Source of the DNA: Dehalococcoidia bacterium
Lineage (GTDB): Bacteria > Chloroflexota > Dehalococcoidia > GIF9 > AB-539-J10
Length of the DNA stretch: 35,999 bases
Direction of reading: 5' to 3'
Assembly: GCA_030610855.1 (NCBI GenBank)
Contig: JAUWQY010000014.1
Location: 1 to 35,999, forward strand
The notes under the pieces were generated by a model. That model made no database searches. It saw only the letters and a list, made by a program, of their open reading frames with translations, and was not told where the DNA came from. Shown piece by piece: positions 1-35,999 of the stretch; position 1 is the stretch's first letter; the number at the start of each line of letters is the position of its first letter. Position numbers and translations under genes: made by a program.

Positions 1-989
1 GTACGGATGATTCTTCCCTGCCTGAATATAGCACCTTTGCCCTTGCCGCAGGCAATGCCCACATCGGCGTCTCTGGCTTCGCCGGGACCATTAACCACAC
101 AGCCCATGACCGCCACTTTGACAGGCTTGCTTATCTCCTCCAGGCGCTTGCTTACCGCTTCAGCGAGTCCGATGATATCAACTTCGGCCCGGCCGCAGGA
201 AGGGCAACTCACCAGGGTTGGACCTCGCTCACGGAGTCCCAGGCTCTTCAGGATTTCGTAGGCAACGAATACCTCCTCACAGGGATGAGCGCTGAGGGAA
301 ACGCGTATCGTATCCCCAATCCCCTGATAGAGAAGTATGCCAATGCCTATGGCGCTCCGTATCGCTCCGGCCCTGGGAAGCCCGGCCTCGGTGATGCCCA
401 GGTGCAGAGGATAGGGTATTTTGTCGGCAATCATTTGATAAGCCTGAATGGTAGAAGGAACATCAAAGGCTTTGAGGGAGACTTTGATTAAATTGAAATC
501 CAGACTTTCCATAAGCCTTATCTGTTCCAATGCCATGTTGACCATGCGCTCAACCGGTGGAGCATCAGGCTGAAAACTGGCAGGCAGACTGCCGGCATTC
601 ACCCCGATACGGATAGGCACCTCCCTCTCCTTGGCAGCAGCTACTACCCTGGAAACCTGTTCCTCGTCGCCTATGTTGCCGGGATTGAGGCGGAGCCCGT
701 CAACACTTGATTGTAGCGCAGCCAAAGCCAGGCGATAGTCGAAATGTATGTCAGCAATCAGAGGTAAGGACACACTCCTCTTTACGGCTGCCAGGCTTTC
801 CGCCGCTTCCCTGTCGGGGACTGCCACCCGCACTATCTCACAGCCGCAGTCTTCCAGCTGCTCAATCTGGGCTATGGTAGCAGGAACATCCCGGGTGTCG
901 GTCTTGGTCATGGACTGCACTGCGATGGGAGCATCGCCGCCGATCCACACTTCGCCGACTCTTACAGGGACCGAGGTTCGGCGCGTCAT
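1..989 (-). CDS. ispG: 4-hydroxy-3-methylbut-2-enyl diphosphate synthase, 3' end cut by window
   Basis: IspG (GcpE) converts methylerythritol cyclodiphosphate to HMBPP, the penultimate step of the MEP isoprenoid pathway, using a [4Fe-4S] cluster in the cytoplasm. The frame opens at ATG 989 and stays open to base 1, so about 329 residues are visible and the final few are missing. It begins MTRRTSVPVRVGEVWIGGDA and shows the TIM-barrel part (for example LPLIADIHFDYRLAL), then the cluster ligands in CPSCGR and in VMGCVVNGPGE. Its start overlaps the rseP stop as ATGA, which suggests translational coupling. dxr, of the same pathway, lies two genes upstream in the same operon. Identification is secure. 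Confidence 0.97.
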   Translation of the reverse strand, partial: MTRRTSVPVRVGEVWIGGDAPIAVQSMTKTDTRDVPATIAQIEQLEDCGCEIVRVAVPDREAAESLAAVKRSVSLPLIADIHFDYRLALAALQSSVDGLRLNPGNIGDEEQVSRVVAAAKEREVPIRIGVNAGSLPASFQPDAPPVERMVNMALEQIRLMESLDFNLIKVSLKAFDVPSTIQAYQMIADKIPYPLHLGITEAGLPRAGAIRSAIGIGILLYQGIGDTIRVSLSAHPCEEVFVAYEILKSLGLRERGPTLVSCPSCGRAEVDIIGLAEAVSKRLEEISKPVKVAVMGCVVNGPGEARDADVGIACGKGKGAIFRQGRIIR

Positions 990-2296
990 AATCCAAAACC
1001 TCTGCCACCGACCAGACGTAGAATATCGCTAAAGGTCACCAAAACCACAAGTGCGATCAGAAAAGCAGTGCCAATGGTGTAGGCTAAGCGCACTGCCCGG
1101 GGGGAAAGACGTTTCCCACGCCTGACTCCTTCGATAAGTGCCACCAGCATGCCTCCTCCATCCAAAGGTGGGATTGGGAGTAGATTGAATATGCCGATGC
1201 CGAGGCTGATCATGCCAGCCATGAACAGCATGCTGCTGAAGCCGGAAGAGCGAACTACCTCCACCGTCAACTGACCGGCGCCTATCGGTCCCACCAGCGC
1301 CGTATCGGGAGACTCTCTAATCAGAGGGATAGCCTCTATTATCAGTGCCGGCATCTGGACGATGTAGCTTGCTCCGAGATAAGCAGCCCTCCACACGGGA
1401 AGCCGCTCTTGTTCGGTATCGATCCCGGGTACCCATCGCAGTTCTACACCGGGCAGGGTTCCGTCGTTGGTATTGGCGAGGGAGGTTGACATTGCCTTCC
1501 CACCCCGGAGCAAAATCAACTCCATTTCCTCGCCTCTCTCGACAGAAGCCAGTGCACCGGATAGGCTCTCATTATTGTATACAGCCCGTCTATTGATGCT
1601 TATGATGGTATCCCCGGGTCTCATGTCGGCTTCAAAAGCGGGCGAGCCTTCCTCCACTTGAGTCACCGTATTCCAGCAAAGCACAACCCCGATTGTTCGT
1701 CGCTGTAATTCCGGGTCGAACATCGGCCTCAACCTCGTCTCCATTTCCTGCCCATCCCTTTGCAGAAGAAGGGTTATATCTGCCCCTTCTTCGACTGCAT
1801 TCACTATATCCCGTATATCTTCCCACCTACGAACAGGTTGTCCCTCTATCTTGCGGATTATGTCCCCGGGCTCGATGCCCGCTTCTTCGGCAGGCGAATT
1901 CTCTCTCACGGAATGCACCATGAGTCCATCGCCGGCAACCGTGCTCACCGGTAGCGATAGGAAGGCACTGAAGAGGACAAAGGCCAGAAAGATATTGACC
2001 AGCGGACCGGCGACATAGACTCCCAATCTGGTCCATGGACCTTTGCCGGCCAGGCTTCTCGGTACTGTGGGGTCATCTTCCCCGGCAGCCTTGATAAAGG
2101 CTCCGAACGGTACGGCATTGACGGAGTAGATGGTCTCGCCTCGCTTGATGCCAAATAGCCGCGGGGGAAGCCCTATGCCGAATTCCTCCACCTTAACGCC
2201 TGCGCGCCGGGCAGCGATGAAGTGCCCCAATTCGTGAAGACAGATGGCCACGAAGAGGGCCGCGATGAAAGCAACGATGACGATAGCAGTACTCAT
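986..2296 (-). CDS. rseP: RIP (site-2) zinc metalloprotease RseP
   Basis: Intramembrane metalloprotease of the S2P family that cleaves transmembrane substrates such as anti-sigma factors or signal-peptide remnants. The 436-residue protein has the HELGH zinc motif at residues 21-25 inside the first membrane helix, two PDZ domains (about 120-195 and 205-285, each with a GxxPGD-like loop: GIEPGDII and MRPGDTII), and the second active-site motif NLLPIPPLDGG at 371-381 in a C-terminal membrane segment. Two PDZ domains match the E. coli type rather than the shorter one-PDZ form. It starts 3 nt after the dxr stop and overlaps ispG by 4 nt, an arrangement common in many bacteria. Confidence 0.96.
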   Translation of the reverse strand: MSTAIVIVAFIAALFVAICLHELGHFIAARRAGVKVEEFGIGLPPRLFGIKRGETIYSVNAVPFGAFIKAAGEDDPTVPRSLAGKGPWTRLGVYVAGPLVNIFLAFVLFSAFLSLPVSTVAGDGLMVHSVRENSPAEEAGIEPGDIIRKIEGQPVRRWEDIRDIVNAVEEGADITLLLQRDGQEMETRLRPMFDPELQRRTIGVVLCWNTVTQVEEGSPAFEADMRPGDTIISINRRAVYNNESLSGALASVERGEEMELILLRGGKAMSTSLANTNDGTLPGVELRWVPGIDTEQERLPVWRAAYLGASYIVQMPALIIEAIPLIRESPDTALVGPIGAGQLTVEVVRSSGFSSMLFMAGMISLGIGIFNLLPIPPLDGGGMLVALIEGVRRGKRLSPRAVRLAYTIGTAFLIALVVLVTFSDILRLVGGRGFGL

Positions 2297-2299
2297 CGC

Positions 2300-3469
2300 C
2301 TATTTCCCTCTCCCGAGATCACTCGGTTGCTCAGCCTCCTCGGGATGACCAGGCGAAGAGCGCATGGCGCATTCCCTCGCCCATGTGTCAGCAGCCAGTA
2401 TTTCCTCCAGGGACGGTCGAGCGATGTTTCGATGTCGCTCAAGTGTTTCTTGCACAATCCTAGCTATACCGGTGAAACTGATCCTATGACTTAAGAAAAG
2501 CTCCACAGCTACTTCATCTGCAGCGCACAGCACTGCCGGATAAGTACCTCCTGATTTGCCCGCATCCACTGCCGATTTAAGACAGGGGAATCTACCATAG
2601 TCCACGGGCTCGAAGTTCAGGGCCTGGATTTTGTTCCAATCGAGGCGAGGCAGTTCTGAGTTGGGCCACCTCCGGGGATACGAAAGGGCATATTGGATGG
2701 GCAACCTCATGTCAGGCGAGCCAAGCTGGGCTTTCAGGGAACCGTCCACAAACTCCACCATGGAATGAACGATAGACTGGGGATGGATCAATATTTCAAT
2801 ACTATCAAAGGTGAAAGAGAAAAGCCAATGAGCCTCGATGACCTCTAACCCCTTGTTCATAAGCGTTGCTGAATCTATGGTCACCTTCCTTCCCATTTTC
2901 CATACGGGATGACGAAGAGCCTGCTCGGGAGTGACCTCAGCTAACTGTGACTGTGAATAACGGTAGAAGGGCCCGCCAGAGGCAGTCAGCAGAAGCCGTT
3001 GCGCCTTATCCTCCTCCCCCTGCAAGCATTGCCAGACAGCGCTGTGCTCACTGTCAATAGGCAGAATTCGGACCCTATGACAGCTGGCTTCTCGAACAAC
3101 GATCTCGCCGGCCATCACCAATACCTCCTTGTTAGCCAGGGCAACCATTTTGCCTGCCTTTATGGCTGCCAGAGTTGGGCTCAGCCCTGCCTTACCTGAA
3201 GTAGCCACAATCACGAAATTGACTTCAGGATGGCTAGCTATTTCTTCCATAGACAAGAACTCGCCCCTGTAATCGATGTCGGGCTTGGCCGACGAACAGA
3301 ACGCTTTGGGCCGGAACTCCCTGATCTGCCTTTCCAGAAGCTTAAGATTCTTGTCCCCTGCCAGAGCCACCACCTGTAGTTGATCAGGCAAGGCACGGAT
3401 GATATCCAGAGCCTGTTGTCCTATGGAGCCTGTTGAGCCCAGGATAGCTATTTTCTTCACGCCATCCAT
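2300..3469 (-). CDS. dxr: 1-deoxy-D-xylulose 5-phosphate reductoisomerase
   Basis: First committed enzyme of the MEP pathway: NADPH-dependent rearrangement and reduction of DXP to MEP. The 389-residue length is normal. The N-terminal NADPH loop is GSTGSIG; the central part has the adenylate-side ANKEVLV and the metal site IDSEHSAVWQC; further on are the substrate loop MNKGLEVIEAHWLF and IHPQSIVHSMVEF. The ATG start at 3469 overlaps the end of cdsA by 13 nt. With ispG it gives two MEP genes in one operon. The C-terminal tail (about 25 residues rich in E, P and R) extends past the conserved fold. Confidence 0.97.
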   Translation of the reverse strand: MDGVKKIAILGSTGSIGQQALDIIRALPDQLQVVALAGDKNLKLLERQIREFRPKAFCSSAKPDIDYRGEFLSMEEIASHPEVNFVIVATSGKAGLSPTLAAIKAGKMVALANKEVLVMAGEIVVREASCHRVRILPIDSEHSAVWQCLQGEEDKAQRLLLTASGGPFYRYSQSQLAEVTPEQALRHPVWKMGRKVTIDSATLMNKGLEVIEAHWLFSFTFDSIEILIHPQSIVHSMVEFVDGSLKAQLGSPDMRLPIQYALSYPRRWPNSELPRLDWNKIQALNFEPVDYGRFPCLKSAVDAGKSGGTYPAVLCAADEVAVELFLSHRISFTGIARIVQETLERHRNIARPSLEEILAADTWARECAMRSSPGHPEEAEQPSDLGRGK

Positions 3470-4266
3470 ACTACATAGCAGTATACCACTGCCCCGACAA
3501 AGATGATGCTATCGAAGCGGTCAAGGACACCACCGTGTCCCGGTAGGAGATTGCCTGATTCCTTCACTCGCATGTTGCGCTTGAGTAACGATTCGACCAG
3601 ATCGCCGAGTTGAGCGAAGAGGCTGACAAGGAAGCCAAGGGCGATGATGTGCCAGTATCCGAAAGCAAAAGGAGAAATCAGATTGAGGACTATCGCTATT
3701 ACAATGGCGCCCAGAACGGAGCATATCAAGCCCCCTATCGCCCCTTCCCAGGTCTTGGCTGGGCTTACGGCCGGAGCCAGCTTGTGTCTCCCTCTTGCTC
3801 TTCCGATAAAAAAGGCGCCAGTGTCGTTGGCAAATATAGTGAGCATGGCCAGGTAAACCCAATTCCGTCCATCCTCCAGACCGCGCAAATTCAGCCAGTA
3901 GCTGAGCATCCAACCTGCATAGAGAGCCCCCACTATTATCCATGCCCAATTGCGAAATGCCCCTTCTCTTGATGGGCGGCGTAGTAGCCAAATCAGGGAA
4001 ATCAGCATGGTGGCGGTAATAACCAAGGGCAGAGCATCGAAACTCCTGTGATGATAATGAGGGCTCAAGACAAGCGCCAGCGCCCATAGCAAGCCCAGGT
4101 AAAACAGAGGTTCTCTCCTGTCGAGGTCGGCCATGCGGTAGAACTCGTACGTGCCGGCTAACGCCGCTGCGGCTATGAGGAGAGTAAACCAGGGATCACC
4201 AAACCATATGGCAAGTATGACGAGGGGCACGCCCACAACGGCAGTAATGACTCTGTGCTCCAGCAT
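3457..4266 (-). CDS. cdsA: phosphatidate cytidylyltransferase (CDP-diglyceride synthase)
   Basis: Makes CDP-diacylglycerol from CTP and phosphatidate in the cytoplasmic membrane, the branch point of phospholipid synthesis. The 269-residue protein is a chain of hydrophobic helices and carries the family signature near the C terminus: SPAKTWEGAIGG, then LGDLVESLLKRNMRVKE and GHGGVLDRFDS, which hold the metal-binding acidic residues. In many genomes uppS lies directly upstream of cdsA; here a 138-nt non-coding stretch and an unrelated membrane protein gene occupy that place. The Shine-Dalgarno is weak. Confidence 0.96.
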   Translation of the reverse strand: MLEHRVITAVVGVPLVILAIWFGDPWFTLLIAAAALAGTYEFYRMADLDRREPLFYLGLLWALALVLSPHYHHRSFDALPLVITATMLISLIWLLRRPSREGAFRNWAWIIVGALYAGWMLSYWLNLRGLEDGRNWVYLAMLTIFANDTGAFFIGRARGRHKLAPAVSPAKTWEGAIGGLICSVLGAIVIAIVLNLISPFAFGYWHIIALGFLVSLFAQLGDLVESLLKRNMRVKESGNLLPGHGGVLDRFDSIIFVGAVVYCYVVWMA

Positions 4267-4404
4267 TGCTCTATTGTAACAACTTTTGAGCGGCTGCGGA
4301 CTGGCAAGGTCTGTGATATTCCGTCAGTGGTTGCCACGAGATGAGAATCCAGCGCCCAGAGATGGATTGCGTATCAGAACACTGGCAGTGCTAATCTAGC
4401 TGCC

Positions 4405-4851
4405 CTAGATACCGGCGGCGGAGCTTTTCGGCACTTTCTTGAGAACTTCCCTGGCTGCAAGTGCAATGCCGATAACAAACATGGTAAGCATGACTATCGC
4501 TAATGTCCAGGGGAAACCTCCAACGGGCCTGGTAATCGCCACCATCGGTCCATTTACAGCCCCCATCCCGATCAGCGTAGCCCACCAAGCCCATCTTTCA
4601 GCTTTTCTCAAACCGTAATAAATGACGGCTAGCAACAATACCCCCACGCTAACAAAGAGCGTTCCGGCAAGTCTGATGAAAACTGTTGCCAGGGCTGCCA
4701 AGTTGGGATTGTCGCTGATAGCCTCCATGGCCGCGTCACCAATGAATTCCATGTGGTACGGCATCAGTGTTCCTCTGGCCACATAAACAATGCCGATGAC
4801 GAGTGAAGATAGTGCCACAATAATAAGGATTATCGAAGCCGCTTTTAGCAT
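4405..4851 (-). CDS. uncharacterised four-helix membrane protein
   Basis: I do not recognise a named family. The 148-residue product has about four hydrophobic segments (residues about 3-25, 52-75, 82-103, 113-136) and short charged loops, ending KKVPKSSAAGI. The start is set by AGGAGG at 4858-4863, which sits 6 nt before ATG 4851; an upstream in-frame TTG at 4857 would overlap that site and is rejected. The loop between helices 1 and 2 contains PYHMEF and SDNPNLAAL. It lies between cdsA and frr, where uppS is usually found, but its sequence has nothing of a prenyl transferase. A function cannot be assigned. Confidence 0.8.
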   Translation of the reverse strand: MLKAASIILIIVALSSLVIGIVYVARGTLMPYHMEFIGDAAMEAISDNPNLAALATVFIRLAGTLFVSVGVLLLAVIYYGLRKAERWAWWATLIGMGAVNGPMVAITRPVGGFPWTLAIVMLTMFVIGIALAAREVLKKVPKSSAAGI

Positions 4852-5017
4852 GGTCAACCTCCTGGTATTATATGTTCGGAAGAGCGTTCAATTCCTTGAC
4901 AATAATGGATGCCCTGGGGTGATTCTCGTTTTTGGGTTAAGGTGGAGTAGTTCTGTTTCCTCCTTGCCGTATTTCCGGCAGTTAGCGCGGACTGCTTTGT
5001 CGGAGTGATGAGGGGCG

Positions 5018-5575
5018 TTATATTTCCCGTATCTCCCGTTCCTTGATTTCTCCTAGCTCGTTTACCCTCTCCACAAAAGCCTCTGTAAGCTGGTCGATTC
5101 TCTTAGTGTTATTCTTCAGTTCGTCCTGCGATATTTGTTTGTCTTTCTCCATCTCTCTCAGTTTCTCGATGCCGTCTCTCCTTATGTTGCGCACGGCAAT
5201 CCGTCGCTCCTCCACCCTCCTAGACACTAGCTTGACTAACTCGTGACGCCGTTCCTCACTGAGAGGCGGGATAACCACCCGAATGAGATTGCCATCATTT
5301 GCAGGGTTGAGACCGATGTTGGCTGCGAGAATAGCTCTCTCAATGTCACGTAACGATGTACGGTCCCAGGGTTGAATAACGATCAAGTTCGCCTCAGGAG
5401 TGGACATAGTACCGAGTTGATTGAGAGGGACGGGTGAACCATGATAGTCAACAACGATGCTGTCAAGCAAAGCTGGAGTAGCACGTCCAGCCCGGATGGT
5501 AGCTAGCTCTCTAGCTAACCCATCTATGGTCTTCTGCATTCTGCCGTTCAGTTCAGCGATTAACTCGTCGGCCAT
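5018..5575 (-). CDS. frr: ribosome recycling factor
   Basis: RRF splits post-termination ribosomes together with EF-G. The 185-residue length and the whole sequence are typical: an N-terminal helix, LATIRAGRATPALLDSI, the domain II part ending SPVPLNQLGTMSTPEANLIVIQ, and the C-terminal helix hairpin SEERRHELVKLV followed by VRNIRRDG. It starts 3 nt after the tsf stop, leaving no room for pyrH, which commonly lies between tsf and frr. Confidence 0.97.
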   Translation of the reverse strand: MADELIAELNGRMQKTIDGLARELATIRAGRATPALLDSIVVDYHGSPVPLNQLGTMSTPEANLIVIQPWDRTSLRDIERAILAANIGLNPANDGNLIRVVIPPLSEERRHELVKLVSRRVEERRIAVRNIRRDGIEKLREMEKDKQISQDELKNNTKRIDQLTEAFVERVNELGEIKEREIREI

Positions 5576-5578
5576 AGC

Positions 5579-6088
5579 TCAGCGATCAACACCAAGCTCG
5601 AACCTGGCAAATCTGCGTACCCTTATCATCTCACCTACTTTGGCAATCGTTTCGGTAATAACGTCCTTCACGGTTCTGCCAGGATCTTTGATGAAGGGCT
5701 GGCTGAGAAGGCAAACTGCCTGTGGGTCCATGTCTGCTTCAGGTGGCATCTCCTCACCAGTGATAAACTGCGGGCACGTAGCAGCTACTTGCATAGCCAG
5801 GTTGCGAGCCAGTTCCTTGAACTCATCGGTGTGGGCCACGAAATCGGTTTCGCAGTTCAACTCCACTAATGCGCCAATGTTCCTGGTATGATGAACATAG
5901 GCTTCGATTATGCCCTGGGATGCAACTGCATCTTTCCTCTTCTCAGCAGTTGCCGCCCCGCGTTGTTTCAAGAATTCGACTGCCTTCTCAATATCACCGC
6001 CTACCTCTAATAGAGCCTGATTGCAGTCAAGCACGCCGGCATTAGTTCTATCTCGTAACTCCTTTACTGATTGAATTGGCACTTTCAT
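5579..6088 (-). CDS. tsf: elongation factor Ts, short form
   Basis: Nucleotide exchange factor for EF-Tu. It has 169 residues against about 280 in E. coli, and resembles other short EF-Ts proteins that lack much of the dimerisation and coiled-coil region. Visible marks are the N-terminal UBA-like part [19 protein letters not shown] and the EF-Tu-contacting signature with [15 protein letters not shown] near residues 79-93. The C terminus keeps the [16 protein letters not shown] strand. ATG 6088 overlaps the rpsB TGA as ATGA, suggesting coupling. Confidence 0.96.
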
Positions 6089-6912
6089 GTAGGTGTAGGC
6101 TCTCCTTCTTGCTTCTGCGGTTCAGCTGGCTCATCCGGCTCAAAGGTATAAGAACCCAGAGTGTCAATGGCCTCTTCGCGTTCTTCTTCAGTTGCCAGTT
6201 TGGCAGCTCCCGCCTCTCCGGAAGACGCCTCAGCCTTTCCTTCGATTATAGAGTCAGCTATCTTGCTGCAAATCAGTCTAATGGCTTTGACAGCGTCGTC
6301 ATTGGCGGGAATAGGATAGTCGATACCGTCGGGATTGCAGTTAGTGTCCACAATGGCGATTACCGGTATGCCCAGCTTCCGTGCTTCAGTGAGGGCAATC
6401 TTATCCTTAATGGGATCAGTGATGAAGAGGGCGTTGGGAAGGGTAGTCATCTCCTTGAATCCGCCCATTTGGGTGTTCAGGTGGAAGATCTCTTTTTCTA
6501 TCTTCACCCGTTCTTTTTTTGGCAAGACGTCGAGTTCCCCTTTATCCCTTTGATTCTCTAAAGTAGCCAGGTGATTGAGCCGAGCTTGTATGACGGCGAA
6601 GTTGGTTAACATACCGCCTAGCCACCTCTGATTAACATAGGTCATACCGCACCGTGCGGCCTCCTCCTCTATGGTCTGCTGAGCCTGTTTCTTAGTGCCG
6701 ACAAGGAGAATGTTTTGCCCTCGAGCTACCAGGTCTTGAGCAAAAGCGCAGGCCTTCTCTAACATGGTGACTGTCTGCTCCAAATCGATGATGTGAATGC
6801 TATTGCGCTGGGTAAAGATGTATTTCTTTGCCTTGGGATTCCAGTAACTCGTGTGATGGCCAAAGTGAGCACCGGCTTCCAGCAGTTGTTTCAATAAGAT
6901 GTTATTTGTCAT
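6085..6912 (-). CDS. rpsB: 30S ribosomal protein S2
   Basis: Ribosomal protein S2, the first gene of the leftward operon. It has 275 residues with the standard core: [18 protein letters not shown] at the N terminus, [25 protein letters not shown], and the [16 protein letters not shown] and [12 protein letters not shown] segments. The last 45 or so residues form a Glu-, Ala- and Pro-rich acidic tail beyond the fold. I see no clear sigma-70 promoter for it immediately upstream; the Shine-Dalgarno is weak. Confidence 0.97.
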
Positions 6913-6926
6913 AGTTACAATCTCAG

Positions 6927-6955
6927 CTGACGTTGATCAACAAAACTGGTATAAT
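6927..6955 (+). promoter_or_regulatory. possible rightward promoter in the rpsB/tRNA divergent gap
   Basis: CTGACG, 17 nt, TATAAT. The -10 is perfect and the -35 is 4/6. It would read into the repeat remnant and the tRNA genes, about 340 nt upstream of the stronger promoter at 7239. Moderate to low confidence. Confidence 0.35.
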
Positions 6956-7041
6956 GTAACATGATTGACCTAGGTAATGCAACAGGCAATGCGAAAGCGG
7001 TTAGTCAACAATCCGCTTTTCATGGTGTGTTCTTCGCTTCC

Positions 7042-7200
7042 TGTCATGCTGAGCCGCAGACCAAGGATCACGCCTCTGATGGCAAGCCTTGTGAAGGGCA
7101 GGAGTCTCGCTCAGAACAGGCTCTGTGGATAATGCATAGCTCAGGACCGTGTCTTGAAATCCCGTGCCGACCGAGCTCATCCGGGCTCCTCAGAATGACA
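7042..7200. repeat. dispersed repeat remnant with short inverted ends
   Basis: The stretch is bounded by TGTCATGCTGAGC (7042-7054) and CCTCAGAATGACA (7188-7200), which match as inverted repeats at 11 of 13 positions. Between them is non-coding DNA with a MITE-like or degraded intergenic-repeat look; a 93-codon open frame across it has no protein-like features. Sequences ending in TGTCATTCTGAG-like motifs are widespread short repeats in many environmental bacteria (general knowledge, not verified here). The gap 6913-7294 holds this repeat and two promoter candidates, with no gene. Confidence 0.5.
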
Positions 7201-7238
7201 TCAACAGATGATCCCGATTGCCTGGAGCGGCCTTTCGG

Positions 7239-7267
7239 TTGACATGGAATGCGCTCTTATTTATACT
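7239..7267 (+). promoter_or_regulatory. sigma-70 promoter for the tRNA-tuf operon
   Basis: TTGACA (7239-7244), 17-nt spacer, TATACT (7262-7267). The predicted start near 7274 lies about 20 nt before tRNA-Thr(TGT). It probably drives the three tRNAs and tuf, and perhaps the ribosomal genes beyond. Confidence 0.8.
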
Positions 7268-7294
7268 ATTGAGCCGAAAAATTGGGTGAACGCT

Positions 7295-7367
7295 GCCCGA
7301 GTAGCGCAATGGTAGAGCAACCGACTTGTAATCGGTAGGTTGGTGGGTTCGAATCCCCTCTCGGGCT
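7295..7367 (+). tRNA. tRNA-Thr (anticodon TGT)
   Basis: The acceptor stem GCCCGAG pairs with CTCGGGC (7360-7366). Anticodon stem ACCGA/TCGGT encloses CTTGTAA, anticodon TGT reading ACA. The T-loop is TTCGAAT. The T-stem has one mismatch and a G-T pair; the D-stem has one mismatch. No CCA is encoded. Discriminator T. Confidence 0.93.
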
Positions 7368-7404
7368 AGGTTTCTTGGAGTGCTTTATGATAAGCTTATA
7401 TCAC

Positions 7405-7489
7405 GGAGGGGTGCCGGAGCGGTCAATCGGAGCAGACTGTAAATCTGCCGCCCATGCGGGCTACGTAGGTTCGAATCCTACCTCCTCCA
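7405..7489 (+). tRNA. tRNA-Tyr (anticodon GTA)
   Basis: Class II tRNA with a long variable arm (CCGCCCATGCGGGC region). The acceptor GGAGGGG pairs with CTCCTCC (7482-7488). Stem GCAGA/TCTGC encloses CTGTAAA, anticodon GTA. T-loop TTCGAAT, discriminator A, no encoded CCA. A Tyr tRNA between two Thr tRNAs upstream of tuf is a familiar bacterial order. Confidence 0.93.
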
Positions 7490-7505
7490 CTGTCGAGCAG
7501 AGGAG

Positions 7506-7578
7506 GCCCACATAGCTCAGTAGGTAGAGCACGTTCTTGGTAAGAACGGGGTCACCAGTTCGAATCTGGTTGTGGGCT
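7506..7578 (+). tRNA. tRNA-Thr (anticodon GGT)
   Basis: Acceptor GCCCACA pairs with TGTGGGC (7571-7577). Stem CGTTC/GAACG encloses TTGGTAA, anticodon GGT reading ACC/ACU. T-arm CCAGTTCGAATCTGG is perfect. Discriminator T. The tuf Shine-Dalgarno follows within 10 nt, so tuf is probably processed from a tRNA-mRNA transcript. Confidence 0.94.
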
Positions 7579-7599
7579 TTGAGATAAAAGGAGGATAAG

Positions 7600-8802
7600 A
7601 TGGCTAAGAAAGTATATGAGCGGACCAAACCACATGTCAATGTGGGCACCATAGGACATGTTGACCATGGGAAAACCACGCTGACAGCATCTATCACACA
7701 GGTGTTGTCCAAAGCGGGCGGCACAGCGTTCCGGACCTTTGACTCGATAGATAATGCTCCTGAAGAGAAGGCGCGTGGGTTGACGATTGCCATTTCTCAT
7801 ATTGAGTATGAGACGGACAAGCGCCATTATTGTCATGTTGACTGTCCCGGGCATGCTGACTATATCAAGAACATGATAACCGGGGCCGCTCAGATGGACG
7901 GAGCTATCTTGGTGGTTGCTGCAGATGATGGTCCTATGCCTCAGACCAGGGAACACATTCTTCTGGCCAGGCAGGTGGAGGTTCCTCGCATGATAGTGGC
8001 TCTCAATAAGGTAGATTTGGTGGATGACCCTGAGTTGTTAGACTTGGTGGAGATGGAGGTTAGGGACATACTCAAGAAGTATGAGTTCCCCGGCGACGAA
8101 ATCCCTGTTGTGAGGGTAAGCGCTATAAAGGCTCTGGAGTGTGGCTGCGGTAAGAGGGAGTGCGCCTGGTGCGGACGGATACGGAACTTGCTGGATGCCG
8201 TGGACGAGTATATTCCCCTACCGCGGAGAGAGAGCGACAAACCTTTCCTGATGCCGATAGAAGATGTATTCAGCATCAAGGGACGAGGCACTGTACCTAC
8301 AGGCAGGGTCGAACGCGGGAGAATCAGAGCCAGCGACGAAGTGGAGATAGTGGGATTGACGGAGACAAGGAAGGTAGTGGCAGTTAGCCTGGAGATGTTC
8401 CATAAGACCATGCAGGAAGCAGAGGCCGGCGACGCCGTTGGAGTGCTGTTGCGCGGCATAGACCGAGAGGAAATACAGCGGGGGCAGGTACTGGCTAAAC
8501 CGGGTACGGTTAAACCTCACACGGAAGCTGAGGCCGAGGTATATATTCTGACCAAGGAAGAAGGCGGCAGGCACACGCCTTTCTTCACCGGATACAAGCC
8601 CCAGTTCTTCATCAGGACCCTGGATGTTACAGGAGAGATAATCCTTCCTGAAGGCGTGGAGATGGCTATGCCTGGTGACAGCCTGACTCGTATGAAGATC
8701 AAGACCATGGCTCCTGTGGCTATGGAAGAAGGGTTACGGTTTGCGATCAGGGAGGGCGGTAGAACAGTAGGTGCTGGCGTCATTGACAAGATTGTCGCAT
8801 GA
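7600..8802 (+). CDS. tuf: elongation factor Tu
   Basis: GTPase that delivers aminoacyl-tRNA to the ribosome. It has 400 residues; G1 is HVDHGKTT, the switch II motif is DCPGHADY and the guanine-specificity motif is NKVD. AAGGAGG at 7588-7594 fixes ATG 7600. An unusual cysteine group, C181-x-C183-x4-C188-x2-C191 ([11 protein letters not shown]), sits in the G-domain near residue 180, where most EF-Tu proteins have a short acidic stretch; the spacing would suit a metal site. I recall similar cysteines in other Chloroflexota EF-Tu, but cannot verify that here. It is followed by rpmG with a 39-nt gap. Confidence 0.98.
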
Positions 8803-8841
8803 GCATGATTAACCTGAATTCATGCGAGTTTGTGTATAACT

Positions 8842-9012
8842 GTGGCTAAAAAGAAAGGCGATCTGCGCGTAATCATCCACTTGGCCTGCAGTCAGTGTCA
8901 GCGGAGAACATATACCACTGCGAAGAACAAGCAGAGTGATCCGCAGCGGCTGGAGTTGAATAAGTATTGTCCACATTGTCGTGGCTACGCCATGCATCGA
9001 GAAACGAAGTAA
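8842..9012 (+). CDS. rpmG: 50S ribosomal protein L33
   Basis: 56-residue L33 with a complete zinc ribbon: CSQC at residues 20-23 and CPHC near 47-50. The start is taken as GTG 8842 because [16 protein letters not shown] matches the family; an upstream in-frame TTG (8830) would add four unlikely residues (MCIT). There is no clear Shine-Dalgarno. L33 next to secE and nusG is the standard bacterial arrangement, although the tRNA-Trp often found here is missing. Confidence 0.93.
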
Positions 9013-9015
9013 CTC

Positions 9016-9249
9016 ATGACAAGTCATGCCAAGAAAGCTATAAGCACTAAGGCTGCCCCGGCCAAGAAATCGAGATTCACTTTCTTCGCTGAAGTAGTGG
9101 CCGAACTGCGAAAAGCCCACTGGCCGACAAGACAGGAGGCCTTGCGGTTGAGCCTTATGGTGCTCCTCGTGTGCGCTGTTTTGGGAGCCATCCTGGGTAC
9201 TATGGATTTTGCTTTTACGGAACTGTTTTTCTTGCTCATAGGTAGATAG
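9016..9249 (+). CDS. secE: preprotein translocase subunit SecE
   Basis: 77-residue single-span form of SecE, the clamp subunit of the SecYEG channel. The conserved amphipathic part FFAEVVAELRKAHWPTRQEA (residues 24-43) precedes one hydrophobic helix (about 46-72). It starts 3 nt after rpmG and ends 6 nt before nusG. Confidence 0.95.
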   Translation: MTSHAKKAISTKAAPAKKSRFTFFAEVVAELRKAHWPTRQEALRLSLMVLLVCAVLGAILGTMDFAFTELFFLLIGR

Positions 9250-9255
9250 TAGTCG

Positions 9256-9783
9256 ATGGTTAACGGAGAATGGTACCTGTTATACGTTTCTTCTGGTCAC
9301 GAGGAGCAGGCCAGGAGGAATCTAGAACAGCGCATCAAATATATGGATGTGGGCGATAAGGTATTCGATGTCGTGATACCAACAGCTAAGGAAATCGAGA
9401 TCAAAGCTGGAAAGCGTCGTACGATAAGCAAGAAGGCTTTCCCAGGCTATATCATGGTGAATATGAAGTTGGACGAACATAGCTGGGACATGGTCCGTAA
9501 TACGCCCGGCGTCGCTGGCTTTGTGAGCGCCGGTGCGAAGCCCGTTCCTTTACCTGAACAGGAGGCGAACGCCATCCTGCAACGTATGGAGGAAGCTCCT
9601 ACCGAGGTCAAAATGACCTTCAAGGAGGGGGACAGTATACGCGTAACGAACGGGCCTTTCATTGACTTCATCGGCAAAGTTGAGCAAGTTAACGTCAATA
9701 AAGGTAAGGCAATAGTCTTACTATCGCTTTTCGGCCGAGAAACGCCTGTGGAATTGGATCTCCTGGGGGTAGAGAAGATATGA
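9256..9783 (+). CDS. nusG: transcription termination/antitermination factor NusG
   Basis: 175 residues with an N-terminal NGN domain (WYLLYVSSGHEEQARRNL; KAFPGYIMV; NTPGVAGFV) and a C-terminal KOW domain (FKEGDSIRVTNGPFIDFIGK). Links RNA polymerase to the ribosome and to Rho or antitermination complexes. No insertion domain. The next gene, rplK, starts 47 nt downstream. Confidence 0.97.
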   Translation: MVNGEWYLLYVSSGHEEQARRNLEQRIKYMDVGDKVFDVVIPTAKEIEIKAGKRRTISKKAFPGYIMVNMKLDEHSWDMVRNTPGVAGFVSAGAKPVPLPEQEANAILQRMEEAPTEVKMTFKEGDSIRVTNGPFIDFIGKVEQVNVNKGKAIVLLSLFGRETPVELDLLGVEKI

Positions 9784-9830
9784 CGTGTCCCGGGTAATAG
9801 CACGGAGCGCATTGAAAGAGAGAAACAGTA

Positions 9831-10253
9831 ATGGCAAAGAAAGTCAAAGCAGTAGTTAAGCTTCAGATATCTGCGGGCAAAGCTACTCCAGCACCACCTG
9901 TGGGGCCTGCATTAGGGCCGTACGGTATCAATATTATGGCTTTCTGTAAGGACTACAATGAGCGAACTGGCTCTCAGGAGGGGTACATCATTCCTGCTGA
10001 GATAACCATATATGAGGATCGCTCCTTCACCTTTGTAACCAAGATGCCACCTGTTTCTGACCTGTTACGGCGTGCTTTAGGAGTGGAAAAGGGTAGTGGT
10101 AATCCGGGAAGCGAGAAAATAGGCAAGCTAAGCAAAGATGCCGTTTATGAGATCGCCCGGAACAAGATGAAGGACCTCAATACAACCGATCTTGACAAGG
10201 CAGTAAGGATTGTTGCCGGCACGGCGCGCAGCATGGGAGTGGAAATTGAATAG
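9831..10253 (+). CDS. rplK: 50S ribosomal protein L11
   Basis: 140 residues, full length. The N-terminal domain has [20 protein letters not shown], with the proline pair contacting thiostrepton and EF-G; the C-terminal 23S-rRNA-binding domain ends with [20 protein letters not shown]. Start ATG 9831 fits the family length. Confidence 0.98.
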
Positions 10254-10296
10254 CTTTAGGTTTCCCGTAATTCGTGGAATTTTGAGGTATACGTAA

Positions 10297-11019
10297 GTGG
10301 CGAAACACGGTAAGAAATATCAAGAAGCAAGCAAACCTGTAGATAAGGCAAAGGCGTATTCTCCTGAAGAGGCGATCGTGTTGGCTAAGGAAGCTTCCTA
10401 CGCCAAATTTGATGAGACGGTCGAATTCCATCTGAAGATGGGGGTCAATCCGCGCAGCGCTGACCAGCAGGTGCGTGGTGTGATTCAACTGCCTAATGGG
10501 TTGGGAAAGAAGACACGAATACTTGTCTTTACTCAGGGCGAGGGGATAAAGCTGGCAGAGGAGGCAGGGGCTGATTATGCCGGGGGAGACGAGCTTATCA
10601 AGCAGATCGAAGGCGGCTGGATTGAGTTTGATGTGTCTATTGCCACTCCTGACATGATGCCTAAAGTAGCCAAACTCGGGCGTATTCTGGGGCGGCGGGG
10701 CTTGATGCCTAATCCCAAGTCCGGCACTGTAGTACCGCCTCAGGATGTGGCTAGAGTGGTGAATGAGGCCCGCAAAGGCAGAGCTGAATTTCGTCTGGAC
10801 AGAACAGCGATTATCCACTTGCCTATTGGCAAAGCAAGCTTTGATAAGGATAAGCTCTTGGAGAACCTGGCAGCGGCGGTTGAAGCCATTGTCAGAGCGA
10901 AGCCCAGTGGAGCCAAAGGACAATACATCCGAAGTGCATCACTGTCCACGAGTATGGGGCCGGGATTCAAGCTAGATGTTTCATCTGTACTTGCTGCTGC
11001 GAGTCTTCTGAGCAGGTAA
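10297..11019 (+). CDS. rplA: 50S ribosomal protein L1
   Basis: 240 residues, GTG start at 10297. Core motifs are [31 protein letters not shown] and [20 protein letters not shown]1 builds the L1 stalk, and in many bacteria represses its own operon. It is the last ribosomal gene here: rplJ and rplL, which normally follow, are missing, and the next gene encodes a flavodoxin. Confidence 0.98.
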
Positions 11020-11021
11020 CC

Positions 11022-11079
11022 CAATCGCTGTCCACAGTCCCAGCATAACTGAGAAACCTGTTCAGTTAGGCAACGATTG
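11022..11079 (+). promoter_or_regulatory. nested hairpin after rplA, possible leader or processing element
   Basis: CAATCG (11022-11027) pairs with CGATTG (11074-11079), enclosing an inner perfect hairpin AACTGA (11047-11052)/TCAGTT (11062-11067) with a 9-nt loop. The asymmetric internal loop between the two stems is reminiscent of the L10 leader that usually precedes rplJ at exactly this place, but rplJ is absent and consensus positions are poor. There is no T tract, so it is not an ordinary terminator. Confidence 0.35.
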
Positions 11080-11182
11080 AGGACATAGAAATACACTATT
11101 AATCGCCCTCCAGGCTAGCTGGCCTTGTCCAATCCGCGTGAGCTTCTGCCGTCAAACTGCTGAGATACCGAACACAATGACC

Positions 11183-11674
11183 ATGAAAACTCTAGTAAGC
11201 TATGTCTCCGTGCATCACGGCAATACTGAAAAGGTCGCTAGGGTGATAGCGAGCATTCTCGGTGCCGACTTATTCCCGGTTAAGCAAGTGGATGCCGGCC
11301 TGCTTGAGCGGTATGACTTAGTCGGTTTTGGCTCAGGGGTTTATTTCGCCAAACATCATGAGACTCTGTTGGGTTTTGTTGATGTGCTGCCCATGATGAA
11401 CGGCAAGAGAGCGTTCGTTTTTTCCACCAGCGGACTGAGAAGAATGCGATTCGTGCATGATTTCAGTAAGCCTCTCAGAGGAAAACTGCAGCACAAAGGG
11501 TTCGATATCGTGGGCGAATTCTCTTGCAGAGGATTTGACACGTTCGGGGCAACCGTGATTATTGGCGGAATAAACAAGGGCAGGCCCGATGTAAGAGACC
11601 TGAAACAGGCAGAAGGCTTCGCTAGAGCTTTGCGGGACAAATGGCGTTCCGGCTCCAATGCGAAGATTCACTAG
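11183..11674 (+). CDS. flavodoxin-family protein
   Basis: About 163 residues beginning MKTLVSYVSVHHGNTEKVAR. The phosphate loop SVHHGNTEK corresponds to the FMN-binding loop of flavodoxins, and YDLVGFGSGVYFAKHHETL and FVFSTSGLR match the two later FMN-contact strands of the flavodoxin/protoporphyrinogen-oxidase-like fold. ATG 11183 is preferred because the fold starts there; ATG 11177 would add two residues, and the frame is open back to 11138. There is no good Shine-Dalgarno. Likely a small FMN electron carrier. Convergent with the rubrerythrin gene. Confidence 0.85.
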   Translation: MKTLVSYVSVHHGNTEKVARVIASILGADLFPVKQVDAGLLERYDLVGFGSGVYFAKHHETLLGFVDVLPMMNGKRAFVFSTSGLRRMRFVHDFSKPLRGKLQHKGFDIVGEFSCRGFDTFGATVIIGGINKGRPDVRDLKQAEGFARALRDKWRSGSNAKIH

Positions 11675-11792
11675 CTGTGAAAACGCCTCCGTAACGGAAG
11701 CAAACATGGCGACTGTTTGGCTTGTCTGCGGCCTTTGTGCCGGCTCTTTGCCAAGGAAAGACCAGGACAGGTGGCGTAGCAGGCTACCAGTG

Positions 11793-12290
11793 TCAGTCTA
11801 TCTTCTTGAACATCTTGCCCCTGGCTCCACACACAGGACAGGTATCAGGTGCTTCCTTTGCCGAGGTATAGCCGCAGACCGGACACACGTAGTAAGGATA
11901 GGTCTCCTGGGCGGCGCCCAGGTTGTCAAGGAGTTTCTGGTAAAGCTGGGCATGTATCTTCTCTGCCTCATTGGCATAGTGAAACGTCCGTTCTCCTTCC
12001 TTACTCTCTTCAGCTCTGGCGTCCTTCAACATCTCAGGGTACATTTGCTTGAACTCATGGGTCTCGCCTGTTATGGCCTCCGAGAGGTTCTCTTTGGTAC
12101 TCCTTATTCCCTTGAGCGCTTTGAGATGGTTGTGGGCATGAATAGTCTCGGCCTCGGCGGCAGCCCTGAACAGCTTTGCTACCTGTGGGAAGCCCTCCTT
12201 GTCGGCAGCAGCGGCAAAGGCGAGGTATCTGCGATTTGCCTGGGATTCTCCGGCGAAGGCGTCTCTTAGGTGCTCTTCAGTCTTTGACAT
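11793..12290 (-). CDS. rbr: rubrerythrin
   Basis: 165-residue peroxide-reducing di-iron protein. The ferritin-like four-helix domain carries the metal-binding ExxH repeats (EAETIHAHNHLKAL and EAEKIHAQLYQKLL), and the C-terminal rubredoxin-like domain holds CPVCG...CPVCG near residues 135-155. It starts from ATG 12290 with GGGAGG about 9 nt upstream. Typical of anaerobes as an oxidative-stress enzyme. A promoter candidate lies at 12340-12369. Confidence 0.96.
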   Translation of the reverse strand: MSKTEEHLRDAFAGESQANRRYLAFAAAADKEGFPQVAKLFRAAAEAETIHAHNHLKALKGIRSTKENLSEAITGETHEFKQMYPEMLKDARAEESKEGERTFHYANEAEKIHAQLYQKLLDNLGAAQETYPYYVCPVCGYTSAKEAPDTCPVCGARGKMFKKID

Positions 12291-12339
12291 TGCTGCTTTT
12301 CCTCCCCTTGATACTCAGATTTGCCGGTTGGCCGGGCGT

Positions 12340-12369
12340 ATTATACTATCATCAGGTGTCAGCCGTCAG
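12340..12369 (-). promoter_or_regulatory. promoter candidate for rubrerythrin
   Basis: On the minus strand: CTGACG (12369-12364), 18 nt, TATAAT (12345-12340). The predicted start lies about 40 nt upstream of the rbr ATG. No regulator box is obvious. Confidence 0.5.
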
Positions 12370-12541
12370 TTCTCAGTGCACGCAATTCCGCTAAACTGCC
12401 GCAGCAGTCGTTAGGCCAACATACGTCTCAGACTACCGACATGGCTCGAGGCGATGAGGTCGATTGTTTGACGACAGTGATATACCCGCCGGATTGTGTA
12501 TTGGCCTTGTGCTCTCTCTCGATAGTGGGGTACTATTCTAC

Positions 12542-12569
12542 TTGAGCACTCCGTGTGCCATACTAAAGT
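12542..12569 (+). promoter_or_regulatory. weak promoter candidate for the NAD(P)HX repair gene
   Basis: TTGAGC, 16 nt, TAAAGT, about 35 nt upstream of ATG 12606. The gap between the divergent genes (12291-12605) otherwise shows nothing. Confidence 0.3.
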
Positions 12570-12605
12570 ATGAACCTGAAGTCAAGCTCTTGCAAGGGGG
12601 TGAAA

Positions 12606-14180
12606 ATGAAAGTAGCCAAAGTGGATCAGATGAAAGTCCTGGACAAGCGCGCTACAGCGGAATTCGGAATCTCAGAAGACCTTTTGATGGAGAACGCCGG
12701 TCAGGCAGTGTACTTCGTCATGTTGCAGGAACTGGGAATAAGGAACAACAGGTTTGTTGTCCTCTGTGGCGGTGGCAACAATGGTGGAGATGGGTTGGTT
12801 GTTGCCAGGAAGATTCATTCTACCGGTGGGGAGGTTAAGGTTTTTCTTCTGGATGACGAAAGCAAGTTTAGAGGAGCGGCAAGAAAGAACTTCGAAATAG
12901 TATCCAAAATGCCAATAGAAATTTCTAGGGTTGATTCAACTGACTCCATAATATCGGGAGTTCTTGATTCCGACGGCATTGTGGACGCAATGTTTGGCAC
13001 AGGTCTCGTCAGGGAAGTTGGCGGGATGTACAGGGAGGCGATTCGACTGATAAACCAGAGTCAGGCAATGGTATTCAGCGTTGACATTCCGTCAGGCATT
13101 AATGGCGATACCGGGGAGATGATGGGTGCGGCAGTACAGGCGGATTATACCGTGACATTCGGGCTTCCCAAGCGGGGACATCTGTTATATCCCGGCTATG
13201 ATTGCTGCGGCAAGTTGTACGTCTCGCATATATCTTTCCCGCCTGCACTATACACCTCCGACGCAATAAAGGTAGCACTCAATGATCCGATAGAGCTTCC
13301 GGAAAGAACCGGAAATACCCATAAGGGTAGCTATGGAAAGGCTCTCTTTATTGCCGGTTCCTCAAGTTATCTCGGTGCACCATACTTATCGGCGTTATCT
13401 TTCCTCAAGGCAGGAGGAGGGCTTTCCTACCTGGCAGCGCCGAAATCCATCTCGTCATTTCTGGCAAGCAAGGGAAGTGAAATTGTCGTTCTCCCCCAAG
13501 AAGAGACACCTTCGGGAAGCATAGCGCTCAAGAATAGGGATGAACTTGTGGAGTTTTCGCGAACGGTGGATATGGTGGTCATTGGGCCGGGTCTGTCTTT
13601 GGATAACGAAGCGCAAGAACTGGTGCGGGAGCTAGTACCCGGAATTGACAGGCCTCTACTTATAGACGGCGATGGAATCACCGCCATCGCTCAAGATTTG
13701 GGAAAAATTAGAGATAGGAAAGCGGCAACGATACTTACACCCCATCTAGGCGAGATGTCCAGAATAACGAAAATGGACATGAGCGAGATAAATAGAAACA
13801 AGATAGATGTTCTGCAACGCACGGCGAGAGAACTCAATGCAATGGTTATCCTAAAAGGAGCCCATTCGCTCATAGGCTATCCCGACGGAACTGTCTTCAT
13901 CAACGTAAGTGGCAACGCCGGCATGGCGACGGCCGGGAGCGGGGATGTCCTTACCGGTACCATCGCTGCCATGTATGGTTTGGGCTTGTCTCTGAAGGAT
14001 GCGGTACGAATGGGCGTGTTCATCCACGGCTTCTCCGGCGATGTGGCTGCCGTAGATAAAGGTGAAGACGGGATGACGGCACAGGACATACTGCACTCTC
14101 TCCCGGAAACAATGAAGCTCTACAGGGAAAACTACGGCGAAATCTGTGAAAACCTCTATGAAAGCATTTTTGTGGTATGA
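12606..14180 (+). CDS. nnr: bifunctional NAD(P)H-hydrate epimerase / ADP-dependent dehydratase
   Basis: Repairs hydrated NADH and NADPH: an N-terminal YjeF_N epimerase domain (about residues 1-215; GGGNNGGDGLVVARK, DAMFGTGL, SVDIPSGINGDTGE) and a C-terminal ribokinase-like ADP/ATP-dependent dehydratase (about 235-510; HKGSYGKALFIAGS, VIGPGLS, TPHLGEMSRI, LKGAHSLI and the GNAGMATAGSGDVLTG nucleotide/anion motif). It is 524 residues from ATG 12606, chosen because AAGGGGG (12594-12600) lies just upstream; an ATG at 12570 is in frame but has no such site. It stands alone between the divergent rubrerythrin gene and the mobile module. Confidence 0.96.
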   Translation: MKVAKVDQMKVLDKRATAEFGISEDLLMENAGQAVYFVMLQELGIRNNRFVVLCGGGNNGGDGLVVARKIHSTGGEVKVFLLDDESKFRGAARKNFEIVSKMPIEISRVDSTDSIISGVLDSDGIVDAMFGTGLVREVGGMYREAIRLINQSQAMVFSVDIPSGINGDTGEMMGAAVQADYTVTFGLPKRGHLLYPGYDCCGKLYVSHISFPPALYTSDAIKVALNDPIELPERTGNTHKGSYGKALFIAGSSSYLGAPYLSALSFLKAGGGLSYLAAPKSISSFLASKGSEIVVLPQEETPSGSIALKNRDELVEFSRTVDMVVIGPGLSLDNEAQELVRELVPGIDRPLLIDGDGITAIAQDLGKIRDRKAATILTPHLGEMSRITKMDMSEINRNKIDVLQRTARELNAMVILKGAHSLIGYPDGTVFINVSGNAGMATAGSGDVLTGTIAAMYGLGLSLKDAVRMGVFIHGFSGDVAAVDKGEDGMTAQDILHSLPETMKLYRENYGEICENLYESIFVV

Positions 14181-14239
14181 GAGGAGTATCAGAGCTTTGG
14201 TGCGTACTGTGGGGTAACAGGAAAGTTCCCCCAAAATTC

Positions 14240-14260
14240 CCCCTCTTAAGATAAGAGGGG
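14240..14260. other. perfect palindrome at the left border
   Basis: CCCCTCTTA (14240-14248), AGA, TAAGAGGGG (14252-14260): a 9-bp stem with a 3-nt loop. Its right part is also the left copy of the 11-bp direct repeat GATAAGAGGGG. There is no T tract, but it may slow transcription leaving nnr or hsdS. Confidence 0.6.
14250..14260. repeat. 11-bp direct repeat, left copy (possible target duplication)
   Basis: GATAAGAGGGG occurs here, touching the terminal repeat, and again at 19462-19472, one base outside the right terminal repeat. This is the pattern expected of a target-site duplication, although the left copy shares its last G with the inverted repeat. Confidence 0.55.
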
Positions 14261-14292
14261 CTTTGCCTCATAACTGCCACTTGCCCTAAAAG

Positions 14293-15696
14293 TCACTGGG
14301 TTGCCTCAAAAGTCCCCTTGAGCAACAACTGTTCGAAGGTATTATCTGCTTTTTGCTGTGCCAGTAATGCGTCATCCTCTTTGTGTATAGCCTCGCTTTC
14401 TTGACGTTCGATGTCATCGACTATCTTGGCTTGGTCTTCATAATCATCAGGCAAGACTACACTCAGTGCACGAAAATCGCCTTCATCAAGGCGCGGATAA
14501 CTTGTTCCTGACAGAATCCACTCCGTCTGCATCAAAGTGACCTTGCTTAACAAATACCACTTTAGGAGTTGAATGGACACCCCTTGTTTGGCCCGACAGA
14601 CGAATAACTCTGTTGAACCTACAGCATCCTCATTACCTTCAAGAACAAAACATTTGTTTAGGTACGGTCTCAACGCCGAAAACATGAGGTGATTACGTTT
14701 CAGTACTTTGGCACTACTCAGAATATCCCTTCCCCTTAATTTCCGAACACCCTTCAACTGCCCAGTATCAGACTCAATATCCTCTAGACCGATATAGGTG
14801 TACTCCTTCTCCGGAGTCTCCCGAGGCTTGGTGCAGTCGTAGTCTAACTCAACCAGGTCACCCAAAGGGAAATTCTTATACTTGGCATTATCAAGATTGT
14901 TGAGTAGGCGTTTCAACATCGGATGATAATAGCCGTAGCTAATCTGACTCTTGAGGTCATCGAACTGTAAATAGTAGTATTCCACCCTTTCTTCTTCCGG
15001 AAGGATGATACCCAGTTCAGACAGTAGATATGCTTTGCATTGCTCACGCAGAACATACGCTTCGTTCTGCAAATCTGCCGCATGTGTCTCAATTACTTTT
15101 ACCTGAGTTACTATATTTTGTTGCTCCTCTCTGGAGAATGGGATACCAACGAAAAGTTCGCCAATCCTGTCATACGTTAAGACCCCCCTGCCCATTCCAG
15201 CAACACTGCGCCGAAGCTGTGCTTGGCCGAGTGTAGAATTGATAAATCGTGACAAGAAGTCTGGCTCTACTCTTTCATCTAATTCAAAACACAATACATT
15301 GTCACTTATTACACACTTAAATCCCGGAGGTACAACTGCACACCTTCCAAAAGAAGCAACGCGCGTAACCAGAAGAGACCCCGGTTTCGGGCTTACACGC
15401 GAAAGACTCGTGAATTCATCCTCACTCAGGAACTCAGAATCAGGGGTTATCACTATTCGGTTGTTGACTACATTCTCTACCTTGCCGTAGGGATACAATT
15501 TCTGTTTGGAGTCCCTTGTCTTTAACTGTGCTCCAGTCCACGCTTTGACCACATATTCTGAAATGCAGTGTAACGGATACAACAAATCGTCCCCGGCCTT
15601 CGTTACCGCATCAAACGATGGATGATAATAAACAAAGTCAAGTCTATCTTGCAGATAATCTGGAAAGAGGTAATAGTAATTCGAATGGTCAAACAC
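14293..15696 (-). CDS. hsdS: restriction-modification specificity (S) subunit, two target-recognition domains
   Basis: 467-residue HsdS-type protein that selects the DNA site for its partner. It has two repeats, each starting with a similar stretch (YYYLFPDYLQDRLDFVYYHP at 7-26; YYYLQFDDLKSQISYGYYHP at 240-259). The first recognition domain (about 27-185) ends with VLTYDRIGELFVGIP, and the second (about 260-415) ends with YPRLDEGDFRALSVVLP; each is followed by a helical spacer rich in E, Q and K. The start is GTG 15696, overlapping the end of the methyltransferase gene by 8 nt (GTGTTTGA). The last residues GTFEATQ are encoded by a terminal iteron of the mobile module. A two-domain S subunit implies a bipartite recognition sequence, as in BcgI or type I systems. 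Confidence 0.9.
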   Translation of the reverse strand: MFDHSNYYYLFPDYLQDRLDFVYYHPSFDAVTKAGDDLLYPLHCISEYVVKAWTGAQLKTRDSKQKLYPYGKVENVVNNRIVITPDSEFLSEDEFTSLSRVSPKPGSLLVTRVASFGRCAVVPPGFKCVISDNVLCFELDERVEPDFLSRFINSTLGQAQLRRSVAGMGRGVLTYDRIGELFVGIPFSREEQQNIVTQVKVIETHAADLQNEAYVLREQCKAYLLSELGIILPEEERVEYYYLQFDDLKSQISYGYYHPMLKRLLNNLDNAKYKNFPLGDLVELDYDCTKPRETPEKEYTYIGLEDIESDTGQLKGVRKLRGRDILSSAKVLKRNHLMFSALRPYLNKCFVLEGNEDAVGSTELFVCRAKQGVSIQLLKWYLLSKVTLMQTEWILSGTSYPRLDEGDFRALSVVLPDDYEDQAKIVDDIERQESEAIHKEDDALLAQQKADNTFEQLLLKGTFEATQ

Positions 15697-17824
15697 TTAT
15701 TTCACCAGCTTTGAAGGCAGACTCCGAGAACCGAGACGCATTGAAGTGAACTCCATCATAAGCAGAAAGAATTTTCCCTTTAAACTCCATATACTTTGAG
15801 AGAATACCCGTCAAATGATTTGGGCATACCTTTTTCTTTGTATCAATACCGACCTTCTCAGCATGTGCGAAGAATATTGGTTCTCGCTGCTTAGCGTCGG
15901 TGTCTTGCTTCTTGATGGCGTACAATATTGATGTCTTGGACATTGTGTTGGAAACGGGTACAAAGGTATCCTTTGTTAGTGAGATGACTGCCTTGATATA
16001 GAAGTACTTTTTGATGAAATCCCTTACTCGTCTATAGTCATCAGTATTCAAGACTCCCTCATCAAGTATGACCAGCAACTTACCGCCCCGCCACTCCGGT
16101 AAGGCACTCTCATCTCTTTCGCTCTTGAGATAGTGCTTAGCAGCGTTAAGGAATAGTGCACCGCCTTTCATTTGATTGCCTGTCGTCTTGAACTTAGATG
16201 TTCCTGCATTCATCAACAGGTTATATTCGGCTATCTGGGTAGTTAACCTCTGCACTCTCTTGGAAATAGTATCTTGACCTGCTGCAATGCCTTGTTTCGT
16301 CCCTCGTTGGAGTTCGGCCAATCGGGCTTGGTATTGTGATAGTCTCTCTTGAGTGATGTTCTTCCGAGGGATGACTTCCATTCTTTTTAATCTGAAATCT
16401 TCATCATAGGTGTCTTTCATGTAAGTCAACCCACCGAGGGGGGGGTTGGTCAATATGACATCTATCATCCCATCGAATTCCGAGAGTAGCAACCCATCCC
16501 GGTCTTTGATATTGGTTTTGCCGTCTCCATGAATATACATATTCATCTTTGCTAACTTGGCAACATTCAAGTCATCATCCATGCCAAACAACTGAGTTCT
16601 TCTAATTGTCCTCTGTTGGGTTTCTATGTTAGTACCAGTTACTTTGGACAGCATGTCTTCCATAGCATAGGTGAGGAATCGAGCTGTCCCACAAGCTGGG
16701 TCAAGTATTTTATCTGTCGAAACTAAGTCTGCCAGTTTTACCATAAACCTGACTACATGCTCCGGCGTAAAAAACTGACCGACTTTGACATCCTTTCCTG
16801 ATAGCTTTCCTAAAACCTCGTAGGCAGCGCCTAACCCATCAACTTTTGTGGTGTAGAAATGGTAGCGTGCAAAGGGCTCAATGAAATACTTGACAACGAA
16901 ATCATCGGTCATTCTCTCTGAGAGTCTATCTGAATCCGTGAATAAAAGCGCTGATTGCAGTTCTTGGTCCTCTTTTATGTTCTTGAACAGTTCATGTATA
17001 GCCTTTTTCTTCTTCTTGTGTCCTACCATAGCTTGAAACTTGATGAACGAATCCTTTGACAGCCTGTTCTCTTCGCCATCGTATTCCCGTTTCTCCTCAT
17101 AGAGCTTGGTGAAGACAAGTAAAATCACATTCTTGATTGCGTCCGTGGCGAGAGCAACTCTATAATCTCTCAGGTCCTGTTCCAGTTTTGTGAGTCCTGC
17201 AATCAGTTCTTCTATCGTCTTTTGGTGCTTGGCCTCTTCCTTCGCCTCTATTTCCGCCTTCAGGACAGTATCACTATTAAAAAGCGTCTCATATAGCACC
17301 TTCAGTACGCGCTCGTCGTCCACGAACTGCAGATAGTTAGAGAATAAACTCAATATCTCGTCTTTGGTATATTCATCCGGCGTACTGCGAATGAGCTTAT
17401 CCAAGAACACCCGAAGGTTTGAAAAGGATAGAGGCATGACTTTAAGATCTGGCTCAGCTTTGTTAGCTATATTGTATTCGCGAATAGCATTAACCATGCG
17501 ATAATGGGTCTCGGGAGAGAAATACCAGACAAAGCATTTCTTCCCAGGGTACTTTGCCTTGATTCTTTCCAAGTGGTCTTTGATTGCTAGGTACTCACGG
17601 TCAGCGCTGGACTTTGTTGTTCTGGTGACCTCAACATTAATCTGATAATGGTCGTCCCAAACCTCTATGTCTGGCACTCCACCGGGTGCGTTGCTAGTAG
17701 CCGTTCCATTATGCTTTACCTCAAACCCTCTTTTCTGAAGTGCTCTAGTCAGTTCGGCGGTTAACGTTTGTTCAAGCTCAGTTCTGGGGTCAAGTTGGCT
17801 AAGTTCTATTTGCTCAGCGGCCAT
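15689..17824 (-). CDS. fused nuclease / N6-adenine DNA methyltransferase (BcgI-like RM subunit)
   Basis: 711 residues. An N-terminal domain (about 1-145) looks like a PD-(D/E)xK nuclease: GVPDIEVW at 49-56 and INVEVTRTT at 62-70, so P51-D52 ... E65-x-T67, with threonine where lysine is usual. Next comes a helical HsdM-type region with K/E-rich coiled coil (about 185-320), then the methyltransferase: GQFFTP at 349 (motif X region), DPACGTARFL at 375 (motif I, SAM binding) and NPPL at 460-463 (motif IV, usually NPPF/Y/W). No separate hsdR exists, so cutting must come from the N-terminal domain. The architecture, plus a separate S subunit, matches BcgI-type IIB enzymes. GGAGG precedes ATG 17824, which overlaps the regulator stop (TAATG). 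Confidence 0.85.
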   Translation of the reverse strand: MAAEQIELSQLDPRTELEQTLTAELTRALQKRGFEVKHNGTATSNAPGGVPDIEVWDDHYQINVEVTRTTKSSADREYLAIKDHLERIKAKYPGKKCFVWYFSPETHYRMVNAIREYNIANKAEPDLKVMPLSFSNLRVFLDKLIRSTPDEYTKDEILSLFSNYLQFVDDERVLKVLYETLFNSDTVLKAEIEAKEEAKHQKTIEELIAGLTKLEQDLRDYRVALATDAIKNVILLVFTKLYEEKREYDGEENRLSKDSFIKFQAMVGHKKKKKAIHELFKNIKEDQELQSALLFTDSDRLSERMTDDFVVKYFIEPFARYHFYTTKVDGLGAAYEVLGKLSGKDVKVGQFFTPEHVVRFMVKLADLVSTDKILDPACGTARFLTYAMEDMLSKVTGTNIETQQRTIRRTQLFGMDDDLNVAKLAKMNMYIHGDGKTNIKDRDGLLLSEFDGMIDVILTNPPLGGLTYMKDTYDEDFRLKRMEVIPRKNITQERLSQYQARLAELQRGTKQGIAAGQDTISKRVQRLTTQIAEYNLLMNAGTSKFKTTGNQMKGGALFLNAAKHYLKSERDESALPEWRGGKLLVILDEGVLNTDDYRRVRDFIKKYFYIKAVISLTKDTFVPVSNTMSKTSILYAIKKQDTDAKQREPIFFAHAEKVGIDTKKKVCPNHLTGILSKYMEFKGKILSAYDGVHFNASRFSESAFKAGEISV

Positions 17825-18057
17825 TACTTTCCTCCATTACGGACTTTCTTCGCGTATATTTTCTTCTTGGGTATGCGTTTCTGTTTAGCTAGAACGTCTA
17901 ATGAGGCAAGAACCGATTGTAAGTTGGCGGGAGACCTTCTGCCCTGATTCCACGATTCGACTGTAACAGTGGCTTGACCTAATGCACGAGCTATATTGGC
18001 AAGTGTCCAGTCTTTTTCTAGAAGCTCGGCTAGTTTAGCTCGTATTTCATCACCCAT
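17824..18057 (-). CDS. small HTH regulator, controller-protein-like
   Basis: 77 residues: MGDEIRAKLAELLEKDWTLA, then the helix-turn-helix NIARALGQATVTVESWNQGR and a basic tail (KQKRIPKKKIYAKKVRNGGK). Size, fold and position as first gene of an R-M operon match the XRE-type controller (C) proteins that time restriction after methylation. ATG 18057 is preferred over the in-frame ATG 18096, because the latter overlaps the -35 box of the promoter at 18066-18095; the message would then be nearly leaderless, as is common for C genes. A longer frame (to 19338) is an antisense artefact of the transposase gene. TAATG links it to the methyltransferase gene. Confidence 0.8.
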   Translation of the reverse strand: MGDEIRAKLAELLEKDWTLANIARALGQATVTVESWNQGRRSPANLQSVLASLDVLAKQKRIPKKKIYAKKVRNGGK

Positions 18058-18065
18058 TTGCCGGT

Positions 18066-18095
18066 AGTTTACCACACGATGTATGCCATTGTCCA
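18066..18095 (-). promoter_or_regulatory. regulator/R-M operon promoter with operator in the spacer
   Basis: Minus strand: TGGACA (18095-18090), 18 nt, TAAACT (18071-18066). The spacer contains GCATACATCGTGTGG, a variant of the perfect palindrome in the opposite promoter (12/15). The start site would be near 18059, 1-2 nt before ATG 18057. The whole 30-nt promoter is 24/30 identical to the transposase promoter, in inverted orientation. Confidence 0.7.
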
Positions 18096-18128
18096 TAGGG
18101 AGTATTAAAAATATTTTCTCAAAAGGTA

Positions 18129-18158
18129 TTGACAATGCCATACATTGTATGGTATAAT
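18129..18158 (+). promoter_or_regulatory. transposase promoter with perfect palindromic operator
   Basis: TTGACA (18129-18134), 18 nt, TATAAT (18153-18158): both boxes match consensus exactly. The spacer holds CCATACATTGTATGG (18138-18152), a perfect 7+1+7 palindrome, in the ideal place for repression. The likely ligand is the HTH protein encoded next door. This would be the stronger of the two divergent promoters when unoccupied. Confidence 0.8.
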
Positions 18159-18195
18159 AGATACAGATTGAAGTGATTGTGTGAGGAGCAACGAA

Positions 18196-19452
18196 ATGGA
18201 AATATGGCAAGAAAGAGGGCTGGCAATATCGAATTCTAACACGGTTCAAAAAAACAAATTGGGCTGGAAAGTCCCGTCTCAATCGGGTAATGGAACTTAC
18301 ATCGTGAATATGGACAATGGAGAACCATTCTGTACCTGTCGGCATTTTGAGACTACTCACAAAAAGTGCCAGCATATTTATGCGGTTGAGTTCATTGTCC
18401 AGAGAGAGCACCGTCCTGATGGCACCGAAGTTGTAACCGAAACAATGAGGGTAACTTATGCTCAAGACTGGGCTGCCTATAATGAGGCACAGACGCACGA
18501 GCAAGAACATTTTGTTACCCTGCTCCGTGACCTCTGTAATGGCATTCCACAGCCAGAATATAGGTTCGGGCGTCCCCGCTTGCCATTGGCTGATGTTGTA
18601 TTCGGACTCGTGTCCAAGTCCTATGCAACCATGTCGGGGCGGAGATTCACCACTCGGTTGAAAGAAGCTCAGGAAAACGGGTTGATTTCTAAAGCTGCCC
18701 ATTATAACAGCGCCTTCCGCTATCTGGAGAATCCCAAATTGACACCCTTGCTGAAAAGCCTCATTGAGCAGAGTGCCAGCCCTTTGAGAGCAGTTGAAAC
18801 CGACTTCGCCGTTGATTCCTCTGGATTCGCTACTACCACATATGCCCGGTGGTTCGACCACAAATATGGCAAGCAGCGCAGCAAGCAGACATGGGTAAAA
18901 ACCCATCTGATGTGTGGTGTCAAAACTCATGTTGTTACGAGTGTTGAGGCAACCCCATACGAATCGGCTGACAACCTGCAACTCCCCACCTTGGTAGATA
19001 GAACAGCCAAGACATTCAATATCAATGAGGTCTCCGCCGACAAAGCCTATTCTGGCAGGAAGAACCTTCATGCCGTACAAGCCGTAGGCGGAATGGCCTT
19101 TATCCCCTTTAAAGTCAGTTCCACTGGCATGGGCGACCATCATCATAAATTTGATGGTCTGTGGAATCGCATGTGGCATTTCTATAACTTCAATCGGGAC
19201 GTTTTCTTGCAGCATTATCATAAGAGGTCTAATGCTGAGACTACTTTCAGCATGATAAAAGCCAAGTTTGGGGGTTCGGTTCGGGCGAAAACCCCTACTG
19301 CTCAGGTTAACGAGGTTCTGTGTAAGATACTCTGCCATAATATCTGTTGCCTTATCCAGTCAATCTATGAATTAGGGCTTGAGCCGACTTTCTGGACTTT
19401 TGAGGCAAAAGAGCCAGTTGCCCCAAAAGTGTTTGATAATTGGGAGTTATAA
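18196..19452 (+). CDS. DDE transposase with N-terminal SWIM zinc finger
   Basis: 418 residues from ATG 18196; GAGGAG at 18183-18188 sets this start in preference to GTG 18181. The N-terminal part has a SWIM finger, CTCRHFETTHKKCQH (CxC...CxH). Then a DDE core like IS4/IS5/IS1182-type transposases: VDSSGF (first Asp), SADKAYSGRKN (second Asp) and RSNAETTFSMIKAKFG (the Glu of the YREK-like motif). The Trp/Tyr-rich part between, with HKYGKQRSKQTWVKTHLMCG, also fits. All three catalytic acids are present and the frame is intact, so it may be active. Its stop codon lies within the right terminal repeat. Exact IS family is uncertain. Confidence 0.88.
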   Translation: MEIWQERGLAISNSNTVQKNKLGWKVPSQSGNGTYIVNMDNGEPFCTCRHFETTHKKCQHIYAVEFIVQREHRPDGTEVVTETMRVTYAQDWAAYNEAQTHEQEHFVTLLRDLCNGIPQPEYRFGRPRLPLADVVFGLVSKSYATMSGRRFTTRLKEAQENGLISKAAHYNSAFRYLENPKLTPLLKSLIEQSASPLRAVETDFAVDSSGFATTTYARWFDHKYGKQRSKQTWVKTHLMCGVKTHVVTSVEATPYESADNLQLPTLVDRTAKTFNINEVSADKAYSGRKNLHAVQAVGGMAFIPFKVSSTGMGDHHHKFDGLWNRMWHFYNFNRDVFLQHYHKRSNAETTFSMIKAKFGGSVRAKTPTAQVNEVLCKILCHNICCLIQSIYELGLEPTFWTFEAKEPVAPKVFDNWEL

Positions 19453-19509
19453 GGCAAAGCTGATAAGAGGGGAAAGGGGAGTTATGAAACAGAGGGACTT
19501 ATCGTGCAG
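19393..19509 (-). repeat. right end of mobile module: terminal inverted repeat and iterons
   Basis: Read leftward, GCTTTGCCTTATAACTCCCA (19460-19441) is the right terminal repeat. Iteron copies: 19457-19442 and 19408-19393 on the minus strand (TTGCCTCAAAAGTCCA in the latter), and 19418-19433 on the plus strand (TTGCCCCAAAAGTGTT). Two decayed copies may lie outside (19477-19492 and 19494-19509), so the true border could be further right. Confidence 0.7.
19462..19472. repeat. 11-bp direct repeat, right copy
   Basis: GATAAGAGGGG, identical to 14250-14260; separated by one T from the right terminal repeat. Confidence 0.55.
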
Positions 19510-19524
19510 AGGGAAGGCGGGAAA

Positions 19525-20544
19525 ATGAAAGCGATGGTGCTGGACGAAACCTCTGCCGTCGAGCAAATGCCTCTGAAGCTGGTGGACCTGCCGGAGCCTG
19601 TTCCCGGGCGAGGCCAAATCCGGGTCAGGGTCTTTGCCTGTGGCGTCTGTCACACCGAGCTTGATGAGATTGAAGGCAGAGTTCCCCCGTCAAGCCTTCC
19701 CATGATCCTGGGGCATGAGATCGTCGGTAGGGTAGAAAGCCTGGGCCCGGGGGCTGGCAGGTTCAAAAAGGGCAATAGAGTGGGAATTGCCTGGATTAAT
19801 TGGGCGTGCGGCCGTTGTCCCTTTTGTCTCAAGGGCGAGGAAAATCTCTGTGACACGGCAAAGTGGACGGGGAAGGACGTCGATGGGGGCTATGCTCAAT
19901 ATACCGTAGTGTCCGAAGACTTTGCCTATCCCATTCCCGAGAGGTTCGCCGACCTGGAAGCCGCCCCGCTCTTGTGTGCCGGGGTGATTGGCTATCGAGC
20001 ATTAAGGCTCTCGGGTATGGAAAACGGCAGGATACTTGGACTCTACGGCTTTGGAGCCTCCGCCCACATCGTCATCCAGGTTGCTAAGTACAAATATCCC
20101 AACGGCAAGGTTTTTGTCTTTACCCGACCCAATCAGAAAGAACATCAGGATTTAGCCAGGAGATTGGGAGCGGACTGGATTGGCGCCACAGGCGATGCTC
20201 CGCCTGCGAAGCTCGATTGCGCCATTGACTTCACCCCGGTAGGTGAGCCGGTGCGCCAGGCTTTGAGGAATCTGGAAAAGGGTGGTAGGGTGGTGATGAA
20301 TGCCATCAGGAAGACAACGCCTATTCCCGAGTTAGACTATGCCGAGCACCTCTGGCATGAAAAGGAACTGAAGAGTGTGGCCAATGTCACCAGAAGGGAT
20401 GCTCAAGAATTCCTTCCCCTGGCTGCAGAAATTCCCATTGTCCCCGAGGTCGAGGTATTCAGGCTGAACGATGCCAATGAAGCCTTAATCCGGCTCAAGG
20501 AAGGTAGAATCCGTGGGGCAGCGGTCCTGAAAATAACCGAATAA
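19525..20544 (+). CDS. zinc-dependent alcohol dehydrogenase
   Basis: 339-residue medium-chain dehydrogenase. Catalytic zinc ligands C42 (CGVCHTE) and H64-E65 (GHE); structural zinc ligands C95, C98, C101 and C109 (CGRCPFCLKGEENLC); the Rossmann motif GLYGFGASAHIVIQVAK follows near residue 170. The family oxidises alcohols or reduces aldehydes with NAD(P); the substrate cannot be told. ATG 19525 is preferred to GTG 19504 because GGGAAGG lies upstream and the fold begins MKAMVL. It is the first host gene right of the mobile module, and its leader is derived from the module border. Confidence 0.92.
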   Translation: MKAMVLDETSAVEQMPLKLVDLPEPVPGRGQIRVRVFACGVCHTELDEIEGRVPPSSLPMILGHEIVGRVESLGPGAGRFKKGNRVGIAWINWACGRCPFCLKGEENLCDTAKWTGKDVDGGYAQYTVVSEDFAYPIPERFADLEAAPLLCAGVIGYRALRLSGMENGRILGLYGFGASAHIVIQVAKYKYPNGKVFVFTRPNQKEHQDLARRLGADWIGATGDAPPAKLDCAIDFTPVGEPVRQALRNLEKGGRVVMNAIRKTTPIPELDYAEHLWHEKELKSVANVTRRDAQEFLPLAAEIPIVPEVEVFRLNDANEALIRLKEGRIRGAAVLKITE

Positions 20545-20574
20545 GAAAGCAGCTAACTTGGATGCTAGTGAAAT

Positions 20575-20611
20575 GAGATTGCCACGCCCCGACAAGTCGG
20601 GGCTCGCAATG
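20575..20611. repeat. hairpin-forming interspersed repeat
   Basis: GAGATTGC (20575-20582) and CTCGCAATG (20603-20611) frame a perfect hairpin GCCCCGAC-AA-GTCGGGGC (20586-20603). Its ends, read on the minus strand as CATTGCGAG...GCAATCTC, are identical to those of the repeat inside nadC (29944-29975), with a different centre, so the two belong to one family. It may also act as a weak terminator between adh and the nitroreductase gene. Confidence 0.7.
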
Positions 20612-20630
20612 CTAGGAAGGAGGGCTCAAG

Positions 20631-21200
20631 ATGATGCGAGATCTGGTACTGAGGAACAGAAGCTACCGGCGGTTTTATCAGGAAGTTGACATAAACCTTG
20701 ACACCCTGAGAGAACTCGTCGAACTTGCGCAGCTGTCAGCATCGGCGATGAATCTACAACCGCTCAAATATGTCCTTTCCTGCGAACCTGAGAAGAACTC
20801 GCTGATATTCGCACATCTTGGCTGGGCCGGTTACCTCAAGGACTGGCCGGGTCCCTGTGAAGGGGAGAGACCGTCGGCGTACATCATCATGCTCGGGGAT
20901 ACAGAGATCAGCCGGTCCTTCGGCTGCGACCACGGAATAGCCGCTCAGAGTATCCTGTTGGGGGCGGCCGAGAAAGGTCTAGGTGGCTGCATGATCGGCA
21001 ATATACGAAAAGAGGAGCTCCGTAGAGCTCTGGAGATACCTCCACGATATGAGATACTTTTGGTTCTGGCACTGGGCAGGCCCAAGGAGACGGTAGTGAT
21101 AGAGACAGTTGAGCCCGGCGGAGACATCAAATACTGGCGCGATAGTAACGGGGTGCACCACGTGCCCAAGCGACCTCTGGCTGACCTGATTATCGGATAG
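20631..21200 (+). CDS. nitroreductase-family FMN protein
   Basis: 189 residues. The N-terminal RNRSYRRFYQEVDINLDTL and LVELAQLSASAMNLQPLKYV are the FMN-phosphate-binding start of the fold (normally RRSVRxF ... APSAxNxQPW). The late motif AAQSILLGAAEKGLGGCMIG and LALGRPKETV are also typical. AAGGAGG at 20617-20623 sets ATG 20631. The middle (LIFAHLGWAGYLKDWPGPCE) resembles short nitroreductases of anaerobes. The reductase substrate is unknown. Confidence 0.9.
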   Translation: MMRDLVLRNRSYRRFYQEVDINLDTLRELVELAQLSASAMNLQPLKYVLSCEPEKNSLIFAHLGWAGYLKDWPGPCEGERPSAYIIMLGDTEISRSFGCDHGIAAQSILLGAAEKGLGGCMIGNIRKEELRRALEIPPRYEILLVLALGRPKETVVIETVEPGGDIKYWRDSNGVHHVPKRPLADLIIG

Positions 21201-21321
21201 GTATGTGCCGGGTTGTCATATCATCCTGCACGGCTGGTGGCGTTAACTGGACCAAGATTCTGTCTCTGCTCTCAGCGGTGTGCCACGCTTGTTTTCCTGA
21301 ACTAAGCGTTTTGAACTATAA

Positions 21322-21525
21322 TTGTCAAAGCAGGGTAGCCAACAACGACCATGGATGCTGACCGGGAGAGAACATGCCTCTGTTCCACTGGGGTGGCAAG
21401 ACCAGGAACCGGATGCTGCCGGAGGAGTTATCTATCTAACCGCGGCGGCTTCGCCTGACTTAACTGGCGAGGCCGCAATTATTGATGGCCGTGTAATAAT
21501 TGGCATGACGAAGATAAGGCAATAG
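21322..21525 (+). pseudogene. remnant of a short-chain dehydrogenase C terminus
   Basis: A 67-codon frame ends with PDAAGGVIYLTAAASPDLTG followed by EAAIIDGRVI, which resembles the last 40 residues of SDR enzymes (PEDVAGAV-FLAS...-VTGQ--VVDGG). The catalytic part is missing, the initiating codon (TTG) has no ribosome site, and nothing homologous is seen upstream. The gap 21201-21529 otherwise holds no gene. Confidence 0.4.
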
Positions 21526-21529
21526 CATT

Positions 21530-22798
21530 ATGCAGCGCTATTTTGTTTGGACAATAGGCTGCCAGATGAATCAGGCAGAATCCCAGCGAATAGCTGGCTA
21601 CCTCGATTCTGCGGGCTATCAGGCGGCGACTGGTTTTTCTGATGCTGATCTGGTGATTCTCAACACCTGCGTTGTAAGGCAGAAAGCCGAGAATAAGGTT
21701 CTGGGCACCCTCGGTTTGTTGAGAGGCCTGAGAGACAAACGTCCTGATCTCCAGATACTTGTCACTGGGTGCTTCGTCGATTCCGACGGTCAAGACCTGA
21801 AGGGGCGATTTCCCCAGATTGATTTCTCGTTTAGGCCCGGGGATTATCCCGAGTTGATCGCGTGGTGTCAAAAGCAGGGCATGTTTATTGACCAAGCGGT
21901 AAGTCCCCCCCGAGCCTTCTCACCATGCGCTTTTGTCCCCATCATCCGGGGCTGTAATAATTTCTGCTCATACTGCATTGTTCCCTACCGGAGGGGAAAT
22001 GAAGTGAGTCGCCCTCTGGATGAGATAGTTTGTGAGATCAAGGAACTGGCCAGGCGGGGAACAAAGGAGGTGACGTTACTGGGACAGAACGTTGATTCCT
22101 ACGGACACGATTTGTCCGGGCGTCCTGATCTGGCTAGTTTGCTGACCGAATTAGGCGGTATTGATGAACTTGCCAGGATTCGCTTTCTAACAAACCACCC
22201 CAAAGACATAAGTCTGAGACTCATTGAGACGGTAGCGTCTATCGGCAAGGTCTGTGAGCATCTGGAGCTGCCTGTTCAGGCCGGTGATGATGACATATTG
22301 AGGGCCATGAGGCGAGGGTACATTGTGGAGCAATACAAAGAACTTATCCACACCATCCGCCGTAAGATCCCTCACGTGTCACTTAGCACAGATGTAATCG
22401 TCGGCTTTCCCGGAGAAACAGAGGAGCAATTCGGACACACCTTTTCCCTGATCGAAGAACTAAGGTTCGACGTCGTTCATGTCGCAGCTTATTCTCCCCG
22501 CCCTGATACAATTGCCTGGCGCGAATACCAGGACGACATTCCTTTGCAGGTGAAGAAGGAAAGGGTCAACAAGATTGAGGCGCTGCAAGAGGGCATAGCC
22601 AGCACGATAAACTCACAGCTGCACGGCAGACTGGTAGAGGTCCTGGTAGAGGGCAAGAGACAGGGGAAGTGGTTCGGGCGCACCAGAAGTGATAAACTAG
22701 TGTTTTTTGAAGACGCCGGTGACCGGCTGGGCCAATTGGCGAGAATCCAGGTTGAGAGAACCAGTCCCTGGTCACTGGGCGGCGAGGCCAGGTATTAA
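21530..22798 (+). CDS. miaB: tRNA-2-methylthio-N6-dimethylallyladenosine synthase
   Basis: Radical SAM methylthiotransferase acting on A37 of tRNAs that read UNN codons. 422 residues: the UPF0004 domain binds an auxiliary [4Fe-4S] cluster through C11 (GCQMNQAES), C47 (LNTCVV) and C81 (VTGCF); the radical SAM cluster is C142/C146/C149 (CNNFCSYCIVPYRRG); then GQNVDSYG, the ELPVQAGDD segment and STDVIVGFPGETEEQF. The C-terminal TRAM domain (about 360-420) holds GRLVEVLVEG and the KLVFF strand. GCQMN(Q)xES favours MiaB over MtaB or RimO. It lies 21 nt before yajC. Confidence 0.93.
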   Translation: MQRYFVWTIGCQMNQAESQRIAGYLDSAGYQAATGFSDADLVILNTCVVRQKAENKVLGTLGLLRGLRDKRPDLQILVTGCFVDSDGQDLKGRFPQIDFSFRPGDYPELIAWCQKQGMFIDQAVSPPRAFSPCAFVPIIRGCNNFCSYCIVPYRRGNEVSRPLDEIVCEIKELARRGTKEVTLLGQNVDSYGHDLSGRPDLASLLTELGGIDELARIRFLTNHPKDISLRLIETVASIGKVCEHLELPVQAGDDDILRAMRRGYIVEQYKELIHTIRRKIPHVSLSTDVIVGFPGETEEQFGHTFSLIEELRFDVVHVAAYSPRPDTIAWREYQDDIPLQVKKERVNKIEALQEGIASTINSQLHGRLVEVLVEGKRQGKWFGRTRSDKLVFFEDAGDRLGQLARIQVERTSPWSLGGEARY

Positions 22799-22819
22799 TA
22801 ACTCATAAAAGGAGGGTAT

Positions 22820-23116
22820 ATGGAAGGTTTACTGAGTTCATGGGGAATGATAATCGTCTTGGTGGGACTCTTTGCCGTGATGTATTTCTTCATGATCCGA
22901 CCGAGACAGAAGCAACAAAGAGAACACGAAGAAGTGAACAAGGAGCTGGGAGCGGGGGACAGGGTGATTACAACCGCCGGTATCTACGGGCAAATTGAGA
23001 GCCTTGCTGAGGAGACTGTGCTTTTGAAGCTGGAATCAGGAGCAACGATGAGGATTGCAAGAGCCAGCATACTCGGCAAGCAAGGTGGCACCGAGAGCGG
23101 ACGGGAACCGTTCTGA
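22820..23116 (+). CDS. yajC: preprotein translocase auxiliary subunit YajC
   Basis: 98 residues: one N-terminal membrane helix (SWGMIIVLVGLFAVMYFFMI) followed by RPRQKQQREHEEVNKELGAG and DRVITTAGIYGQIESL, the classic YajC signature. Partner of SecDF. AAAGGAGGG lies just upstream of ATG 22820. secD and secF are not in the window. Confidence 0.95.
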   Translation: MEGLLSSWGMIIVLVGLFAVMYFFMIRPRQKQQREHEEVNKELGAGDRVITTAGIYGQIESLAEETVLLKLESGATMRIARASILGKQGGTESGREPF

Positions 23117-23296
23117 CGTTAGAGTCCTGGGCGAGGGTTGGGCACCATCATACCGCCGGAACGCGAGGCTTTCTTGCGGCCTTTTCCGTGCCTGACTCTC
23201 GGGCTTGAAGATTATACCGGGTTTTCGAGTAAGGCTGACAATCCGATGAAACAATGTGCAGGTGCTGCTGTTCTTGAAAGGAGCGGGCAGCGTTAG

Positions 23297-24610
23297 ATGA
23301 CCCGAACGAAGAGGGGAGTACTCGCGGTTGCGGGCAGCTGCGTTGCCATCTTCTGGCCGGGGGCGATGATCTTTGGCTATCCTGGAGTTATGGCGTTGCA
23401 CTGGCAGGAGATGTTTGGTGTGGGGCAAGGGGCCGCCGGAAGCGTGTTGTTTTTCATGCTGGCCGGCGTCGGGACTTTTATGTTTGTGGTTGGCCAGTGG
23501 CAGGAGAGAACAGGTGCAAGGCTGATGGTCTCAATCAGCGCAGTGGTCTGCGGGCTGGCCTTGCTCGCTGCTTCCCATGCACCAAGCATTCACTTCATAT
23601 ATCTCTGGGCCTTTTTAACAGGCGCGAGTTCCTGCTTCATCTACCTGCCGGGAGTGACTATTGTCCAGCGCTGGTTTGTGCGGAAGAAGGGACTCGCCTC
23701 CGGCACAGTTAACCTGTTTTTCGGAATCGGGGGCGCGATTATGGCGCCCGTGTTCAGTGGCCTCCTCCTGACAATGGGCTACGAGCCCATGAACAGGCTG
23801 CTAGCTCCTCTAATTATTGGCACAGGAGTGATAGGTGCGCTGTTCGTTGAGACACCGGAGAGAGTAGGTTATGCTATGGGAGTCTCAGCAGAGGCAGCAG
23901 CAGGCGGCGGAACCGGGAGGGATGTCAAACTAACCCCATCTGAGGGAAAAGGCACGGCATCGAGCGGATACGTTGGGGTGCTAAGGGTAGAGGAATCTCT
24001 AACTGTGAAGGAGAGCGTAAGAACAAAGAGCTTCTGGTTCCTATGGCTGACGTGGGCCCTGCAAGGTGCAGCCGGCATAGCCATGGTAACCCTCTCGGTC
24101 TCCTTCGGCATTGCTAAAGGGTTCCCGAGGGAATCTGCTGCTTTGCTCCTGACCGCCTTTAACTTAGCAAATGGTTTCAGCCGCCTCTTGAGCGGCTTTC
24201 TTTCTGACCTTATAGGAAGGCACCGCACGCTAATGTCGACTTTCTTCGCTGCGGCCTGCGCTTATTTCGTTCTTCCTCATGTTAATACCATTGGAGGGGC
24301 TGCCGTCCTGGGGGCTGTTATCGGTTTCTCCTATGGGACCCTGTTTGCTGTTTCCGCACCCCTGGTTTCCGACTGTTTCGGACTCAAGTACTTCGGGGCG
24401 ATTTTTGGGCTGGTTTTTACCGCCTTCGGTTTTCTTTCCGGGCTCCTCGGCCCATCTCTGAGCGGCCATATCCTGGATTTGACGGAGGGCAATTTCCTGC
24501 CAGTCTTCACCTACCTGGGCGTATTCTGTATTCTCTCCGGATTCTTCATCAGACGGGTGGGTCGTCCTCAGCCCGATCATCCCAGGTTGGCCGGCGACGT
24601 ACAAATATGA
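23297..24610 (+). CDS. MFS transporter, oxalate/formate antiporter-like
   Basis: 437 residues with about twelve membrane helices split by a central loop (about 195-235, Gly/Ala/Glu rich). The loop between helices 2 and 3 has QWQERTGARLMVSISAVVCG, and helix 4-5 has YLPGVTIVQRWFVRKKGLAS, as in the OFA/monocarboxylate subfamily. The second half repeats the signature (SGFLSDLIGRHRTLM). Probably a carboxylate carrier. AAAGGAG lies about 13 nt upstream of ATG 23297, farther than usual. Confidence 0.85.
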   Translation: MTRTKRGVLAVAGSCVAIFWPGAMIFGYPGVMALHWQEMFGVGQGAAGSVLFFMLAGVGTFMFVVGQWQERTGARLMVSISAVVCGLALLAASHAPSIHFIYLWAFLTGASSCFIYLPGVTIVQRWFVRKKGLASGTVNLFFGIGGAIMAPVFSGLLLTMGYEPMNRLLAPLIIGTGVIGALFVETPERVGYAMGVSAEAAAGGGTGRDVKLTPSEGKGTASSGYVGVLRVEESLTVKESVRTKSFWFLWLTWALQGAAGIAMVTLSVSFGIAKGFPRESAALLLTAFNLANGFSRLLSGFLSDLIGRHRTLMSTFFAAACAYFVLPHVNTIGGAAVLGAVIGFSYGTLFAVSAPLVSDCFGLKYFGAIFGLVFTAFGFLSGLLGPSLSGHILDLTEGNFLPVFTYLGVFCILSGFFIRRVGRPQPDHPRLAGDVQI

Positions 24611-24698
24611 TGGGAATAATTGAACACGCCTGTCACATGTCCGTTGGAGTTCCACCGTGCTGCTGTCGGCGCAGCATGAATCTCTGTGAGGCTGCAAG

Positions 24699-26189
24699 AT
24701 GAGACGAGAGACAGTGGATTTTGAAAGACTATCTCGACGCATCGATGAAATCGCGGAGAGGTGGGATACTTCGGGTGCGGTTGTCGTCATTGCTGACGGC
24801 GAAACTGTCCACAGAAACACATACGGATATGCTGATCGGGAAGGAGGAATCCGAACATCACCTGATTCCACATATTTGATTTCTTCTAAGTCGCCGATGC
24901 TTATTGGGCTGTGCATCATGCAACTGGTCGACCGGAAGAGAGTTTCGCTGCGAGACACCCTGGATCAATACATTCCAGAGTACCGACATGCATCAAGAAT
25001 CACAGTAAAGCAGTTGCTCTACCACAACACCGGGATTCCCGACTATTTCTATAGTGGTAAGATGCTTGAACTGTCTCAGTCCAAGCATCATCAAGCTCTT
25101 TCCGACGAAGACCGGTTTCGGGTCGAGTGCTATGCATATGAATCACCGATCACATTCGCAGAGGTGCACGCCATCATTTCTGACGCTCGCCTTGAGTTCG
25201 AGCCCAGCAGTCGCAGCAGCAATTGGAGTGCCTCCAATGTGGTGTTTCTAAAAGAAATCATCGAGCGTGTGAGCGGGTTGAGCCTGGCCGGTTATCAGCG
25301 AAAGCACGTATTTGAACCGCTGGGCATGAATCAAACCGTTCCCGGATGCGATGCGACGACGGTCTCCTACGGATGCATCAAAGAAACCGTTTTGGTTCGT
25401 CTGCCCATTGTTGGAGAGATGGATCACGCTTTCAGAACAACAATCGACGACATGGTGAAGCTGATGAAAGGCGTTGTCAATCGACAATTGATGTCCGGAA
25501 GGACTTGGAAGACAGCTCTGCTTCATGACAGCACAGGAAGGGGAATCATTGCCGAACACGCAAACGGCGTTGCCTGCGGTGTGGGAGGCATACTCGGGTA
25601 TGAGTTCAATTTATACTTCGACCAGGACAGTAAGATATCCTATATCCATGTAACGAATGAAAGACAAAAACAGAGAAGAATCGACGATGAATGGTACTGG
25701 TTCCGCAAGGAAGTGCGACGGGCGATCGAGGAGGAAACAACATATCCAAGATTCACCTGCCTCAAACCGTACTCCCAGCAAAATGCCTGGGAGGCGATGG
25801 ATCTTGCCGTTCATGAGAGCCAGACGTCATTCGTGCTTGATGCCAAAGCTTCCCTATGCTATGCGCTTGCCAAACCTAAGGTGCGAAGATCTTATGTTCT
25901 CATGGAAGGCAAGCGTTCGGTTGGCCTGTTGGTGTTGGCGATTGACAAGAAGAAATCACTCTACGACGTTGATATACTGCTGATTGACAAGAGGTATCAA
26001 AGGCGCGGATTCGGGAAAATCATCCTAAGCAAGGCCTTGGAAATCCTGAAACAACACGGTGCCAGAAGAATTGAGATCGGTGTAAACAGATTCAACATCG
26101 CCGCCCAAAGGCTATACTTCAGTCTCGGATTTGAGCGAGTTGCAGTTTATGAACAGGGCATGTGGCTTCGCATCGATCTGGAGATATGA
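24699..26189 (+). CDS. degenerate beta-lactamase-fold domain fused to GNAT acetyltransferase
   Basis: 496 residues. Residues 1-345 align with serine beta-lactamase/class C-type hydrolases (LCIMQLVDRKRVSLRDTLDQ; ITVKQLLYHNTGIPDY; EIIERVSGLSLAGY; VFEPLGMNQT), but all three catalytic motifs are altered: the SxxK place reads S63-K-S-P, the YxN place reads W176-S-A178, and the K/HTG place reads VGG (near 295). Residues about 350-496 are a GNAT domain with the acetyl-CoA loop RYQRRGFGKIIL (432-443) and VNRFNIAAQRLYFSLGFERV. Thus a probable ligand-binding or dead hydrolase module joined to a live N-acetyltransferase. It sits 11 nt before the ligase gene and may share a transcript. Confidence 0.8.
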   Translation: MRRETVDFERLSRRIDEIAERWDTSGAVVVIADGETVHRNTYGYADREGGIRTSPDSTYLISSKSPMLIGLCIMQLVDRKRVSLRDTLDQYIPEYRHASRITVKQLLYHNTGIPDYFYSGKMLELSQSKHHQALSDEDRFRVECYAYESPITFAEVHAIISDARLEFEPSSRSSNWSASNVVFLKEIIERVSGLSLAGYQRKHVFEPLGMNQTVPGCDATTVSYGCIKETVLVRLPIVGEMDHAFRTTIDDMVKLMKGVVNRQLMSGRTWKTALLHDSTGRGIIAEHANGVACGVGGILGYEFNLYFDQDSKISYIHVTNERQKQRRIDDEWYWFRKEVRRAIEEETTYPRFTCLKPYSQQNAWEAMDLAVHESQTSFVLDAKASLCYALAKPKVRRSYVLMEGKRSVGLLVLAIDKKKSLYDVDILLIDKRYQRRGFGKIILSKALEILKQHGARRIEIGVNRFNIAAQRLYFSLGFERVAVYEQGMWLRIDLEI

Positions 26190-26200
26190 GGAGGTTGTCT

Positions 26201-27739
26201 ATGGATTTAAGAACCTGGATGGAGGATAAGGTCAGAACGAACTACGACCGGGTTCTTCTTGTTTTTGAGGGCAAGGAGTATACATACGGGGAGTTTGATC
26301 GCAATGTCAACAGGGCTGCCAATGCTCTGGCAGGGCTTGGTATTGGCAGGGGAGACAAGGTTGGGATTATGCTTCCAAACGTTCCCGAGCATTTATATAC
26401 CTGGCTAGGGTCTATGAAGTTGGGGGCTATAGATGTTCCCATTAATCCTCAGTTCAAGGGGAAGTTGCTTGCCGATATCATCAATCACTGTGATCTGGAT
26501 GCAATAGTGATCGACCAAGAAATCTATGAGGGTACTCGAAGTGAAGTGGATTCAGTAGGTAGAAAGCTCGTTTACAGCGGAAACGGCGTGAGAATCGCCG
26601 ATGAAGGGGTTTCTTGGTTCTCGAGTCTGATGGATGGCACGAGTGGAGAGAATCCTCCCGTCACGGATATGAAAGGGAGCGATGTTGTGAGCTTCATCTT
26701 CACGAGCGGGACTACCGGGTTGCCGAAGGCTGCCATGCTCCCTCACGCCTACTACATTCATCATGCGGAGAAATGGGCTCGCACCATGCAGACTTCGCGG
26801 GAGGACAGGTTCTTCTGTCCTCTGCCCCTGTACCATGTGGTAAGAGTGACGGGTTTCCTGACGGCAATCGCGTCGGAAGCCAGCTTTGTCTTGGGGAGGA
26901 GATTCAGCTCCAGTACCTTCTGGGACCAGGCCAGGGAAACCGGCTTCAACGTGTTTGCCGGTCATTTCGCGATCTATGACATGCTGTTGAATACGCCGGA
27001 AAGGCCTGATGACCGGGAGAACCCGGTGGATAAAGTCAATGGTATCCTTCCTCGTTGCGTTGACATGGTCAGAGAGAGGTTCGGGATAGACAAGTGTTAC
27101 AACACTTTTGGTATGACTGAGGTAGGGTTTCCTTGCATCGTAGCGTTGGAAAAGGGCGTTGCCGAGGATCTCTGCGGCCCACCGGGCAACGACTTTGAAG
27201 TCAAGATCTTCGACGATGCCGATGAGGAACTGCCGGAGGGCGAAGTAGGGGAGATAGTGTGTAAGCCTAGAGAGCCGGATATCATATTCAAGGGTTACTA
27301 CAGACAGGAGGAGAAGACCCTTGAAACGTGTCGTAATCTCTGGTTTCACACTGGAGACTTAGGATATATGAAGCAGGGGAACCTTGTCTTTAAGGAGAGG
27401 AGGTCGGAGAGCATAAGAAGGGCGGGGGAGTTCGTTCCCATCGATCACACGGAAGAGGTGTTAAGATCCCATCCTCAAGTGAAAGATGCTGCGATTTGCG
27501 GAGTCCAGTCTGAGATAGGGGAGCAGAACGTGAAGGCCTCGATCGTATTGAGGGATGGAGAGACGCTGAAACCCGAAGAGTTTGTTGCTTACTGTCAAAA
27601 GCATTTGCCGAAATTTGCAGTGCCAAGATTTGTTGAGTTCATCGATGAGCTTCCGAGGACTCCAGGCACGGAAAAGGTTCAGAGATACAAACTGCGTGAG
27701 AGAGGGACAGAAGAAGCCTGGGATCTCGGGAGACACTAA
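26201..27739 (+). CDS. AMP-dependent acyl-CoA synthetase / ligase
   Basis: 512 residues from ATG 26201 (GAGGAGG at 26188-26194 sets it; a longer frame from 26162 would overlap the previous gene). Carboxylate is adenylated, then passed to CoA. P-loop FTSGTTGLPKAAML; A5 NTFGMTEVG; A7 WFHTGDLGY; A8 KERRSESIRRAGEFVP; and the catalytic lysine of A10 in TPGTEKVQRYKL. Similar to CaiC-type and other small-acid ligases; the substrate is unknown. It precedes nadB by about 25 nt. Confidence 0.9.
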   Translation: MDLRTWMEDKVRTNYDRVLLVFEGKEYTYGEFDRNVNRAANALAGLGIGRGDKVGIMLPNVPEHLYTWLGSMKLGAIDVPINPQFKGKLLADIINHCDLDAIVIDQEIYEGTRSEVDSVGRKLVYSGNGVRIADEGVSWFSSLMDGTSGENPPVTDMKGSDVVSFIFTSGTTGLPKAAMLPHAYYIHHAEKWARTMQTSREDRFFCPLPLYHVVRVTGFLTAIASEASFVLGRRFSSSTFWDQARETGFNVFAGHFAIYDMLLNTPERPDDRENPVDKVNGILPRCVDMVRERFGIDKCYNTFGMTEVGFPCIVALEKGVAEDLCGPPGNDFEVKIFDDADEELPEGEVGEIVCKPREPDIIFKGYYRQEEKTLETCRNLWFHTGDLGYMKQGNLVFKERRSESIRRAGEFVPIDHTEEVLRSHPQVKDAAICGVQSEIGEQNVKASIVLRDGETLKPEEFVAYCQKHLPKFAVPRFVEFIDELPRTPGTEKVQRYKLRERGTEEAWDLGRH

Positions 27740-27763
27740 GTCGACGCTGTTGCAACAGATGTG

Positions 27764-29329
27764 ATGAAGACGAACTATTGTGACTATATCATAATCGGCA
27801 GTGGTATTGCCGGGCTCTATATTGCCTTGCTTGCCATAGAGCGGGGCAGTGTTCTGGTCCTGACCAAGGGCAGCATAGATGACTGCAACACCAGATATGC
27901 TCAAGGCGGCATTGCTGTCGCCATGGGTAAAGATGATTCGCCCGAACTCCATTTCAGAGACACTGTGTCTGCGGGGGATGGCCTTTCTGACGTCGAAGCA
28001 GTGCGCATTTTGACGGAGGAAGCTGCTGACTGCGTTGCTGATCTAATCAGATTTGGAGTACCGTTTGACACTTTGAACGGCGAGATCACTCTTAGCAGAG
28101 AAGCAGCTCATAGCGTTTCGCGCATCATGCATGCCGGCGGAGATGCCACCGGGGAGCATATCGAGGTCACCTTAAGTCGCCGTGTGCGCTCGACATCCAT
28201 CAAGGTCCTGGAAAACTGCCTTGCTACTGAAATCCTGCTACAGAATGGCAAGGTGAATGGTGTGAGGGCCCTTGATTGCCGCACCGGCTCTGTAGAGGAG
28301 TATGGCTGCCGATCTCTTATCTTAGCTACCGGTGGTGCCGGGCGACTGTTCAAGTACACCACTAACTCCGATGTGGTTACCGGAGATGGGATCGCCCTGG
28401 CTTTCGAAGCCGGTGTCGAGATAAGCGATATGGAATTCTTCCAGTTTCATCCCACAGTTCTTCGCCTCCCAGGGGTGGCTCCTTTCCTTATCTCCGAAGC
28501 GGTTAGAGGGGAGGGTGGCATACTACGAAATGTGGAAGGCCGCCGGTTCATGCCGGATTATGTTGCCCAGGCTGAGATGGCGCCCAGGGACATAGTAGCC
28601 CGTAGCATTGTATACGAGATGCAGAAGACCCGCAACGACAGGGTCTTCCTCGATGTCACCCACTTGCCGCCTCGGTTGGTTACCACCCGCTTCCCCCAGA
28701 TTTATCGCTTCTGTCAGGATCATGGTCTGGATATCACCGGAGGGCTTATTCCCGTGGCACCTGCCGCTCACTACCTCATGGGAGGGGTGAAGGCCAATAG
28801 CTGGGGAGAGACGAATATTCCGGGGTTGTTTGCTGCTGGCGAGACTGCCTGCACGGGGGCGCATGGTGCCAACAGGCTGGCATCAAATTCACTGCTTGAG
28901 TCAGTGGTTTTTGGCAAGAGGGTAGTGCAGGGAACTGAGGGGGCAGGGTCTGCGGAAAGCCGCGCGCCGGCAGCCGTTGAACACCTGTACTCTCTGCCCG
29001 AACATGAGCCATCGCGACAGGTCGGGAGTGCCCCACCGCTCAATCTACCCAACCTTCAGTCTCTGACGTGGGATAAGGTAGGTATTATTCGTTCTGGCAA
29101 GGAACTCGAAGAGGCAGCGGGTGTTCTGGCCATCTGGGAAAGGCTCATGCCTCAGCCTGGCGATCGTCCCTCCTATGAGCTGAGTAACCTGGTATTATGT
29201 GCTAGACTGATGACTGAGGCTGCTTTGCTCCGCGAGGAAAGCCGGGGCGCCCACTTTCGTACTGATTTCCCTCGCACTTCGCCGGAGTGGCAGCGACGCA
29301 TCGTTTTCAGGAAGAATGTCGCCAGATAG
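27764..29329 (+). CDS. nadB: L-aspartate oxidase
   Basis: FAD enzyme that oxidises aspartate to iminoaspartate for NAD synthesis (with fumarate as electron acceptor in anaerobes). 521 residues: FAD loop IIIGSGIAGLYIALLAIERG, RYAQGGIAVAMG, the EFFQFHPTVL strand, LISEAVRGEGGIL, and the MGGVKANSWGETNIPGLFAAGE-type C-terminal FAD contact, with SLLESVVFGKR after it. ATG 27764 is taken; the adjacent GTG 27761 is also in frame. It overlaps nadC by 14 nt. nadA is not in the window. Confidence 0.95.
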   Translation: MKTNYCDYIIIGSGIAGLYIALLAIERGSVLVLTKGSIDDCNTRYAQGGIAVAMGKDDSPELHFRDTVSAGDGLSDVEAVRILTEEAADCVADLIRFGVPFDTLNGEITLSREAAHSVSRIMHAGGDATGEHIEVTLSRRVRSTSIKVLENCLATEILLQNGKVNGVRALDCRTGSVEEYGCRSLILATGGAGRLFKYTTNSDVVTGDGIALAFEAGVEISDMEFFQFHPTVLRLPGVAPFLISEAVRGEGGILRNVEGRRFMPDYVAQAEMAPRDIVARSIVYEMQKTRNDRVFLDVTHLPPRLVTTRFPQIYRFCQDHGLDITGGLIPVAPAAHYLMGGVKANSWGETNIPGLFAAGETACTGAHGANRLASNSLLESVVFGKRVVQGTEGAGSAESRAPAAVEHLYSLPEHEPSRQVGSAPPLNLPNLQSLTWDKVGIIRSGKELEEAAGVLAIWERLMPQPGDRPSYELSNLVLCARLMTEAALLREESRGAHFRTDFPRTSPEWQRRIVFRKNVAR

Positions 29330-30260
29330 ACATCGGATTGAAGAAGTCATTGAGCGCGCCTTGGCTGAGGATCTCGGCCAGGGTGATGTTACTACTGCGG
29401 CCTTAATATCCGTGCACCAGCGCGGGGTTGGCTTCATTGTGATCAAAGAGGAAGGGATCCTGGCTGGCACAGGACTGGCAAAACAGGTTTTCCAGCGTGT
29501 TGATCCGCAGTTAGAGGTGGAGCTTCTCTTAGAGGACGGGGCCAGAGTTAAGCCGGGTAGCAAGGCGGCCAGAGTTACAGGCAGTTTCGCCAGCATTCTG
29601 AAAGGGGAGCGGGTAGCCCTGAATTTCCTCCAGCGCCTGAGTGGCATCGCTTCGGAGACAAGTCGCTATGTAGAAAGCGTTCGCGGATTACCTGTGCGTA
29701 TCATGGACACCCGAAAGACAACGCCAGGCTTAAGGTCGCTGGAGAAGTATGCCGTCAGGGTAGGCGGCGGCCGGAATCACCGCATGAACCTGGGCGAAGG
29801 CATACTTATCAAGGATAATCATCTGGCGGCACTCCGAAAGCAGGGGTTGAGTATCAAGGAGATTGTAGCCAGAGCAAGGCAGAATGCTCCGCCGTCATTG
29901 CCAGAATCTCCCTCCCTATCATTGCTAGAATCTCTCCCCTCGTCATTGCGAGGAGCGAAGCGACGAAGCAATCTCCAGGCAAGGCAGATTCAAGTCGAAG
30001 TGGAGGTCGGGACCGTGCAGGAAGCTTTGGAGGCCGTTGAAGCTGGAGCAGATATCGTTATGCTCGACAATATGGATATCGAGAATATGCGTGAGGCGGT
30101 GAAATCCATTCAGGGACGCGCCTTGGTTGAAGCCTCCGGTGGGATCACGCTGGACAATGTCCGAGCTGTAGCAGAAACCGGCGTTGATTTCATCTCCATC
30201 GGCGCCCTTACTCACTCAGTCAGGGCACTGGATATTAGTCTTGAATTTGAAAACGGTTGA
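29316..30260 (+). CDS. nadC: nicotinate-nucleotide pyrophosphorylase with in-frame repeat insert
   Basis: Quinolinate phosphoribosyltransferase: quinolinate plus PRPP gives nicotinate mononucleotide. 314 residues, about 30 more than usual. Core motifs are GERVALNFLQRLSGIA, DTRKTTPGLRSLEKYAV, GGGRNHRMNLGEGILIKDNH, EVEV, MLDN and EASGGI. The extra segment (residues about 193-223, between ARQNAP and IQVEVEV) is encoded by an interspersed repeat (29892-29984). It falls in the loop before a core strand and keeps the frame, so the enzyme may work. Overlap with nadB suggests translational coupling. Confidence 0.93.
   Translation: MSPDRHRIEEVIERALAEDLGQGDVTTAALISVHQRGVGFIVIKEEGILAGTGLAKQVFQRVDPQLEVELLLEDGARVKPGSKAARVTGSFASILKGERVALNFLQRLSGIASETSRYVESVRGLPVRIMDTRKTTPGLRSLEKYAVRVGGGRNHRMNLGEGILIKDNHLAALRKQGLSIKEIVARARQNAPPSLPESPSLSLLESLPSSLRGAKRRSNLQARQIQVEVEVGTVQEALEAVEAGADIVMLDNMDIENMREAVKSIQGRALVEASGGITLDNVRAVAETGVDFISIGALTHSVRALDISLEFENG
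29892..29984 (+). repeat. short interspersed repeat inserted inside nadC
   Basis: Three successive 24-nt units begin CGTCATTGCCAGAATC (29893), TATCATTGCTAGAATC (29917) and CGTCATTGCGAGGAGC (29941); the last continues into GCAATCTC (29968-29975). The 24-nt period keeps the reading frame and encodes a low-complexity peptide containing SLRGAKRRSNL. The third unit shares both ends with the repeat at 20575-20611 in opposite orientation. Confidence 0.85.
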
Positions 30261-30273
30261 TCAAGGAAACGCA

Positions 30274-30294
30274 GACGATCACTGCCTGATCGTC
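30274..30294. terminator. hairpin between convergent nadC and methyltransferase genes
   Basis: GACGATCA, loop CTGCC, TGATCGTC: a perfect 8-bp stem with a 5-nt loop in the 32-nt convergent gap, overlapping the methyltransferase stop codon. There is no T tract on either side, so it is a candidate bidirectional terminator only. Confidence 0.4.
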
Positions 30295-30892
30295 ACTGAG
30301 GGCTCTTCTGAGCAATAACGAGATATCGTTCTGTGCTATCCTCGAAGTGGGTTATCTTCAACCCGGCCTGCTCTGCTTGTTCTCTTAGCTGATATTCATC
30401 CGGTAGATAGTCGTTGGCAACTATGCCGCCAATAGACTGATGTAGCTGATTAATCATCGCCCGGCTCATGGTGTGGCAGATGACCAGCCTGCCACCGTTA
30501 TTGAGGACCCTGGCCATTTCCTTTAATGCCTTGACCTTGTCGTCAAAATGAGGAAAGACACTGTTGCATATAGCCAGGTCAACTGAATGATCAGCAAGGG
30601 GAATAGCCATAGCATCAGCTTGAATAAGATCAACCATAGACTGGAAGGTTTTGCCTTTTGCTTGTCCCAGCATCTCCGCCGAGAGATCCAGGGCTACAAT
30701 CCTCCCCTGATCATCAAGCGCTGTGATTAAGAAAGGGAAAAGAATGCCCGTACCGCTCCCAATATCAAGCACACAATACCCGGGTTCAATGTCCAATTCC
30801 TTGACGATGCTGCTGAGGCATTCTCGACGTTCTTGAGTAAGCTGTTCATCCCAGGTTGGCGCCAGTTGATCGAAATATTCTTGGAGTTGCAT
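30293..30892 (-). CDS. class I SAM-dependent methyltransferase
   Basis: About 199 residues, beginning MQLQEYFDQLAPTWDEQLTQ. SAM loop VLDIGSGTGILFPFL, the acidic residue after strand 2 in IVALDLSAEML, QADAMAIPLADHSVDLAICN and VLNNGGRLVICHT are those of UbiE/Methyltransf_11 proteins. The start at ATG 30892 lies 2 nt after the permease stop; ATG 30922 is an alternative overlapping the permease gene by 28 nt. It is last in the metal-transporter operon. The substrate is unknown. Confidence 0.88.
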   Translation of the reverse strand: MQLQEYFDQLAPTWDEQLTQERRECLSSIVKELDIEPGYCVLDIGSGTGILFPFLITALDDQGRIVALDLSAEMLGQAKGKTFQSMVDLIQADAMAIPLADHSVDLAICNSVFPHFDDKVKALKEMARVLNNGGRLVICHTMSRAMINQLHQSIGGIVANDYLPDEYQLREQAEQAGLKITHFEDSTERYLVIAQKSPQ

Positions 30893-30894
30893 AG

Positions 30895-31734
30895 CTAACC
30901 TGCTAACCGAACTTGTCGCCATCGCTTCACTTTTCTCTTCGGAGAGAATGCCGTTGCCAGGCCGAAGATAACAGAAGAGGTTATCACGATGGAAGCCCCC
31001 GACGGAGTATCCAGGAGATAAGAAGCTGCGAGTCCCGCCCAGCAAGAAATGATGCCAAAGGCAATGGCGATAAGGAGCATCCGCTTTAAGCTATAAGTGA
31101 GCTGGTAGGCAGCGGCTGCGGGATTGAGAATCAGGCTGTAAATGAGCAAGCCACCGATACTCTGCAGCGAAGCGGTGATAGTCACCCCGGTGGAGAAGAG
31201 CAGGCCGTAGAAAACAACGGTCGCCGGTATGCCCACGGCCAGAGCTACCTCCCGATGGCAAATCACCGCTTGAATCTCCTTATAGAAAATGACCGCCAGC
31301 CCGACTATTGCGGCTGTGGTAACGGCCAGAAAGACGAGATCCTGTCGCGTAACGGTCAGTATGCTCCCCCAGAACAGGCTTAAGGCTTCAGTCCTGGCTC
31401 CGGGCATCAGGCCCATGAAAAGGAAAGCAAGTCCCAGCATCAGGGAGAAAACAATGCCGATTGAAGTATCGGGATTCAATTCCCCACGGTCAGTCATGGG
31501 TCCGATAATCGCTGCTGAGGCGAGGCTGAAGAGCAATGCCCCGATCAGGGGGTTAAAGCCCAGCCAGAGGCCAAGAAGAGCACCGGCAAAAGCGGCGTGG
31601 GCAATGCATACTCCGATAAAGGATAGGTGCATAGTAACCACGAAGACGCCCACCACAGAACAGGTTATGCCGCCGCATAAGCCGGCAAGAATGGCGTTTT
31701 GCATGAATTGATATTGAAGAATAGAGGTACCCAT
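30895..31734 (-). CDS. metal ABC transporter permease (ZnuB/MntB type)
   Basis: 279 residues, about eight or nine membrane helices; ABC-3 family. QYQFMQNAILAGLCGGITCS, SFIGVCIAHAAFAGALLGLW, and the coupling-helix-like GGLLIYSLILNPAAAAYQLT are typical. ATG 31734 is preferred; a TTG at 31758 would extend it into the ATPase gene. With the ATPase and receptor genes it builds a zinc- or manganese-type importer. Confidence 0.9.
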   Translation of the reverse strand: MGTSILQYQFMQNAILAGLCGGITCSVVGVFVVTMHLSFIGVCIAHAAFAGALLGLWLGFNPLIGALLFSLASAAIIGPMTDRGELNPDTSIGIVFSLMLGLAFLFMGLMPGARTEALSLFWGSILTVTRQDLVFLAVTTAAIVGLAVIFYKEIQAVICHREVALAVGIPATVVFYGLLFSTGVTITASLQSIGGLLIYSLILNPAAAAYQLTYSLKRMLLIAIAFGIISCWAGLAASYLLDTPSGASIVITSSVIFGLATAFSPKRKVKRWRQVRLAG

Positions 31735-31748
31735 ATCTCTGTTATTAG

Positions 31749-32519
31749 CTACGAGCAAAGCGGAGCAATCTCATTTGTTGCAGCGACCGGAGCCTCATAA
31801 AGCTGACTCAGTACGTCTTCCCTGAGCATCGACTCCGGGCTTCCTTGTTTCCATATCTTTCCTTCTTTCATCAGGATCAGGCGATGGCACATAGGGGGCA
31901 ATTGTTTAAGGTCATGAGTGACAAGCAAAGTAGTCATATGGTATTCCTTGTGAATAAGCTGTATAAGGCTCATTATCTCTCGCTGAGCTTTTGGGTCTAT
32001 TGAAGCTGTCGGCTCATCGAGAAGAAATATCTCAGGCTGCTGAACCAAAGCACGGGCTATGGCTGCCTTCTGGTATTCGCCTCCCGATAGATGCCCTATT
32101 GGGCGTCGGGATAAATGGGCCATGCCGACCATTTCCAACACGTTATCTACTGCTTCCCATTGAGCCCGTGTCGGCCAACGGAATAATCCTAGGCGACCAT
32201 AGCATCCCACCATCACCGTCTCTCTAACATTGATGGGCAGTCTGGGGTCGATACTATGCACCTGAGCCACATAACCTATGCACTTCCTTAGATTAATGCC
32301 GTTTCTCCCGTTTAGCTGCGACCCCAATACCCAGGCTTGGCCGTGAATCAATTTGCCCAGGCCATTGAGCACTGTAAGCAAGGTGGTCTTGCCGGCACCA
32401 TTGGGTCCGATGATGCCGATGAACTCTCCCTTCCTTACCTCCAGAGACACACCCTGTAAAGCCACATCTTCCCTGTAGGAAACCACAGCGTCTTGAATCT
32501 TGATGACTGTGTTATCCAT
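31749..32519 (-). CDS. metal ABC transporter ATP-binding protein (ZnuC/MntA-type)
   Basis: 256 residues with Walker A GPNGAGKTT, Q-loop VAQVHSIDPRLP, the LSGGEYQKAAIARAL signature, Walker B IFLLDEPTASID and the H-loop VTHDL. The VHSIDPRLPINV segment after the Q-loop is characteristic of metal-ABC (ABC-3) ATPases. ATG 32519 has GGAGG 7 nt upstream and overlaps the receptor stop by 8 nt; an earlier in-frame start at 32564 is less likely. Confidence 0.92.
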   Translation of the reverse strand: MDNTVIKIQDAVVSYREDVALQGVSLEVRKGEFIGIIGPNGAGKTTLLTVLNGLGKLIHGQAWVLGSQLNGRNGINLRKCIGYVAQVHSIDPRLPINVRETVMVGCYGRLGLFRWPTRAQWEAVDNVLEMVGMAHLSRRPIGHLSGGEYQKAAIARALVQQPEIFLLDEPTASIDPKAQREIMSLIQLIHKEYHMTTLLVTHDLKQLPPMCHRLILMKEGKIWKQGSPESMLREDVLSQLYEAPVAATNEIAPLCS

Positions 32520-33372
32520 ACTGCTGCCTCCATTCGGCCAAAGCTTCCAATAATAAGTCAACATTCTTGTCTATTGCCTTTTCCCAGATTCCGGTGTTTT
32601 CGAAGCCACCCGGGAAGTTGGATATAGTTACCTGAATTGCCCCGATATCCTGTGCCATGCTGGTCTCTGCGGCACCGCTCTGGAGATTATCGATCACTAA
32701 AGCTACCCCGGCCTCTTGAGCTTCAACCACCAGCTGTTGTACTTCCGTCACAATAAAGTCTTCGGGCCGACCATAGGTAGCCACGATGTCAAACCCGGCC
32801 CAGCTTACAAATCCTGCCTGCATATCAGCGCAAATTACCTTTACGTCCTCTACTCCTGCTTCCAGTAATCTACCTTTTACTTCCTCGCCTTTAGCCAGAA
32901 TCACCTGCACCCTTTCTGCGGCTTTCTCCTGATAATGCGCTGCGTTTTCCTCGTCTAGCTCGCCCAGGGCCCGGGCGATTTCATCTACCGCCTCAGCCTG
33001 AACCGGTGGTGTCATCCAGTTGCCTGTAATATCAATGACCCTGATAATGAGGTCGGGGTTTTGTGCAGCTTCAATCAGTCCGGTGACATTTTCGTAGTTT
33101 TGTTGATAATTGTGAACAAAGAAAGCTTTGCTGTTGGCCAGAGCCTCAATATCGCTCAGCTTCACATCGTAGCCTCCCGGACACATGCCCGGCGGTATAA
33201 AGGGACGAGATTCCAGTTTGCCATCAGCTACATCCTGAATAATGTTGCTGATAAACGCACTACCACCTACAATATCAACCGAAGGTTGGGCATGCTGGGC
33301 ACGGACCAAGAACGTCACCAAAACCCCCAGGAGCGCTGCTACCAAGAAGCCTAACAGAATTTTCTTTCTCAT
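32512..33372 (-). CDS. metal ABC transporter substrate-binding protein (cluster A-1)
   Basis: 286 residues; ATG 33372 with GGGAGG 6 nt upstream. N-terminal signal or anchor (MRKKILLGFLVAALLGVLVT, residues 1-20), no lipobox cysteine. TroA/ZnuA-type fold: PPGMCPGGYDVKLSDIEALA at 60-79, NYQQNYENV, and a C-terminal FPGGFENTGIWEKAIDKNVD. The first metal-binding position, usually DPHxYEP, reads C64-P-G-G-Y-D, so the usual histidine ligand is absent and a cysteine is nearby. The imported metal is therefore uncertain. The start of the operon; a possible operator lies at 33401-33420. Confidence 0.85.
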   Translation of the reverse strand: MRKKILLGFLVAALLGVLVTFLVRAQHAQPSVDIVGGSAFISNIIQDVADGKLESRPFIPPGMCPGGYDVKLSDIEALANSKAFFVHNYQQNYENVTGLIEAAQNPDLIIRVIDITGNWMTPPVQAEAVDEIARALGELDEENAAHYQEKAAERVQVILAKGEEVKGRLLEAGVEDVKVICADMQAGFVSWAGFDIVATYGRPEDFIVTEVQQLVVEAQEAGVALVIDNLQSGAAETSMAQDIGAIQVTISNFPGGFENTGIWEKAIDKNVDLLLEALAEWRQQYG

Positions 33373-33400
33373 GATTCCTCCCTTCAATACTCCATGTATC

Positions 33401-33420
33401 TGTAACTACGTGTAATTATC
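33401..33420. promoter_or_regulatory. tandem operator-like repeats upstream of the metal transporter operon
   Basis: TGTAACTACG followed directly by TGTAATTATC: two 10-nt direct copies, one helical turn apart, 29 nt upstream of the receptor gene. The position between the Fur-family gene and the transporter makes it a plausible metalloregulator site; it is a direct rather than inverted repeat, unlike the classical Fur or Zur box. Confidence 0.4.
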
Positions 33421-33454
33421 AGGCAAAGACAATCCCTCTTCAGGGGGGGGGCTT

Positions 33455-33898
33455 CTATTCACAACCGTCGGCTGAGCCTTTTCCCCTTTTGCTGCGGCAC
33501 TCACTGCACTTTCCCGAAATAGCCAGGTGTCGTAAGTCGGCATCAAATCCATATTCATGAAGCAAAGCATCTTTCAACGAATGTAGCGCGGACTCTTCCA
33601 GGTCTGTTGTCTTGCCACAGCTATGGCAAACAAGATGGTGGTGATGTCCCTTCTCAGCAACATGATAGCGGACATACCCTTCGCCAAAGTTAGTTTCCGT
33701 AACTAAGTTCAGTTTCTTCAGTAATTCCAGGGTGCGATAGACAGTGGATATATTGGCATAGGGGTGACGACTGTGTAATTGCTTGTAAATCTCTTCAGCA
33801 CTGATATGCCTGTCGGCATTGTGAAGTGCCTCGATGACCAGCATGCGCTGGAGCGTTAAGCGATGCCCGTTCTTCTGAAGGATTTCGTGGCAGCCCAT
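33455..33898 (-). CDS. Fur-family metalloregulator (Zur/PerR-like)
   Basis: 147 residues. The winged-helix domain (about 1-80) has GHRLTLQRMLVIEAL, ISAEEIYKQLHSRHPYANIS and TVYRTLELL, the DNA-recognition helix. The metal domain has H85-H88 (GHHHHLVCHSCGK), C91-x2-C94 and C131-x2-C134, which make the structural zinc site. It lies 82 nt upstream of, and co-directional with, the metal-uptake genes, so it probably represses them; whether it senses Zn, Fe or Mn cannot be read. A run of nine Gs (33443-33451) follows its stop. Confidence 0.92.
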   Translation of the reverse strand: MGCHEILQKNGHRLTLQRMLVIEALHNADRHISAEEIYKQLHSRHPYANISTVYRTLELLKKLNLVTETNFGEGYVRYHVAEKGHHHHLVCHSCGKTTDLEESALHSLKDALLHEYGFDADLRHLAISGKCSECRSKRGKGSADGCE

Positions 33899-34114
33899 TG
33901 CCGTCGAATACTATAACAGGTTGGCAGAATTGCTGCAACAAGTTGCTAATGCAACTGATTTCTGATTCCTGTCTTCATAAATGGCTATGACAGAGGCAGG
34001 GAATGGCAACTTCAGAAGAGACTTCGCTCTATTTGATGAACGAGTGTTTTATCCACTCTGGCTGTATTGCAGAACAACCCACTGGCCAAGTAGAGGGACT
34101 GCCGCTCCGACCAG

Positions 34115-34567
34115 TTACTTTGCTGCCTTCTTGCTTTCTACCAGCACGGTGACCGGGCCGTTGTTATGAATCTCCACCAACATATGCTCCTGGAAGAGCC
34201 CCGTTTCTACGTTAAGCCCTGTGGAGCGGACTTGTTCCACGAAGAACTCATATAGTTCCTCCGCCATGTCCGGCGGGGCTGCCTCAGTGAAGCTAGGCCG
34301 CCTCCCCTTGCGTGAATCAGCCAGGAGAGTGAATTGGCTTACTACCAGAATCTCTCCCCTTATTTCCAGAGCCGAAAGAGAAAACTTACTCGCCTCGTCC
34401 TCGAAAATGCGCAAATTAGCTACTTTGTTTGCCAGGTAACGGGCGTCCTCCCTCGAATCATCCAGGGCGACGCCAAGAAAGACCACAAGCCCCCGGCCAA
34501 TCGCACCTACTACATCCTTATTGACGCTCACCGAAGCTCTGGAAACCCGCTGCACTAACGCCTTCAT
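34115..34567 (-). CDS. dtd: D-aminoacyl-tRNA deacylase
   Basis: Removes D-amino acids (and glycine from tRNA-Ala) mis-attached to tRNA. 150 residues: [23 protein letters not shown], the SQFTLLAD motif and the second active-site motif [11 protein letters not shown] (Gly-cisPro). Full length and intact. Monocistronic on the minus strand. The gap between it and the Fur-family gene (33899-34114) shows nothing. Confidence 0.95.
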
Positions 34568-34636
34568 CCTTGTCTAGCTTATTACAATTGTGCTAGCTTA
34601 TCAAATCTGTTTCCGCTCCTGTTCTAGCCCATGATG

Positions 34637-34668
34637 CCTGATTCATAGCAGGCCTGATCGGCGCGGTG
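34637..34668 (+). repeat. 32-nt imperfect direct repeat, copy 1
   Basis: Starts CCTGATTCATAGCAGGCCT; 25/32 identical to 35232-35263, and all seven differences are transitions. The two copies flank the small ORF at 34881. Confidence 0.6.
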
Positions 34669-34711
34669 GCCCGGAACTAAGGAACACAGAGACTGCCACC
34701 AAAGAAGGGTA

Positions 34712-34739
34712 TTGACACCTCCTTCGCTGGTGATACAAT
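34712..34739 (+). promoter_or_regulatory. sigma-70 promoter upstream of the small ORF
   Basis: TTGACA, 16 nt, TACAAT. An imperfect inverted repeat, CACCAAAGAAGG (34697-34708)/CCTTCGCTGGTG (34721-34732), 10/12, straddles the -35 and could be an operator. The leader to ATG 34881 would be about 135 nt. The rest of the gap 34568-34880 has no gene. Confidence 0.6.
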
Positions 34740-34880
34740 AGTAGAAGACTCAGGCAAGGATGGTGGTCACGTGTGTCCGTTTGTGGATTGTGACAGTTCT
34801 CATCTACTGGTGGTCTTGACCCATCGGCCCGATATTTGCCAGGTCGAGCCATTTAGTAGTAATAAGAAGGGAAGGGTTCT

Positions 34881-35147
34881 ATGCCGTGTAGAATAGGAAT
34901 AACCACAAACCCGGAAGCAAGACGGGTATACTGGCAAAGCCAGGTTGTAGGGCTTGCGAATTGGCAGGTACTGAACACCTTTCGGAGTAAAGCAGCAGCG
35001 AAGGAATACGAGACGGGGTACGCCCTAAGGAATGGATGTGAAGCAGCACTGGACGATTCTGAGGCGCCTCGCACAGGAAGGGAATACGAGACACAGTACG
35101 ACTGGTGGTACGTCTACCACTTTGATTATACGACGGAGACAACCTGA
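34881..35147 (+). CDS. uncharacterised 88-residue protein, possibly GIY-YIG-like
   Basis: Begins MPCRIGITTNPEARRVYWQS and ends WWYVYHFDYTTETT. GITTNPEARRVYW, NTFRSKAAAKEYETGYALRN and GCEA resemble small proteins distantly like the GIY-YIG fold (RIGITTDPERR...W; AKxxExxL...GCEAH; WYVYxFxY), but the catalytic residues are not obvious. GGAAGGG lies about 5 nt upstream of ATG 34881 and a promoter is at 34712, so it is probably expressed. Function unknown. Confidence 0.65.
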   Translation: MPCRIGITTNPEARRVYWQSQVVGLANWQVLNTFRSKAAAKEYETGYALRNGCEAALDDSEAPRTGREYETQYDWWYVYHFDYTTETT

Positions 35148-35231
35148 TCACATGCCGAGCGGAAAGGGCAAAGCCTCCCTTCTTTGACCTTCGCCCAGGC
35201 TGAACATGTGCTGTTGCCGTGGGAAACAATA

Positions 35232-35263
35232 CCTGATTTGTAGCAGGCCTAATTGGTATGGTG
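35232..35263 (+). repeat. 32-nt imperfect direct repeat, copy 2
   Basis: Starts CCTGATTTGTAGCAGGCCT; pairs with copy 1 at 34637. The gap 35148-35464 holds only this repeat. Confidence 0.6.
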
Positions 35264-35464
35264 TCCCTCGAACCCTAGTGTCGCTTAGCCTCTTTACACA
35301 TCTTTTGACAAGACCGCATCACGGGCCGTGCCGCGAGTGTATCTCAAGACCGTTGACAAATCTTCACAGCCGCCAATCCTCATGACGCGTTCAACATCCA
35401 TTCAGGAAGGTGATGGTTTGAGGCGAATCCCACAAAATGCTAATGTATAGAACGGCTTCCTGGC

Positions 35465-35551
35465 GGGGGAGTGTCGGAATTGGCAGACGAGCATGACTTA
35501 GGATCATGTGCTGTGAAAGGCGTGGGGGTTCGAGTCCCCCCTTCCCCACCA
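35465..35551 (+). tRNA. tRNA-Leu (anticodon TAG)
   Basis: Class II tRNA. Acceptor GGGGGAG pairs with CTTCCCC (35541-35547), anticodon stem CATGA/TCATG encloses CTTAGGA, anticodon TAG. T-arm GGGGG-TTCGAGT-CCCCC. Discriminator A and an encoded CCA (35549-35551), unlike the three tRNAs upstream of tuf. Confidence 0.94.
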
Positions 35552-35552
35552 T

Positions 35553-35999
35553 TCACAAGTCTGCGAACACCTGAGGGGCTAGTTCCTTGACTATCCTGCG
35601 CATTTCCTCGGCGACAGCTCTGAACTCGGGGAGCGCTCGTTTGGATGTGCGCAGCTTAATGATGTGTCGAATCTCCCGGAAATTCCAGGTGCAGATTATC
35701 TGAGTCTCGCACGCGTTAGGAAGGACGTAGCGGGCAATCTCGGCTTTTATCCCCCTGGCCAGCAGGTCCCCATAGGCTTGCCAGCAGGCTGTCATTGCAT
35801 CCTCGAACTGCCTACGGGCGAATTCGTCGTCCTTGATTGGAGGCGGCTCGATGTATCTCGGTTCGCTTTCCTTCACATATCGCTGGCTTCTCTGGCTGTA
35901 ACTCGCCAATCTGTGACGAACAAGCTCGTGGGTCAGGACGCGGCTGGCGCGGATGTAGAAGGTGGCGCAAGCATGTTCAATCATTGACTCATGCCCGAC
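35553..35999 (-). CDS. thyX: flavin-dependent thymidylate synthase, 5' end beyond window
   Basis: Methylates dUMP to dTMP with folate and FAD. About 148 residues are visible; the frame remains open through the window edge, reading VGHESMIEHACATFYIRASR, so the ATG at 35984 is internal. The ThyX motif RHRLASYSQRSQRY (RHRx7S) is present, followed by NACETQIICTWNFREIRHII. The 3' end is 1 nt from tRNA-Leu on the opposite strand. Confidence 0.95.
   Translation of the reverse strand, partial: VGHESMIEHACATFYIRASRVLTHELVRHRLASYSQRSQRYVKESEPRYIEPPPIKDDEFARRQFEDAMTACWQAYGDLLARGIKAEIARYVLPNACETQIICTWNFREIRHIIKLRTSKRALPEFRAVAEEMRRIVKELAPQVFADL

Follow-up and report, generated by a model that had tools for sequence, protein, structure and literature searches.

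The segment at positions 14259–19461 of the window (the whole stretch of 35,999 nt that was analysed) is very probably a unit transposon of 5,203 bp, a cargo-carrying insertion sequence ('tIS') whose transposase is IS903-like (IS5 family) and whose cargo is a predicted restriction-modification (R-M) operon. Sequence comparison supplies the boundaries, the target duplication, an empty site, a second copy of the cargo, a family with exchanged cargo and a conserved operator. It is flanked on the left by a YjeF-type NAD(P)H-hydrate gene (12570–14180) and on the right, from 19504, by a gene for an alcohol dehydrogenase (ADH). The source genome, a draft of 1.63 Mb in 76 contigs that the hosts of the nearest transposases and kinship labels place as Dehalococcoidia-like (Chloroflexota), contains one intact copy and one relative from which most of tnpA has been deleted (L023). 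The preliminary description had already placed an R-M system inside a transposon, but drew it too wide, at 14226–19509.

Table 1. Features of the element and its insertion site (positions in the window)
Feature	Position	Strand	Details
Palindromic target CCTCTTAAGATAAGAGG, dispersed intergenic repeat	14242–14258	.	6 matches in own genome
Left 9-bp target duplication copy GATAAGAGG	14250–14258	.	Identical to 19462–19470
Left terminal inverted repeat (TIR) GGCTTTGCCTCATAACTGCCAC	14259–14280	+	Contains iteron 1 (14263–14276)
Left iteron 2 TTGCCCTAAAAGTC	14281–14294	+	Recurrent in relatives
Left iteron 3 TTGCCTCAAAAGTC	14301–14314	+	Recurrent in relatives
S: specificity subunit, two target-recognition domains, 467 aa	14293–15696	-	PF01420, 5e-8; PADLOC Specificity_I, 2.6e-30
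RM: fused REase-like N-terminus and N6-adenine MTase, 711 aa	15689–17824	-	PF02384, 1e-31; PADLOC MTase_I, 2.9e-36
Small HTH regulator, 77 aa	17824–18057	-	Related proteins in 10 further family elements; weak NadS match, 1.8e-4
Putative operator O2 within regulator/R-M promoter	18072–18086	-	Bottom strand TGGACA - O2 - TAAACT; sequence inspection
tnpA promoter TTGACA-N3-CCATACATTGTATGG-TATAAT	18129–18158	+	Putative operator O1 at 18138–18152; N3 = ATG
tnpA: SWIM zinc finger and DDE transposase, 418 aa from ATG	18196–19452	+	PF04434, 2.8e-6; PF01609, 1e-16
Right iteron 3	19395–19408	-	
Right iteron 2	19418–19431	+	Inverted relative to outer two; likewise in L004, L006 and L009
Right TIR	19440–19461	-	Contains iteron 1 (19444–19457)
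Right 9-bp target duplication copy GATAAGAGG	19462–19470	.	

Three related iterons are present at each end of the element, and the outermost one forms the terminus. The inverted 20-bp ends described earlier are present and match at 18 of 20 positions (GCTTTGCCTCATAACTGCCA versus GCTTTGCCTTATAACTCCCA, over GCTTTGCC...CCA), as are the three iterons on each side; those on the left (14263, 14281 and 14301) share one orientation, and the right end, at 19461, reads AGCTTTGCCTTATAACTCCCAA inward. The 11-bp direct repeat that had been proposed, GATAAGAGGGG, does stand at both borders, but only the 9 bp GATAAGAGG represent the target duplication. The extra GG is not duplicated: it starts the left end and by chance also starts the right flank.

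Among 19 other genomes of the same genus, the YjeF gene was found in 18 and the ADH gene in 17, and in 17 of the 19 the two are adjacent without the element. Junction sequences were read for 14 of these empty sites. In genome G032 the empty palindrome, CCCCCTCTTAAGATAAGAGGGG, contains a single copy of GATAAGAGG, the arrangement anticipated for an unoccupied site; it reads CTCCCCCTCTTAAGATAAGAGGGG, then GGAGTTATGA...GACTTATC, which are the flanks of the window element. G037 carries a variant of the G032-type repeat, and the closest genome (G030, 94 % aa identity in YjeF) has neither repeat nor element. The palindrome CCTCTTAAGATAAGAGG has six matches in its own genome at two mismatches or fewer, compared with none for a reversed control pattern. 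Across the family, 7 of 20 reconstructed targets score at least 7 for palindromicity, compared with 1.4 % of random sites. Palindromic targets are frequent for elements of the Dehalococcoidia lineage, and those of archaeal and planctomycete elements are non-palindromic.

Insertion within a dispersed palindromic repeat, which could recombine, together with the IS-flanked R-M systems on record (PMC3031569), would be compatible with a composite or passively mobilized island, in which the R-M genes were carried along by a flanking IS pair or by repeat-mediated recombination, with the central transposase as a passenger. Such an origin is very improbable, given that neither window border has a second transposase or a flanking IS, that the ends directly abut the duplication, and that distant members with unrelated flanks nevertheless have the same end type and perfect 9-bp duplications. 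A composite transposon was rejected: the window has no flanking IS, and the genome encodes a single intact copy of such a transposase.

The tnpA gene is preceded by a ribosome-binding site (GAGGAG). Its best NCBIfam model is NF033579 (IS5, 3.4e-33), at 115 bits, so that homology to IS5 transposases is evident although the equivalog cutoff of 140 is missed. On plasmids, its best matches belong to the IS5 family, IS903B among them, with identities of about 25 % (25.6 % for an IS903B-annotated match), and IS903-type proteins align over about 80 % of the length at about 25 % identity. Across 12 transposases, down to 49 % identity, D207, D282, E348 and the Y-2-R-3-E-6-K signature are invariant, as is the SWIM motif C-x-C...C-x-H (C46 C48 C58 H60). 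TnsA, TnsB and TnsC are absent within the element, and the IS5-type DDE protein is its sole transposase.

IS903-group elements generate 9-bp target duplications and are listed at about 1.05 kb (PMC3281130). The group, with TIRs of about 18 bp, and the window element both have TIRs starting GGCTTTG (window left end; the right end has AGCTTTG), and the 9-bp duplication, the DDE residues and Y-2-R-3-E-6-K are common to both. An IS903B copy (L070) has GGCTTTGTTGAATAAATC at both ends. The sequences on either side of this copy differ, so it served to compare TIRs and not target duplications. The window element alone adds a SWIM finger before the catalytic domain, three iterons per end, a regulator and cargo. 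With 5,203 bp and four genes, compared with the roughly 1.05 kb and transposase only of the compact group, it is called an IS903-like relative rather than an IS903-group IS. Transporter IS (tIS) combine IS-type ends and a transposase with passengers that play no part in transposition (PMC3129680, PMC9330008). The window element shares these features, with one transposase gene, a TIR at either end, passengers inside and the duplication outside. The literature searched contained no tIS family that has its own divergent regulator and repeatedly carries R-M or defence genes.

The cargo forms a minus-strand operon, regulator-RM-S, which spans 18057 to 14293. The regulator is coupled to RM through TAATG, a stop/start overlap of 1 bp, and S starts with GTG and has an 8-bp overlap with the RM stop. 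Sequence motifs of RM include PD...EVT in the REase-like N-terminus, and DPACGT and NPPL in the N6-adenine MTase. The N-terminus has a borderline match to PF09491 (RE_AlwI, 4.6e-5). Its fold prediction is poor, and a strand order compatible with a PD-(D/E)XK core carries no weight at a pLDDT of 51. Solved structures, compared by sequence, matched the MTase part and the recognition domains only. The cargo is thus predicted to be a type IIG/IIB-like R-M system, a fused REase-MTase plus S, with clear MTase and S assignments and a borderline REase match. The gene called hsdS in the preliminary description is this S gene; there is no classical hsdRMS set. As in BcgI-like and other type IIG/IIB systems, a single RM polypeptide is paired with S and there is no translocase gene, while the N-terminal domain of the window RM differs in weakly resembling AlwI-type nucleases.

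RM and S have further matches, far below the cutoffs, to the MAD2 and MAD5 models. Combined with the borderline REase match, this could point to a defence module without restriction, based on methylation like part of MADS, and lacking active R-M. Such a module is unlikely: the PD...EVT motif is kept in both the window and its closest counterpart (G308), the matches to R-M models in PADLOC are comparable to or better than those to MADS models, and the type IIG enzymes of related elements match over their full length. Similarity to mad2 and mad5, below cutoffs, is all that the window operon has of the mad1-8 set; the other mad genes are absent from it.

In a search of 393 genomes of the class, the only close homologue of RM (73–74 % aa identity) was found in G308, which belongs to another family. 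There it adjoins a 73 % identical transposase at a different site, and the left end is nearly letter-identical to that of the window. The G308 element is split over contigs C22 and C23, the outer flanks of which are both CCCTCGACG, a perfect 9-bp duplication; these shared flanks, and the division of the RM gene between the two contigs, suggest that C22 and C23 are adjacent. The S proteins of G308 and the window are strongly divergent, with one recognition domain at 42 % identity and in a different position, which suggests that the specificity was altered and probably differs between the two systems.

These data bear on whether an R-M operon merely came to lie beside an unrelated IS, with coincidental inverted and direct repeats. 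R-M genes are frequently near IS elements and the intact element is single in its own genome, both of which would fit such a chance assembly. It nevertheless has a practically negligible probability: the empty sites lack the entire 5.2 kb, and in G308 this cargo again lies between equivalent ends, flanked by a separate 9-bp duplication. Additionally, in an end search seeded with [AG]G[CT]NTTG, which required inverted ends matching at ≥12/18 positions and a perfect 9-bp duplication, 14 of 35 loci succeeded with their own ends, compared with 0 of 1,190 cross-locus pairings used as a null control. On these three lines chance repeats were rejected. The one close RM homologue in the 393 class genomes also adjoins the same transposase, and the transposase relatives share the same type of ends; neither situation that would have contradicted the preliminary description was encountered. 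Its proposal that the transposase moves a full R-M system as cargo is borne out as a prediction by the empty sites and by copies that have the same ends and different cargo.

Relatives of the transposase were gathered from genome contigs and by class and phylum searches, all of them from draft or metagenome-assembled genomes. Relatives with the same type of ends occur in Chloroflexota, Eremiobacterota, Planctomycetota and methanogenic archaea. Both ends were found for about 24 elements, of which 15 have a perfect 9-bp duplication and most others are off by one base or mismatched. At least one end could not be located in L008, L010, L018, L054, L056, L059, L065, L132 and several more, owing to contig ends or decay. 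The first element set was identified without the seed, which was used in one later end search; in that search the common first bases are not independent evidence, owing to the seeding. An initial rule that the right end always lies directly behind tnpA failed for distant relatives, the right ends of which were recovered only once cargo downstream of tnpA was permitted.

Cargo across the family comprises seven R-M types, other defence candidates and unknowns. Type IIG enzymes (E < 1e-150) with S are found in L005 and in L010, the left end of which is off the contig; L023, in the same genome as the window element, has type IIG-like and S genes with SocA-like and proteasome-like genes. L063 carries an 832-aa fused R-M enzyme, the methanogen element L014 an 826-aa R-M protein with an EVE-domain protein, and L134 an N6/N4 MTase with an Mrr-like part. 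The R-M cargoes of L015 (methanogen) and L133 (Chloroflexota) are 44 % identical to each other. Cargo of L009, L060, L064 and L067 consists of PADLOC defence candidates, and that of L004 (GIY-YIG), L006, L007, L011, L013, L016, L021, L057, L061, L062 and L069 is unknown or minimal. Ten genes just outside the elements yielded one PADLOC match, a generic ABC ATPase. Given this near-absence of matches outside, the cargo is enriched in defence genes, in a sample that is small and non-random.

Supported sister pairs in the transposase tree differ in cargo or regulator: L009 and L010 carry Bro-N and type IIG cargo, respectively, L059 has an HTH regulator and L060 a zinc ribbon with DUF488, and L004 and L008 likewise differ by HTH versus zinc ribbon. 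The iterons of L005 are of the TTGTATCAAAAGTC type at the left end and of the TTGCCTCAAAAGTC type at the right end, and these two types suggest that L005 arose by recombination joining a cargo half to a transposase half.

The operon and tnpA diverge from the roughly 140 bp between them, in agreement with the shared central control region first noted. O2 is a weaker second copy of the operator and lies in the promoter opposite that of tnpA. When a leave-one-out operator profile was compared with 500 shuffles per element, the best match to the palindromic operator exceeded all 500 in 11 of 11 HTH elements and in none of the 8 zinc-ribbon elements. The highest-scoring site falls in the tnpA -35/-10 spacer in 9 of the 11; in L054 and L059 the top score goes to a copy ahead of the regulator gene, and the tnpA spacer holds a copy too. 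In the window the predicted operator lies between the -35 and -10 of both divergent promoters, for which common repression is the most likely consequence.

A small HTH gene heading an R-M operon is typical of controller (C) proteins (PMC3874152), and the unit transposon could be real with its regulator activating R-M as a C-type protein instead of jointly repressing R-M and the transposase. The window element has a small HTH protein and a putative operator at the R-M promoter. However, the window-type HTH is kept in L004, L006 and L009, which are without R-M genes (the L009 homologue matches HTH_3); occurring with non-R-M cargo, it belongs to the transposon and not to the R-M system. The operator copy in the tnpA -35/-10 spacer of HTH elements is, moreover, in a repressor-type position. 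A C-type activator is thus a minority possibility, if a tangible one. Taken together, the retention with other cargo and the operator in the tnpA spacer make repression of both promoters the best reading: the regulator most likely represses tnpA and its own R-M operon together, and is more probably such a repressor than a typical C activator.

For the window element, DNA binding, repression, transposition, restriction activity and a host benefit are what we infer. The SWIM-finger DDE transposase would bind the iteron-bearing ends and move all 5.2 kb, with an intergenic palindromic repeat as the target in this case, leaving a 9-bp duplication. Transposition would be IS903-like (IS5 family) and repressed jointly with the R-M operon by the regulator, which may bind the palindrome CCATACATTGTATGG and its variant in the two divergent promoters, repressing tnpA and its own operon. 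On entry into a new cell, transposase and R-M operon would be briefly derepressed until repressor accumulates.

Transposon-borne R-M genes are already on record (PMC8649781, PMC3031569, PMC3874152), which qualifies the earlier impression that the organization is undescribed. In the IS-linked systems (Rhizobium R-M, PluTI, PaeR7I), the R-M genes are moved by IS functions and flanked by IS copies (PMC3031569), whereas the window R-M is inside one element with its own transposase. Tn7-like transposons with defence cargo are also vehicles of R-M and other defence systems, with R-M found in 947 transposons (PMC8649781). The window family resembles them in this respect; it has a single DDE transposase and a size of 2–7 kb. 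Tn7-like elements have several transposition proteins and are larger. No description of a small IS903-like unit that combines a SWIM-finger transposase, iteron ends, a divergently transcribed regulator and repeated R-M cargo, and that occurs in both bacteria and archaea, was found in the papers searched, most of them open-access. Apparently, the unit and its family are new, while R-M genes in transposons, tIS and Tn7-like defence cargo are known.

The broadest reading, for which belief and doubt are evenly balanced, is that an undescribed IS903-like unit transposon family in several bacterial phyla and methanogenic archaea is specialized in moving single defence modules, mostly R-M. Exchangeable HTH and zinc-ribbon regulators with matching operators would couple transposase and defence expression, and entry into a naive cell would release jumping and modification/restriction until repressor accumulates. 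R-M systems are known to be mobile, but what carries them is often not apparent; in this case vehicle, ends, target and probable switch are legible in the sequence. The sister elements with swapped cargo form a natural series on how small transposons capture defence genes and spread them between phyla and domains. Additionally, the element ends can be used as a defence-gene finder, with anything between such ends a candidate.

The target of the insertion was a dispersed palindromic intergenic repeat, CCTCTTAAGATAAGAGG. In G028, a genome of another species, the intergenic region between YjeF and ADH holds a different insertion (L125, 371-1030), the 219-aa ORF of which had no PADLOC match.

The second element in the source genome (L023) is flanked by the duplication CCGTTGACG/CCCTTGACG and carries a type IIG-like RM gene, an S gene, a SocA-like gene and a proteasome-like gene. 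Its transposase has a deletion that spans from approximately codon 37 to 8 bp short of the right end. Proteasome likeness in the archaeal element L013 (8704-9531) was seen by eye only, with no Pfam match. No duplication was found at the ends of L069, the relative in a contig classed as viral.

Features of the insertion site and of related elements
Feature	Location	Positions	Remarks
Palindromic repeat CCTCTTAAGATAAGAGG, dispersed	window; genome G000, contigs C42, C43, C73, C10	14242-14262 (window)	intergenic
Second element	L023, source genome, contig C73	5134-10354	R-M different from window element
Proteasome-like cargo protein	L023, bacterial element	5757-6506	Pfam 1.5e-7
Relative	L069, contig classed as viral	6650-10555	ends match 17/18
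Zinc-ribbon regulator	L007	9728-9874	CERCGHEW...CPKCKSPYWN

In some elements a short zinc-ribbon protein (CERCGHEW...CPKCKSPYWN) is the alternative divergent regulator; besides L007 it is present in L008, L062, L060, L064, L011, L018 and L133, and some of these elements have other palindromes close to tnpA.

The elements of L139 and the window carry the same RM protein, and between them the S recognition domains have been replaced and moved (L139 1477-2919 versus window 14293-15696). The iteron type at the left end of L005 (4954-9412) differs from that at the right, and these mixed ends look as if they were the product of recombination between two elements.
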